Shown here in pieces: positions 1 to 60,211 of a stretch of DNA of 60,211 bases. Numbering within the stretch: the first letter of the stretch is position 1; every line of letters starts with the position of its first letter. The notes under the pieces were generated by a model. It was not told where the DNA came from, searched no databases, and was given only the letters and a program-made list of their open reading frames with translations. Origin of the DNA: Pseudomonas sp. KBW05 (GTDB lineage: Bacteria; Pseudomonadota; Gammaproteobacteria; Pseudomonadales; Pseudomonadaceae); NCBI RefSeq assembly GCF_003852405.1, contig NZ_QAJM01000003.1, forward strand, positions 266,387-326,597, given 5' to 3'. Position numbers and translations under genes: made by a program.

Positions 1-278
1 ACATCAAAAAAGGCTACTCGAAAGAGTGGACTTTTTTGTATCCGGTGAAAAAGTCCTTCTGAAACAATGGCATGGCATCTTTCATGAAACCGTACACGGT
101 TTGTAGAGTCCATCTCATTGCAAGCTATGCTCAATGCTCAAGCGCTGCCCTCTACGACCAATGGCCGCAGTCGCCGCCCCCGGCGATCCGCGTTAATATT
201 TGTAATTATTTTGTCCATAGGGATTGGTAACTTGGCTGGATACCTCCATCCTGTCGCGCACAATCCACGAGGTGATTG
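1..278. other. Left-edge intergenic region, possible 3' remnant of a cut gene
   Basis: No gene could be assigned. Two forward frames are open from the left edge for about 20 and 36 codons and then stop, so the tail of a gene cut by the window edge is possible but cannot be identified. An imperfect hairpin (A-run, ACTC-GAAA-GAGT core, then TTTTTT) lies at about 6-37 and could be a terminator. The stretch from about 190 to 240 is much richer in A/T than its surroundings and would suit a promoter for mprF. A GAGGTG ribosome binding site at 269-274 fixes the mprF start. Confidence 0.4.
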
Positions 279-2921
279 ATGCGCGCCAACTCGTCTGAAC
301 CACTAGACACCGTCACAGCAGAACAACCGATCGCTCCCGCCCGTTTGCGCTGGCTGGATCTGTTGAGCAAATACCGCCAGCCCATCGGTTTGGCTGTCAC
401 GTTGTTGCTGTTCGCAATCGCCCTGATCGCCTGCCGGCACTTGCTGCTGGAGCTGGACCTTTACGCCCTGCATGACTCAATCCTGGAAGTGCCCAAACCC
501 GCCCTGCTCGGCGCGTTTGCTGCAGCCGTCGCCGGTTTCGTCATTCTGTTGGGCTATGAGTTTTCCGGTGCGCGCTATGCCGGGGTGAAGTTGCCGGCCA
601 AGACCCTGGCCCACGGCGGTTTCACAGCCTTTGCCATCGGCAACGCGATAGGCCTGTCGATGCTGTCAGGCGGTTCGGTGCGATACAGACTCTATGCGCG
701 CCACGGTATCGGCGCTTCGGAAGTCGCCCGCATGACCGTGTTCGCCAGCCTGGCGCTCGGTTGCGCCCTGCCCCCTCTCGCAGCGCTCGCCACCTTGAGC
801 AACCTGCCCGCCGCAGCCACCGCGCTGAATTTGTCGGAAGGTTTGCTCGGCGGCGTCGCCGGCGCAGTGCTGCTGCTGTCAGTGGCATTGTGCATCGGCA
901 TCTATCGCCGTCGCTTACCAGAGCAACCCTTCGCCGATAACCTGCTGGTCAAGATCGGCCGTCGCACCCTGCGCCTGCCCGGCGCCCGCCTGACCTTCCT
1001 GCAACTGGTCATCACCGCACTCGACGTCGCCGCTGCCGCCACCGTCCTTTATATGTTGTTGCCGGAAGCGCCACCCTTCGGCCCATTCCTGCTGGTATAC
1101 CTGCTGGCCCTGGCGGCCGGCGTGCTCAGCCATGTGCCGGGCGGTGTGGGTGTCTTCGAAGCCATCCTCCTCGCTGCCTTCGCCGACAAACTCGGTGCCG
1201 CACCACTGGCCGCCGCCCTGCTGCTGTACCGCATGATCTATGTGGTGCTGCCATTGCTGATCGCCTGCGTGTTTCTGCTGGTCAATGAAGCCCAGCGCCT
1301 GTTCCAGACTCAGCAAAGCCTGCGGGTGGCCTCTGGCCTGGCGGCACCGGTGTTGGCCGTACTGGTTTTTTTGTCCGGCGTGGTCCTGCTGTTTTCCGGC
1401 GCCACGCCAGAAATCGACTCACGCCTGGAAAACATCGGCTTCCTGATTCCCCACCGCCTGATTGACGCCTCGCACTTTGGCGCCAGCCTGATCGGTGTGT
1501 TGTGCCTGTTGCTGGCCCAGGGTTTGCGCCGACGCTTGTCGGCGGCCTGGATGCTGACCATGGTGTTGCTGCTGGTGGGCGCGCTGCTGTCGCTGCTCAA
1601 GGGTTTCGACTGGGAAGAAGCCAGTCTGATGACCATGACCGCGATCCTGCTGGCGATCTTCCGCCGCTCGTTCTACCGCGCCAGCCGCCTGACCGAACTG
1701 CCGTTCTCGCCGCTGTACCTGGTGGCCAGCGTCTGCGTGCTCGGCGCATCGATCTGGCTGCTGCTGTTCGCCTATCAAGACGTGCCCTACAGCCACCAAC
1801 TGTGGTGGCAGTTCACCCTCGATGCCAATGCCCCGCGCGGCCTGCGTTCGTTGCTGGGTGCCGCCGTGCTGCTGGTGATCGTGTCGCTGACCTGGCTGCT
1901 GCGCACCGCACGCCCGATCATCCACCTGCCGACCCCGGAAGAACTGGAGCGCGCCAGCAAGATCCTGATGGCCTCGTCCCAGCCCGACGGCGGCCTGGCG
2001 CTGACCGGCGACAAAGCGCTGCTGTTCCATCCCAATGATGAAGCTTTCCTCATGTACGCCCGTCGCGGCCGCAGCCTGGTAGCCTTGTATGACCCGATCG
2101 GCCCGACCCAGCCGCGCGCCGAGATGATCTGGCAGTTCCGCGACCTGTGCGACATCCACCATGCGCGCCCGGTGTTCTACCAGGTGCGGGCGGAAAACCT
2201 GCCGTACTACATGGACATCGGCCTCACCGCGATCAAGCTGGGCGAAGAAGCCCGCGTCGATCTGAAACGCTTTGACCTGGAAGCCAAGGGCAAAGAGATG
2301 AAGGATCTGCGCTACACCTGGAACCGTGGCACCCGGGACGGTCTGTCCCTGGAGATCCATGAACCGGGCACGGCGCCGATGGATGAACTCAAAGTCATCT
2401 CCGACGCCTGGCTGACCGGCAAGAACGTGCGGGAAAAAGGCTTTTCCCTGGGACGATTCAGCGACGACTACCTCAAGCACTTTCGCATCGCGATCATTCG
2501 CTTCGAAGGGCGCCCGGTGGCCTTCGCCAACCTGCTCGAGACTTACAACCACGACCTGGCCAGTCTCGACCTGATGCGTGCGCACCCGGACGCGCCGAAG
2601 CTGACCATGGAGTTCATGATGGTCGGCCTGATTCAACACTATAAGAGTCATGGCTACGCCCGCTTCAGCCTCGGCATGGTGCCGTTGTCGGGCCTGCAAC
2701 CACGACGCGGCGCCCCACTGACCCAACGCCTGGGCTCGATGGTGTTCCGCCGTGGCGAGCAACTGTATAACTTCCAAGGTTTGCGCCGCTTCAAAGACAA
2801 GTTCCAGCCTGACTGGGAACCCCGTTACATGGCCGTGCCCGCAGGACTTGATCCGCTGGTGGCACTGGCCGATACCGCCGCCCTGATCGCGGGCGGCTTG
2901 ACTGGATTGGTGAAACGCTGA
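279..2921 (+). CDS. mprF: Bifunctional aminoacyl-phosphatidylglycerol synthase/flippase MprF
   Basis: 880-residue integral membrane enzyme. The family transfers an amino acid from aminoacyl-tRNA to phosphatidylglycerol and flips the product to the outer leaflet, lowering the negative surface charge and giving resistance to cationic peptides. In Pseudomonas aeruginosa the amino acid is alanine; the substrate here is inferred. The first ~550 residues contain many hydrophobic segments (flippase and synthase membrane domains), including the HVPGGVGVFE motif typical of the family near residue 290. The C-terminal ~300 residues are the soluble DUF2156/GNAT-like catalytic domain, ending in YNFQGLRRFKDKFQPDWEPRY. 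ATG at 279 is preferred over an in-frame TTG at 276 because GAGGTG lies at 269-274. The stop overlaps the next start (ATGA), so the two genes are translationally coupled. Confidence 0.95.
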   Translation: MRANSSEPLDTVTAEQPIAPARLRWLDLLSKYRQPIGLAVTLLLFAIALIACRHLLLELDLYALHDSILEVPKPALLGAFAAAVAGFVILLGYEFSGARYAGVKLPAKTLAHGGFTAFAIGNAIGLSMLSGGSVRYRLYARHGIGASEVARMTVFASLALGCALPPLAALATLSNLPAAATALNLSEGLLGGVAGAVLLLSVALCIGIYRRRLPEQPFADNLLVKIGRRTLRLPGARLTFLQLVITALDVAAAATVLYMLLPEAPPFGPFLLVYLLALAAGVLSHVPGGVGVFEAILLAAFADKLGAAPLAAALLLYRMIYVVLPLLIACVFLLVNEAQRLFQTQQSLRVASGLAAPVLAVLVFLSGVVLLFSGATPEIDSRLENIGFLIPHRLIDASHFGASLIGVLCLLLAQGLRRRLSAAWMLTMVLLLVGALLSLLKGFDWEEASLMTMTAILLAIFRRSFYRASRLTELPFSPLYLVASVCVLGASIWLLLFAYQDVPYSHQLWWQFTLDANAPRGLRSLLGAAVLLVIVSLTWLLRTARPIIHLPTPEELERASKILMASSQPDGGLALTGDKALLFHPNDEAFLMYARRGRSLVALYDPIGPTQPRAEMIWQFRDLCDIHHARPVFYQVRAENLPYYMDIGLTAIKLGEEARVDLKRFDLEAKGKEMKDLRYTWNRGTRDGLSLEIHEPGTAPMDELKVISDAWLTGKNVREKGFSLGRFSDDYLKHFRIAIIRFEGRPVAFANLLETYNHDLASLDLMRAHPDAPKLTMEFMMVGLIQHYKSHGYARFSLGMVPLSGLQPRRGAPLTQRLGSMVFRRGEQLYNFQGLRRFKDKFQPDWEPRYMAVPAGLDPLVALADTAALIAGGLTGLVKR

Positions 2922-4207
2922 TGATTCGACGTTCCTGGCGGTATGTATTGGTCGCTGTAGTGCTGCTCGCCCTGATCGCAGGGGGTGGCTTTTGGTACTG
3001 GAACCGCCCTGCCCCGCAGCCGACCCTGGCGCAGTTGCCCCAGGCCGATGGCTCGGTGATGACGCTCGTCACCCCGAACGGCACGCCTAAAGCCCGCGTC
3101 GCGGTGGCCGTGATGGCCGATGAAACCCTGACCGACAGCCAGTTGATCGCCCTGAGCCAGGGCGGCAAGGCACAAATCGTTCAAGTCGTCCTGCCAAAGG
3201 ATGACTGCAAGCTGCAGGAACAAGCGCTGCAAAGCGCCCTGGTTCAGCTCAAGGGCCCGGCAACGCTGGTCAGCGGCATCGGCCCTGGCGCAGGCCTTGC
3301 CTGGCGCTGGCTGGCCACCCAGAACGACGACAAGGCCAATGCCATCTCCGTCGGTTTCGCCCTGGTGCAGGAAGGCTGCAAGGACCCGCTGCCGAAAACC
3401 TCGGCCCATGGCAACTGGCTGGTGGCGTGGAACGACAACCCTGACGATGAAAGCGCCAGTTTCGTACGCGACACACCGCGCGCCACCACCAGCATCAGCG
3501 ACTACGACATTCACTACCCGCAAGTGCTGAACAACGAACTGCGCAAGCAACTGGTGGGTTCGGACAACGGCGGCCTGGCCATCCCGGTGGTCGAAGTACC
3601 GGCCGGCCAAGCCAAGGACACCGTGACCCTGTTCCTCTCCGGTGACGGCGGTTGGCGCGACCTGGACCGCGACGTGGCCGGCGAAATGGCCAAGATCGGC
3701 TACCCGGTGGTCGGCATCGACACCCTGCGCTACTACTGGCAGCACAAGACCCCGGAGCAAAGCGCCAAGGACCTCACCGAACTGATGCAACACTACCGGC
3801 AGAAGTGGGGCACCAAGCGCTTCGTCCTGACCGGTTACTCGTTCGGCGCCGACGTGCTGCCCGCGATCTACAACCGCATGCCGGAAAACGAACAGCAGCG
3901 GGTCGATGCGATCATCTTGCTGGCGTTTGCGCGTACCGGCAGCTTTGAAATCGAAGTGGAAGGCTGGCTGGGCAACGCCGGCAAAGAAGCGGCGACCGGC
4001 CCGGAAATGGCCAAGCTACCGCCGGAGAAGGTGGTGTGCATCTACGGTGCGGAAGAAGTCGACGAGAGTGGCTGCACCGACAAGACGGCGGTGGGTGAAG
4101 CGTTGAAGCTGCCTGGTGGGCATCACTTTGACGAGAACTACCCGGCGCTGGCGCAGCGGTTGGTGGATATCATCGTGAAGCATCAGGCCAAGGACAAAAC
4201 CGAGTAA
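2921..4207 (+). CDS. VirJ/AcvB-family aminoacyl-phosphatidylglycerol hydrolase
   Basis: 428-residue exported alpha/beta-hydrolase of the AcvB/VirJ family. An N-terminal hydrophobic segment (about residues 8-27) acts as signal peptide or anchor. The C-terminal half carries a serine-hydrolase nucleophile elbow (GYSFGAD) after LFLSGDGGWRDLD, and a late GGHHFDENY segment that supplies the catalytic histidine. Family members hydrolyse lysyl- or alanyl-phosphatidylglycerol; the P. aeruginosa relative next to the alanyl-PG synthase gene is such a hydrolase. The gene overlaps mprF by one base and lies in the same operon. The inferred job is to tune or recycle the lipid made by MprF in the periplasm. 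Confidence 0.85.
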   Translation: MIRRSWRYVLVAVVLLALIAGGGFWYWNRPAPQPTLAQLPQADGSVMTLVTPNGTPKARVAVAVMADETLTDSQLIALSQGGKAQIVQVVLPKDDCKLQEQALQSALVQLKGPATLVSGIGPGAGLAWRWLATQNDDKANAISVGFALVQEGCKDPLPKTSAHGNWLVAWNDNPDDESASFVRDTPRATTSISDYDIHYPQVLNNELRKQLVGSDNGGLAIPVVEVPAGQAKDTVTLFLSGDGGWRDLDRDVAGEMAKIGYPVVGIDTLRYYWQHKTPEQSAKDLTELMQHYRQKWGTKRFVLTGYSFGADVLPAIYNRMPENEQQRVDAIILLAFARTGSFEIEVEGWLGNAGKEAATGPEMAKLPPEKVVCIYGAEEVDESGCTDKTAVGEALKLPGGHHFDENYPALAQRLVDIIVKHQAKDKTE

Positions 4208-4228
4208 CTTAAGGCGGTACGCGGATCA

Positions 4229-4324
4229 AAAATGTGGGAGCGGGCTTGCTCGCGAAAGCGGTGAATCAGTCACAGCAACATTGACTGACACTCCGTATTC
4301 GCGAGCAAGCCCGCTCCCACATTT
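4229..4324. repeat. REP palindrome pair (REPIN)
   Basis: Two inverted copies of the REP core GTGGGAGCGGGCTTGCTCGCGA face each other across a spacer of about 45 bp. The element lies between the hydrolase gene and the 3' end of recJ, two convergent genes. It may act as a bidirectional 3'-end structure. It belongs to the same family as the elements near 6.2, 27.0, 28.7, 30.6 and 52.9 kb. Confidence 0.9.
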
Positions 4325-4346
4325 GGTTTTGCGGTGTTAGTTAGAT

Positions 4347-6056
4347 TTAGCGTGGCTCGATGTGCGCAATCATCAGTTGCACCGTCTCATTACCCCGAAA
4401 CTCATTCACATCCAGCTTGTAGGCCAACTCCACCCACTTCACCGTCGGGTTTGGCCAGACTTCACGGTCCACGCCAAACGCAATGCCATCGAGCTTCACC
4501 GACCCGCATTCACTCTTGAGCACCACCTTCAGGTGCCGCTCCCCTACCACGCGCTGCTCCACCAACTGAAACACCCCGTGAAACAACGGCTCAGGAAAGT
4601 GCTGCCCCCACGGGCCGGCGTGACGCAGGGCGCGGGCCAGTTCCAGGTGGAACTCTTCCACCGCCAGGGTACCGTCAGACAATAGACGACCGGTGAGGTC
4701 TTCCTCACGCAATTGCCGACGCACTTCAGCATCAAAAGCTTCGGCAAACAGTGGGAAGTTTTCCTCGTGCAGTGTCAGCCCCGCCGCCATCGCGTGGCCG
4801 CCGTATTTGGCGATCAGGTCGGGATGCTGGCTCGCGACCACCGCCAGGGCGTCACGGATGTGAAAGCCCGGTACGGAGCGCCCTGAGCCCTTGAGCAAGC
4901 CATCACCGGCGTCGGCGAAGGCGATGGTCGGGCGGAAGTAACGCTCCTTCATGCGTGACGCCAGGATGCCGATCACACCTTGGTGCCATTCCGGGTCGAA
5001 CAGGCACAAGCCGAACGGCATCGACTCCACCGGCAAGTCCTTGAGCTGGGCCAGGGCCTCGCGCTGCATGCCTTGCTCGATGGACTTGCGGTCCTGGTTC
5101 ATGCCGTCCAGTTGTGCGGCCATTTCCCGCGCCGCGGCGACGTCGGTGGTGAGCAGGCATTCGATGCCCAGACTCATGTCATCCAGGCGCCCGGCGGCGT
5201 TGAGCCGTGGGCCGAGGATGAAACCGAGGTCGGTGGAGGTGATACGCGCCGCGTCACGCTTGGCCACTTCCAGGATGGCCTTGATCCCCGGCCGTGCACG
5301 ACCGGCACGAATGCGCTCCAGGCCCTGGTGCACGAGGATGCGGTTGTTGGCGTCCAGGGGCACCACGTCCGCCACGCTGCCCAGGGCCACCAGGTCGAGC
5401 AAGTCGCCGATGTTCGGCTGCGGTTTGTGGGTGTACCAGCCCAGGTCGCGCAAACGCGCACGCAGGGCCATCAGCACATAGAAGATCACGCCCACGCCGG
5501 CCAGGGCCTTGCTCGGGAAGCCACAGCCCGGCTGGTTGGGATTGACGATGGCGTCCGCCGCCGGCAATTCATCACCTGGCAAGTGGTGGTCGGTGACCAG
5601 CACTTGCAGCCCCGCCGCTTTCGCCGCCGCGACGCCTTCGACGCTGGAGATGCCGTTGTCCACGGTGATCAGCAACTGCGGCTCGCGTTGCAACGCCACC
5701 GCGACGATTTCCGGGGTCAGGCCGTAGCCGTACTCGAAGCGGTTGGGCACCAGGTAATCCACATGGGCCGCGCCCAGCAAGCGCAAACCCAGGGTGCCCA
5801 CGGTGCTGGCGGTGGCGCCATCGGCGTCGAAGTCACCGACGATCAGAATGCGCTGGCGTTGCTCCAGGGCCGTCACCAGCAAGTCCACGGCCGCGTCGAT
5901 CCCTTTGAGCTGCTGATAGGGAATCAACCGCGCCAGGCTTTTATCCAGCTCGGCTTCTGACTGCACGCCGCGAGCGGCATAGAGACGGGTCAACAGCGGT
6001 GGCAATTCACCGAGAAACGGCAAGACGGCGGGCAACGGGCGGGGATCGATACGCAT
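4347..6056 (-). CDS. recJ: Single-stranded-DNA-specific 5'-3' exonuclease RecJ
   Basis: 569 residues. RecJ degrades single-stranded DNA 5' to 3' in recombinational and mismatch repair in the cytoplasm. The DHH phosphoesterase motifs are all visible: VGDFDADGATAS, ITVDNGISS, and VTDHH followed by DAIVNPNQPGC. The DHHA1 domain carries the GGHAMAAG motif, and an OB-fold-like tail ends the protein. The open frame extends 58 codons further upstream, but that part is only the translated REP element at 6139-6228. The start with MRIDPRPLPAVLPF is the family start and is used here. Convergent with the gene at 2921. Confidence 0.96.
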   Translation of the reverse strand: MRIDPRPLPAVLPFLGELPPLLTRLYAARGVQSEAELDKSLARLIPYQQLKGIDAAVDLLVTALEQRQRILIVGDFDADGATASTVGTLGLRLLGAAHVDYLVPNRFEYGYGLTPEIVAVALQREPQLLITVDNGISSVEGVAAAKAAGLQVLVTDHHLPGDELPAADAIVNPNQPGCGFPSKALAGVGVIFYVLMALRARLRDLGWYTHKPQPNIGDLLDLVALGSVADVVPLDANNRILVHQGLERIRAGRARPGIKAILEVAKRDAARITSTDLGFILGPRLNAAGRLDDMSLGIECLLTTDVAAAREMAAQLDGMNQDRKSIEQGMQREALAQLKDLPVESMPFGLCLFDPEWHQGVIGILASRMKERYFRPTIAFADAGDGLLKGSGRSVPGFHIRDALAVVASQHPDLIAKYGGHAMAAGLTLHEENFPLFAEAFDAEVRRQLREEDLTGRLLSDGTLAVEEFHLELARALRHAGPWGQHFPEPLFHGVFQLVEQRVVGERHLKVVLKSECGSVKLDGIAFGVDREVWPNPTVKWVELAYKLDVNEFRGNETVQLMIAHIEPR

Positions 6057-6138
6057 GGGGTGAGGAAGGCTTCTCTTCGATACAACGGTTAAACAGGAAT
6101 AGTGAAAACGATGCAGATCTAATGTGGAAGCTGGCTTG

Positions 6139-6228
6139 TGTGGGAGCGGGCTTGCTCGCGAAAGCGGTGTGTCAGTCAGTGCATTTTTAACTGATCGACC
6201 GCATTCGCGAGCAAGCCCGCTCCCACAC
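6139..6228. repeat. REP palindrome pair (REPIN)
   Basis: Inverted copies of GTGGGAGCGGGCTTGCTCGCGA separated by about 40 bp, located between yaeQ and recJ, which point the same way. It lies immediately downstream of the yaeQ stop and may end its message or protect its 3' end. Confidence 0.9.
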
Positions 6229-6248
6229 AAGCTCGCGCCTATAGAGGT

Positions 6249-6791
6249 TCAGCCGCGCTCGCCGACCAGCCATTGCAGCTGCACTTCGTGCTGGCCACGG
6301 TCGTCGGTGACGAACATGGTGCCTTCGCTGATCATCACATCCCACTTGATCACGCGCGGCATGTCCTTGGCCAGGGTCTCCAGGACCTCCTGCGGCACCG
6401 CTGCGATATGCACGTTTTTCAGGTTGTTAGCCACCGGCACCACCTTGCCTTCCCACACGCGCAGGCTGCCGTAGGCCAGCAGGCTGGTGCGCTCGGTACG
6501 GCGTGAGCACCAGGTCAGGCGATCTGCATCCGGCTGGCCGACTTCGATCCAATGCAAAACCCGATCATCCAGGCTTTTTTCCCACAGGGCTGGCTCGTCT
6601 ACATCTGACAGGCCACGGCCGAACGACAACTGCTCGTTGTACCAGAGGGCGTAGGCCAGCAGGCGCACGGTCATGCGTTCTTCGGTTTCCGAAGGATGGC
6701 GGGCGATGGTCTGTTTGACGCTCTCGTACACCGAACGATCGAGGTCGGTGAGGTTGAGTTCGAATTTGTAGGTCGTGGACGGCTGGGCCAT
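6249..6791 (-). CDS. yaeQ: YaeQ family protein
   Basis: 180 residues, full length for the family. It opens with MAQPSTTYKFELNLTDLDRSVYE, the typical YaeQ beginning, and contains the conserved WIEVGQPDADRLTWCSR segment. YaeQ proteins have a PD-(D/E)XK nuclease-like fold, and the E, D and K-like positions fall in this segment. The Escherichia coli protein was linked to suppression of a haemolysin transcription defect, but its biochemical role is unclear. It stands upstream of recJ on the same strand, separated by a REP element, and may be co-transcribed with it. Confidence 0.9.
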   Translation of the reverse strand: MAQPSTTYKFELNLTDLDRSVYESVKQTIARHPSETEERMTVRLLAYALWYNEQLSFGRGLSDVDEPALWEKSLDDRVLHWIEVGQPDADRLTWCSRRTERTSLLAYGSLRVWEGKVVPVANNLKNVHIAAVPQEVLETLAKDMPRVIKWDVMISEGTMFVTDDRGQHEVQLQWLVGERG

Positions 6792-6939
6792 GAACGGGCT
6801 TCTAGAGACAGGGAAAGGCGGCCAGTCTAACCGATGGCGAGGTCATTCAACGAATACTGCGCTGCATCATCCTTATCCATGGGCCGCTCGCCTATGTTAA
6901 AAGGCATCACACCACCGTCCCGTGCTTGTAAGGATCCCC

Positions 6940-8139
6940 ATGTCGCTTAATGCCAAACCACTTGCCGGCCTGAAAGTCATCGAACTGGGCACCCTGATCG
7001 CCGGCCCGTTTGCCTCGCGTATCTGCGCCGAGTTCGGTGCCGAGGTGATCAAGGTCGAATCCCCAGACGGCGGCGACCCGCTGCGCAAATGGCGCAAGTT
7101 GTATGAAGGCACTTCGCTGTGGTGGTTTGTGCAGGCGCGCAACAAAAAATCGCTGACGCTGAACCTCAAGCACCCGGACGGCCTGGCCATCCTCAAGCAG
7201 TTGCTGGCGGATGCCGACATCCTGATCGAGAACTTTCGCCCCGGCGTGCTGGAAAAACTCGGTTTGAGTTGGGAGACGCTGCACGCACTGAACCCGAAGC
7301 TGGTGATGGTGCGCCTGTCGGGGTTCGGCCAGACCGGGCCGATGAAGGACCAGCCGGGGTTTGGCGCGGTGGGTGAATCCATGGGCGGGCTGCGCTATAT
7401 CACCGGTTTCGAGGACCGCCCGCCCGTGCGCACCGGGATCTCCATCGGCGACTCGATTGCCGCGCTGTGGGCGGTAATCGGCGCGCTGATGGCCCTGCGG
7501 CATCGCGAGGTCAACGGCGGATTGGGCCAGGTGGTGGATGTGGCGTTGTATGAAGCCATCTTCGCCATGATGGAAAGCATGATTCCCGAGTTCGACGTGT
7601 TCGGGTTTATCCGCGAGCGAACTGGCAACATCATGCCCGGGATCACGCCGTCGTCGATCCACACCAGCGCCGACGGCAAGCATGTGCAGATCGGCGCCAA
7701 CGGGGATGCGATCTTCAAGCGCTTCATGCTCGCCATCGGGCGCGAAGACCTGGCCAACGACCCGGCACTGGCCAGCAATGACGGGCGCGATAGCCGTCGT
7801 GATGAGCTGTACGGCGTGATTGATCGCTGGGTCAGTTCATTGCCGCTGGAGCAGGTGGTCGAGGCCTTGAATAAAGCCGAAGTGCCCGCCAGCCGGATCT
7901 ACAGTGCCGAAGACATGCTGGGCGACCCGCAATTTCTCGCCCGGGAAATGTTCCTCAAGGCGCAACTGCCCGGCGGCAAGGACTTCAAGATGCCCGGCAT
8001 CGTGCCCAAGCTGTCGGACACCCCGGGCAGCTGCGAGTGGGTGGGCCCGCAGTTGGGTGAGCACAATGGCGTGCTGCTGGAGAGCCTGGGTTACGACTCC
8101 GCCGCCATTGCCCGTTTGCGTGAGGAAGGCGCGATCTGA
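6940..8139 (+). CDS. Class III CoA-transferase (CaiB/BaiF family)
   Basis: 399 residues. The family moves CoA from an acyl-CoA donor to a carboxylic acid acceptor through an aspartyl-CoA intermediate. The N-terminus LAGLKVIELGTLIAGPFASR and the RLSGFGQTGPM segment are hallmarks, and the nucleophile is most likely the Asp of SIGDSIAAL near residue 170. The substrate cannot be told from the sequence. ATG at 6940 is preferred over an in-frame upstream start at 6922 because AAGGA lies just before it at a normal distance. Its stop overlaps the start of the next gene (TGATG). It begins divergently from yaeQ. Confidence 0.88.
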   Translation: MSLNAKPLAGLKVIELGTLIAGPFASRICAEFGAEVIKVESPDGGDPLRKWRKLYEGTSLWWFVQARNKKSLTLNLKHPDGLAILKQLLADADILIENFRPGVLEKLGLSWETLHALNPKLVMVRLSGFGQTGPMKDQPGFGAVGESMGGLRYITGFEDRPPVRTGISIGDSIAALWAVIGALMALRHREVNGGLGQVVDVALYEAIFAMMESMIPEFDVFGFIRERTGNIMPGITPSSIHTSADGKHVQIGANGDAIFKRFMLAIGREDLANDPALASNDGRDSRRDELYGVIDRWVSSLPLEQVVEALNKAEVPASRIYSAEDMLGDPQFLAREMFLKAQLPGGKDFKMPGIVPKLSDTPGSCEWVGPQLGEHNGVLLESLGYDSAAIARLREEGAI

Positions 8140-9026
8140 TGGTGCTTCGGTGCAAACGCGGGTGGGTGCAGTTCTGCCTTGTCGCCTCGATGCTCAGCGG
8201 CTGGCCTCTGTCGGCCCACGCCAGCGAGACGTTGACCTGGTTGTTGCGCGACCTGCCACCGCTGACCATTTTCGAGGGGCCGCGCAAAGGCCAGGGCGCA
8301 CTGGACCAACTGTTACCGATCCTCATCGAACACCTGCCGGACTATCAACATCAGGTCCTGCACGTCAATCGCGCGCGCGGCATACAGATGATGCGCGAGC
8401 CAACAACGCTTACCTGCGATCCCTCATTGCTGTGGACGGCGGAGCGAGCCAAATACATCGTGTTCTCCAGCCAGGCATTTGTGGTCGCCAGCAACGGCAT
8501 CATGATCCGGCATAGCCAGGAGGACACGATGGCGCCCTATATCGTCGATGGCCAGTTTGACCTGCAAGCCTTTTTCGATGCCCCTAAAGCACGGGCGGGC
8601 GCCATCGCCGAACGCAGCTACGGGCCGGTCGTCGATCAACAACTCAAGCTGGCCGATGCGCATAAGCTCGCCCTTCATTACGGCAACGATGCCCTGGGCA
8701 GCCTCCTGCAAATGCAACGCCTGGGGCGACTGGAGGCGGTGTTGGGGTATTGGCCGGAAATCCGCTATCACGCCATGCAACAGGGCATCCCGGCTGCGGA
8801 CCTGAGCTTTTATCCGATCAAAGGCTCAGCGCCCTACCAACGCACCCATATCGGTTGCTCGGATACGCCTCGTGGGCGTCAGATCATTCAACGCATCAAT
8901 CAGGTGCTGCTGGACATCCCACTGGAACAGGTGCAGCAGTCCTACGCTTCATGGCTGGACCCGGTGATGCGCGAGCATTATCTGCGGGATAACCCAAGCT
9001 TCTTCCAGGATTCGCCAGAGCCCTGA
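8139..9026 (+). CDS. Periplasmic solute-binding-like protein (TIGR02285-type)
   Basis: 295 residues with an N-terminal signal peptide (hydrophobic stretch about 10-24, cleavage after AHA). The rest resembles family 3 extracellular solute-binding proteins of the TIGR02285 type: WLLRDLPPLTIFEG near the start, a LTCDPSLLWTAERAKYIVFS segment, and a C-terminal lobe that closes with the PVMREHYL region. No permease or ATPase is nearby, so it may act as a receptor or a stand-alone binder. Translation is coupled to the CoA-transferase gene by a one-base overlap, which is an unusual partnership. The ligand is unknown. Confidence 0.7.
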   Translation: MVLRCKRGWVQFCLVASMLSGWPLSAHASETLTWLLRDLPPLTIFEGPRKGQGALDQLLPILIEHLPDYQHQVLHVNRARGIQMMREPTTLTCDPSLLWTAERAKYIVFSSQAFVVASNGIMIRHSQEDTMAPYIVDGQFDLQAFFDAPKARAGAIAERSYGPVVDQQLKLADAHKLALHYGNDALGSLLQMQRLGRLEAVLGYWPEIRYHAMQQGIPAADLSFYPIKGSAPYQRTHIGCSDTPRGRQIIQRINQVLLDIPLEQVQQSYASWLDPVMREHYLRDNPSFFQDSPEP

Positions 9027-9037
9027 CAATTCGCAGG

Positions 9038-9077
9038 CAAAAAGAAACCCCGAAGAGTGGGGAGACACTTCGGGGTT
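9038..9077 (-). terminator. Rho-independent terminator after the DUF3509 region
   Basis: A perfect 10-bp stem (AACCCCGAAG / CTTCGGGGTT, arms 9046-9055 and 9068-9077) is followed on the minus strand by a T-rich tail. It ends transcription coming from the DUF3509 gene. The plus strand lacks a T-run after the stem, though the hairpin would also form in the message of the gene ending at 9026. Confidence 0.85.
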
Positions 9078-9126
9078 AAACGTGGCCTACAAAGACCAGT
9101 ACAACAAGGCACAAACACCGGAGCAC
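9076..9126 (-). other. Possible leader-peptide-like short ORF (Leu/Val rich)
   Basis: A 16-codon minus-strand frame beginning with GTG reads MLRCLCLVVLVFVGHV. Ten of its 16 residues are Leu or Val, counting the initiator GTG as Val. Its TAA stop touches the outer base pair of the terminator at 9046-9077. This is the geometry of an amino-acid attenuator, but no biosynthetic gene follows on that strand. The open frame also extends further upstream. It could be chance within a 3' UTR. Confidence 0.2.
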
Positions 9127-9196
9127 AATGTTTGCTCTTGCTGTTACAAAATCTGACCGGCCATGTTGTAGGAAGTTTCCATGATTAAACAATTCT

Positions 9197-9481
9197 TCAT
9201 GCAGCGGCGGCGCTGCGGGTCTGGGCAGCGTTGCGCAACGCCGCAATGACCGAGGGTTCCAGACGCCCTTCGGCAATCTTGATGTCACGCAGCAGGCAAT
9301 CCACCACATCCACCAGCACGCGTTTATCCATCAACTGTGCGCGGTCCACTTCTCGCTCGACCATGATGGCGCCAGCAGGGTTCTTCACGGTGACCAGGCA
9401 CTCGTCCTGCACACCGGAGGTGGTCAGCGTAACCTGATAAGGGCTCAGTGCTTCTTCGAGCAATAGGCTGATACTTTCCAT
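9197..9481 (-). CDS. DUF3509 domain-containing protein
   Basis: 94 residues from MESISLLLEEALSPYQ, which I take as the start; the frame continues four codons upstream to a GTG. The protein matches the small DUF3509 family found mainly in Pseudomonas, with the DECLVTVKN and the RVLVDVVDCLLRDIKIAEG segments. No signal peptide, membrane segment or catalytic motif is visible and the function is not known. A 3' UTR of about 120 bases and a strong terminator follow. It is monocistronic. Confidence 0.75.
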   Translation of the reverse strand: MESISLLLEEALSPYQVTLTTSGVQDECLVTVKNPAGAIMVEREVDRAQLMDKRVLVDVVDCLLRDIKIAEGRLEPSVIAALRNAAQTRSAAAA

Positions 9482-9712
9482 CTCGATCACCACTCAATAG
9501 TTCAGGAACAATCGGTTCAACGGGAGCTGCATCTATCCTAAGTGACTGTTTGTGACGTAGGAAAGTTCGCTTTATCGTCTTTATGGGGCCGTCAGGGGTG
9601 ACGGATTCCAGCATGCGCTTGCAACATGACAAGCAAAAAACGGCGCACATAAATGCTTACGCAATGGGCGACTGTTTTGCGGTTTGCCGACGGCTCGGAT
9701 CAGAGGTGAATC

Positions 9713-9719
9713 CTATACT
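9713..9719 (+). promoter_or_regulatory. Candidate sigma-S type -10 element
   Basis: CTATACT at 9713-9719 matches the extended -10 preferred by RpoS, with no convincing -35 box upstream. It stands about 75 bases before the small membrane-protein gene at 9794, pointing at it. The rest of 9482-9793 is relatively A/T rich and shows no other feature that I can support. Confidence 0.4.
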
Positions 9720-9793
9720 CGGTGAGCGCTGGAGACGCGGCTACGCAGATGAAAGCGCATGTCAAAAGGCCCTTATTGCGAAGGATGAAGACG

Positions 9794-9994
9794 ATGTTGG
9801 AACACGACAAAGAGCAGGCAGCATTAGAGAAGATTCATGCTGACATATCACGCATCTATGCGGAGCAACGCAAACTCAACGCCGAAGCACACAAGATAAC
9901 CCGTGAAAATTTCTGGTATCCCTTGGGTGTCGTCATGGCTATGTTTACAGTTTTCACCAGTGTTGTGGCCCTGGCAGTAAAAATACTCGCATAG
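9794..9994 (+). CDS. Small membrane protein of unknown function
   Basis: 66 residues. The first ~40 residues are charged and helical (MLEHDKEQAALEKIHADISR, AEQRKLNAEAHK), likely an amphipathic or coiled-coil helix. One membrane segment follows (YPLGVVMAMFTVFTSVVALAVKIL). I do not recognise a named family; similar small hypothetical proteins exist in pseudomonads. ATG at 9794 is chosen because AAGGA lies eight bases before it at 9781-9785. In-frame starts exist at 9722 and 9785 but lack a good binding site. It stands alone between a candidate sigma-S promoter and a terminator, which suggests a stress-induced single gene. Confidence 0.6.
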   Translation: MLEHDKEQAALEKIHADISRIYAEQRKLNAEAHKITRENFWYPLGVVMAMFTVFTSVVALAVKILA

Positions 9995-10032
9995 CTCATT
10001 CGCGCCGCCCGGGCCTGCCAAAAACAAAAAAC

Positions 10033-10066
10033 GCCGCTAACCCAAGGAAGGCAAAGCGGCATTTTT
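10033..10066 (+). terminator. Rho-independent terminator
   Basis: The stem GCCGCT (10033-10038) / AGCGGC (10055-10060) is followed by ATTTTT. It lies 39 bases after the small membrane-protein gene and separates it from the NarL-type regulator. A-rich sequence on the other side gives it some bidirectional character. Confidence 0.75.
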
Positions 10067-10143
10067 GTGCACCGTTAAAACCCTACGTTCAACCATCCCA
10101 GGGTTAACAGGCTAGAATCCCCGAATTGCCCGGGGAACCTATC

Positions 10144-10797
10144 TTGAGAAGCGCACCTGAAAAACCCTTGCGCATCATCCTGGCCGACGACCATCCGATT
10201 TTCCTGATTGGTCTGCGGGCGGTCCTGGAGCGCGATGAACAACTGGAAATTGTCGGCGAAGCCAACTCTCCCCAATCCCTGACCCAATTGCTGCAACACT
10301 GCGCCTGCGACCTGTTGATCACCGACTTCATGATGCCTGACGAACCCCAGGCCGACGGGTTGCGCCTGATCGACCAACTGCGCCGCCATCACCCGACGCT
10401 GCCCATCGTCGTGGTGACCATGCTCAACAATGCAGGGTTGTTTCACGCCATCCTGGAGCTGGGTGTCATGGGCTTGCTGAGCAAAGCCAGCCTCGCGAAT
10501 GAACTGCCTGAAGCCGTCCGCCAGGTACGCCAGCAGCGCTGCTATGTGGCCCACACCATTCGCCAGGCGCTGAGCGCGCTGGGCACTGATCGATTGCAGT
10601 CCCACGAGCAGCTATCGCCCCGCGAGCTGGAGGTGATTCGCCTGCTGGCGAGAGGGCTGACCGTGGGCGAAATCGCGGCACATCTGCATCGCAGCAAGCA
10701 GACCGTCAGCGCGCAAAAAGTCAGCGCCATGCGCAAGCTCGGGCTCAGTACCGACGCGTCACTGTTTATCTACGTGCAGGAGCATGGGTTGGCCTGA
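10144..10797 (+). CDS. NarL/LuxR-type response regulator (RocA/BvgA-like)
   Basis: 217-residue cytoplasmic DNA-binding response regulator. The receiver domain (about residues 8-125) has the acidic pair in LADDHPIF, the phospho-acceptor Asp in LLITDFMMPDE and the conserved Lys in LLSKAS. The C-terminal LuxR-type helix-turn-helix spans LSPRELEVIRLLARGLTVGE through AMRKLGL. TTG at 10144 is preferred because GGGGA stands seven bases before it; an upstream TTG at 10126 is in frame but lacks this. It is convergent with the EAL-protein gene and their coding 3' ends overlap by 32 bp. With the neighbours it forms a BvgAS/RocSAR-like set, so it is probably phosphorylated by the Hpt domain of the large kinase. 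Target genes are unknown. Confidence 0.88.
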   Translation: MRSAPEKPLRIILADDHPIFLIGLRAVLERDEQLEIVGEANSPQSLTQLLQHCACDLLITDFMMPDEPQADGLRLIDQLRRHHPTLPIVVVTMLNNAGLFHAILELGVMGLLSKASLANELPEAVRQVRQQRCYVAHTIRQALSALGTDRLQSHEQLSPRELEVIRLLARGLTVGEIAAHLHRSKQTVSAQKVSAMRKLGLSTDASLFIYVQEHGLA

Positions 10798-12010
10798 CCT
10801 GGCTGCCGATCCACGCTTTCAATGCCTGAGCGTCCATCGGTGGTGCAATCAGGCAACCTTGCAGCCAGGCTGGGCCCAGCAAAGCGACCGCATCACGATC
10901 GGCAGGGGTTTCGATTCCCGTCACCACCACGTTCATGCCCATGCGGCTGGCCATGCTCATGGCGCCCGCGACGACAGCCACTTTGCGCTCATCACCGGCC
11001 ATGCCACAGGCAAAGGCCGGGGGTATTTTCAGCTCAGTGAACGGCAGCTCCAGCAAACGCTGCAAACTGGTGCCGCCGATACCGAAGTCACCGATAGACA
11101 ACTTGCAACCGATCATCCTTAAACGCAGCAAGCTGCTGACATGCGCGCTGTCGGTGTTCAATCGCGTGGTTTCGACCAACTCCAGCGTCAGGCTATGGGC
11201 TGGCACGGCGTGGCGTTGCAGCAGGCGTTGCAGCGCCTGGGGAAAATGCGCATGTTCGAGCATCCGCCCGGGAATGTTCACCGCCACCGGCAAGATCTCC
11301 CCCGTGTCCCACGCGATCTGGCTGACAAAGCCCAGGGCCTCTTCCAGCACATGCCAGGTAAACGCCTCCTCCATGCCGGCAAACTCCAGCACCGGCAGGA
11401 ACTCATGGGGCAGTAACACTCCCCCGTCAGGCAGATACCAGCGCGCCAGCACCTCAACGCCCTGCAATACACCTGCCTGGCAAACGATAGGCTGGAAACT
11501 CGCGCTGGCGTAACGCGCGATGGCCACCTGACAGGCATCCACCGAAGGTGGCAACTCATCCAGCTCATTCAAGCCCAGCAGTTGGCGCACCTTATCCCAG
11601 GACACGACCTGCGGCCCCGGACGCAAATGTTGCAGGCAAGCCGTCAGCAGTTGCCCAACCAACTGCGCCGAGGCTGGCTTGGGCAAGCACCGGAGGACAT
11701 TCAGCCCAGCCTGGCGCGCCATGCTGGCGACCCCTTCCAATACGTCAGGTTGAGCACTGCTTAACAGGATCAGCACCTGAGCCTGGCGCAGTTCGCCCAA
11801 TTCGCGAATCAGTTCAAGGGCATCGCCCTGTTCCAGATAGAGGTCGCAAATGGCAATGTCCACCGGCCCCTTGCTCGCCAACGACTGCCGGGCGGCCTCT
11901 ACGGTTTCGGCGGTTATTACATTGAAGACACCGTTGGCATTGAGCATCTGGTGCAGGGCCATCAGTTGGAATGGGTGATCTTCGAGGATCAAGACATTGA
12001 GGGAGCGCAT
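10766..12010 (-). CDS. REC-EAL protein (RocR-like) with degenerate EAL active site
   Basis: 414 residues: receiver domain (about 1-125, phospho-acceptor D56, Lys111), linker, and an EAL domain (about 155-405). In P. aeruginosa RocR is a phosphorylation-controlled c-di-GMP phosphodiesterase that competes with RocA for phosphate from RocS. Aligned by eye with a constant offset of 12 for all but the first residue (offset 11), the RocR metal and catalytic residues map here to E186 (motif EVL), N245, E277, G307, D308, K328, T364, E367 and Q384. The equivalents of RocR D295 and E352 are thus Gly and Thr. Since these are essential in RocR, catalysis is probably lost, while binding or phosphate acceptance may remain. 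It lies 73 bp downstream of the kinase gene on the same strand. Confidence 0.85.
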   Translation of the reverse strand: MRSLNVLILEDHPFQLMALHQMLNANGVFNVITAETVEAARQSLASKGPVDIAICDLYLEQGDALELIRELGELRQAQVLILLSSAQPDVLEGVASMARQAGLNVLRCLPKPASAQLVGQLLTACLQHLRPGPQVVSWDKVRQLLGLNELDELPPSVDACQVAIARYASASFQPIVCQAGVLQGVEVLARWYLPDGGVLLPHEFLPVLEFAGMEEAFTWHVLEEALGFVSQIAWDTGEILPVAVNIPGRMLEHAHFPQALQRLLQRHAVPAHSLTLELVETTRLNTDSAHVSSLLRLRMIGCKLSIGDFGIGGTSLQRLLELPFTELKIPPAFACGMAGDERKVAVVAGAMSMASRMGMNVVVTGIETPADRDAVALLGPAWLQGCLIAPPMDAQALKAWIGSQVRPTHAPARR

Positions 12011-12083
12011 GGCAAACTCTGAGACGCAGAAGCAAGGTTGCGCAGGCTACGCAAAAGGTCATGCGCGCCCCATAGGACGCGTC

Positions 12084-15000
12084 CTATTCTTGCGGACTCA
12101 AATGGGTGCCCAGCTCAACCCTGAATGCTGCCAGCGCTTCATTCAGCACGCGCCACAGCGCTTCAACCTCGTCAATGCGCTGCTCACGCAGGCAGCCCTC
12201 AAGCCCCACACACGCCTTGGCCAGCGGCAGCGCATCCACCAGGCAGCAAATCCCCTTGAGGCGATGCAACGAGGCCATTACCCCTGGAAAGTCCTGACAC
12301 GCCAACGCCGTCTTGATCCCATCGTGCTCTTGTTCAAGACTCTTCGCCAACTCCTCCAACATGCGCTGCAGGACCGGCCCATCGGCCTGGGTCATCACCT
12401 GCAAGGTCTGGATATTGAAGGTGCGCAATGGGGCCAAGCGGGTGAGGACCGTGGCCCACTGCTCAAGGGTCACCGGTTTGACCAACAACTCATCCATTCC
12501 CGACGCCAGGCAACGCTGACGCTCATCCTCCATGGCATTGGCGGTGCACCCCACCAGCGCAGTGCGCGATCGTTGCTCTTGGGTTTCAATACCGCGCACG
12601 GCTTCGCTCAAGGCGTAGCCGGACATGCCCGGCATATTGCAATCCGTCACCAGCACGTCAAAGGCGTCATCGCGCCAGCGCTGCAAGGCCAACTCCGCCG
12701 AGTCGAAGGCCACCACCCGGTGGCCGAGGAATTGCAGTTGCTGAGCCAGCACCAGGCGGTTGGCCGGCAAGTCATCGACGATCAGCACCGACAAACGGCG
12801 ACCGGCAGCCGGCAGGACCGCCGCAGGCTCAGTTGGCCTGTCGTCGCCTCTGACCCGCTGCAGATACAGGTCAATGCAAATCGTCGTGCCCTCACCTGCC
12901 GCGCTGCTCAGGGAGATCGTGCCGCCCATCAACTCCACCAGTTGTTGGCAAATGCTCAAGCCCAAGCCGGTCCCGCCATGTTGAGCCGCCGTCAGCGGGC
13001 TGACCTGGACAAACGGCTTGAACACCCGAGCCTGTTGTTCAACACCAATCCCTGGCCCGCTGTCTTCGACACACAGGTGTAGGTATTCAGCCCCGGCGTC
13101 ATCGCGCTGAGTCACCACGCTGAGGCGGACCTCACCCTGCTCGGTAAACTTCAACGCATTGCCCACCAGGTTATGCATGACCTGCCGCAAGCGCAGCGGG
13201 TCGAACCAATAATCCCCTTGCGCCGCTGGGTCGAACGCCAGGGTCAAACCCAGGCCTTTTTTACTCGCCGTCGCCGCAAACAGCCGCTGGATGCCGTCGA
13301 AAAAAACCTTCAGGTCTGTGGTCTGCGGCACCAGTTGCAAATGGCCTGCTTCGATCTTGGCCAGGTCCAGGCTATCGCCCATCAACTCAATCAGCTCACG
13401 TGCGGAGCGATGCGCCACCTGCAAGGCTTCGGAGACGCGCTTGCCCTCAGCCAGGGCGCGTTCTTGTTCCAACTCAAGCAGGCCGATGATGGCGGTCATC
13501 GGGGTGCGAATTTCATGACTGAGGGTTGAGAGAAACGCACTTTTTGCGTAGTTCGCGTCATCGGCGGCCTGGCGTGCGTCCATCAACTGATGCTCCAGGA
13601 CTTTGCGCTCATTGATGTCGATCCAGCCGCCCAGCAGCCCCTGCAATTGGCCGCGCGCATCGAAAAACGGCACCGTCCATTGGTAAACGTGGAAAGTCCC
13701 GCCGTTGAACTCCAGTTGCCGATCAACAAACAACGATTGCTGTGTCGCCAACTGCTCCATGTGCCCGGCATGCAGGCGCGCGGCCGTGGCCTCTGGCAGC
13801 ACGCCGCTTTCCATCAAGGTCAGGCCCTGGATCAGCTCCCGTCGGGTGGCCAACTGCTGTTCGTAACGGGTGTTACACGTCACCAACCGGCCGGCCAGGT
13901 CCCGTACGAAGACCGGGTTGGGCATGCCATCCAGCAGGGCACGCTTAAAGGCCAACTGATCGCTCAACCGTTGCTCGGCCACCAGGCGCTGCTGGATCTG
14001 CCGCTTGAGCCGGCTATTCCAGACCAACGACACCAATACACACAACAGCGCCATGGCAACCGTCCAATAGGCCCATGGCGGCACACGTTGCCAAGCCGAC
14101 GTCGGGATCGGCACCGTGCCCAGCCAGCGCAAACGCAACGCGCTCAACTCTGCCACCGGCATCGCTTCCAAGGCCTTGTTCACAATGCTCAACAGCTCGG
14201 GCTGGTCCTTGCGTACCACCAGGCTGTTGGACGACCACTTGCCCTCCACGCTGCGCCCGATGCGCAAGCCGTCGGACGGGTAGCTCTGCACCTCCACTTC
14301 ATTCTGGATCGTCGCCGCCGCATGCCCCTGGATCACCTGCTCACGGGCCTGGGTATAGTTATCGACGGCGAGAATCTCGATGTCCGGGTGTTCACGGCGA
14401 ATGAAATTCTCCAGCACATGCCGGGCCGGCAACGCCAAGACCTGGCCAGAGAGCTCACTCAAACTGGCCACTAACGGCGTGTCGCTGCGCTGGACAAACA
14501 CCCAACCGGCGCCGCCAAAACCATGGCTGAAATCCAGGAATTGCCTGCGCTCCCGATTCTCCGCCAGCGTGGTGTTCATATCCGCCCTGCCCGCTGCCAG
14601 TAACTCCAGGGTCTGCGCGGTGGAAGACACCTCCTCCATCACGAACTGCAAGCCGGTCATGCGGGAAATCCGGTTAAGCAGATCGACGTTCAAGCCGACC
14701 CATTGACCGTCCTTGTCCTTGAAGATGTACGGCGACTGTTGCTGGGACACCACCACCACATGGGGATGGTGCAACAACCAGGCTTGCTCCTGGGCCGACA
14801 ACACAATGCGGTCGGCGGCGATGCCCACTCCCAGGCCGGTGGTCCAGCGCGCGAGGATTTCACGTTGTATCGACTCGTCGATACTCGCCAGCGCCCGGTC
14901 CATCATGTCCCCCAACAGCGGGTCGGCCGTACGGGAAGCAAAGGCAAAGCCAATCGGCGCCAGCCGGCTCTCCACGTTGATCTGCAAACCGAGGTAAGGA

Positions 15001-15665
15001 CGCAGTGACTTGTAGGCCCGCACAATCACTTCATTGCCGATAAAGGCGTCGGCATCCCCCTGGTTCAACGCTTCCAGGCCACTGTAGAGGTTCGGAGCCA
15101 GCATGATATGGCTGGCGGGATAGGCCCGATGCACGTTGCCGACATTGGCATAGCCCTCCAGCAAGACCACCTTCTTGCCCTCAAGGCCTTCGTTCTGCGT
15201 GGTGTCGTCGCGACGCACGACGACTACCGAACGATCCGGCATGTAGTCGCGAGTAAACCGCAACCCAGGCACATCCCGCTCATAGCCGTTGGCGCTGGTC
15301 AGAATATCGATGGCGCCACTGCGCAAGGCTTCCACCGCTTGCGCCCGCTCAGCGAAGCCCATCACCTGCATAGGCACATCGAGGCGCGCGCCGACCAGGC
15401 TCAGGTAGTCGGCGCTGATGCCTTGGTAGCGATTGTGGTCACGGGTGATATCGATCGGCTGGTAGTCATCAATGGAAATGCCGACCTTCAGCGTTCGATG
15501 GCTCGCCAGCCATTGCTGCTCGCCGGCCGTCAGCGGCAAGGGCGCCAGCGGGGTGAACGCCGGCACCAGTTTGAACGGCAGGCTGACGGCGGCCAGGCTT
15601 GCCGGGGATTGACCAAGCAAGAGCAAACACAGCAGCCACACGCACCTTCGGCTCAATAAACGCAC
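12084..15665 (-). CDS. Unorthodox hybrid sensor kinase (BvgS/EvgS/RocS-like)
   Basis: 1193-residue inner-membrane sensor. Order of domains: signal peptide (1-25), two periplasmic Venus-flytrap SBP_bac_3 domains (about 50-280 and 290-520), one membrane helix (about 536-556), a PAS domain (about 590-690), HisKA with LSHEIRTPM, HATPase with NALKFT, DSGPGIG and GGTGLGLSI, a receiver with VTDCNMPGMSG, and a C-terminal Hpt with HRLKG. All phosphorelay residues are present, so a His-Asp-His-Asp relay to the two separate receivers is expected. The start is GTG at 15665, with GAGAGG upstream at a somewhat long spacing. The ligand of the periplasmic modules is unknown. The gene is first in an operon with the RocR-like gene. 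Confidence 0.92.
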   Translation of the reverse strand: MRLLSRRCVWLLCLLLLGQSPASLAAVSLPFKLVPAFTPLAPLPLTAGEQQWLASHRTLKVGISIDDYQPIDITRDHNRYQGISADYLSLVGARLDVPMQVMGFAERAQAVEALRSGAIDILTSANGYERDVPGLRFTRDYMPDRSVVVVRRDDTTQNEGLEGKKVVLLEGYANVGNVHRAYPASHIMLAPNLYSGLEALNQGDADAFIGNEVIVRAYKSLRPYLGLQINVESRLAPIGFAFASRTADPLLGDMMDRALASIDESIQREILARWTTGLGVGIAADRIVLSAQEQAWLLHHPHVVVVSQQQSPYIFKDKDGQWVGLNVDLLNRISRMTGLQFVMEEVSSTAQTLELLAAGRADMNTTLAENRERRQFLDFSHGFGGAGWVFVQRSDTPLVASLSELSGQVLALPARHVLENFIRREHPDIEILAVDNYTQAREQVIQGHAAATIQNEVEVQSYPSDGLRIGRSVEGKWSSNSLVVRKDQPELLSIVNKALEAMPVAELSALRLRWLGTVPIPTSAWQRVPPWAYWTVAMALLCVLVSLVWNSRLKRQIQQRLVAEQRLSDQLAFKRALLDGMPNPVFVRDLAGRLVTCNTRYEQQLATRRELIQGLTLMESGVLPEATAARLHAGHMEQLATQQSLFVDRQLEFNGGTFHVYQWTVPFFDARGQLQGLLGGWIDINERKVLEHQLMDARQAADDANYAKSAFLSTLSHEIRTPMTAIIGLLELEQERALAEGKRVSEALQVAHRSARELIELMGDSLDLAKIEAGHLQLVPQTTDLKVFFDGIQRLFAATASKKGLGLTLAFDPAAQGDYWFDPLRLRQVMHNLVGNALKFTEQGEVRLSVVTQRDDAGAEYLHLCVEDSGPGIGVEQQARVFKPFVQVSPLTAAQHGGTGLGLSICQQLVELMGGTISLSSAAGEGTTICIDLYLQRVRGDDRPTEPAAVLPAAGRRLSVLIVDDLPANRLVLAQQLQFLGHRVVAFDSAELALQRWRDDAFDVLVTDCNMPGMSGYALSEAVRGIETQEQRSRTALVGCTANAMEDERQRCLASGMDELLVKPVTLEQWATVLTRLAPLRTFNIQTLQVMTQADGPVLQRMLEELAKSLEQEHDGIKTALACQDFPGVMASLHRLKGICCLVDALPLAKACVGLEGCLREQRIDEVEALWRVLNEALAAFRVELGTHLSPQE

Positions 15666-15724
15666 CGGGTTGGTTTCCTCTCTTTTTTAGTCGATTGCCC
15701 ACTGGAGTATGGCGTGCCCCAATG

Positions 15725-15750
15725 AAAAAGCCCGTCACGAAGACGGGCTT
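15725..15750 (-). terminator. Rho-independent terminator of hom-thrC
   Basis: The stem AGCCCGTC / GACGGGCT (15729-15736 and 15742-15749) has a five-base loop and is followed on the minus strand by a T-run. It lies 25 bases after the thrC stop and insulates the sensor kinase gene from it. Confidence 0.88.
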
Positions 15751-15774
15751 GAGCAACCTCGCAAAGCCGTTGAA

Positions 15775-17184
15775 TCAGAGCGGCTTGCCACGATTGCCGT
15801 GCTGGCTCACAAACGCCTGCACGGCTTTCAGATCATTGGCCAACACGGTGCAACGCTCTTCACGCTCAAACAGGTCTGCCAAATGCGCTGGCAATTCCAG
15901 TGCCTTGCCAACACCGGCCTTCTCCACCGCTTCCGGGAATTTGACCGGGTGCGCGGTGCCGAGGATCACCATCGGGATGTCCAGGCTGCGACGGCATTCG
16001 CGGGCGGCCTTCACACCGATAGCGGTGTGTGGGTCCAGCAACTCGCCAGTCTGGGCGTAGACTTCGGCGATGGTTTCGCAGGTTTCTGCGTCGTCCACGG
16101 CCAAGGAGTCGAACAGCTTGCGGGTTTCAGTCCAGCGCTCTTCTTCAACGCTGAAACCGCCACCGCTCTTGAAGGTGTCCATCAAGCCGGCAATCGCCGC
16201 GCCGTTGCGCCCGTGCATGTCGAACAGCAGGCGTTCGAAGTTCGACGAGACCATGATGTCCATCGACGGCGACAGCGTGGCGTGCAGGGTTTCCTTGACG
16301 TACCTGTTGCCGCTCATGAAGCGGTGCAGGATGTCGTTGCGGTTGGTGGCAACAATCAACTGGTTGATCGGCAAGCCCATGTTGCGCGCCAGGTAGCCGG
16401 CGAAGATGTCGCCGAAGTTGCCGGTCGGCACCGAGAACGACACCGAACGCGCCGGCCCGCCCAACTGCAGCGATGCATGGAAGTAGTAGACGATCTGGGC
16501 CATGATCCGCGCCCAGTTGATCGAGTTCACCGCTACCAGACGCGTGCCTTTGAGGAAGCTCTGGTCAGCGAAGCTGTTCTTGACCATTTCCTGGCAGTCA
16601 TCGAAGTTGCCTTCGATGGCGATGTTGTGGATGTTCTCGCCAAAGATGGTGGTCATCTGGCGACGCTGCACTTCCGACACACGCTGGTGCGGGTGCAGGA
16701 TGAAGATGTCGACGTTTTCGCAGTGCTTGCAGCCTTCGATGGCGGCCGAACCGGTATCACCGGAGGTTGCACCGATGATCACCACACGCTCGCCGCGCTT
16801 TTGCAGCACGTAGTCCAGCAGGCGACCCAGCAGTTGCAGGGCGAAGTCCTTGAACGCCAGGGTCGGGCCGTGGAACAGTTCCAGCACCCACTCGTTGCCG
16901 TTCAGTTGGCGCAATGGTGCGATGGCGCTGTGGGAAAACACGCCGTAGGTCTCTTCGAGGATCTTCTTGAAATCCGCATCCGGGATGCTGCCGGTGACGA
17001 ACGGGCGCATCACCCGGAACGCCAGCTCGTGGTACGGCAGGCCGGCCCAGGACGCGATTTCTTCCTGGGTGAAGCGTGGCAGGTTTTCCGGCACGTACAG
17101 GCCGCCGTCGGTGGCAAGGCCTGCCAGCAGGACGTCTTCGAAATTCAGGGCCGGTGCCTGGCCGCGGGTGCTGATGTAACGCAT
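15775..17184 (-). CDS. thrC: Threonine synthase
   Basis: 469 residues. A PLP-dependent enzyme that converts O-phosphohomoserine to threonine. The PLP lysine sits in PTLAFKDFALQ, and the phosphate-binding glycine-rich loop region includes GATSGDTGSAAIEG. The start MRYISTRGQAPALNFEDVLL is the family start and has GAGGAG just upstream; an in-frame start 14 codons earlier is not supported. It follows hom by 67 bp on the same strand and completes the last steps from aspartate semialdehyde to threonine. Confidence 0.97.
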   Translation of the reverse strand: MRYISTRGQAPALNFEDVLLAGLATDGGLYVPENLPRFTQEEIASWAGLPYHELAFRVMRPFVTGSIPDADFKKILEETYGVFSHSAIAPLRQLNGNEWVLELFHGPTLAFKDFALQLLGRLLDYVLQKRGERVVIIGATSGDTGSAAIEGCKHCENVDIFILHPHQRVSEVQRRQMTTIFGENIHNIAIEGNFDDCQEMVKNSFADQSFLKGTRLVAVNSINWARIMAQIVYYFHASLQLGGPARSVSFSVPTGNFGDIFAGYLARNMGLPINQLIVATNRNDILHRFMSGNRYVKETLHATLSPSMDIMVSSNFERLLFDMHGRNGAAIAGLMDTFKSGGGFSVEEERWTETRKLFDSLAVDDAETCETIAEVYAQTGELLDPHTAIGVKAARECRRSLDIPMVILGTAHPVKFPEAVEKAGVGKALELPAHLADLFEREERCTVLANDLKAVQAFVSQHGNRGKPL

Positions 17185-17251
17185 GACTGGCTCCTCTAAA
17201 ACATTCTCGAACAGGGGCCGCCGCACACACGGGGCCCCTGGAACAAATCGG

Positions 17252-18556
17252 TTAGTTCAAGTGCTCGACGCGGATGCGCACCACTGGGCCGACCACGCCT
17301 TGCAGGGCTTCCAGGGCGGCGATGGCATCGTTGATGTGCTGCTCGAGCACGCGGTGAGTCAGCAGGATCATCGGCACCTGGCCGTTTTGCTCCTCGACTT
17401 CCTTCTGCATGATCGACTCTATGTTGATACCGCGCTCCGACAGGATGCTGGCAACCTGGGCCAACACGCCCGGGTGGTCCTGGGCCTGGATGCGCAGGTA
17501 GTAGGCGCTTTCGCAGGCCTCAATCGGCAGGATCGGGTGGGCCGACAGCGAGTCCGGCTGGAAGGCCAGGTGCGGCACGCGGTTTTCCGGGTCGCTGGTC
17601 ATGGCACGAACCACGTCCACCAGGTCGGCGATCACCGACGAAGCGGTCGGCTCCATGCCGGCGCCGGCGCCGTAGAACAAGGTCGAACCCGCAGCATCAC
17701 CGTTGACCATCACGGCGTTCATCACGCCATTGACGTTGGCGATCAAGCGGTCGGCCGGAATCAGCGTCGGGTGCACACGCAGCTCGATACCGGCTGGGGT
17801 GCTGCGCGCGACACCGAGGTGCTTGATGCGGTAGCCCAGGGCTTCGGCGTAGTTCACGTCGGCGGTGGTCAGCTTGGTGATGCCTTCGGTGTAGGCCTTG
17901 TCGAACTGCAGCGGGATACCAAAGGCGATGGACGCCAGGATGGTCAGCTTGTGCGCCGCGTCGATGCCTTCCACGTCAAAGGTCGGATCGGCTTCGGCGT
18001 AACCCAGGGCCTGGGCTTCGGCCAGCACGTCTTCGAAGGTACGGCCCTTCTCGCGCATTTCGGTGAGGATGAAGTTGCCGGTGCCGTTGATGATGCCGGC
18101 GACCCAGTTGATGCGGTTGGCAGACAGGCCTTCGCGGATGGCCTTGATCACCGGGATACCACCGGCCACAGCGGCTTCGAACGCCACGATCACACCCTTC
18201 TCGCGGGCCTTGGCGAAGATCTCGTTGCCGTGCACGGCAATCAGCGCCTTGTTGGCGGTAACCACGTGCTTGCCGTTCTCGATGGCCTTGAGCACCAGCT
18301 CGCGGGCCACGGTGTAGCCGCCCACCAGCTCGATGACGATATCGATTTCAGGGTTGGTGGCAACGGCGAAGACATCGTTGGTAATCGCAATACCGGTCGT
18401 TTCGAACTGAGGCTTTGGCGAACGCGTGGCAATTTGCGCCACTTCAATCCCGCGACCTGCGCGGCGGGAAATTTCTTCAGCATTACGCTGAAGTACGTTG
18501 AAGGTGCCGCCACCGACGGTCCCTAACCCACAGATGCCTACTTTGACCGGTTTCAC
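17252..18556 (-). CDS. hom: Homoserine dehydrogenase
   Basis: 434 residues. It reduces aspartate semialdehyde to homoserine using NAD(P)H. The nucleotide-binding motif GICGLGTVGGGTFNVL is at the N-terminus, the catalytic domain follows with GIINGTGNFIL, and the last ~90 residues form an ACT domain (YYLRIQAQDHPGVLAQVASI) that senses threonine. GTG at 18556 is the likely start: GGGGAG stands seven bases before it, and the in-frame ATG at 18571 would overlap that site. Three hairpins lie just upstream in the gap after dsbC. Confidence 0.96.
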   Translation of the reverse strand: MKPVKVGICGLGTVGGGTFNVLQRNAEEISRRAGRGIEVAQIATRSPKPQFETTGIAITNDVFAVATNPEIDIVIELVGGYTVARELVLKAIENGKHVVTANKALIAVHGNEIFAKAREKGVIVAFEAAVAGGIPVIKAIREGLSANRINWVAGIINGTGNFILTEMREKGRTFEDVLAEAQALGYAEADPTFDVEGIDAAHKLTILASIAFGIPLQFDKAYTEGITKLTTADVNYAEALGYRIKHLGVARSTPAGIELRVHPTLIPADRLIANVNGVMNAVMVNGDAAGSTLFYGAGAGMEPTASSVIADLVDVVRAMTSDPENRVPHLAFQPDSLSAHPILPIEACESAYYLRIQAQDHPGVLAQVASILSERGINIESIMQKEVEEQNGQVPMILLTHRVLEQHINDAIAALEALQGVVGPVVRIRVEHLN

Positions 18557-18574
18557 TGAAGAACTCCCCATGAA

Positions 18575-18679
18575 ACGGCCGACGCTAGGTCGGCCGTGGA
18601 AAACAGCCGCACGACTGCGGCTTGCAATTAACGACCCGCCGACGTGTCAGCGAGCCTTGATCGTCGATGCTTCGACGAT
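18575..18679 (-). terminator. Three consecutive hairpins between dsbC and hom
   Basis: Read on the minus strand after the dsbC stop: a stem of 8 bp (ATCGTCGA, 18660-18679), a stem of 7 bp (AGCCGCA, 18605-18622) followed by GTTTT, and a stem of 9 bp (ACGGCCGAC, 18575-18597). The middle one resembles a weak terminator for dsbC. The last ends seven bases before the hom ribosome binding site and may influence hom expression. No leader peptide rich in Thr or Met was seen. Confidence 0.5.
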
Positions 18680-18685
18680 GCTGGT

Positions 18686-19417
18686 TTATTTGGCACCGAG
18701 CGCCAGTTTGGCAACTTGTGGTGCCGGCTGGTAGCCCGGAATCACTTGGCCGTCAGCCAAAACGATGGCCGGTGTACCGTTCACACCGATGGACTGGCCG
18801 AGGGCGAACTGCTTGGAAACCGGGTTGGCGCATTTGGCCGCCTTGATTTCCTTGCCATCGACCATCTTGTCCATGGCCGCCTTCTTGTCGGCCGAGCACC
18901 ACACGGCTTGCAACTGCTCGTCACCCGGCGAGCCCAGGCCCTGGCGCGGGAACGCTACGTAGCGTACTTCCACGCCCAGCTTGTTCAGCGCGGGCACTTC
19001 GGCGTGCAGCTTGTGGCAATACGGGCAGGTGGTGTCGGTGAACACGGTGATGTGGGTCTTGGTCTCGCCAATGGCCGGGTAAACCACGGTCTCGGCCACC
19101 GGAATACCATTGATCAGCTTGGACACGCCCAGGCGCTCGGCTTTCTCGGTGAGGTTGACCGGCTTGCCGTCTTTCAACTGGAACAGGTAGCCCTGGACGA
19201 TGTACTGGCCGTCGGCACTGGCGTACAGCACACGACTGCCCTTGAGCTTGACTTCATACAGGCCGGCCATGGGGCTGGCGCTGATGCTTTCGATTGGCGT
19301 GTCTAGCTGCAGGTTGGCCAGGCTCTTGCGGATGGTCTGCTCGGCAGCGTCATCAGCGAAGGCAAAGGTGGAAACCAACGCAATGGCTGCGGCGGCAATA
19401 ATCTGGGTCAAGCGCAT
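18686..19417 (-). CDS. dsbC: Thiol:disulfide interchange protein DsbC
   Basis: 243 residues with a signal peptide (MRLTQIIAAAAIALVSTFAFA). This periplasmic disulfide isomerase is a homodimer with an N-terminal dimerisation domain (about 25-85) and a thioredoxin domain with the active site TTCPYCHKLH. A second cysteine pair (AVWCSADKK and AAKCANPVS) matches the structural disulfide of DsbC. The start is supported by AGGAG just upstream; the open frame runs 96 codons further up without gene-like content. It lies between xerD and hom on the same strand, the usual pseudomonad order. Confidence 0.96.
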   Translation of the reverse strand: MRLTQIIAAAAIALVSTFAFADDAAEQTIRKSLANLQLDTPIESISASPMAGLYEVKLKGSRVLYASADGQYIVQGYLFQLKDGKPVNLTEKAERLGVSKLINGIPVAETVVYPAIGETKTHITVFTDTTCPYCHKLHAEVPALNKLGVEVRYVAFPRQGLGSPGDEQLQAVWCSADKKAAMDKMVDGKEIKAAKCANPVSKQFALGQSIGVNGTPAIVLADGQVIPGYQPAPQVAKLALGAK

Positions 19418-19556
19418 GGGAACTCCTGAAGGCAGATGCAGGGACGGGCATTGACGCCGCTTGGAAACACAGGCCTGGGCCGTCCCCTTTGCTAACCGGC
19501 AAAGCCTACCACAGTTGGGCGCAAGGGCAGCCCGCAGCGGGACAAATTGGCGGTTT

Positions 19557-20453
19557 TCAGCCTCGCGGATGGTGCTTGGCGTGCATATCCTGCAAACGCG
19601 CACGTGCCACGTGGGTGTAGATCTGGGTTGTGGATAAGTCGCTGTGACCGAGCAGCATTTGTACGACGCGCAAATCTGCCCCGTGGTTGAGCAAATGGGT
19701 GGCAAAAGCGTGACGTAATGTGTGGGGCGACAGGCTCTTGCCGATACCCGCGACCTTGGCTTGATGCTTGATGCGGTGCCAGAACGTCTGACGGGTCATC
19801 TGCTCGCCACGCTGGCTGGGAAACAGCACATCGCTGGGGCGCCCGCCGAGCAACTCACTGCGCCCATCGCGCATATAACGCTCGACCCATACGATCGCCT
19901 CCTCCCCCATCGGCACCAGCCGCTCCTTGCTGCCCTTGCCCATCACCCGCAACACGCCCTGGCGCAGGTTGATCTGTTCCAGGGTCAGACTGATCAACTC
20001 CGTCACCCGCAGGCCGCAGGCGTACAACACCTCCAGCATGGCGCGGTCGCGCTGGCCGATGGCTTCGCTCAGGTCCGGGGCGGCGAGCAACGCATCGACG
20101 TCGGCTTCCGACAACGACTTGGGCAACGGCCTGCCGAGTTGTGGCATATCGACTTGCAGGGTCGGGTCGAGGGCGATCAGTTTTTCCCGCAACAGGTAGC
20201 GATAGAAGCCACGCACACCGGAGAGAAATCGCGCAGTGGAACGCGGCTTGTAGTTCTGCTCAAGGCGCCAGGCCAGGTGATCGAGGATCAGCTCGCGGCC
20301 GGCGTTGAGCAGTTCGAGGTTTTTTTCCTGTAGCCAGCCATTGAACAGCGCCAAGTCGCTGCGGTAAGCCTGGCGGGTGTTGTCCGACAGGCCTTTTTCC
20401 AGCCAGAGGGCGTCGAGGAAGCGGTCGATCAAGGGGTGGTCGATGGCGGGCAT
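19557..20453 (-). CDS. xerD: Site-specific tyrosine recombinase XerD
   Basis: 298 residues, the usual length. It acts with XerC at the dif site to resolve chromosome dimers. The N-terminal SAM-like domain (about 1-90) is followed by the catalytic domain with the conserved residues in CGLRVTELISL (Arg), GKGSKERLVP (Lys), HTLRHAFATHLL (His, Arg), LGHSDLSTTQIYTHV (His and the nucleophile Tyr). It begins the xerD-dsbC-hom-thrC run. Its position among core genes and its close match to XerD motifs argue against a phage integrase. Confidence 0.96.
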   Translation of the reverse strand: MPAIDHPLIDRFLDALWLEKGLSDNTRQAYRSDLALFNGWLQEKNLELLNAGRELILDHLAWRLEQNYKPRSTARFLSGVRGFYRYLLREKLIALDPTLQVDMPQLGRPLPKSLSEADVDALLAAPDLSEAIGQRDRAMLEVLYACGLRVTELISLTLEQINLRQGVLRVMGKGSKERLVPMGEEAIVWVERYMRDGRSELLGGRPSDVLFPSQRGEQMTRQTFWHRIKHQAKVAGIGKSLSPHTLRHAFATHLLNHGADLRVVQMLLGHSDLSTTQIYTHVARARLQDMHAKHHPRG

Positions 20454-20490
20454 GGGGGCTCAGGCGGGTTTCCGTAGTGTCTGTTAGATC

Positions 20491-20587
20491 CTATCGCAGG
20501 CAAGCCAGCTCCCACAGGGGTTTTGTGTTGGGCTAGTGATTTGTGCCCAACACCGATCAAATGTGGGAGCTGGCTTGCCTGCGATAG
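20491..20587. repeat. REP palindrome pair, subtype GTGGGAGCTGGCTTGCCTGCGATAG
   Basis: Inverted copies of the sequence CTATCGCAGGCAAGCCAGCT-CCCAC and its complement surround a spacer of about 40 bp. This subtype (CTGGCTTGCCTGCGAT) differs from the CGGGCTTGCTCGCGA subtype seen elsewhere in the window. It sits between the thioesterase gene and xerD. Confidence 0.88.
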
Positions 20588-20605
20588 CCGCAACTCGGTC
20601 TCAAG

Positions 20606-21019
20606 TCAGTCAACAAACCCAGGCAATACCGGCACCGGCCGCTTGTCCGCATCAATCGCCACAAAACTGAACACGCCCTGGATCGCCCTTTCACGGCCAT
20701 CGGCACTCATGCTCTCGACAAACACTTCCACTTCAACCTTGAGGCTGGTGTTACCCACTTTGATCACACGGCCGATCAGCTCAACGATGGAGCCGGCAGG
20801 GATCGCATGATTGAAGTCGATACGGTCGGTGGAAACCGTCACCAACGGCAATCGGCAAAACCGCGTAGCCGTGATGAACGACACTTCATCCATCCAGGCC
20901 AACGCCGTGCCACCGAACAGCGTGTTGTGGTGGTTGGTGGTCGGCGGGAACACCGCCTTGGTCACATGGGTCACGGAAAGGTCGGTGCGGCGCTGGATTT
21001 CTTCAAGGCGAGTGGTCAT
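20606..21019 (-). CDS. Acyl-CoA thioesterase (YciA-like hotdog family)
   Basis: 137 residues. Hotdog-fold thioesterase that hydrolyses acyl-CoA to CoA and free acid in the cytoplasm. The segment TNHHNTLFGGTALAWMDEVS carries the catalytic Asp and the HNTLFGG motif of the YciA/BACH group. The start at MTTRLEEIQ is chosen by family resemblance; the ribosome binding site is weak, and an in-frame start eight codons upstream exists. It is flanked by a REP element and a bidirectional terminator, so it is probably a single-gene unit. Confidence 0.88.
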   Translation of the reverse strand: MTTRLEEIQRRTDLSVTHVTKAVFPPTTNHHNTLFGGTALAWMDEVSFITATRFCRLPLVTVSTDRIDFNHAIPAGSIVELIGRVIKVGNTSLKVEVEVFVESMSADGRERAIQGVFSFVAIDADKRPVPVLPGFVD

Positions 21020-21054
21020 TAACAAATACCGGCAAATAGACAAATTTCAGGCAC

Positions 21055-21082
21055 AAAAAAGCAGCCCGTAGGCTGCTTTTTT
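21055..21082 (-). terminator. Bidirectional terminator after rplS
   Basis: AAAAAA-GCAGCC-CGTA-GGCTGC-TTTTTT: a 6-bp GC stem (21061-21066 and 21071-21076) extended by the A/T arms, with T-runs on both strands. It ends the ribosomal operon transcribed on the minus strand, just before the thioesterase gene. Confidence 0.9.
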
Positions 21083-21101
21083 CTGCATCGGGAAGCTGGA
21101 C

Positions 21102-21452
21102 TTAAGCCAGTTTTTCCTTGATGCGAGCTGCTTTACCGGACAGGTCACGCAGGTAGTACAGCTTGGCTTTACGTACGTCACCGCGACGTTTAACGGCCAT
21201 GCTGTCGATTTGCGGGCTGTAGGTCTGGAAAGTACGCTCTACGCCAACACCGTTGGAGATTTTACGAACAGTGAAAGCACTGTTCACACCACGGTTACGC
21301 TTGGCGATTACCACGCCTTCGAACGCTTGCAGACGCGAACGGTCGCCTTCCTTCACTTTCACCTGAACGACAATGGTGTCGCCCGGGGCAAAGGTAGGGA
21401 TCTCTTTGGTCATCTGCTCTGCTTCGAGTGCAAGGATGATTTTGTTAGTCAT
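21102..21452 (-). CDS. rplS: 50S ribosomal protein L19
   Basis: 116 residues, full length for L19, which lies at the 30S-50S interface. The sequence contains the typical [20 protein letters not shown] start, the [25 protein letters not shown] core and the [18 protein letters not shown] end. Last gene of the rpsP-rimM-trmD-rplS operon, 45 bp after trmD. Confidence 0.98.
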
Positions 21453-21497
21453 GCTGTGCTCCTAAGGTAAGTCAATGGACCTACCATCGATACGTTG

Positions 21498-22250
21498 TTA
21501 ACTATCGTCCCGCGCGAGGATGTATTCCTCGAGCAGCTTCTTCTCTTCTCCAGAAAGCGAGCGGCTTTCCAGAAGATCGGCGCGTCGTTCATAGGTCCGA
21601 CCAAGGGACTGCTGTAAACGCCAACGCCGGATGTGTGCGTGATTGCCACTTAGCAATACGTCGGGAACACGCTGATCCGCATACACCTCCGGGCGGGTGT
21701 AGTGCGGGCAATCCAGCAAACCATCCGTGAAGGAATCTTCCTCCGCGGAGTCCGCATGCCCTAAAGCTCCAGGCAGCAGTCGTGTAACCGCATCTATCAG
21801 GACCATCGCCGGCAGCTCGCCGCCAGACAGGACATAGTCCCCAATCGACCACTCTTCATCGACATGAGCATCAATAAAACGCTCGTCAATGCCTTCGTAG
21901 CGACCGGCAATCAGGATCAATGCTTCCTCATTCGCCATGTCGCGTACCGCAGCCTGTTTCAGCTGACGGCCTTGAGGGGACAGGTAAATTACCTTCGCCT
22001 TCTCCCCGGCTGCGGCCTTGGCCTGGGCCAACGCGTCTTCCAGGGGCTTGATCTTCATCACCATGCCCGGGCCACCGCCAAATGGGCGATCGTCCACAGT
22101 GTGATGTCGATCCGTCGTGTAGTCTCGCGGGTTCCAACAGGTGAGCTGCAACAGCCCCTGTTTCACCGCCCGACTGGTGATGCCGTACTCGCTGATGGCG
22201 GAAAACATCTCGGGAAACAAACTGATCACTTCAATGCGCAAATTAGCCAC
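21498..22250 (-). CDS. trmD: tRNA (guanine-37-N1)-methyltransferase
   Basis: 250 residues. It methylates G37 of tRNAs next to the anticodon and prevents frameshifts, using S-adenosylmethionine bound in a trefoil knot. Motifs seen are [18 protein letters not shown], and [21 protein letters not shown]. The start is assigned to GTG at 22250 ([16 protein letters not shown]), two bases after the rimM stop; the frame is open for 22 more codons inside rimM, which is only overlap. Part of the rpsP operon. Confidence 0.95.
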
Positions 22251-22252
22251 GC

Positions 22253-22789
22253 TTAGAAGTCCGCATCCCATTCCACCTTCATCTCGCCTGCGGCCAGGTC
22301 GACGGCCAACACGCATTGCTCCGTATAGGGCAACAGGCGTTCGCGATCATCCAGGCTGCCAGCGCAAGGCTTGACCACCATTACATCATTGGCGCCGGTT
22401 TCCAGAAGATGATCGATTTTCCCGAGCAATTGCCCGAGTTGATCAATAACCTTCAGACCTTCCAGCTGGTACCAGTAGTACTCGCCGTCGGTCAATTCAG
22501 GGAACAGGTTGCGCGGCACGCAGATCTCATAACCGGCCAGAAGACGAGCTTCTTCACGATCATCAAGACCCTTGAGCTTTGCGACCAGGAACTTGTCGCT
22601 CCCGCGTCCACTGACCAGCTCGACCTGTTTCACACTACCTTCGCGCTTGAGCGTCCAGGTTTTGTACTGCAACAGGTTTTCAGTCGGATCAGTAAAGGAA
22701 TACACCTTCACTTCGCCGCGAACGCCATGAACAGAGTAGATCTTGCCGATAACGATCAAATCATCAGCAACAGCTGGCGTCGCGTTCAT
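22253..22789 (-). CDS. rimM: Ribosome maturation factor RimM
   Basis: 178 residues. Assists maturation of the 30S head domain around S19. The N-terminal RimM barrel ([21 protein letters not shown]) and the C-terminal PRC-barrel ([19 protein letters not shown], ending [19 protein letters not shown]) are both complete. It starts five bases after the rpsP stop and ends two bases before trmD, so the three are tightly coupled. Confidence 0.97.
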
Positions 22790-22794
22790 ATTGC

Positions 22795-23046
22795 TCAGGC
22801 TGCGGCCTTAGCCGAGTCTTTCAACAGCTTGGCAACGCGCTCGGATGGCTGTGCGCCAACGCTCAGCCAGTAGGCTACGCGCTCTTGGTTCACGGACAGA
22901 CGAACTTCTTGACCACGAGCGATCGGGTTGAAGAAGCCAACTTGTTCCTTGTGAGAGCCGTCACGTGGGTTGCGGCTGTCAGTTACGGTCAAGTGGTAAA
23001 ACGGGCGCTTTTTGGAGCCGCCAAGGGCAAGACGGATTGTTAGCAT
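22795..23046 (-). CDS. rpsP: 30S ribosomal protein S16
   Basis: 83 residues, with the typical [30 protein letters not shown] beginning, here seen as separate matching blocks, and the KEQVGFFNP and [19 protein letters not shown] segments. First gene of its operon, with AGGAA upstream of the ATG and a good promoter at 23119-23146. Confidence 0.98.
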
Positions 23047-23118
23047 GTGAACATCGTTCCTGTAGTCGGTGCTGCAAATCTAAATGCACAGCGGGCATAG
23101 GTGCCCGAAAGGCCGCAT

Positions 23119-23146
23119 ATTCTAAGGAATATCCGGACTTTTGCAA
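23119..23146 (-). promoter_or_regulatory. Sigma-70-type promoter of the rpsP operon
   Basis: On the minus strand, TTGCAA (23141-23146) and TAGAAT (23119-23124) are separated by 16 bp. They lie about 75 bases before the rpsP ATG in an A/T-rich island of an otherwise GC-rich gap. Confidence 0.65.
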
Positions 23147-23221
23147 ATGTCTTTTTCTGGCGCCTATCGGCGTGCCATTCAGATCTGCTATAGAGCCGTC
23201 GGTTAAAACGGCAAGTCAGCT

Positions 23222-23287
23222 CCCGCTAACCGCGGGTTTGCTGGAGATCCCACATCCCTGTGGGTCGGAGCACAAGCGTGCTTGCGC
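23222..23287 (-). terminator. Cluster of hairpins downstream of ffh
   Basis: Three small stems lie in the first 75 bases after the ffh stop: GCACAAG/CTTGCGC with one mismatch (23270-23287), CCCACA/TGTGGG (23249-23264) and CCCGC/GCGGG (23222-23236). None has a good T-run, so they may act as a weak or Rho-assisted 3' end. The rest of the ffh-rpsP gap holds only the rpsP promoter. Confidence 0.4.
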
Positions 23288-23296
23288 TCGAATACT

Positions 23297-24673
23297 TTAC
23301 ATTTTCGGCATCCCGCCGCCGGGCAACATACCGCCCATGCCGCGCATCATCTTGGCCATTCCGCCTTTTGCGGAGAATTTCTTCATCATCTTCTGCATCT
23401 GCTTGTGTTGCTTGATCAAGCGACCGATGTCCTGCACCTGGGTGCCGGAACCCATGGCGATCCGACGCTTGCGCGAACCGCTGATCAGCTCAGGGTCGCG
23501 GCGCTCGGCCGGGGTCATGGAGTTGATGATGGCTTCCATCTGCTTGAACTGCTTCTCTGCCGCGCCCTGGGCATTGCCCATTTGCGCCAGATTCACACCG
23601 CCGATGTTCGGCAGCTTGTCCATCAGGCCGCCGAGACCGCCCATGTTCTTCATCTGTTGCAGCTGGTCGCGGAAGTCTTCGAGGTCGAAGCCCTTGCCCT
23701 TCTTCAGCTTCTTGGCCAGTTTGTCGGCCTTGTCCTTGTCGAGCGTGGCTTCGGCCTGCTCGATCAGGCTGAGCACGTCGCCCATGCCAAGGATGCGCGA
23801 AGCGATACGCTCCGGGTGGAACGGCTCGAGCGCTTCGCTCTTCTCGCCCATACCGATGAACTTGATCGGTTTGCCGGTAATGGCACGTACCGACAGCGCG
23901 GCACCACCACGGGCGTCGCCGTCGACCTTGGTGAGGATCACGCCGGTCAGCGGCAGTGCATCACCAAAGGCCTTGGCGGTGTTGGCCGCATCCTGGCCGG
24001 TCATGGCGTCGACCACGAACAGCGTCTCGACCGGGTTGATCGCGGCATGCAGCGCCTTGATCTCGCCCATCATCTCTTCATCGATGTGCAGGCGACCGGC
24101 GGTATCGACGATCACGACGTCGATGAACTTGAGCTTGGCTTCTTTAATAGCCGCGTTGGCGATATCGACCGGCTTCTGGCTCAGGTCGGACGGGAAGAAG
24201 GTCACGCCCACTTCGCCCGCGAGCATTTCCAGCTGTTTAATCGCCGCCGGACGGTAGACGTCGGCCGACACCACCATCACGGACTTCTTCTTGCGCTCTT
24301 TAAGGAAGCGCGCCAGCTTGCCGGCGGTGGTGGTCTTGCCCGCACCTTGCAGACCGGCCATCAGCACGACGGCCGGTGGCACGGCGCTGAGGTTCAGGTC
24401 TTCGTTGGCCGCGCCCATCAGGCTTTCGAGTTCGGCCTGGACGATCTTCACGAAGGCCTGGCCCGGCGTCAGGCTGCGGGACACTTCGGTGCCCACTGCG
24501 CGCTCTTTGACCGAGTTGACGAAGTCCTTCACCACTGGCAAGGCCACGTCGGCTTCCAGCAACGCCATGCGCACTTCACGCAGGGTGTCTTTGATATTGT
24601 CCTCGGTCAGCTTGGCCTTGCCGGTTACGTGGCGCAGCGTCTGCGAGAGACGGTCAGTCAAGTTTTCAAACAT
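23297..24673 (-). CDS. ffh: Signal recognition particle protein Ffh (SRP54)
   Basis: 458 residues. GTPase that binds signal sequences and 4.5S RNA and brings ribosomes to FtsY at the membrane. The N domain (about 1-85) is followed by the G domain with GLQGAGKTTTAGKLA, DTAGRLHIDEEMM and TKVDGDARGGAALS. The C-terminal M domain carries SGSRKRRIAMGSGTQVQD and a methionine-rich tail (QMQKMMKKF, MAKMMRGMGGMLPGGGMPKM). AAGGA lies six bases before the ATG. Transcribed divergently from the CcsA-like gene. Confidence 0.98.
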   Translation of the reverse strand: MFENLTDRLSQTLRHVTGKAKLTEDNIKDTLREVRMALLEADVALPVVKDFVNSVKERAVGTEVSRSLTPGQAFVKIVQAELESLMGAANEDLNLSAVPPAVVLMAGLQGAGKTTTAGKLARFLKERKKKSVMVVSADVYRPAAIKQLEMLAGEVGVTFFPSDLSQKPVDIANAAIKEAKLKFIDVVIVDTAGRLHIDEEMMGEIKALHAAINPVETLFVVDAMTGQDAANTAKAFGDALPLTGVILTKVDGDARGGAALSVRAITGKPIKFIGMGEKSEALEPFHPERIASRILGMGDVLSLIEQAEATLDKDKADKLAKKLKKGKGFDLEDFRDQLQQMKNMGGLGGLMDKLPNIGGVNLAQMGNAQGAAEKQFKQMEAIINSMTPAERRDPELISGSRKRRIAMGSGTQVQDIGRLIKQHKQMQKMMKKFSAKGGMAKMMRGMGGMLPGGGMPKM

Positions 24674-24907
24674 GCGCGTTCCTTTCAGGCCCTACTCATC
24701 GAAATGCAGTGGTAGACCGAGGTAATGACGGCCCAGGCTGTGGTAAATCGCTATTAAAAACAGCGCTCGGCGAGCCTGCGGCGTGGGCAGGTCGCGGATT
24801 ATAGCGAAGACTGCCGCCATGCACACCCGCTGTCTGGCCTGAGAGTCTTTCGTGTTACGCGGGGGTATGCCAAACTCAGCGCCTTTCGGGCTTGCCTAAC
24901 AGGATTT

Positions 24908-25720
24908 ATGCTCCCTTTGTCACCCAGTTTGCTACCCAGCCTCGCCGCCGCCCTTTTGTACGCCGCTGCGACTCTCTATCAGGGCACTCGTCTGGCCCAA
25001 GGCACCAAGGCGGACAAACGCCTGCTGGTCGGCCTTGGCGTCGCTGCCCTGCTGGCCCACGCTGCCAGCCTGTTTACCCACCTGATGACGCCGGTCGGCC
25101 TGGGCCTGGATTTTTTCAGCGCGGCCAGCCTGATCGCAGCGGCCGTGATCGCCTTGACGCTGATCGCCTGCTCGCGCATCCCGGTGGAGAACCTGCTCGT
25201 CCTGCTATTCCCCCTGGGCGTGCTGACGGTGCTGCTGTCGCAATTCGCCCCCACCGGCACCGTCCAGGTGATCGATGAGGAGCCGGGCATCCTCGCGCAC
25301 ATCCTGCTGTCGATCCTGGCCTACGGCATGTTCACCATCGCGGTGTTCCAGTCCCTGCTCCTGCTGTTGCAGGACCACCAGCTCAAGCACAAGCACCCGT
25401 CCGGGCTGATCAAGAACTTCCCGCCGCTGCAAACCATGGAAAGCCTGCTGTTCGGCTTCCTCTGGGCCGGCTGGACGCTGCTGTCGCTGTCACTGATCTC
25501 CGGCTGGCTGTTCGTCGAAAACCTGTTTGCCCAACACCTGGTGCACAAGACCCTGCTGGCGTGCCTGGCCTGGGTGGTGTTCAGTGTGCTGCTGTGGGGC
25601 CGCAACCGCCTTGGCTGGCGCGGGCACAAGGCGATCCGCTGGACCCTGGCCGGTTTCTGCCTGCTGATGCTGGCCTATTTCGGCAGCAAGCTGGTCCGCG
25701 AATACATCCTGCATATCTGA
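24908..25720 (+). CDS. CcsA/YpjD-like inner-membrane protein
   Basis: 270 residues with about eight hydrophobic segments. It resembles the CcsA/CcmC-type cytochrome c assembly family (YpjD group), with the LLSILAYGMFTIAVFQSLLLLLQ and the FGFLWAGWTLLSLSLISGWLF segments. The tryptophan-rich WWD haem-handling motif of true CcsA proteins is not evident. In E. coli the related gene YpjD stands between ffh and the CorC-like YfjD gene, as here. Function is unsettled. It ends 12 bases before the next gene, so they form an operon. Confidence 0.8.
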   Translation: MLPLSPSLLPSLAAALLYAAATLYQGTRLAQGTKADKRLLVGLGVAALLAHAASLFTHLMTPVGLGLDFFSAASLIAAAVIALTLIACSRIPVENLLVLLFPLGVLTVLLSQFAPTGTVQVIDEEPGILAHILLSILAYGMFTIAVFQSLLLLLQDHQLKHKHPSGLIKNFPPLQTMESLLFGFLWAGWTLLSLSLISGWLFVENLFAQHLVHKTLLACLAWVVFSVLLWGRNRLGWRGHKAIRWTLAGFCLLMLAYFGSKLVREYILHI

Positions 25721-25732
25721 CGGGCAGCGATC

Positions 25733-26971
25733 ATGGACAACTTGCCCCTGGGGCCGATGCTCGCGGTAGTCGCCTTGCTGGTGTTATGGGCGGCGCTGTT
25801 TACCGCCATCGAAGCCGCACAACAACACCTGCTGGCCCTGCGCCCCGGTACACGCCAGGGTGACAAGGCGGCGGCGCGCCTGAACTTCCCGCGCAACAGC
25901 CTGATCCTGTGCAACAGCGTGTGCCGCGCGGCGGTGGTGATCCTCTGCACGCTGCTGGCGATCTACGCCTGGGCGCAAAACGGCCCCTGGCTGGGCTGGA
26001 TGATTTCCTGCGCGATCCTGCTGATCCTCGCCGACTACCTGCCCCGTGCCCTCGCCACGCGCTATCCGCAGGCAGTGCTGGGCTTTGGCAATACGCTGCT
26101 GGGCGTCCCCCTGAAAATCCTTTACCCCCTGGCCTGGCTGCTCAACGGCATCAGCCTGTTGCTGCTGCGCCCGTTCGCCCGCAAGTCCGGCGTGGTGAAA
26201 AAGAGCGACGAGCCGCTGCCGGATCATGATGACGAACCCGAGCCCCAGGCCGACGAAGGCCGCACGCCCGGCATGCCGGGCATCCACGCCTTGGACAACA
26301 TCACCGTCAACGACATCCTGGTACCGCGCAGCGAAGTGGACGGCATCAACCTGGATGACCCGATCGACGAGATCATCGAGCAACTACGCACTTCCCAGCG
26401 CACCCGCCTGCCGGTGTTCCACAGCGATATCAACCAGGTCGAAGCCGTGCTCAACACCCGGCAGATCCAACACCTGCTGCCCGACGCCAGCCTGACCAAA
26501 GAGGCATTGCTCGCCGCCTGCCACGAGCCCTACTTCGTCCCAGAAAGCACGCCGCTGCAACTGCAACTGCTGAACTTCCACAAGCAACAGCGCCGCCTGG
26601 GCATGGTTGTGGACGAATACGGCGAAGTGCTGGGCATTGTCACCCTGGAAGACATCCTTGAAGAAATCGTCGGCGAATTCGAAAACGAACAGGGTGCGGA
26701 CAACCCTCACATCGAAGCGCAGCCCGATGGCCGCTACATTGTCGATGGCGCGGCGTCGATCCGCGAACTGAACAAGAGCCTGAACTGGCACCTGCCCAGC
26801 GACGGCCCCAAGACCCTCAATGGCTTGGTCACCGAAGCGCTGGAGACGATTCCCGATTGCGCGGTGTGCCTGAAGATTGGGCGTTACCGCCTGGAAATCC
26901 TCGAGACCGAAGACAACCGGGTCAGCAAAGTGCTGATCTGGCACACCAGCCGGGTGCCTATCGCCGCCTGA
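25733..26971 (+). CDS. CNNM/CorC-HlyC family membrane protein with CBS domains
   Basis: 412 residues. The N-terminal DUF21 domain has four hydrophobic segments (about 1-155), followed by a charged linker, a CBS pair (about 190-320, with NDILVPRSEVDGI and RLGMVVDEYGEVLGIVTLED) and a C-terminal CorC/HlyC transporter-associated domain. Relatives (YfjD, CorB, MpfA) are linked to Mg2+/Co2+ export or regulation. The partner gene upstream overlaps functionally in many genomes. A REP element follows directly, probably marking the operon's end. Confidence 0.88.
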   Translation: MDNLPLGPMLAVVALLVLWAALFTAIEAAQQHLLALRPGTRQGDKAAARLNFPRNSLILCNSVCRAAVVILCTLLAIYAWAQNGPWLGWMISCAILLILADYLPRALATRYPQAVLGFGNTLLGVPLKILYPLAWLLNGISLLLLRPFARKSGVVKKSDEPLPDHDDEPEPQADEGRTPGMPGIHALDNITVNDILVPRSEVDGINLDDPIDEIIEQLRTSQRTRLPVFHSDINQVEAVLNTRQIQHLLPDASLTKEALLAACHEPYFVPESTPLQLQLLNFHKQQRRLGMVVDEYGEVLGIVTLEDILEEIVGEFENEQGADNPHIEAQPDGRYIVDGAASIRELNKSLNWHLPSDGPKTLNGLVTEALETIPDCAVCLKIGRYRLEILETEDNRVSKVLIWHTSRVPIAA

Positions 26972-26992
26972 CTATCTGGCACAACGCGGTAA

Positions 26993-27087
26993 AAATGTGG
27001 GAGCGGGCTTGCTCGCGAATGCGGTGTATCAGGCAACTTATCAGCGACTGACCCACCGCTTTCGCGAGCAAGCCCGCTCCCACATTT
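26993..27087. repeat. REP palindrome pair (REPIN)
   Basis: AAATGTGGGAGCGGGCTTGC-TCGCGAATGCGG and its inverted copy bracket a spacer of about 35 bp, right after the CorC-like gene. Same subtype as at 4.2 kb. Confidence 0.9.
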
Positions 27088-27110
27088 GATTTGCGGTGCA
27101 TCAGTCCCTC

Positions 27111-27140
27111 TTGTTGTATTTCAAAACCCCTTCCTATAAT
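27111..27140 (+). promoter_or_regulatory. Candidate sigma-70 promoter of the MHS transporter
   Basis: TTGTTG (27111-27116) and a perfect TATAAT (27135-27140) with an 18-bp spacer, pointing to the transporter that starts at 27329. That leaves a 5' UTR of about 180 bases in which I recognise no riboswitch. Confidence 0.45.
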
Positions 27141-27328
27141 CCCTGCGGCTTACCAAAGCCCCGCCCGTCCGCGTGCTACCCGCACTTCCAGCGTCCAGGC
27201 ACCGCTTTACCGTGTCTGACCGGTGTTCGCTCCCATCCCGAGCCGCCCCGCGCACAACCCATGATCCATGGGTGTTCGACCCATAATAATCCGCGTCCAA
27301 ACGCGCAATCACCGCTAGGGATACCGCC

Positions 27329-28642
27329 ATGAGCACCACCTATAACGAGGCCGCGACAGACGCCGCCCCGACCAACTCGACCGCACGGGTTGCTACGGCC
27401 AGCATCGTCGGCACCGCCATCGAGTTCTACGACTTCTATATCTACGCCACCGCCGCCGCGCTGGTGATCGGCCCGGTGTTCTTCCCGCAGACCTCCGGCA
27501 CCGCGCAGATGCTGGCGTCGTTCCTGACCTTCGGCATCGCCTTTATCGCCCGCCCGCTGGGCTCGGCGTTGTTCGGCCACTTTGGCGACCGCATTGGCCG
27601 CAAATCCACCTTGGTCGCCTCGCTGCTGTTGATGGGCGTGTGCACCACGCTGATTGGTTTGCTGCCAGGCTACGACAGCATCGGGGCCTGGGCGCCGATC
27701 CTGTTGTGCATACTGCGCTTCGGCCAGGGCCTGGGCCTTGGCGGGGAATGGGGCGGTGCCGCCTTGCTGGCCACCGAGAACGCGCCGAAAGGCAAACGTG
27801 CCTGGTTCGGCATGTTCCCGCAATTGGGCCCCTCGATTGGCTTCCTCGCGGCCAACGGCCTGTTCCTGATCCTGGCCATGAGCTTGAGCGACGAGCAGTT
27901 CCGCAGTTGGGGCTGGCGTATCCCGTTCATCCTCAGCGCAGCCTTGGTGATGGTTGGCCTGTACGCCCGCCTGAAACTGCATGAAACCCCGGTGTTCGCC
28001 AATGCCGTAGCCAAGGAAGCCCCGGTCAAAGTGCCGCTGGTGGAGCTGTTCAGTCAGCACTGGCTGCCGGTGCTGCTGGGCGCGGCGTCGATGGTGGTGT
28101 GCTATGCGCTGTTCTACATCACCACCGCGTTTTCCCTGAGCTACGGTGTGTCGACCTTGGGTTATAGCCGCGAGACATTCCTCGGTTTGCTGTGCTTCGC
28201 CGTTCTGTTCATGGGGCTGGCCACACCGCTGGCAGCCTTGGCCAGTGATCGCTACGGGCGCAGGCCGGTGCTGATCGTCGGCGCGATCCTGGCGATCCTG
28301 TCTGGCTTTACCATGGAGCCCCTGCTGACCCACGGTTCAACCTGGGCCGTGGCGTTGTTCCTGGCGCTGGAGCTGTTCCTGATGGGCGTGACGTTTGCAC
28401 CGATGGGCGCGATGCTGCCGGAACTGTTCCCGACTCGCGTGCGTTATACCGGCGCATCGGCGGCGTATAACCTGGGTGGGATCGTGGGCGCGTCAGCGGC
28501 ACCGTTCTTCGCGACCAAGCTGGTGGCGATGGGTGGGCTGAGTTATGTCGGCGGGTATGTGTCGGCGGCAGCGTTGCTTAGTTTGATTGCGGTGCTGTGC
28601 CTGAAAGAGACGCGGGATAATGATTTGAACAAGGTCGCCTGA
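27329..28642 (+). CDS. MFS transporter, metabolite:H+ symporter (MHS) family
   Basis: 437 residues, twelve membrane segments. The loop 2-3 motif FGHFGDRIGRKSTLV, the SIVGTAIEFYDFYIYATAA first helix and RFGQGLGLGGEWGGAALLATE are features of the MHS group (YhjE, ShiA, ProP relatives) that moves organic acids or betaine-like compounds with protons. The substrate cannot be told. It is bounded by a promoter candidate and a REP element and looks like a single-gene unit. Confidence 0.87.
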   Translation: MSTTYNEAATDAAPTNSTARVATASIVGTAIEFYDFYIYATAAALVIGPVFFPQTSGTAQMLASFLTFGIAFIARPLGSALFGHFGDRIGRKSTLVASLLLMGVCTTLIGLLPGYDSIGAWAPILLCILRFGQGLGLGGEWGGAALLATENAPKGKRAWFGMFPQLGPSIGFLAANGLFLILAMSLSDEQFRSWGWRIPFILSAALVMVGLYARLKLHETPVFANAVAKEAPVKVPLVELFSQHWLPVLLGAASMVVCYALFYITTAFSLSYGVSTLGYSRETFLGLLCFAVLFMGLATPLAALASDRYGRRPVLIVGAILAILSGFTMEPLLTHGSTWAVALFLALELFLMGVTFAPMGAMLPELFPTRVRYTGASAAYNLGGIVGASAAPFFATKLVAMGGLSYVGGYVSAAALLSLIAVLCLKETRDNDLNKVA

Positions 28643-28647
28643 TAGAC

Positions 28648-28738
28648 CGCCTTCGCGAGCAAGCCCGCTCCCACATTTAACCGCATTTTCATGCTGGAAC
28701 TCGGTCAAGTGTGGGAGCGGGCTTGCTCGCGAAGGGCG
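28648..28738. repeat. REP palindrome pair (REPIN), reverse arm order
   Basis: TTCGCGAGCAAGCCCGCTCCCAC comes first and its complement second, the opposite order to the element at 26993, with a spacer of about 40 bp. It fills the whole gap between two convergent genes (MHS transporter and purT). Confidence 0.9.
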
Positions 28739-28746
28739 CGACTCGG

Positions 28747-29928
28747 TTACAGCTCTACAACAACAGCCTTCGAAGCACGGGTAGCTTTAGCCCGAGCCGC
28801 TTCAATCGACTCATCCCGCGCCAACGCCACACCCATCCGACGCTGACCATTCACTTCCGGCTTGCCAAACAAACGCAACGCCGTGTCCGGCTCGCTCAAG
28901 GCCGCGCCAAGGTTGGCGAACGCAGTCTGGGTCGACTGCCCTTCCACCAGAATCACCGCCGAAGCCGAAGGCCCGAACTGGCGGATCAACGGAATCGGCA
29001 GGCCGAGAATCGCGCGAGCGTGCAAGGCGAACTGCGACAGATCCTGAGAAATCAGGGTCACCAAACCAGTGTCATGGGGCCGCGGCGACACTTCGCTGAA
29101 CCACACCTGATCGCCCTTGATGAACAGTTCCACGCCAAACAGACCGCGACCACCCAGGGCCTCGGTCACCGCTTTGGCAACGCGCTCGGATTCAGCCAGG
29201 GCAATCGGGCTCATGGCCTGCGGCTGCCAGGATTCCTGGTAATCGCCCTTCTCCTGACGATGGCCAACCGGCGCACAGAAGGTGGTGCCGCCAATGTGGC
29301 GCACGGTCAGCAAGGTGATTTCGTAGTCGAAGTCGATAAAGCCTTCGATGATCACCCGGCCTTTACCGGCACGCCCGCCTTCCTGAGCGTAATCCCAGGC
29401 TGTCTGCACGTCATCGGCGCTGCGCAGCAGGCTCTGGCCCTTGCCCGACGAACTCATTACCGGTTTGACCACGCACGGGAAGCCCAGGTCTTGCACGGCC
29501 TTGCTGTAGTCTTCGAAGGTATCGGCGAAGTGGTACGGCGAGGTTGGCAGGTCCAGTTCTTCGGCAGCCAGGCGACGGATGCCTTCGCGGTTCATGGTCA
29601 GCGAAGTGGCACGCGCCGTCGGGATCACAGTGAAGCCTTCGGCTTCCAGTTCCACCAGGGTGGCGGTGGCGATGGCTTCGATTTCCGGCACGATGAAGTG
29701 CGGCTTCTCGGCTTCGATCACTGCACGCAGGGCGGCGCCGTCGAGCATGTTGATCACGTGGCTACGGTGCGCAACCTGCATGGCAGGGGCGTTGGCATAG
29801 CGATCCACGGCAATCACTTCAACGCCCAGGCGTTGCAGTTCGATTACCACTTCCTTGCCCAGCTCACCGCAGCCACACAGCAAAACGCGGGTCGCGGTTG
29901 GCGACAATGGAGTTCCGATTCGGGTCAT
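28747..29928 (-). CDS. purT: Formate-dependent phosphoribosylglycinamide formyltransferase
   Basis: 393 residues. It makes formyl-GAR from GAR, formate and ATP in purine synthesis, as an alternative to PurN. An ATP-grasp enzyme: N-terminal pre-grasp domain ([19 protein letters not shown]), central grasp domain with [16 protein letters not shown], and the metal-binding [22 protein letters not shown] region near residue 270. Full length. Confidence 0.97.
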
Positions 29929-29997
29929 CTCAGGTCCTCAGGGGAGCGGATCATGGGGAGAAAGGCCGGCATTTTACATGAACTGTAAAAATTGGCC

Positions 29998-30465
29998 TCA
30001 GTTGACGACGGCGCGCTTGCGCACGCGCCAGGCCATGACCAGCCACACCACCGTGACCCCGGCGAATTTCGACGCCAGCGCAGTGCCGGCCACGGCCGGG
30101 GTGAGTGCGCCGATCAGGCCGAAAAAGATAAACGTGTCGAGGGGAATGCTCAGCGCCGAACTGATCCACAAGCGGTCGTGGAGCGGGCGCTTGGTGATGC
30201 TGAACACCAGCCAGTCGATGCACTCGGACACGGCGAACGCCGTGGCGCTGGCAAGGGCGATGGCCGGATCGGACGTTACATACGACAGCACCAACGCCGC
30301 CAGCATGGCAACGATTGCGCCGTGGCCGAAGCGGGTTTGCACCATGTCGCGCAGGATAAAGACCAGGCCACCCCAGGCGGACCAGATGACATCCAGGTGC
30401 GGGGCGGTGGAGAAGGCGAAGTTGATCAGCACGACGCTGCTGATGTAGGCGATCAGGAAGAGCAT
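29998..30465 (-). CDS. VUT-family membrane protein (queuosine-precursor transporter type)
   Basis: 155 residues with about five hydrophobic segments (MLFLIAYISSVVLINFAF at the start). It belongs to the VUT family (PF02592), whose YhhQ-type members take up 7-deazaguanine precursors of queuosine. At this length it is shorter than typical YhhQ (about 220), so the substrate is open. Internal landmarks are FILRDMVQTRFGHGA and AFAVSECIDWLVF. The ATG at 30465 is preferred over an upstream in-frame start at 30507. It ends 69 bp before purT on the same strand. Confidence 0.75.
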   Translation of the reverse strand: MLFLIAYISSVVLINFAFSTAPHLDVIWSAWGGLVFILRDMVQTRFGHGAIVAMLAALVLSYVTSDPAIALASATAFAVSECIDWLVFSITKRPLHDRLWISSALSIPLDTFIFFGLIGALTPAVAGTALASKFAGVTVVWLVMAWRVRKRAVVN

Positions 30466-30534
30466 GGGAAAGTGGACCTGTGGGTTATGCCGCACAGGGT
30501 ACTTCACAATTGGAAATATGTCGTCGGGAAGGGC

Positions 30535-30624
30535 CCCTTCGCGAGCAAGCCCGCTCCCACAGTTGACCGCGTTTTTCCTGTAGGAACACGGTCCAAATGT
30601 GGGAGCGGGCTTGCTCGCGAAAGC
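30535..30624. repeat. REP palindrome pair (REPIN), reverse arm order
   Basis: TTCGCGAGCAAGCCCGCTCCCAC and its inverted copy with a spacer of about 40 bp, between DUF1289 and the VUT gene, which are on the same strand. Confidence 0.9.
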
Positions 30625-30630
30625 AATCTA

Positions 30631-30842
30631 TCAGGCGCTAGATTTCCCCGGAACCATAAACACCATCCCCCCCGCCACCGCCCGCTCATGACACAACCCC
30701 AACACCACCCGGCGCTCGGCATTGTCCATGCGCCCCCAGCGCGTGATCTCATCCACCGTACGCTGGCAACCGGTGCAGATATCGTCGTCATCCAGCGCAC
30801 AAATACTCACGCACGGCGAGGCAACGGGGCGTTCAATCGGGT

Positions 30843-30846
<4 letters not shown>
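30631..30846 (-). CDS. DUF1289 domain-containing protein
   Basis: 71 residues. Four cysteines in [20 protein letters not shown] (C-x3-C-x7-C-x2-C) followed by [17 protein letters not shown] match the DUF1289 pattern and suggest a metal or Fe-S site. The function is not known. Its ATG overlaps the stop of the carbonic anhydrase gene by four bases (ATGA), so the two are co-translated. Confidence 0.88.
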
Positions 30847-31367
<521 letters not shown>

Positions 31368-31405
31368 GGTTTTTCCTCACGGCTCGCCATTCAAACGATG
31401 GCTTA

Positions 31406-32008
31406 TTAGATGTTGATGAAGCTTTTCGGTGGCTGGTGCAGGCTGATCTTGGCATCGTCATAGAGCAGGTTGATCAACTCGACGATCATGATGGCTGTCA
31501 GGCCCCAGATCTTGTATTCACCAAACCGATAGCTGGGCACGTACCAACTGCGGCCCTGGTAATCGATCCTGTGGGTATGTTCGCGCGGGTCCTGTCGGAA
31601 AAACTCCAAGGGCACGCTGAACACGGCAGCAATCTCGGCATCGTTGGCCAGGTACTCGACGTAATCGGGGATAACGCCGACATAGGGTGTCACCCGAATG
31701 CCATGCAGGGAGATCAGTGGACTCAACGGGCCAATCACTTCCACCAGGCCGGGCGGCAGGCCGATTTCTTCTTCGGCTTCACGCAGCGCGGTAAAGATCA
31801 GGTCCGGGTCTTCGGGATCGCGGCGCCCGCCGGGGAAGGCCACTTCGCCGCCGTGGGTCGACAGGCCACTGGCGCGCAGGGTCAGGATCAGCTCAGGTTC
31901 GTCACTGCGGGTAATCGGCACCAGCACCGCGGCCTCGGGGAAACGCCCGTCGGTCTCCAGGGTGTGGGGAGTGTGATTGCTTACCCGGCGAAGTAGCTCG
32001 TCCAGCAT
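31406..32008 (-). CDS. CoA pyrophosphatase, Nudix family (NudL-like)
   Basis: 200 residues. The Nudix box reads GGRRDPEDPDLIFTALREAE followed by EEIGL, all signature residues present. The preceding LTLRASGLSTHGGEVAFPGG is the UPF0035 CoA-recognition pattern found in CoA diphosphatases (E. coli NudL, yeast Pcd1). It would cleave CoA or oxidised CoA to phosphopantetheine and 3',5'-ADP. Divergent from the second Nudix gene, with about 150 bp between the starts. Confidence 0.88.
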   Translation of the reverse strand: MLDELLRRVSNHTPHTLETDGRFPEAAVLVPITRSDEPELILTLRASGLSTHGGEVAFPGGRRDPEDPDLIFTALREAEEEIGLPPGLVEVIGPLSPLISLHGIRVTPYVGVIPDYVEYLANDAEIAAVFSVPLEFFRQDPREHTHRIDYQGRSWYVPSYRFGEYKIWGLTAIMIVELINLLYDDAKISLHQPPKSFINI

Positions 32009-32157
32009 GAGTCATCTCGGTCTGTTGGCTACCTTGCATCATGCACCAAAGCGTGCGGGCGCCCAACCCCAAAACCCGGGGGGTGTCGCTAAACGACAAC
32101 TTGTTGCAGCGCCCTGCCCGCCAAGCCAAGATAGACGCACTTTCCAGGAACCCCAGC

Positions 32158-32706
32158 ATGAATTTCTGCAGCCAGTGCGGTAAACCGGTTACCCAACGCA
32201 TCCCCGAAGGCGACGGCCGCCTGCGTTTTGTGTGTGATCACTGCTCGACCATTCACTACCAGAACCCCAATATCGTCGCCGGCACTGTGCCAGTATGGGG
32301 CGACAAAGTGCTGCTGTGCCGCCGCGCCATCGAACCGCGCCTGGGTTACTGGACCCTGCCCGCCGGCTTCATGGAGAACGGCGAGACCGTCGAACAGGCC
32401 GCCGCCCGCGAAACCCTGGAAGAAGCCTGCGCCCGCGTGCGCAACCTGAGCATCTACACCTTGATCGACGTGCCGCACATCAACCAGGTGCACATCTTCT
32501 ACCGCGCCGAACTGGTGGACCTGGACTTCGCCGCCGGCCCCGAAAGCCTTGAAGTGCAGCTATTCGACGAAGCCGACATCCCTTGGTCCGAGCTGGCTTT
32601 CCGCACGGTCGGGCGTACCTTAGAATGCTTTTTCGCTGACCGCCGGCAACAGCAGTTCCCGGTGCGCAGCGAAGCGGTGCCGCCGATGATGCCATCGCCC
32701 AAATAA
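32158..32706 (+). CDS. Nudix hydrolase with N-terminal zinc ribbon
   Basis: 182 residues. Two CxxC pairs near the N-terminus (NFCSQCGKPV and VCDHCSTIHY) form a zinc ribbon as in NADH pyrophosphatases. The Nudix box is GFMENGETVEQAAARETLEE followed by ACA, so the usual last glycine of the box is cysteine while all acidic residues are kept. The substrate is uncertain, perhaps a nucleotide or coenzyme. ATG at 32158 has AGGAA upstream and starts exactly at the ribbon; an upstream in-frame start at 32041 is not supported. Confidence 0.85.
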   Translation: MNFCSQCGKPVTQRIPEGDGRLRFVCDHCSTIHYQNPNIVAGTVPVWGDKVLLCRRAIEPRLGYWTLPAGFMENGETVEQAAARETLEEACARVRNLSIYTLIDVPHINQVHIFYRAELVDLDFAAGPESLEVQLFDEADIPWSELAFRTVGRTLECFFADRRQQQFPVRSEAVPPMMPSPK

Positions 32707-32744
32707 CACTCCAGGCTGCACCTTTTTTCAGGGAAGTCGTTTTA

Positions 32745-33248
32745 ATGCGTCTGTTGCTCGCCCTTATCTGCCTGTCGTTCGCTACGTTCTCATCAGCCTC
32801 CACGGTGGAAACCCTCGGCGGTAAAACCGTCGAAAAAGTCCTGGTCCTCAAGTCCGCCCACCAATTGCAGCTGATCAACGACGGCAAGCCCCTCAAGACC
32901 TACCGCATTTCCCTCGGCAAGAACCCCAAGGGCCACAAACTGATCGAAGGCGACCGCCGCACGCCAGAAGGCCTGTACTGGCTCGACTGGCGCAAGACCA
33001 GCGACCGCTTCAACCTGGCCATGCACATTTCCTACCCCAATATCAGCGACGCCGCCCGCGCCCGCCGTGAAGGCGTAAAGCCCGGCAGCATGATCATGAT
33101 CCACGGCACCCCCGACACCGAGGAATACCCAGAGCAGTGGTTCCACACCCTGGACTGGACCGACGGCTGTATCGGCATGCGCAACGTGGACATGCGTGAG
33201 GTCTGGAACCTGGTCAAGGACGGCACCCTGATCGAGATTCGTCCGTAA
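32745..33248 (+). CDS. Secreted L,D-transpeptidase family protein (YafK/YkuD type)
   Basis: 167 residues with a signal peptide (MRLLLALICLSFATFSSAS). The YkuD catalytic region is visible: IMIHGTPDTEEYPEQWFHT and TDGCIGMRN with the nucleophile Cys. Family members form or cut cross-links in peptidoglycan or attach lipoprotein to it; YafK-like members act on the lipoprotein link. Which reaction applies here is not decided by the sequence. It begins 38 bases after the Nudix gene and probably shares its transcript. Confidence 0.87.
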   Translation: MRLLLALICLSFATFSSASTVETLGGKTVEKVLVLKSAHQLQLINDGKPLKTYRISLGKNPKGHKLIEGDRRTPEGLYWLDWRKTSDRFNLAMHISYPNISDAARARREGVKPGSMIMIHGTPDTEEYPEQWFHTLDWTDGCIGMRNVDMREVWNLVKDGTLIEIRP

Positions 33249-33363
33249 TCTCGTACCGTTCGTAAAATAATTCAAAAAAAATCCCCCCTCCCGAACACGT
33301 CTGCCGGTGAATACCAGTTCACCGCGTCGGGCTGCGCTGTTGTGCGCGCGATAAAGACCTCTC

Positions 33364-33459
33364 TAATACCACTTGATACCAGACCCCATTACAGGGCGTT
33401 AAAACCTTGGCCTACACCGTTTTGACTGCATTGACATGGTATTTAAGTGGTATTAATTT
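33364..33459 (+). promoter_or_regulatory. Candidate promoter and paired operators of the GlcNAc operon
   Basis: Two copies of the 11-mer TAATACCACTT occur in opposite orientation, at 33364-33374 and (reverse) 33445-33455. Each is joined to a second ATACCA half-site (33376-33381 and 33437-33442), so each site holds two TGGTAT half-sites in tandem. TTGACA at 33431-33436 precedes the second site, and TAATTT at 33454-33459 could be a weak -10 with 17-bp spacing. TGGTAT half-sites suit GntR/HutC-type regulators, so the adjacent regulator is the probable ligand-controlled repressor. Start of nagR is at 33512. Confidence 0.55.
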
Positions 33460-33511
33460 CCGGCCATTACCGGGCGACAACACTCCAATAACCGCATCGG
33501 AAACCCAACAG

Positions 33512-34270
33512 ATGAACCCCATCCTGGCCCTGCGCCCCGACGACACACAATCCACGCCGCTGTACCTGCAACTGGCGCGCAAACTGGAAGCGGCGATCCA
33601 TGCCGGCCAGTGGACGTCCGAACAGGCGCTGCCGTCGGAACGTGCGCTCTGCGAGCAGTTGAGCATTTCGCGGGTCACCGCCCGCAAAGCCCTGGAAGTG
33701 TTGTTTGCCCAAGGCCTGATCCGCCGCAGCCAAGGCTCCGGCACCTTTATCACGCCGCGCCTGGAACAGCCGCTGTCGCGCCTCTCGGGTTTCAGCGAGA
33801 TGTTGCGCCTCAAGGGCTTTGTACCCAGCTCCCAATGGCTGGAGCGCGACATCACCCCGCCGACCCACGAAGAACTGATCCGCCTGTGCCTGTCGCCCAC
33901 CGACAAAGTGGCGCGCCTCAAGCGCCTGCGCAAAGCCGACGACACGGTGATGGCAATTGAAATGACCGCCATGCCCGCCGCCATCTTGCCCAACCCACAG
34001 GCCGTCGGTAGTTCGCTGTATGAATACCTGGAAGGCATCGGCAAACCCATCGTGCGCGCCCTGCAACATATCCAGGCGATCAACGCCTCGGACGAATTCG
34101 CCAAGCTGGTGGGCATCGCCCCCGGCACCGCCATGCTGCTGATGACCCGCGTGGGCTACACCGCCGACAACACGCCGATTGAAATCACCGACACCTATTG
34201 CCGCAACGACTACTACGACTTTGTCGCAGAGCTGCGCCGCTATGACTTTGCCGCCGAGTTGCGGCCCTAG
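33512..34270 (+). CDS. nagR: GntR/HutC-family regulator of GlcNAc use
   Basis: 252 residues. N-terminal GntR winged helix (PLYLQLARKLEAAIHAGQW, LPSERALCEQLSISRVTARK, QGSGTFI) and a C-terminal UTRA ligand-binding domain (about 95-245). Regulators of this group respond to amino-sugar phosphates. ATG at 33512 starts the conserved part; the longer frame from 33407 would run over the operator-promoter region. It is first in the operon with nagA (9 bp gap) and would control itself and the following genes. Confidence 0.88.
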   Translation: MNPILALRPDDTQSTPLYLQLARKLEAAIHAGQWTSEQALPSERALCEQLSISRVTARKALEVLFAQGLIRRSQGSGTFITPRLEQPLSRLSGFSEMLRLKGFVPSSQWLERDITPPTHEELIRLCLSPTDKVARLKRLRKADDTVMAIEMTAMPAAILPNPQAVGSSLYEYLEGIGKPIVRALQHIQAINASDEFAKLVGIAPGTAMLLMTRVGYTADNTPIEITDTYCRNDYYDFVAELRRYDFAAELRP

Positions 34271-34279
34271 AGAACTGCC

Positions 34280-35366
<1,087 letters not shown>

Positions 35367-35386
<20 letters not shown>

Positions 35387-36389
35387 AGAGGCCCTGGCCT
35401 CCTGCGACGCCGTCGCGGCACAGCTGCAACGCCTGGAACCACAGCTTGCAGAAATCGCCGGCCGCCTGCGCCGCCAACCACCGCAAGTGGCGATGACCAT
35501 TGCCCGCGGCAGTTCGGACCACGCCGCCAGCTACTTTGCCTATTTGGCGATGCAGCACGTGGGCATCCCCGTGGCGTCGTTGCCGATGTCGGTGGTGACC
35601 TTGTTGCAGGCGCCGATGAAAGTCAGCGGCCAAGTCGCGTTCGGCTTCTCCCAATCGGGCCAGAGCCCGGACCTGGTCAACAGCCTGCGCCTGCTGCGCA
35701 AACGCGGCGCGCTGAGCATCTCGATGGTCAACGCCGAAGACTCGCCGCTGGAAGCCGCCTGCGAGTTTCACGTACCGCTGTGCGCCGGCCCGGAACAGAG
35801 CGTGGCGGCGACCAAGAGCTTTATCGCCACCCTCAGCGCCAGCGCGTTGTTGGTCGGCCACTGGAACGGCGAAGCCGACTTGCTGCAAGCCTGCCAGGCC
35901 CTGCCCGACGGTCTGCGCGAAGCCGCCAAGCAAGACTGGAGCGCCGCCATCGACGCCCTGCGCGGCTGCCAGCAACTGATGGTGATCGGCCGTGGCGCCG
36001 GGTTTGCCATCGCCCAGGAAGCGGCGCTCAAGCTCAAGGAAACCTCGGCGATCCAGGCCGAAGCCTTCAGCAGCGCCGAAGTGCGCCACGGGCCAATGGC
36101 CTTGATCGGCGCCGACTACCCGCTACTGGTCTTCGCCCCACGCGGCGCCGAACAGGCCGGCCTGTTGAGCCTCGCCGCCGATATGCGCCAACGCGGCGCC
36201 CGCGTGTTGCTGGCCGCACCGGACGATATCGCCGAGCGCGACCTGACCCTGAGCCGAGCCGAACACCCAAGCCTGGACCCGATCCTGGCGATCCAGAGCT
36301 TTTACGTCATGGCGGCCGGTCTAGCGGTCGCGCGGGGCATGAACCCCGACCAGCCGCGCCACCTGAGCAAAGTCACCCGCACTCACTGA
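35367..36389 (+). CDS. SIS-domain glucosamine-6-phosphate deaminase/isomerase (GlmS-like, NagB-II type)
   Basis: 340 residues with two SIS domains and no glutaminase domain. Motifs are TIARGSSDHAASYFAYLA, FSQSGQSPDLVNSLRLLRKR and TSAIQAEAFSSAEVRHGPMA, as in the isomerase half of GlmS. Proteins of this type in nag operons serve as NagB-II, turning GlcN-6-P into fructose-6-P and ammonia. That fits the position between nagA and the PTS genes, and no classical nagB is present. TTG at 35367 is the likely start because GAAGGAG ends six bases before it; the next ATG (35379) is 18 bases from that site. Confidence 0.88.
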
Positions 36390-36410
36390 GTCGGTTGCCG
36401 TGTTTTCCTG

Positions 36411-38936
36411 ATGAGTACCGTGCCCATGTCCTACAACAATAATGAATTGACCCTCAGCGCCCCGTTAAGCGGGCCGGTGCTGACCCTGGGCAACGTTCCT
36501 GACGAAGTGTTCGCCAGCGGCGCCATGGGCGACGGCATTGCCATCGACCCGCTGAACGATTGCCTGCACGCTCCCTGTGACGGCGTGATCATCCACGTCG
36601 CCCGCACCGGGCATGCGCTGACGATTCGCGCCGAAAACGGTGCCGAAGTATTGATGCATGTAGGCATCAATACGGTGGAGTTGAACGGCGAAGGGTTCGC
36701 GTTGTTGGTCAAGGACGGCGCGCGGGTGAGCCAGGGGCAAGCGCTGGTGCAGTTCGATCTGGACCGGATTGCGCGGCAGTGCAAAAGCCTGGTCAGCCTG
36801 ATCATTCTCACGAATGGCGAACACTTTGAACTACGGTCGGTGGCGGGAAAAACCGTTAAGGTCGGTGAGCCGTTACTGCAGATCGTCGCGCGCTCGGCGG
36901 CCTCGATTGAGGCGCCTGTGGATAACTCCACTGCGCAAGCCAGCGCCCACGTGCGCATCACTCATCGTGGCGGTTTGCATGCGCGCCCGGCGGCGTTGAT
37001 CCGCAAGACCGCCCAGGGTTTCAGTAGCCAGGCGCAGCTGCATTTCGCCGGCAAGTCGGCCGCGTGCGACAGCCTGATCGGCTTGCTGGGCTTGGGCATT
37101 GGCGAAGGCGACGAGGTGCGTGTCACCTGCCGTGGCAAGGATTGCGAGGCGGCGCTGCAAGCCCTGGTCGCCGCCTTGTCAGTGGCCGTTGGCGAAGAAC
37201 CCCACGCGCCCATCGTGGCCGCACCTCGCCGCGCGAATAGCGAAGCCGGTGTGCTGCAGGGCGTCTGCGCAGCACCCGGCCTGGTGTGCGGGCCACTGGT
37301 GCGCCTGACCGGCATCGACCTGCCGCAAGACACCGGCCAGCATTCAGCCGACGAACAACTGCAACAGTTGGACGTCGCCCTGGAACAGGTGCGCAGCGAA
37401 ATCCGCAGCACCCTCGCCCATGCCCGCCAGCGCAAGAACGTCGAAGAAGAAGACATCTTCGCCGCCCACCTCGCGCTGCTTGAAGACCCGACACTGCTGG
37501 ACGCAGCCACCCGCGCCATCGAACTCGGCAGCGCCGCCACCCACGCCTGGCGCGATGCAATCCAGGCCCAGTGCGAGGTCTTGCTGGCCCTGGGCAAACC
37601 GTTGTTTGCCGAGCGCGCCAACGACCTGCGCGACCTGCAACAACGGGTGCTGCGTGCATTGCTGGGCGAAGCCTGGCATTTCGAATTGCCGGCCGGGGCG
37701 ATTGTCAGCGCCCATGAACTCACCCCATCAGACTTGTTGCAGCTGAGCGCGCAACAGGCCGTCGGCATCTGCATGGCCGAAGGTGGCGCGACGTCCCACG
37801 TGGCAATCCTGGCGCGCGGCAAAGACCTGCCGTGTGTCGTAGCGTTGGGCAGCGAAGTACTCGACGTGCCCCAAGGCCAACGCGTGGTGCTGGACGCCGC
37901 CAATGGCCGACTGGAACTGGCCCCCAGCGCAGCGCGCCACGCCGAGGTGCACCAGATTCGTGACGCGCAGACACTGCGGCGCCAACAGCAACAGACCCAG
38001 GCACAATTGCCAGCCCGCACGGTCGACGGCGTGACGATCGAAGTGGCCGCCAACGCCGCCTCCAGCAGCGAGGCCCAGGTGGCGTTTGAAAATGGTGCAG
38101 ACGGCGTCGGCCTGCTGCGCACCGAATTCCTCTTCGTCGACCGCCGCACCGCGCCGGATGAACAGGAACAACGCCAGGCCTATCAAGCGGTGCTCGATGC
38201 CATGGGCGACAAGGCGGTGATCATCCGCACCATCGACGTGGGTGGCGACAAGCAGCTCGATTATCTGCCGCTGCCGGTCGAAGCCAATCCGGTGCTGGGT
38301 TTGCGCGGTATCCGCATGGCGCAGGTGCGGCCCGAGCTGCTCGATCAACAACTGCGTGCGCTGCTGCAAGTCTCGCCGCTGGAGCGTTGTCGCATCCTGT
38401 TGCCGATGGTCAGCGAAGTGGATGAGCTGCTGCAGATCCGCCAGCGCCTGGATGAGTTATGCGTGGAGCTTGAACTGACCCAACGCCCGGAACTCGGGGT
38501 GATGATCGAAGTGCCCGCCGCCGCGCTGCTGGCCGAGCAATTGGCCAAGCACGCGGACTTCCTCTCCATCGGCACCAACGACCTGTCCCAGTACACCCTG
38601 GCCATGGACCGCGACCACGCCGGCCTCGCCGCCCGCGTCGATGCCTTGCACCCGGCGCTGCTGCGGCTGATCGCCCAGACCTGCGCGGGCGCAGCCAAGC
38701 ATGGCCGTTGGGTTGGCGTGTGCGGCGCCCTCGCCTCCGACCCACTGGCCACGCCGGTGCTGATCGGCCTGGGCGTCAGCGAGCTGTCGGTGAGCCCGCC
38801 GCAGATCGGCGAAATCAAGGACCGCGTCCGCCACCTGGACGCGGCGCAATGCCGGCAACTGAGCCAGGGCCTGCTCGACCTGAGCAGCGCCAAGGCCGTG
38901 CGCCAAGCCTGTCAACACCACTGGCCGCTGAGCTGA
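36411..38936 (+). CDS. nagF: PTS EIIA(Glc)-HPr-EI fusion for GlcNAc
   Basis: 841 residues joining three PTS proteins. EIIA of the glucose type (about 10-160) has the histidine pair in GHALTIRAENGAEVLMHVG, 15 residues apart as in E. coli EIIA. HPr (about 180-265) has the phospho-His H190 in GGLHARPAAL. EI (about 280-841) has its phospho-His H463 in GGATSHVAIL and a PEP-binding barrel with FLSIGTNDLSQYTLAMDRDH. Phosphate from PEP can thus reach EIIA within one polypeptide and then pass to NagE, which lacks EIIA. Starts at 36411 and 36426 are both possible; neither has a strong binding site. A paralogue lies at 47149. Confidence 0.95.
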   Translation: MSTVPMSYNNNELTLSAPLSGPVLTLGNVPDEVFASGAMGDGIAIDPLNDCLHAPCDGVIIHVARTGHALTIRAENGAEVLMHVGINTVELNGEGFALLVKDGARVSQGQALVQFDLDRIARQCKSLVSLIILTNGEHFELRSVAGKTVKVGEPLLQIVARSAASIEAPVDNSTAQASAHVRITHRGGLHARPAALIRKTAQGFSSQAQLHFAGKSAACDSLIGLLGLGIGEGDEVRVTCRGKDCEAALQALVAALSVAVGEEPHAPIVAAPRRANSEAGVLQGVCAAPGLVCGPLVRLTGIDLPQDTGQHSADEQLQQLDVALEQVRSEIRSTLAHARQRKNVEEEDIFAAHLALLEDPTLLDAATRAIELGSAATHAWRDAIQAQCEVLLALGKPLFAERANDLRDLQQRVLRALLGEAWHFELPAGAIVSAHELTPSDLLQLSAQQAVGICMAEGGATSHVAILARGKDLPCVVALGSEVLDVPQGQRVVLDAANGRLELAPSAARHAEVHQIRDAQTLRRQQQQTQAQLPARTVDGVTIEVAANAASSSEAQVAFENGADGVGLLRTEFLFVDRRTAPDEQEQRQAYQAVLDAMGDKAVIIRTIDVGGDKQLDYLPLPVEANPVLGLRGIRMAQVRPELLDQQLRALLQVSPLERCRILLPMVSEVDELLQIRQRLDELCVELELTQRPELGVMIEVPAAALLAEQLAKHADFLSIGTNDLSQYTLAMDRDHAGLAARVDALHPALLRLIAQTCAGAAKHGRWVGVCGALASDPLATPVLIGLGVSELSVSPPQIGEIKDRVRHLDAAQCRQLSQGLLDLSSAKAVRQACQHHWPLS

Positions 38937-38962
38937 AAACAACAAGAATAGGGAGACACGCC

Positions 38963-40669
38963 ATGTACCAACACTTTATCGAAGGCCTGCAACGCCTCGG
39001 CCGCGCGCTGATGCTGCCGATTGCGATCCTGCCCATCGCCGGCCTGCTGCTGCGCCTGGGCGACACCGACCTGCTGAACATCGCGGTGATGCACGACGCC
39101 GGGCAGGCGATCTTCGCCAACCTGGCGCTGATCTTCGCCATCGGCATTGCCGTGGGTTTCGCCCGCGACAACAACGGCACGGCGGGCCTGGCCGGGGCGA
39201 TCGGTTACCTGGTGATGATCTCCACCCTCAAGGTGATGGATACGAGCATCAACATGGGCATGCTCGCGGGTATCGCCAGCGGCCTGATGGCGGGCGGGCT
39301 GTATAACCGCTTCAAGGACATCAAGCTGCCAGAGTACCTGGCGTTCTTCGGTGGGCGACGCTTTGTGCCGATTGTCACCGGGTTCTCGGCGGTCGGGCTG
39401 GGGGTGATCTTTGGCTTGATCTGGCCGCCGATCCAGCACGGCATCAATGGTTTTGGCGTGTTGCTGATGGAGAGCGGCAGCCTCGGTGCGTTCGTGTTTG
39501 GTGTGTTCAACCGCCTGCTGATCGTCACCGGGCTGCACCATATCCTCAACAATATGGCGTGGTTTGTGTTTGGCAGCTTTACCGACCCGCTGACCGGCGC
39601 GGTGGTCACCGGCGACCTCACTCGCTACTTCGCCGGCGACCCGAAAGGCGGCCAGTTCATGACTGGCATGTTCCCGGTAATGCTGTTCGGCCTGCCGGCG
39701 GCGTGCCTGGCGATGTACCGCAATGCGCTGCCAGAGCGACGCAAGGTGATGGGCGGGATTTTCCTGTCGATGGCGCTGACCTCGTTCCTGACCGGGGTGA
39801 CCGAGCCGATTGAATTTGCATTCATGTTCCTCGCGCCGTTCCTGTACCTGATCCATGCGCTGCTCACCGGGCTGTCGATGGCGGTGACCAACCTGCTGGA
39901 TATCCACCTGGGCTTTACCTTCTCCGGTGGGTTTATCGACATGGTGTTGGGTTGGGGCAAGTCCACCAATGGCTGGTTGGTGGTCCCGGTGGGGTTGGCG
40001 TATGCGCTGATTTATTACAGCGTGTTCAGCTACTGCATTCGCCGGTTCAATCTGAAGACGCCGGGGCGTGAGGATATCCAGGTGGTGCAGGCCGAGGTGA
40101 TGACCGATAACCAGCGGGCCAGCGCGTACATCCGTGCATTGGGCGGTGCTTCGAACCTGTTGAGTGTGGGCGCGTGCACGACGCGCCTGCGCCTGGACAT
40201 GGTGGATCGCAACAAAGCGGTGGATACAGAGTTGAAAGCATTGGGCGCCATGGCCGTGGTTAGGCCTGGGAATGGCGGCAGTTTGCAGGTCGTGGTCGGG
40301 CCGATGGCCGATAGCATTGCCGATGAGATTCGCTTGGCCATGCCTTCATTTGTCGCCAGTGCGCCGGTGATCGTTGCGCCTGTGGATAAGCCGGTGGCGG
40401 TGAATGTGCAGGAAGCCGAGAAATGGCTGAATGCCTTGGGTGGCCGGGCAAATGTGCGGCAGTTGGAAGCGGTGGCGATGACGCGGTTGCGGGTGGAACT
40501 GGGCGATGACTCGGTATTGTCCGAAGCGGATCTGACTGCACTGGGTTGCCAAGGTGTGAGCCAACTGGACAGCGGTGTTTGGCACTTGCTGATTGGTGAC
40601 AAGGCTTCGGGATTGGGTGAGGCGTTGGAGCGGTTGGTCAGTGGTCGGCAGGTTGGGGCTGGGGCTTAA
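38963..40669 (+). CDS. nagE: PTS N-acetylglucosamine transporter EIICB with extra EIIB-like domain
   Basis: 568 residues. The EIIC membrane domain spans about 1-375 with about ten segments and the substrate region GVTEPIEFAFMFLAP. The EIIB domain follows (about 395-470) with its phospho-cysteine in SVGACTTRLRLDM. A second EIIB-like domain at the C-terminus (about 485-560) has VAMTRLRV at the same place, so the cysteine is replaced by Ala. E. coli NagE has an EIIA at this place; here EIIA is supplied by the upstream fusion protein. GGGAG lies before ATG 38963; the long upstream extension of the frame is overlap with nagF. Confidence 0.95.
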   Translation: MYQHFIEGLQRLGRALMLPIAILPIAGLLLRLGDTDLLNIAVMHDAGQAIFANLALIFAIGIAVGFARDNNGTAGLAGAIGYLVMISTLKVMDTSINMGMLAGIASGLMAGGLYNRFKDIKLPEYLAFFGGRRFVPIVTGFSAVGLGVIFGLIWPPIQHGINGFGVLLMESGSLGAFVFGVFNRLLIVTGLHHILNNMAWFVFGSFTDPLTGAVVTGDLTRYFAGDPKGGQFMTGMFPVMLFGLPAACLAMYRNALPERRKVMGGIFLSMALTSFLTGVTEPIEFAFMFLAPFLYLIHALLTGLSMAVTNLLDIHLGFTFSGGFIDMVLGWGKSTNGWLVVPVGLAYALIYYSVFSYCIRRFNLKTPGREDIQVVQAEVMTDNQRASAYIRALGGASNLLSVGACTTRLRLDMVDRNKAVDTELKALGAMAVVRPGNGGSLQVVVGPMADSIADEIRLAMPSFVASAPVIVAPVDKPVAVNVQEAEKWLNALGGRANVRQLEAVAMTRLRVELGDDSVLSEADLTALGCQGVSQLDSGVWHLLIGDKASGLGEALERLVSGRQVGAGA

Positions 40670-40690
40670 ATCCTGGGTGCCTGAACTGCC

Positions 40691-40766
40691 GCATTCGCGA
40701 GCAAGCCCGCTCCCACATTTTTGATCTGTGAATACGGTCAAATGTGGGAGCTGGCTTGCCTGCGAT
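40691..40766. repeat. Hybrid REP palindrome
   Basis: The left arm is the TTCGCGAGCAAGCCCGCTCCCAC subtype and the right arm is the GTGGGAGCTGGCTTGCCTGCGAT subtype. The pair is thus mixed, with a spacer of about 28 bp, downstream of nagE. Confidence 0.85.
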
Positions 40767-40784
40767 GAGGCCCTCACAGCCAAC

Positions 40785-40818
40785 AAAAAACCCGCTGGCC
40801 AAACTGGCCCAGCGGGTT
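40785..40818 (-). terminator. Bidirectional terminator between nagE and the NIF3-like gene
   Basis: AACCCGCTGGCC (40789-40800) pairs with GGCCCAGCGGGTT (40806-40818, one bulge), with an A-run before (T-run on the minus strand) and TTCTTGTTTTT after. It ends the purL-side transcript and can also stop the nag operon. Confidence 0.88.
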
Positions 40819-40840
40819 TCTTGTTTTTGCAGCCTGCGAA

Positions 40841-41152
40841 TCAAAAATCCGCCAACTGCCACACTTCATACGCCGGTGTCTCATACGGGTGGCTGAATTT
40901 CAAAGCAGCCACGACAGCCACAATCAACTCATCCGCCACCACCAGCTCCACCTTCCATTCTTCAACCACTTCAACCTGGCCCACCTGCCCGATAAACGGC
41001 TGGCTGCCGTCCATCGCGCGGAATTGGCCCTGGCCCAGCACTTGCCAAGCGCAGCTGTCGTAACTGCCGATGCGCCCGCCGCCAGCGGCAAAGACGGCGG
41101 TTTTCACCGTCTCCACATGGCTGTCGGGCACAAAGAAGGCGAGCTTGTACAC
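40841..41152 (-). CDS. NIF3-like (YqfO C-terminal-type) protein
   Basis: 103 residues. The sequence MYKLAFFVPDSHVETVKTAV, the GGRIGSYDSCAWQV segment and the ending KFSHPYETPAYEVWQL are those of the PII-like domain that is inserted in NIF3/YqfO proteins; here it stands alone. The function is unknown. It follows purL by four bases on the same strand and is followed by the terminator, so it is co-transcribed with purL. Confidence 0.88.
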   Translation of the reverse strand: MYKLAFFVPDSHVETVKTAVFAAGGGRIGSYDSCAWQVLGQGQFRAMDGSQPFIGQVGQVEVVEEWKVELVVADELIVAVVAALKFSHPYETPAYEVWQLADF

Positions 41153-41156
41153 CGTC

Positions 41157-45053
<3,897 letters not shown>

Positions 45054-45102
45054 CTTCGGGACAGCCTCGGGAAGGGGTGTGCTTTGAGGCCGTGCATTCT
45101 AG

Positions 45103-46800
<1,698 letters not shown>

Positions 46801-46829
46801 GACGACTATCTTTCGAACACTGCAAAACC

Positions 46830-46858
46830 CATGTGGGAGCAAGCCCGCTCCCACATTT
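46830..46858. repeat. Collapsed REP element
   Basis: CATGTGGGAGC directly followed by AAGCCCGCTCCCACAT: the outer arms of a REP pair remain while the core and spacer are lost, leaving a compact hairpin. It lies between the convergent mltF and EIIB-like genes and may serve as a terminator stem. Confidence 0.75.
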
Positions 46859-46873
46859 GAATCTCCATTGGGC

Positions 46874-47146
46874 TTAGAGGCCGGTGAGCAGATGCACCAC
46901 CCCGCCCGTCAGCACCATCACCCCCGGCACACCCGCCGCCTGCAACGCCGCATCATCCAACTTCGTCCCATCCTGCAACTGCACCCGCACCCGCGTCAGC
47001 GCAACCCGCTGCTGCGACTTGAGGTTATCCGCGCCACCCAATGCCTTCAGCACCTGCGCCGACAACAACCCCGGCGTTGCCACCGTCTCGGCCACCAGGT
47101 CCGGGGTCAAGGCCTTCCAGAACGCCCGCTGTAATTTCTCGAACAT
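46874..47146 (-). CDS. Stand-alone EIIB-like PTS protein lacking the active cysteine
   Basis: 90 residues, similar to the EIIB domain of glucose/sucrose-type PTS permeases: LKALGGADNLKSQQRVALTR then VRVQL. In true EIIB domains the position before xTR is the phospho-cysteine (CxTRLR); here it is Ala (ALTRVR). It is thus not expected to carry phosphate. ATG at 47146 is preferred because GGAG lies eight bases upstream; TTG at 47152 overlaps the stop of the preceding gene. It is the last gene of the trehalose operon. A role as scaffold or regulator of the PTS is possible. Confidence 0.8.
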   Translation of the reverse strand: MFEKLQRAFWKALTPDLVAETVATPGLLSAQVLKALGGADNLKSQQRVALTRVRVQLQDGTKLDDAALQAAGVPGVMVLTGGVVHLLTGL

Positions 47147-47148
47147 GC

Positions 47149-49665
47149 TCAAAGCTCCACGACAGATGAGGTTTCAACGGTAGCCGCGTGGTACTGGCGC
47201 AGGGCCTCACGCACTTGGGCGGCTTCTTCCAGGCCCAGCACCTGGCGGGCGATGATCTGGCAATCGGTCAGGTCCAGCTCGCGCACGGTGGCCTTGATGG
47301 TGGGGATCAACGGCACGCTGACCGACAACTCATCCACCCCCATCCCGATCAACACCGGCACCGCCAGCGATTCGGAGGCCAACGCGCCACACACACCGAC
47401 CCACTTGCCATGGGCATGGGCGGCCTTGACCGTGGTGGCGATCAGGCGCAGTACCGCCGGGTGAAAGCTGTCGGCCTGGCTGGCCAGGCGCGGGTGGTCG
47501 CGGTCCATCGCCAGGGTGTATTGGGTCAGGTCATTGGTGCCGATGGAGAAAAAATCCACATGGGGCGCGAACACATCCGCCATCAGGGCGGCGGATGGGA
47601 CTTCGATCATGATGCCCAGCTTGGGCAGCTCGGTGAGCCCCAGCGCCAGCGCTTCCTCTTGCAGAATTTGCCGCGCCTGGTGCAGCTCCGACAGCAGGCT
47701 GACCATCGGCAACATGATATGCAGGCGCGCAAAACCCGCGCTGGCGAGGATCGCACGGAACTGTTCGCGCAACAGTTGCGGGCGTTCCAGGCACAGGCGA
47801 ATGCCGCGCAGGCCGAGGAAGGGGTTGGTCTCGGCATCCATCGGCACATAGGCCAGCGGCTTGTCGCCACCGACGTCCAGGGTACGCACCACCAAATTGC
47901 GCTCGCTGCCCAGGGCACGGGCGATATCGGTGTAGGTCGCCGCTTGTTCTTCGGGGCTTGGCGCGCGATTGCGGTCCAGGTAGAGGAATTCGGAGCGCAG
48001 CAGGCCGACGCCCTCGCCGCCCAACGTCAACGACTGCTCGACCTCATGTAGCGAGGCGACGTTGGCGCTGACGTCGACGTGATGACCATCGCGGGTCGTC
48101 GCCGGTAAAGCAGCCTGCGCCACCTCGCGCTGACGTCGCAGGATGTGCTGTTGACGTGCCGTTTCCAGCTGTTCGATTTCCGCCAGGTCGGGGTCCAGGT
48201 GCAGTTCGCCTTTGTCGGCGTCCAGCAGCACCTGCTTACCGTTGGCGAGTTCCAACACCTGCACCGGCACGCCGCAAATTGCCGGCAAACCCAGGGCACG
48301 GGCAAGGATCGCGACGTGGCTGGTGGCACCGCCACCGACGGTGACAAATCCCAACACCTTGCGCGTATCCAGGCTGGCAGTTTGTGAGGGTGTGAGTTGA
48401 TCAGCGATCAGGATCGCACGCTCCGGCAAGTCCCAGGCGCTGTCTTGAAGGCCAAGGATCAGTTTGAGCACGCGCTGGCCGACATCGGCCAAGTCCGCCG
48501 CACGTTCGGCGATCAGCGCATTGCCCAGGCCCTGGAACAGTTTGACGGTGGCCAGCGTGGCGCTGTTCCAGGCAAAGGCGGCGCTCTTGCCTTGCGCCAG
48601 CAGGTCGTGGGCATGTTCCAGTAAGGTCGGGTCTTCGAGCAATTCTTGATGAGCGCGGAAAATCTGCGCCTGGGCGCTGCCGCTGGCCTTGTCTTGCAAG
48701 GCTTGCAGGGCTTCGCTTGCCGCCAGCAGGCCGCGCTGCAAAGCGCCACGCTCAGCCGCTTCACCGCTGCCCGGTTCCGTGATGTTCAGCACGGGTTCGG
48801 TCACTTGCACCACTTGGCCAAACGCCGAGCCCGGCGATGCGCACACGCCGCGCAATAACGTCGACGACGACACCGGCTCAATCACTTCAGCCGGTGCCGC
48901 AACCGTCTCGCCGCAGCCTTGCGCCAGCAATTCGACCAAGGCCTTGATCGCGGCGTCGGCATCCGTTCCCGCCGCGCTCACTTGCAGGGTGTCGCCCTGC
49001 ACGGTTTGCAGGGCCATGATCGCCACCAGCGACTTCGCGTTGGCGCTCTGGGTTTGCTTGTGCAGGTAGATGCTCGCGTTGAAGCCTTTCGCCGCCTGGG
49101 CCAATACCGCCGCCGGACGCGCGTGCAGGCCATTGGCGTTGGGCAACGTCAGCGGCTTGGAGAACAGTGCATCACCCTCCTCCTCATCCACTGCGTCAAC
49201 TGCCGCGCCTGGGGATAACTGCATCAATGACTGGCCTACCTCGACCAGACCGTTCGCCAGCAAGGTGAACGGCTCGCCGCTGACTACCAGCATCAGGGTC
49301 AGCAAACTGCGCGCATGCAGCGCCACGTAGTCGGCATCGAATTCGATCAGCGCTTGCCCGGCCTCCACCTGCTGGCCTTCCTGCACCAAGCGGGTGAAGC
49401 CTTTGCCTGCGAGGTTCACGGTGTCCAGGCCGATGTGCAGGAGCACCTGCACGCCGTGGTCGTTGGTGATGCTGACGGCATGCCCACTGTCCTGGATATT
49501 GCTGATCACCCCGGCCAGCGGCGCGCAGAGGGTCTGCGAAGTCGGGTCGATGCACAGGCCGTCGCCGATCAGGCGGCTGGAGAATACCGGGTCGGGCACC
49601 GAGTCCAGCGCCAGCAGCACACCGGACAACGGTGCCAGCAGTTCCAGGGGGTTGGATGGGGTCAT
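47149..49665 (-). CDS. PTS EIIA(Glc)-HPr-EI fusion for trehalose
   Basis: 838 residues, paralogue of the nagF product. EIIA (about 1-155) has the histidine pair in GHAVSITNDHGVQVLLHIG; HPr (about 165-250) has GLHARPAAVL; EI (about 270-838) has GGATSHVAILARALG and FFSIGTNDLTQYTLAMDRDH. All three phosphohistidines are present. It can feed phosphate from PEP to the EIIB domain of TreB, which itself lacks EIIA. It lies after the porin gene in the tre cluster, with a REP element between, and before the EIIB-like gene. Confidence 0.95.
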   Translation of the reverse strand: MTPSNPLELLAPLSGVLLALDSVPDPVFSSRLIGDGLCIDPTSQTLCAPLAGVISNIQDSGHAVSITNDHGVQVLLHIGLDTVNLAGKGFTRLVQEGQQVEAGQALIEFDADYVALHARSLLTLMLVVSGEPFTLLANGLVEVGQSLMQLSPGAAVDAVDEEEGDALFSKPLTLPNANGLHARPAAVLAQAAKGFNASIYLHKQTQSANAKSLVAIMALQTVQGDTLQVSAAGTDADAAIKALVELLAQGCGETVAAPAEVIEPVSSSTLLRGVCASPGSAFGQVVQVTEPVLNITEPGSGEAAERGALQRGLLAASEALQALQDKASGSAQAQIFRAHQELLEDPTLLEHAHDLLAQGKSAAFAWNSATLATVKLFQGLGNALIAERAADLADVGQRVLKLILGLQDSAWDLPERAILIADQLTPSQTASLDTRKVLGFVTVGGGATSHVAILARALGLPAICGVPVQVLELANGKQVLLDADKGELHLDPDLAEIEQLETARQQHILRRQREVAQAALPATTRDGHHVDVSANVASLHEVEQSLTLGGEGVGLLRSEFLYLDRNRAPSPEEQAATYTDIARALGSERNLVVRTLDVGGDKPLAYVPMDAETNPFLGLRGIRLCLERPQLLREQFRAILASAGFARLHIMLPMVSLLSELHQARQILQEEALALGLTELPKLGIMIEVPSAALMADVFAPHVDFFSIGTNDLTQYTLAMDRDHPRLASQADSFHPAVLRLIATTVKAAHAHGKWVGVCGALASESLAVPVLIGMGVDELSVSVPLIPTIKATVRELDLTDCQIIARQVLGLEEAAQVREALRQYHAATVETSSVVEL

Positions 49666-49735
49666 GACTTCACCTGTTGTTGTGTTCTGTAAAAATCATA
49701 GGGTGGAAACATATTTCAGATTCAGCGAGGGCCCC

Positions 49736-49825
49736 TGTGGGAGCCGGGCTTGCCCGCGATAGCGGTACATCAGACAAAACACTGCTGGCTGACACACCGC
49801 CATCGCGGGCAAGCCCGCTCCCACA
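49736..49825. repeat. REP palindrome pair, subtype GGGCTTGCCCGCGATAGC
   Basis: TGTGGGAGCCGGGCTTGCCC-GCGATAGCGG and its inverted copy (one arm has an extra C) with a spacer of about 35 bp. This is a third arm subtype in the window. It separates the porin and EI-fusion genes of the tre cluster. Confidence 0.88.
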
Positions 49826-49850
49826 TAAAGCTCATCCACTTGAGTCCGCG

Positions 49851-51140
<1,290 letters not shown>

Positions 51141-52787
51141 TCAATCCTTGAGGTGCAGCACAAACGATTCGTACGGGCGCAACACCACCGTCGCGGTTTG
51201 CCGTGGGCAGTCGGGGTAGTTGCTGATCAACAGGCGTTGCTCGGTTGCCGCGTTGATCACGTCAGCGGGCAGTTGGATTTCGCACGGCGTGCCATAGAAG
51301 TTGTTCAACACCAGCAGGCGCTCGCCGTGGCCTTCGCGCAGGTAGGCCCAGACCTGAAGGTGGTCGGCCAGGAGTTGGCGGTAAACACCGTGCTGGATCA
51401 GCGGTTCATGGCGACGCAAGGCGATCAGCGCGCGGTAGTGATGCAGCACTGAATCCGGGTCATCCAGTTGGTTTTCGACATTGATGGTCGAGGCGTTGGC
51501 CGGGATACCAATCCACGGCTCGCCGGCGCTGAAACCCGCATTGGCCCCGGCATTCCACTGCATCGGCGTACGCCCGTTATCCCGCGACTTCTGCATGATC
51601 GCGGCCATGCTCGACGCCTCGGACTCACCCGCATCACGCTTGAGGCGGAAGATATTCAGGGTCTCCACATCGCGGTACTGCTCGATGCTGTCGAAGCCCG
51701 GATTGGTCATGCCCAACTCTTCGCCCTGGTACACATACGGCGTGCCCTGGAGGAAGTGCAGCGCGGTGGCGAGCATCTTGGCCGAGACCACGCGGTACTT
51801 GCCGTCATCACCAAAGCGCGAGACCACCCGTGGCTGATCGTGGTTACACCAGAACAACGCGTTCCAGCCGCCGCCGGCCTGCATGCCCAGTTGCCAGTCG
51901 GAAAAGATCTGCTTGAGTTGGAGAAAATCGAAGTCGGCTTTCACCCATTTTTGCAGGTTCGGATAATCGACTTTCAGGTGATGAAAGTTGAAGGTCATCG
52001 ACAGCTCTTTCGACGCTGGATTCGAATAGCGAATGCAGTGTTCCAGGCTTGTGGACGACATCTCGCCGACGTTGATCAGGTCGTGGCCGTCGAAGACTTC
52101 GCGGTGCATTTCCTGCAAGTATTCATGCACATTCGGACCGTCGGTGTAGAAGCGGCGGCCGTCGCTGTTGTCTTCGGGGAAATCGGCGGGCTTGGAGATC
52201 AGGTTGATCACGTCCAGGCGGAAACCGCCGACGCCCTTGTCACGCCAGAAGCGCATCAGCTTGAACACTTCGGCGCGCACCTTGGGGTTGTCCCAATTGA
52301 GGTCGGCCTGGGTGTGGTCGAACAGGTGCAGGAAATACTGGCCGGTTTGCGCCTCGTATTCCCAGGCTGAGCCGCCGAACTTGGATTCCCAGTTGTTCGG
52401 CTGGTCGCGCCAGATGTAGAAGTCGCGGTACGGGTTGTCGAGGCTGCTGCGCGCCTGCTGGAACCATTCGTGTTCAATGGAGGTGTGGTTGACCACGATG
52501 TCGAGCATCAGCTTGATGCCGCGCCTGGCGGCTTCGCTGATCAGCAAATCGCAGTCGGCCATGGTGCCGTAGCTGGGGTCGATGGCGTAGTAGTCGCTGA
52601 TGTCGTAGCCGTTGTCGCGCTGCGGCGAGCGCAGGAACGGGGTGATCCACAGGCAATCGACGCCCAGCCACTTCAGATAATCGAGCTTGTCCACAATGCC
52701 CAGCAGGTCACCGGTGGCGTTACCCGCGTGGCTGTGGAAGCTTTTGGGGTAGATCTGGTAGATCACCGAGTGTTGCCAGTTTTGCAT
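51141..52787 (-). CDS. treC: Alpha,alpha-phosphotrehalase
   Basis: 548 residues. Glycoside hydrolase family 13 enzyme that splits trehalose-6-phosphate, made by the PTS, to glucose and glucose-6-phosphate. Catalytic residues are the nucleophile Asp in GFRLDVINLISKP, the acid Glu in INVGEMSS and the Asp in WCNHDQPRVVSRFGDD. The N-terminus WQHSVIYQIYPKSFHS is typical of TreC. AAGGA lies before ATG 52787; the 22-codon upstream extension comes from translated REP sequence. Confidence 0.94.
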   Translation of the reverse strand: MQNWQHSVIYQIYPKSFHSHAGNATGDLLGIVDKLDYLKWLGVDCLWITPFLRSPQRDNGYDISDYYAIDPSYGTMADCDLLISEAARRGIKLMLDIVVNHTSIEHEWFQQARSSLDNPYRDFYIWRDQPNNWESKFGGSAWEYEAQTGQYFLHLFDHTQADLNWDNPKVRAEVFKLMRFWRDKGVGGFRLDVINLISKPADFPEDNSDGRRFYTDGPNVHEYLQEMHREVFDGHDLINVGEMSSTSLEHCIRYSNPASKELSMTFNFHHLKVDYPNLQKWVKADFDFLQLKQIFSDWQLGMQAGGGWNALFWCNHDQPRVVSRFGDDGKYRVVSAKMLATALHFLQGTPYVYQGEELGMTNPGFDSIEQYRDVETLNIFRLKRDAGESEASSMAAIMQKSRDNGRTPMQWNAGANAGFSAGEPWIGIPANASTINVENQLDDPDSVLHHYRALIALRRHEPLIQHGVYRQLLADHLQVWAYLREGHGERLLVLNNFYGTPCEIQLPADVINAATEQRLLISNYPDCPRQTATVVLRPYESFVLHLKD

Positions 52788-52828
52788 GGGGATTCCTTCA
52801 ATAAAGTTTTGTACTGGCCTTGAGGGCC

Positions 52829-52899
52829 TCTTCGCGAGCAAGCCCGCTCCCACATTTGAAATGCATTCCCATGTGGGAGCGGGCTTGCTCGCGAAGGCG
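52829..52899. repeat. REP palindrome pair (REPIN), short spacer
   Basis: TTCGCGAGCAAGCCCGCTCCCAC and its inverted copy separated by only about 20 bp, lying between treB and treC within one operon. It could reduce treC expression relative to treB by stabilising or ending the upstream message. Confidence 0.9.
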
Positions 52900-52904
52900 A
52901 TAGA

Positions 52905-54347
52905 TCAGGCGACGCGATAACCCGGCCGAACAATCTTCATGCTCAACCCACAGGTCAAAACAAACGGCACCACGATCGCAATCACCATCCCGATCACAAA
53001 ACTCGGGATGTACTGCGGAATGATCGAGATAAACCCAGGCAAGCCACCGACACCAATGGCCGACGCCTGCACCTTGTTCAGCGACAGGAAAATACTGCCC
53101 AGCGCCGAGCCCAGCAGCGCGGCATAGAACGGAAACTTGAAGCGCAGGTTCACGCCGAACATCGCCGGTTCCGTGATGCCGAAGTACGCGGAAATCGCCG
53201 AAGTGGACGCCATGCTTTTGTCCCGCGCATTGCGAGTCATGTAGAACACGCCGAGTGCGGCGCTGCCCTGGGCCAGGTTGGACATGACGATCATCGGCCA
53301 GATAAAGGTGCCGCCTTGGGTGGAGATGAGTTGCAGGTCCACCGCGAGGAACATGTGGTGCATGCCGGTGATCACCAGCGGCGCATACAGCAGGCCGAAA
53401 ATCGCCCCGCCGACCATTGGCGCCAGGTCGAACAAGGTGACCACGCCTTCGGTGATCAGGATGCCGAGGTGACGGGTCACCGGGCCGATGATCGCCAGCG
53501 CCAGCACACCGGTAACCACGATGGTGGTGATGGGCACGACCAGCAGCTGGATCGCATTGGGCACCCGCGCCCGCAGCCATTTTTCAATGACGCTCATCAC
53601 ATAGGCGGCCATCAGGATCGGCAGGATCTGCCCCTGGTAGCCGACTTTTTCGATCTTGAACCAGCCGAAGATATCGAAGTACGGCAGGCTCTGGCCGTCG
53701 AGGCCGGCGACGGCCTTACCGTAGTTCCAGGCATTGAGCAGGTCCGGGTGCACCAGCATCAGGCCGAGCACGATGCCGAGGATTTCACTGCCGCCAAAGC
53801 GCTTGGCCGCCGACCAGCCCACCAGCGCCGGCAGGAACACAAACGAGGTGTTGGCCATCAGGTTGATCAGGCTCCACAGGCCGTCCAGGTTCGGGTACGC
53901 CTCCAGCAGCGTCTTGCCCTCGATGAACATGCCCTTGGCGCCCATCAGGTTGTTCACGCCCATCAACAGGCCGGCGATGATCAGCGCGGGCAGGATCGGC
54001 ATGAACACATCGGAAAAGACCCGCACCAGACGCTGCATGGCGTTCGTCTTGTCGGCGCCCTTCTTCTTCACATCGGCGATGGTGGCGGCGGCGAGGCCGG
54101 TCTGTTCGCGCAGGGCGGCGTAGACCTTTTCCACTTCGCCCGGGCCGATGACCACCTGGAACAGGCCGCCGGTAAAGAACGAGCCCTTGACCAGATCGAC
54201 CTGGTTCAGCGCACTGCTGTTGACCCGACTCGGGTCCTTGAGCGCCAGGCGCAGGCGCGTCACGCAGTGGGCGGCTTGCTCAAGGTTGTCGCTGCCCCCG
54301 AGGTGTTCGAGGATCTCGCGGGCAATATTCGAATAGTCGTGGCTCAT
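52905..54347 (-). CDS. treB: PTS trehalose transporter subunit EIIBC
   Basis: 480 residues. EIIB domain first (about 1-85) with the phospho-cysteine in AAHCVTRLRLALKDPS, then the EIIC membrane domain (about 110-475) with about ten segments and the substrate region FGITEPAMFGVNLRFKFPF. It takes up trehalose and releases trehalose-6-phosphate inside. There is no EIIA domain; the EIIA-HPr-EI fusion of the same cluster supplies it. The gene starts 65 bp from the double palindromic operator and is divergent from treR. Confidence 0.95.
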   Translation of the reverse strand: MSHDYSNIAREILEHLGGSDNLEQAAHCVTRLRLALKDPSRVNSSALNQVDLVKGSFFTGGLFQVVIGPGEVEKVYAALREQTGLAAATIADVKKKGADKTNAMQRLVRVFSDVFMPILPALIIAGLLMGVNNLMGAKGMFIEGKTLLEAYPNLDGLWSLINLMANTSFVFLPALVGWSAAKRFGGSEILGIVLGLMLVHPDLLNAWNYGKAVAGLDGQSLPYFDIFGWFKIEKVGYQGQILPILMAAYVMSVIEKWLRARVPNAIQLLVVPITTIVVTGVLALAIIGPVTRHLGILITEGVVTLFDLAPMVGGAIFGLLYAPLVITGMHHMFLAVDLQLISTQGGTFIWPMIVMSNLAQGSAALGVFYMTRNARDKSMASTSAISAYFGITEPAMFGVNLRFKFPFYAALLGSALGSIFLSLNKVQASAIGVGGLPGFISIIPQYIPSFVIGMVIAIVVPFVLTCGLSMKIVRPGYRVA

Positions 54348-54412
54348 GCTTGGTTTCCACTTTGATTTTTTTATTTGGGGGCAGTCATTGGCAGCACGCC
54401 GTGGGCAAAAGT

Positions 54413-54454
54413 ACTCGTCTGTACGAGTTAAAGCAACAACTCGTACAGACGAGT
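54413..54454. promoter_or_regulatory. Double palindromic operator between treB and treR
   Basis: Two copies of the 16-bp palindrome-like site ACTCGTCTGTACGAGT (54413-54428) and its exact reverse complement (54439-54454) stand in opposite orientation. Each has the perfect half-sites ACTCGT/ACGAGT around four bases, and their centres are 26 bp apart. With one more matching base on each inner side the two sites form perfect 17-bp arms around an 8-base loop. They lie in the only divergent gap of the tre cluster, so they are the likely TreR operators controlling both directions. Confidence 0.8.
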
Positions 54455-54563
54455 TTGAAAAAGTTTATTCCGTGTAGGACCTGGCTGACTGTAGGTCGAA
54501 TGGACAAACCCCACCCATGCCACTAAGGTTCCTGCCTGAACGCAAAGGCACAGAGCCATCCCC

Positions 54564-55268
54564 ATGAGCAAATACAACCAGATCTACACGGATCTGCTTG
54601 CCAGCATCACCACTGAACGCCTGCAACGCGGCACGCGCCTTCCCTCCGAAACCGAACTGATGCACAGCTACCAGGCCAGCCGTGGCACCGTGCGCCGGGC
54701 CATCGAGCAGTTGCAGGAGCGTGGGTTCGCGCAAAAGATCCACGGCAAGGGCACCTTCGTGTTGTCGCCCAACCCCATCGAGTTCCAACTGGGCGGCATC
54801 GTCAGCTTCTACGAAACCCACGCCGACCTGGGCGATGACGTACGCACCGAAGTAGTGGAATTTACCCAGTTCCCGCTGGAAGGCTCACTGCAGCAACATA
54901 TCGAAGCCGAGCCGGGCACCCTGATTACCCGTATCAAGCGGGTGCGGCGCATTGGCGGCAAACGGGTGATCCTCGACATCAACCACTTCGTCGCCGAGCT
55001 GATTCCGGGGCTGGACCGCGAGATTGCCGAGCAATCGATCTACGCGTTTATCGAACAGACCCTGCAACTGCAAATTGCCTACGCCCAGCGCACGATCGAA
55101 GCCCTGCCCCGCAGCAAGGACGACCAGGCGCACCTCGACCTCGAAGGGCAAAGCCATGTGATCGTGGTGAGTAACCAGACGTTTTTGCAGGATGGCCGGC
55201 AGTTCGAGTACACCGAGTCGCGGCATACGTTGGATAAGTTTTACTTTTCGGATATTGCGCGGCGCTGA
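54564..55268 (+). CDS. treR: GntR-family trehalose operon regulator TreR
   Basis: 234 residues. N-terminal GntR winged helix (YNQIYTDLLASITTERLQRG, RLPSETELMHSYQASRGTVR, IHGKGTFV) and a C-terminal UTRA domain (about 90-230). The size and layout match Bacillus/Pseudomonas-type TreR, which is released by trehalose-6-phosphate, and not the LacI-type TreR of enterobacteria. It is divergent from treB, with the double operator between them. Confidence 0.9.
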   Translation: MSKYNQIYTDLLASITTERLQRGTRLPSETELMHSYQASRGTVRRAIEQLQERGFAQKIHGKGTFVLSPNPIEFQLGGIVSFYETHADLGDDVRTEVVEFTQFPLEGSLQQHIEAEPGTLITRIKRVRRIGGKRVILDINHFVAELIPGLDREIAEQSIYAFIEQTLQLQIAYAQRTIEALPRSKDDQAHLDLEGQSHVIVVSNQTFLQDGRQFEYTESRHTLDKFYFSDIARR

Positions 55269-55313
55269 CGGCGTTCCTTCGGGAATGATCTTGCGCAAAT
55301 CCATCGCGGGCCA

Positions 55314-55332
55314 GACAATGCGATTCATTATC
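55314..55332 (+). promoter_or_regulatory. Fur box upstream of the sigma factor gene
   Basis: GACAATGCGATTCATTATC matches the 19-bp Fur consensus at 15 positions by eye. It stands 25 bases before the sigma-factor ATG, where Fur with iron would block transcription. It fits the role of the following genes in iron uptake. Confidence 0.75.
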
Positions 55333-55357
55333 AATTGAACCGTTGGTTTTGCCGCTC

Positions 55358-55858
55358 ATGCCCGCTCCCGATCCTTGCGCCCTGCACGTGCTGTACAGCG
55401 AACACAATGGCTGGCTGAAAAGCTGGTTGCGCGCCCGCATGGGTAACGCCAGCGATGCGGCGGACCTGGCCCAGGATACTTTCGTACGCCTGTTGACCTC
55501 CCGCGATGTCGAACAGATCCGCGAGCCGCGCACCTATCTGAGCGCCATTGCGCGCGCGCTGATGATCGACAAGTTCCGCCGACGCGCCCTGGAGCAGGCA
55601 TACCTCGAAGCCCTGGCCTTGCGTGCGGAGCCGCTGGATGTCTCCCCCGAAACACGCCTGCTGATTCTGGAAACACTCGTGGCGATCGACAGCATGCTCG
55701 ACGGCCTCGGCGAGCGCACACGGCAGATTTTCCTTGCCGTGCAGTTGGAAGGTTTGAGTTATGTGGCCACCGGCGAACGCCTCGGCGTCTCGGTGACCAC
55801 CGTCAAGAAACACGTGATCCGTGCCATGACCCACTGCCTGCTGCTGACGGAAGACTGA
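55358..55858 (+). CDS. FecI-like extracytoplasmic-function sigma factor
   Basis: 166 residues. Sigma region 2 (HVLYSEHNGWLKSWLRARMG, ASDAADLAQDTFVRLL, YLSAIARALMIDKFRRR) and region 4 (LGERTRQIFLAVQLEGLSYV, GERLGVSVTTVKKHVIRAM) are both complete, as in iron-starvation sigma factors. The ATG at 55358 lacks a strong binding site; a TTG at 55343 is also in frame. The stop overlaps the fecR start (TGATG). It would transcribe the receptor gene after a signal from the receptor passes through the FecR-like protein. Confidence 0.92.
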   Translation: MPAPDPCALHVLYSEHNGWLKSWLRARMGNASDAADLAQDTFVRLLTSRDVEQIREPRTYLSAIARALMIDKFRRRALEQAYLEALALRAEPLDVSPETRLLILETLVAIDSMLDGLGERTRQIFLAVQLEGLSYVATGERLGVSVTTVKKHVIRAMTHCLLLTED

Positions 55859-56799
55859 TGGCCGCGCCCCTGGACCTGCCCACCCTCGAAGCCGCTGCCA
55901 CCTGGTATGTGCGCCTCAACAGCACGCCGTCGAACGAGGCCGACCACCAGGCCTGGCGTCAGTGGCTGGCGGCCAATCCGCAACACGCACGGGCCTGGGC
56001 CCGCGTGGAAAAACTGCAAAGCCAATGGGCCAGGCTGCCGGCCGATGTTTCCCTATCGACCCTGGCCGGGGTCAAGGCGCGCCGCCGCGCAGTGCTCAAG
56101 ACCCTTGGCCTGTTGCTGGCAGTGGGTGGCAGTGGCTGGCTGGCCGCCGGGCACCTGCCGTACCCGACGATGCTGGCCGATCAACGCACTGCCACTGGCC
56201 AACGCCGCCATTTGGGCCTGGACGACGGCAGCCAGTTGGACCTCAATACCGACAGCGCCATCGACATTGCCTTCAACGCCGAACTGCGTCTGATCCGCCT
56301 GCATCGCGGCGAGATCCTCGTGGAGACCGCCCGCGACAGCCGCCCGTTTATCGTCGAGGCGCCCCAAGGCAGCGTACGCGCGCTGGGCACCCGCTTTATC
56401 GTGCGCTGCGGGCCGACTGTCACCGACGTGTGCGTGCTGGATAAAGCCGTAGAGCTGCGCCCGTTGAATCATCCGTCACGCGTGCTGCGCCTGGATGCTG
56501 GCCAGCAGGCCCATTTCGACCGCGACCAGACCAGTGTCGTAACCCCAGTCCCCGCAGGTGCCGGCGCCTGGAGCCAAGGCATGCTGACGGTGATCGACTG
56601 GCGCCTGGAGGACTTTATCGCCGAGCTCAGCCGCTATCGCCCGGGCGTGCTGCGCTGTGCACCGGCGATTGCCAACCTGCGCCTGAGTGGCGCGTTCCGC
56701 ATCGATGACACCGATACCATCCTGGAAAACCTCAGCCAGTCGCTGCCGGTGAGCGTGCGTTTCGTCACGCGGTATTGGGCCAGCGTCGAAGCCGCCTGA
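55858..56799 (+). CDS. FecR-like anti-sigma factor/signal transducer
   Basis: 313 residues. The N-terminal cytoplasmic DUF4880 part (ATWYVRLNSTPSNEADHQAW, HARAWARVEKLQSQW) binds the sigma factor. A membrane segment (about 84-102, TLGLLLAVGGSGWLAAGHL) is followed by the periplasmic FecR domain (RHLGLDDGSQLDLNTDSAID, LVETARDSRPFIV, ALGTRFIVR) and a C-terminal STN-like part (FRIDDTDTILENLSQSLPV) that contacts the receptor. It is co-translated with the sigma factor. Confidence 0.93.
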   Translation: MAAPLDLPTLEAAATWYVRLNSTPSNEADHQAWRQWLAANPQHARAWARVEKLQSQWARLPADVSLSTLAGVKARRRAVLKTLGLLLAVGGSGWLAAGHLPYPTMLADQRTATGQRRHLGLDDGSQLDLNTDSAIDIAFNAELRLIRLHRGEILVETARDSRPFIVEAPQGSVRALGTRFIVRCGPTVTDVCVLDKAVELRPLNHPSRVLRLDAGQQAHFDRDQTSVVTPVPAGAGAWSQGMLTVIDWRLEDFIAELSRYRPGVLRCAPAIANLRLSGAFRIDDTDTILENLSQSLPVSVRFVTRYWASVEAA

Positions 56800-56914
56800 A
56801 GTTTTTTGCGAATAATTCCCATCAAGGGTTGCCGATTCCAGTTTTCGTTCGGCCATGTACAGGAAAGCAGCAATCACGACTGCTCCCCTGCCCTGCCAAC
56901 GGAAGGAAACCTGT

Positions 56915-59404
56915 ATGTCACGATTCACCCTCAACGCCGCCCGGCCGCTCGCCCACGCCGTTCACCTGGCGGTGGCGCTCGGTGTCTTTTCGGCCTTGAG
57001 CCTGGCACCGACCCACGCACTGGCGCAAAACCAGAGCCATGCCTACCAGATCAATGCAGGGTCGCTCGGCGCGGCCCTGAGCCTGTTTGCCACGGCGGCG
57101 AATGTCACGTTGTCGTTCAGCGTCGAGCAGACCCAGGGCATGACCACGCCAGGGTTGACCGGCACTTACAGCATCGACGAAGGCCTGGCGCGCCTGCTCG
57201 CCGGTAGTGGCCTGCAAGCGCAGCGCCAGGCCAATGGCGCGTATGTGCTGGTGCCGGCCGCCAAGGGTGACGCGCTGCAACTGGGCGCCACCACCATCTC
57301 CGGGCTGGGCTTGGGGGCGATCAGCGAGAACAGCGGTTCCTACACCACCGGGTCCACCAACACGGCGACCAAGCTGAACCTTAGCCTGAAAGAAACACCG
57401 CAGTCGGTCAGCGTCATGACCCGCCAACGCATCGACGACCAGAACCTCAACAGCATCGGCGCGGTGCTGGAACAGACTGCGGGGATCAACGTGCAAAGCC
57501 CCGGCAGCGACCGGCTGTATGTGTTCTCCCGTGGCCTGGCCATCGACAACTACCAATACGACGGCATGCCCACCACCTCATTTGCGTTCAGCCAAGCCTT
57601 GCCGCAGGCGCTATCGGATATGGCGATCTACGACCACGTCGAAGTGTTGCGCGGCGCTTCCGGTTTGCTGTCGGGCACAGGCGATCCTTCCGGCACCGTC
57701 AACATGATCCGCAAGAAACCCACCGCGACCTTCCAGGGTTATATTACTGCAGGCATGGGCTCGTGGGATCAATACCGCAGTGAAGTCGACGTCTCCGGCC
57801 CATTGACGCCAACCGGCAACTTACGCGGGCGAGCGGTGGCGGCCTATTCCCAAGGCAACAGCTTTACCGATCACCTGCAAACCGAAAAAACCATCGTCTA
57901 CGGCGTATTGGAAGCAGACTTGAGCGACAACACCGTGCTGACGGTCGGTGCCGAATACCTCAACAACGACCCACGTGGTTTCTCTACCACCGGGCTGCCA
58001 CTGCTGGACAACAAAGGCAATCGCCTGAGCACCTCACGTAGCGATAACCCAGCCAGCCGCGACAGCACCAACCGCCAGGAATCGGTGAATGCCTTTGCTT
58101 CCATCGAGCACAAACTCGATCACGACTGGAGCTTGAAGGTCTCCGCCAACTCCATGTACGGCACCCGGGACTACGACTCGATCACCGTCGGCACCACCAC
58201 CGGTTTCGTCAACGCCCAAACCGGCAACGGCCTGAGCTACACCGCGACCAAGGGCGACAACACGCAGAAGCAACAGGGCCTCGACGTGATGCTCTCCGGC
58301 CCCTACCAACTGCTGGGCCGCGAACACGAGCTGGTGATGGGCTTCAACTACCAGAGCTACGAGAACCTCCGCAACGGCTACGGCAACCTGATGGCCGACG
58401 GCAGCAACAACAACGGCGTCAGCGGCAAGCCGGTGAATATCTACAGCTGGAACAACTACGCGCCCAACGCGACCTATAACTTCAACCGCGAAGACGACGA
58501 CATCGACCAATGGCAAAACGGCGCCTACCTGGCGACGCGCTTGAAGCCGGTCGACGACCTTTCGGTAATCCTCGGTGCCCGCGTCAGCAACTACCGCTAC
58601 GACGCGTTGTTTCACTATCACGTCGCCAGCCTGCAGCCGTACAACACCGACGACACCGTACGCATCAACGGCAAGGTCACGCCCTATGCCGGCGTGGTGT
58701 ATGACCTCACGCCCAACCACTCGGTCTACGCCAGCTACACCAGCATTTTCAAGCCACAGGCATACCGCAACACCAGCGGCCATTTGCTAGACCCGCGTGA
58801 AGGCGACAACTACGAGATCGGTTTGAAAAGTGACTACTATAACGGCCGCCTGAACACCGCCATCGCGTTGTTCGAAGTAGACCTGAAGAACGATGCCATC
58901 GCCGATGGCACGGTAGCCGGCAACGACCTCGTCACCGCCTATACGGCGAAAAAGACCAAGACCCGCGGCATCGACATCGAAGTCAGCGGCGAACTGCTGC
59001 CGGACTGGAACCTCAACGCCAGCTACAGCCACAGCGTGGTCAAGGACGCCGACAACGAGCGCGTCAAAACCATCATCCCTGCCGACATGATGAAGCTCTG
59101 GACCACCTACCGCCTGCCCGGCGAGCTGGACCGCCTGACCATTGGCGGCGGCGTGAACTGGCAAAGCGGCATCCACATGACGGTAAGCAATTGGCAACTG
59201 CCGGCCTCGACCAAGGTCAAGCAAGGCGACTACGCCACCGTGAATCTGATGGCCCGCTATCAACTGACGCCACAGTGGTCGGCCACCGGCACGCTGAACA
59301 ACCTGTTCGACAAAAAGTACATCAGCTCGCTGGACGAGAACTTTCGCAGTGGCTCGTATGGGGCGCCGCGGAACTTTATGTTGACGACTAAGTACGCGTT
59401 CTGA
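56915..59404 (+). CDS. TonB-dependent siderophore receptor with signalling domain
   Basis: 829 residues, outer-membrane receptor of the FpvA/FoxA type. A signal peptide (to about residue 39, ending ALAQ) is followed by an N-terminal STN signalling domain (about 45-115, YQINAGSLGAALSLFA, GTYSIDEGLARLLAGSGL), the plug (LKETPQSVSVMTRQRIDDQN through LRGASGLLSGTGDPSGTVN) and a 22-stranded barrel ending in YAF. ATG 56915 has GGAAGGAAA upstream. With the sigma and FecR genes it forms a complete cell-surface signalling set. The siderophore is not known; FpvA-like plug sequence suggests ferric hydroxamate or pyoverdine-type ligands. Confidence 0.94.
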   Translation: MSRFTLNAARPLAHAVHLAVALGVFSALSLAPTHALAQNQSHAYQINAGSLGAALSLFATAANVTLSFSVEQTQGMTTPGLTGTYSIDEGLARLLAGSGLQAQRQANGAYVLVPAAKGDALQLGATTISGLGLGAISENSGSYTTGSTNTATKLNLSLKETPQSVSVMTRQRIDDQNLNSIGAVLEQTAGINVQSPGSDRLYVFSRGLAIDNYQYDGMPTTSFAFSQALPQALSDMAIYDHVEVLRGASGLLSGTGDPSGTVNMIRKKPTATFQGYITAGMGSWDQYRSEVDVSGPLTPTGNLRGRAVAAYSQGNSFTDHLQTEKTIVYGVLEADLSDNTVLTVGAEYLNNDPRGFSTTGLPLLDNKGNRLSTSRSDNPASRDSTNRQESVNAFASIEHKLDHDWSLKVSANSMYGTRDYDSITVGTTTGFVNAQTGNGLSYTATKGDNTQKQQGLDVMLSGPYQLLGREHELVMGFNYQSYENLRNGYGNLMADGSNNNGVSGKPVNIYSWNNYAPNATYNFNREDDDIDQWQNGAYLATRLKPVDDLSVILGARVSNYRYDALFHYHVASLQPYNTDDTVRINGKVTPYAGVVYDLTPNHSVYASYTSIFKPQAYRNTSGHLLDPREGDNYEIGLKSDYYNGRLNTAIALFEVDLKNDAIADGTVAGNDLVTAYTAKKTKTRGIDIEVSGELLPDWNLNASYSHSVVKDADNERVKTIIPADMMKLWTTYRLPGELDRLTIGGGVNWQSGIHMTVSNWQLPASTKVKQGDYATVNLMARYQLTPQWSATGTLNNLFDKKYISSLDENFRSGSYGAPRNFMLTTKYAF

Positions 59405-59502
59405 GGCGCCAGCCAACAAAGCAACTCGCGAGTTAAGCGGAACCGATGGGGCCTGCGAGGGAAGCCAGTCATGGTGGGCTCCTGAACGGGCACATTTGGG
59501 TT

Positions 59503-59600
59503 ACTCAAAAACGATTAGGAATGGAGAGAGAACACAGAAATCGTTCGGAACCGCATAAAAACGATTAGAAACAGGAGACTTTGCTCAAAATCGATTACGG
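59503..59600. repeat. Three short direct repeats after the receptor gene
   Basis: AAAAACGATTAG occurs exactly at 59507-59518 and 59557-59568, and a related AAAATCGATTACGG follows at about 59587. The spacings are 50 and about 30 bp. The repeats are A/T richer than the flanks and sit in the gap before the phosphotransferase-like gene. They may be binding sites for a regulator. The rest of the 59405-59677 gap shows no clear terminator or other feature. Confidence 0.5.
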
Positions 59601-59677
59601 CCAAGGTTTGAGCATTGTCCAAGTAGACTGCCGTAAAAACGCAAAACCCCGGCACCCGGGCCGTGGTCTGGAGCATC

Positions 59678-60211
59678 GTGAACATTCCGAAAAAATGGCG
59701 TGACCAATACCCCCATGCACTCATCGAGCAGCAGACCATCGGCGAGTCGCGCGCCGACGTCTTCCGCCTGCGCCTGGACGACGGCACGGACCTGTTCCTG
59801 AAGTCCGAGCCCATTGACGACCTCGGTGAGCTGGCAGATGAAACCAAGCGCCTTCGCTGGCTGCGGCAAATGAATCTGCCTGCGCCCGTGGTTATCGATG
59901 AAGTGACAGAACACCATCGCCATTGGCTGCTGATGACCGCCGTGCCTGGACAGGACCTGGCCAGCGCCAGCGAGCTTTCTGCCGCGCAGATCATTGACAT
60001 CCTGGCGACGGCCCTGCGTACGTTGCACCAGGTCCCCATCGCGCTTTGCCCGTTCGATCATTCCCTTGAAGTACGTATCCCACGTGCTCAGGAAAATATT
60101 CGTGCAGGATTGGTGGACGGCAGCGACTTCGACGACGAGCGACTGGGGCAAAGCGCGGAGGAAGTGTTTGCAGAACTGTTGGCGACTCAGCCCACCACCC
60201 ATGATCGGGTG
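59678..60211 (+). CDS. Aminoglycoside 3'-phosphotransferase-like protein (partial, cut by window end)
   Basis: 178 codons visible, no stop before the window ends. The reading frame VNIPKKWRDQYPHALIEQQT, RLRLDDGTDLFLKSE, LLMTAVPGQDLASASE, TALRTLHQVPIALCPFD and AEELLAT-type ending resemble APH(3') enzymes of the IIb type that phosphorylate kanamycin and neomycin. The catalytic HGD motif lies beyond the window. GTG at 59678 (or 59663) is the likely start, with GGAG nearby; an in-frame TAG at 59624 limits the frame. Chromosomal APH(3') genes are known in pseudomonads. Resistance is inferred only from similarity. Confidence 0.75.
   Translation, partial: MNIPKKWRDQYPHALIEQQTIGESRADVFRLRLDDGTDLFLKSEPIDDLGELADETKRLRWLRQMNLPAPVVIDEVTEHHRHWLLMTAVPGQDLASASELSAAQIIDILATALRTLHQVPIALCPFDHSLEVRIPRAQENIRAGLVDGSDFDDERLGQSAEEVFAELLATQPTTHDRV

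Follow-up and report, generated by a model that had tools for sequence, protein, structure and literature searches.

A degenerate EAL domain under purifying selection in a REC-EAL response regulator encoded beside a BvgS-like kinase in Pseudomonas

Introduction

The protein described here most resembles RocR of Pseudomonas aeruginosa, which is associated with RocS1 and RocA1. RocR is reported to be an active phosphodiesterase, and its gene set includes an unorthodox kinase with SBP and PAS domains and a NarL-type regulator (PMC12051241). The roc1 set has a rocR-rocS1 operon and, in divergent orientation to it, rocA1 (PMC12051241). The metal ligands of RocR are E175, N233, E265, D295, D296, and E352 (PMC7911125), and Asp302 and Asp303 are metal ligands in BlrP1 (PMC3989770). 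Erosion of a Roc locus was reported in 2025 for P. aeruginosa and P. paraeruginosa, together with a degenerate RocR homologue (PMC12051241). This homologue is RocR3 of P. paraeruginosa IHMA87 and P. aeruginosa clade 4, in which an essential Glu, one of seven essential residues, is replaced by Thr, loop 6 is changed, and no kinase gene adjoins (PMC12051241). Overproduction of RocR3 still antagonises cupB/cupC, by a mechanism stated there in 2025 as to be determined (PMC12051241).

Two other systems are relevant for comparison. In P. syringae B728a, a BvgS-like kinase is encoded beside a PvrR/VieA-like regulator in the same direction, with a NarL-like gene next in number (PSYR1292-PSYR1293-PSYR1294; PMC2222644, 2007). 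In Vibrio cholerae, VieB is a receiver protein that has no enzyme activity of its own and is encoded with the kinase that it modulates (PMC4352251). It blocks both autophosphorylation of VieS and phosphotransfer under the control of its own Asp, and the D62E form is a weaker inhibitor (PMC4352251). More generally, pseudo-receivers and pseudo-histidine kinases are a known topic (PMC12632262). In our searches, no open-access title or abstract start beyond PMC12051241 and PMC2222644 described a pseudo-RocR clade or an EAL-less series.

Results

The locus in the window

The window is the whole stretch of DNA analysed, 60,211 nucleotides from Pseudomonas sp. KBW05, the genome of which (6.5 Mb) is of the same genus as the genome sample searched. 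The features of interest are:

10126 to 10797, plus strand: NarL/RcsB-type DNA-binding response regulator, 223 aa (Pfam/NCBIfam)
10766 to 10797, no strand assigned: 32 nt shared by the NarL-type and REC-EAL genes, which overlap at their 3' ends (open reading frame coordinates)
10766 to 12010, minus strand: REC-EAL response regulator with a degenerate EAL, RocR/VieA/PvrR type, 414 aa (open reading frame, Pfam, best PDB match RocR 3sy8)
10838 to 11503, minus strand: EAL domain, aa 170-391, with codons for G307 at 11090-11092, P330 at 11021-11023, and T364 at 10919-10921 (Pfam, alignment)
11636 to 12010, minus strand: receiver (REC) domain, aa 1-125, with the D56 codon at 11843-11845 and D11, S84, and K111 retained (alignment)
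12084 to 15665, minus strand: unorthodox BvgS/EvgS-like hybrid kinase, 1193 aa, with SBP_bac_3 (two stretches), PAS, HisKA, HATPase, REC, and Hpt (Pfam/NCBIfam)

The kinase gene lies upstream of the REC-EAL gene on the same strand, separated from it by 73 nt, and motifs for the phospho-acceptor His, the Asp, and the Hpt His can be read in the 1193-aa sequence. The NarL-type gene is convergent with the REC-EAL gene. Where relatives have this gene it is likewise tail-to-tail to the REC gene, often overlapping it. The arrangement of roc1, a rocR-rocS operon with a divergent rocA, was not found at the window locus, which begins with the kinase gene and has its NarL-type gene in convergent orientation. 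We take the outer neighbours to be thrC and hom on one side and CoA-transferase, yaeQ, and recJ genes on the other; on the latter side Pfam also finds a DUF3509 gene. A sigma-70 promoter scan of 9400-15900 returned 0 sites. Near the system, at 8139-9026 on the plus strand, the window encodes a 295-aa protein whose opening motif is like that of proteins at the same place in relatives; this protein had no Pfam match at E 0.001.

Pfam places PF00072 (Response_reg) at aa 6-114 with 42 bits and PF00563 (EAL) at aa 170-391 with 176.8 bits, both above cut-off. These were the only matches in the 414-aa protein at E ≤0.001, so that no TPR output region was found by Pfam. The closest solved relative is RocR (3sy8; E 1.1e-47 by phmmer against PDB sequences), and a fold search with the AlphaFold model again gave 3sy8 as the top match. 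RocR thus shares both the REC-EAL architecture and the fold. The model has a mean pLDDT of 85.1 and is weak at the linker and at loop 6, with a mean of 61 for the low-confidence block 311-320. Its EAL superimposes on c-di-GMP-bound 3n3t_B with a TM score of 0.88 (target length) and an rmsd of 1.9, indicating that the fold is retained. Against the PvrR equivalog NF052596 (NCBIfam) the protein scores 201.2 bits, below the curated cut-off of 580 bits. Measured against the VieA/RocR/PvrR type, it has the REC and EAL architecture and the receiver pocket but lacks the catalytic EAL residues (D295G, E352T, and D318P). The nearest named relatives, with 80 of 158 loci kept in the REC-EAL search, are from Pseudomonas sp. 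CBZ-4 (95%), P. canadensis (92%), and P. reactans (91%).

The comparison set

A receiver-only query in the same genus sample matched at least 146 of the 399 genomes (E 1e-15 or better), and among the matches listed there were many stand-alone receivers, whose open frames measure roughly 138-236 aa. From the matches listed we took 60 stand-alone REC places with flanks, of which three (L252-L254) were later excluded as another REC family. These three are a second stand-alone receiver type that starts with KHKL or NHKL, and the kinase adjoining it is 32-34% identical to that of the window. Also excluded were L025-L054, which have short flanks and many of which have named copies inside the set, and the outgroup L105-L114. 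After 24 identical entries were dropped from 188, 164 non-identical rows remained, covering REC-EAL proteins and stand-alone RECs.

Of the 164 rows, 161 carry one or more of five flanking genes that belong to a single locus (hom-thrC to yaeQ). The other three (L095, L178, and L251) have none of the five, so either they lie elsewhere or their neighbourhood has been altered. The rows are species-level genomes and are not independent events, and the thrC tree used to count changes below is a quick FastTree of 160 rows.

Loss of catalytic residues

The initial annotation, made from the letters alone, aligned the RocR residues with the window protein and reported seven as conserved and two as lost. 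The same mapping was obtained with phmmer and with two MAFFT runs, one of which included RocR and 90 loci; this agreement rules out an annotation or alignment error as the source of the lost residues. The list of essential RocR residues itself was taken from later papers and general background. By MAFFT the conserved pairs are E175=E186, N233=N245, E265=E277, D296=D308, K316=K328, E355=E367, and Q372=Q384. The lost ones are D295=G307 and E352=T364, encoded by GGT and ACG on the minus strand. No other acidic residue takes either place in a proper alignment, where Gly and Thr stand.

Two further changes had been missed. RocR D318, which we take to be a position with a role in catalysis, is P330 in the window protein; Asp is found at this position in 23 of the 24 EAL domains of the source genome and in 11/11 canonical REC-EALs. 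In loop 6, RocR Y301 is replaced by G and S302 by T in 28/28 clade rows. RocR itself keeps D295, E352, and D318. We assume that Asp302 and Asp303 of BlrP1 correspond to RocR D295 and D296.

Within the source genome, D295, D296, and E352 are all retained in 22 of 24 EAL domains, the exceptions being the REC-EAL protein and L022. With these three residues kept in 22 of 24 domains of the same genome, the loss of residues in the REC-EAL protein is more than chance. L022 has a Lys in the EAL motif and Gln-Arg in place of the Asp pair, a pattern that presumably resembles LapD. Another domain of this genome, L014, has Ser at RocR N233 and Ala at E355. The reverse case is seen in an outgroup paralogue, L111, with canonical EAL residues and a receiver that has E at 11 and N at 56.

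Because the metal-ligand positions D295 and E352 are absent, hydrolysis of c-di-GMP is not expected, and judged by its residues the REC-EAL protein is very probably catalytically dead. It could instead be an active or weakly active phosphodiesterase with an altered metal site, given that the equivalents of the seven residues listed above are all kept. However, the RocR metal ligands D295 and E352 (PMC7911125) are now Gly and Thr, and D318 and loop 6 are changed as well, which makes activity a very improbable explanation.

RocR3 shows a similar change of an essential Glu to Thr together with loop-6 changes. This Glu is presumably RocR E352, RocR3 being compared here by its description rather than by sequence. 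The window protein differs in that it has also lost D295 and D318, and in that its kinase is intact.

The loss is shared by a clade

Among 104 REC-EAL rows the D295/D296/E352 triad is lost in 46 and kept in 58. A Gly at 295 occurs in 42 rows, from the P. fluorescens, protegens, chlororaphis, gingeri, and fuscovaginae groups, and E352 in these 42 rows is replaced by T, A, S, G, or C (T, S, G, or C in ten gingeri-group rows). When a tree of 103 REC-EAL rows was rooted with canonical REC-EALs, the G-at-295 rows fell into one clade of 39 (SH-aLRT 93). Its members come from the P. fluorescens, gessardii, chlororaphis, and protegens groups and from P. gingeri, fuscovaginae, and agarici, and include the long-branched L104; three more G rows (L055-L057) are outside this tree. 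It had been asked of the initial mapping whether G307 and T364 are fixed in a clade. In the nearest 28 rows G307 is, whereas T364 varies (23 T and 5 A). Together, these data show that loss of the triad is clade-wide and no accident of one genome.

The P. syringae and putida-like rows retain D295, D296, and E352. The 58 triad-intact relatives are not fully canonical, as 56 of them have P, one has A, and one has S at position 318, so that their activity is uncertain too. A separate decay is seen in L098-L101, where DG or EC replaces DD. In these four rows no kinase or NarL-type gene was found at the locus, and their EAL dN/dS is raised (0.28). A single loss of the triad would fit the one G clade on the REC-EAL tree, yet on the thrC tree at least three changes between triad-intact and degenerate are needed among the REC-EAL rows. 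L098-L101 uses one of the three, so the G rows need more than one. The alternative is a discordance in the thrC tree or in how one of the genes was inherited.

The arrangement of PSYR1292-1294 is shared by the P. syringae-group rows, and from this arrangement it appears to be the same locus as that of the window. The difference is that the P. syringae-group rows keep D295 and E352. In two rows of this group, L171 and L085, the kinase and REC-EAL are present and no NarL-type gene was found downstream.

Selection on the EAL and conservation of its pocket

Comparison of dN/dS (NG86) between the two domains, which the initial annotation had suggested, gave the following values; dS is near saturation in the wider groups, and the values for the orphan and window groups come from 5 and 6 pairs, respectively.

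Window group of four: REC 0.093, EAL 0.092
All 28 clade rows: REC 0.119, EAL 0.190
Gingeri group: REC 0.113, EAL 0.241
P. syringae group (triad intact): REC 0.141, EAL 0.149
Putida-like (triad intact): REC 0.130, EAL 0.153
Orphan group L098-L101: REC 0.132, EAL 0.281

The EAL is therefore under purifying selection in the nearest 28 rows. These values indicate that the pseudo-EAL of the window clade is maintained, with clade-wide constraint slightly looser than in triad-intact EALs and looser still in the gingeri and orphan groups. Free decay of the EAL as a pseudogene is ruled out by dN/dS in the window clade.

Ten other pocket positions (RocR 161, 175, 177, 179, 233, 265, 296, 316, 355, and 372), picked from cited lists and general background, are invariant in 28/28 nearest rows. 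As a comparison, the EAL background in the same rows has a mean column conservation of 0.82 with 39% of columns invariant. Some of the ten positions are metal or water ligands, and their conservation could thus be structural. In the gingeri/fuscovaginae branch, which has the same G, N233 is kept in 4/10 rows and E355 in 6/10, suggesting that ligand binding is not required everywhere.

The pattern expected of degenerate EAL receptors, metal ligands lost and the substrate-side pocket kept, is found in 28/28 nearest rows, and in this the window protein is like receptors of the LapD/FimX type. We take LapD and FimX to have lost metal-ligand and kept substrate-side residues in the same way; they are not known to be REC-EAL regulators paired with an Hpt kinase. 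The c-di-GMP binding that the initial annotation had raised as a possibility is favoured, indirectly, by the ten invariant positions, and we regard binding by the pseudo-EAL of the window clade as a possibility just short of evenly balanced.

The receiver pocket and the adjacent kinase

The receiver retains D11, D56, S84, and K111, in line with the D56 and conserved Lys first noted. All four residues are present in 91/91 rows in which the REC-EAL gene is accompanied by a full kinase and a NarL-type regulator. An intact pocket is found in 103/104 rows with an EAL frame (the lone exception is L095, with D11N) and in 46/46 with a degenerate EAL. With two metal ligands lost and this pocket intact, the initial proposal of a pseudo-enzyme that would still accept phosphate is well supported by inference, and phosphorylation by the neighbouring kinase is likely.

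Among the 160 rows of the thrC tree, an intact pocket occurs in 97/99 rows with the kinase core and 17/61 without, and in 101/101 rows with the EAL frame and 13/59 without. Once relatedness was allowed for, neither link was significant (five supported independent pairs and a median p of 1 for the kinase core; six pairs and a median p of 0.5 for the EAL frame). We therefore use the pocket counts as a trend and not as proof of phosphotransfer. Likewise, the idea that receiver decay is driven by loss of the kinase core has strong raw counts but obtains no support from the independent-pair test.

A kinase core lies upstream of the REC gene on the same strand in 100/164 rows, and a NarL-type gene is present in 99/164. 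A degenerate EAL might act through a new protein partner in the style of BluF or FimX, unrelated to the NarL-type regulator. Known degenerate EALs do act through protein contacts (PMC3509220, PMC3989770), and REC-EAL occurs without kinase and regulator at the same locus in L160, L166, L098-L101, and L104. Both the kinase and the NarL-type regulator nevertheless adjoin REC-EAL in 91 of 104 rows (92 counting one cut by a contig edge), and we consider an unrelated partner improbable.

A natural deletion series

The 164 rows comprise 104 with REC-EAL, 58 with REC only, and 2 whose frame breaks no later than the EAL start. By gene content they are:

Sensor, kinase core, Hpt, REC-EAL, and NarL-type gene: 91 rows
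The same set without the NarL-type gene: 2 rows
Full set, sensor not found near a contig edge: 1 row
Kinase-less sensor and REC-EAL: 1 row
REC-EAL alone: 9 rows
Full kinase and NarL-type gene, EAL cut by a stop or frameshift: 2 rows (L184 and L102)
Full kinase and NarL-type gene, REC only: 4 rows (L103, L206, L249, and L250)
Kinase-less sensor and REC only: 48 rows
REC only: 5 rows
REC only and NarL-type gene: 1 row

The two broken copies are each from a single genome, and sequencing error is possible. On the thrC tree, EAL presence changes at least five times without the broken rows and seven times counting them as absent; the kinase core and the NarL-type gene each change at least eight times. 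At 125-166 aa, each of the REC-only and broken frames is long enough for a whole or nearly whole receiver. L103 belongs to the gingeri group on the thrC tree; it has lost any match to EAL, and its NarL-type match reaches to 33 nt past the REC stop. In L249 and L250, residue 56 is Glu and residue 111 is Thr, which may amount to a fixed phospho-mimic.

This series bears on whether the pseudo-EAL matters at all. The receiver alone could act, as a pure phosphate sink or kinase modulator, with the pseudo-EAL a passive remnant that is being lost. The 58 REC-only rows and two broken ones, the repeated changes in EAL presence, the four REC-only rows with full kinase and regulator, and the higher EAL dN/dS in the gingeri branch (0.24) and in orphan L098-L101 all point that way. 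By contrast, an EAL as constrained as the receiver in the nearest four rows and a pocket invariant in 28 rows are unexpected for a remnant, and we regard the passive-remnant explanation as rather unlikely. An absent or broken EAL beside an intact kinase and regulator (4 and 2 rows) fits a phosphate sink and, equally, a VieB-like kinase inhibitor. VieB differs from the window protein in having a TPR region (PMC4352251) and no EAL fold.

A working model

The reading towards which we lean somewhat is that the REC-EAL protein has no catalytic activity, can be phosphorylated, and modulates the adjacent BvgS-like kinase, with the pseudo-EAL as a probable c-di-GMP-binding module. The Hpt of the kinase would phosphorylate the receiver, and the EAL half, without the D295 and E352 metal ligands, would not hydrolyse c-di-GMP. 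Through phosphate competition or kinase inhibition, the protein would modulate what the convergent NarL-type regulator receives from the kinase, with RocR3 and VieB as precedents; we judge the case for such modulation of kinase output to be evenly balanced. A pseudo-EAL under selection with an otherwise complete pocket points to probable c-di-GMP binding and tuning. In the window clade the pseudo-EAL would bind c-di-GMP and the cellular level of this ligand would tune the modulation, while in other lineages the tuning layer would have decayed or been deleted, leaving the receiver.

The locus in P. syringae (PMC2222644, 2007, if the identity given above holds) and a degenerate RocR homologue (PMC12051241, 2025) were already known. 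As far as our searches show, a clade-wide selected pseudo-EAL, repeated EAL losses at one locus, and a kinase-less sensor and receiver pair are new within the literature searched. One conserved locus thus offers a graded series, from a triad-intact EAL through a selected pseudo-EAL, a decayed EAL, and a receiver only to a receiver with a kinase-less sensor. With this natural series, roles of RocR and RocR3 beyond c-di-GMP hydrolysis become directly testable by comparing orthologues.

Receivers beside a kinase-less sensor

The kinase-less sensor rows are L196-L203 and L207-L247 except L233, each with the stand-alone receiver adjacent. In two examples searched with Pfam the sensor consists of SBP_bac_3 and PAS, and its frame ends just past the PAS. 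No EAL, NarL-type gene, or kinase core was found at the locus in the 48 rows of kinase-less sensor plus receiver. As a lead, this pair of sensor and receiver without a kinase core is more novel than the dead REC-EAL. We tentatively suggest, as a less likely view, that the receiver is the conserved business end of the locus. A REC-EAL enzyme would have become a phospho-controlled pseudo-enzyme in the window and a lone receiver elsewhere. In 48/164 rows it would be a receiver beside a kinase-less transmembrane SBP-PAS sensor, both under purifying selection and signalling without a kinase of their own.

The pocket is lost in 40 of the 48 kinase-less REC-only rows and kept in eight; the 40 have a conserved sensor beside a pseudo-receiver. 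The changes in the 40 rows are D11 to P or H, S84 to G, K111 to T (37 rows) or S (2 rows), and D56 to N (nine rows). In this 40-row subgroup (39 used), dN/dS is 0.10 for the sensor and 0.21 for the receiver.
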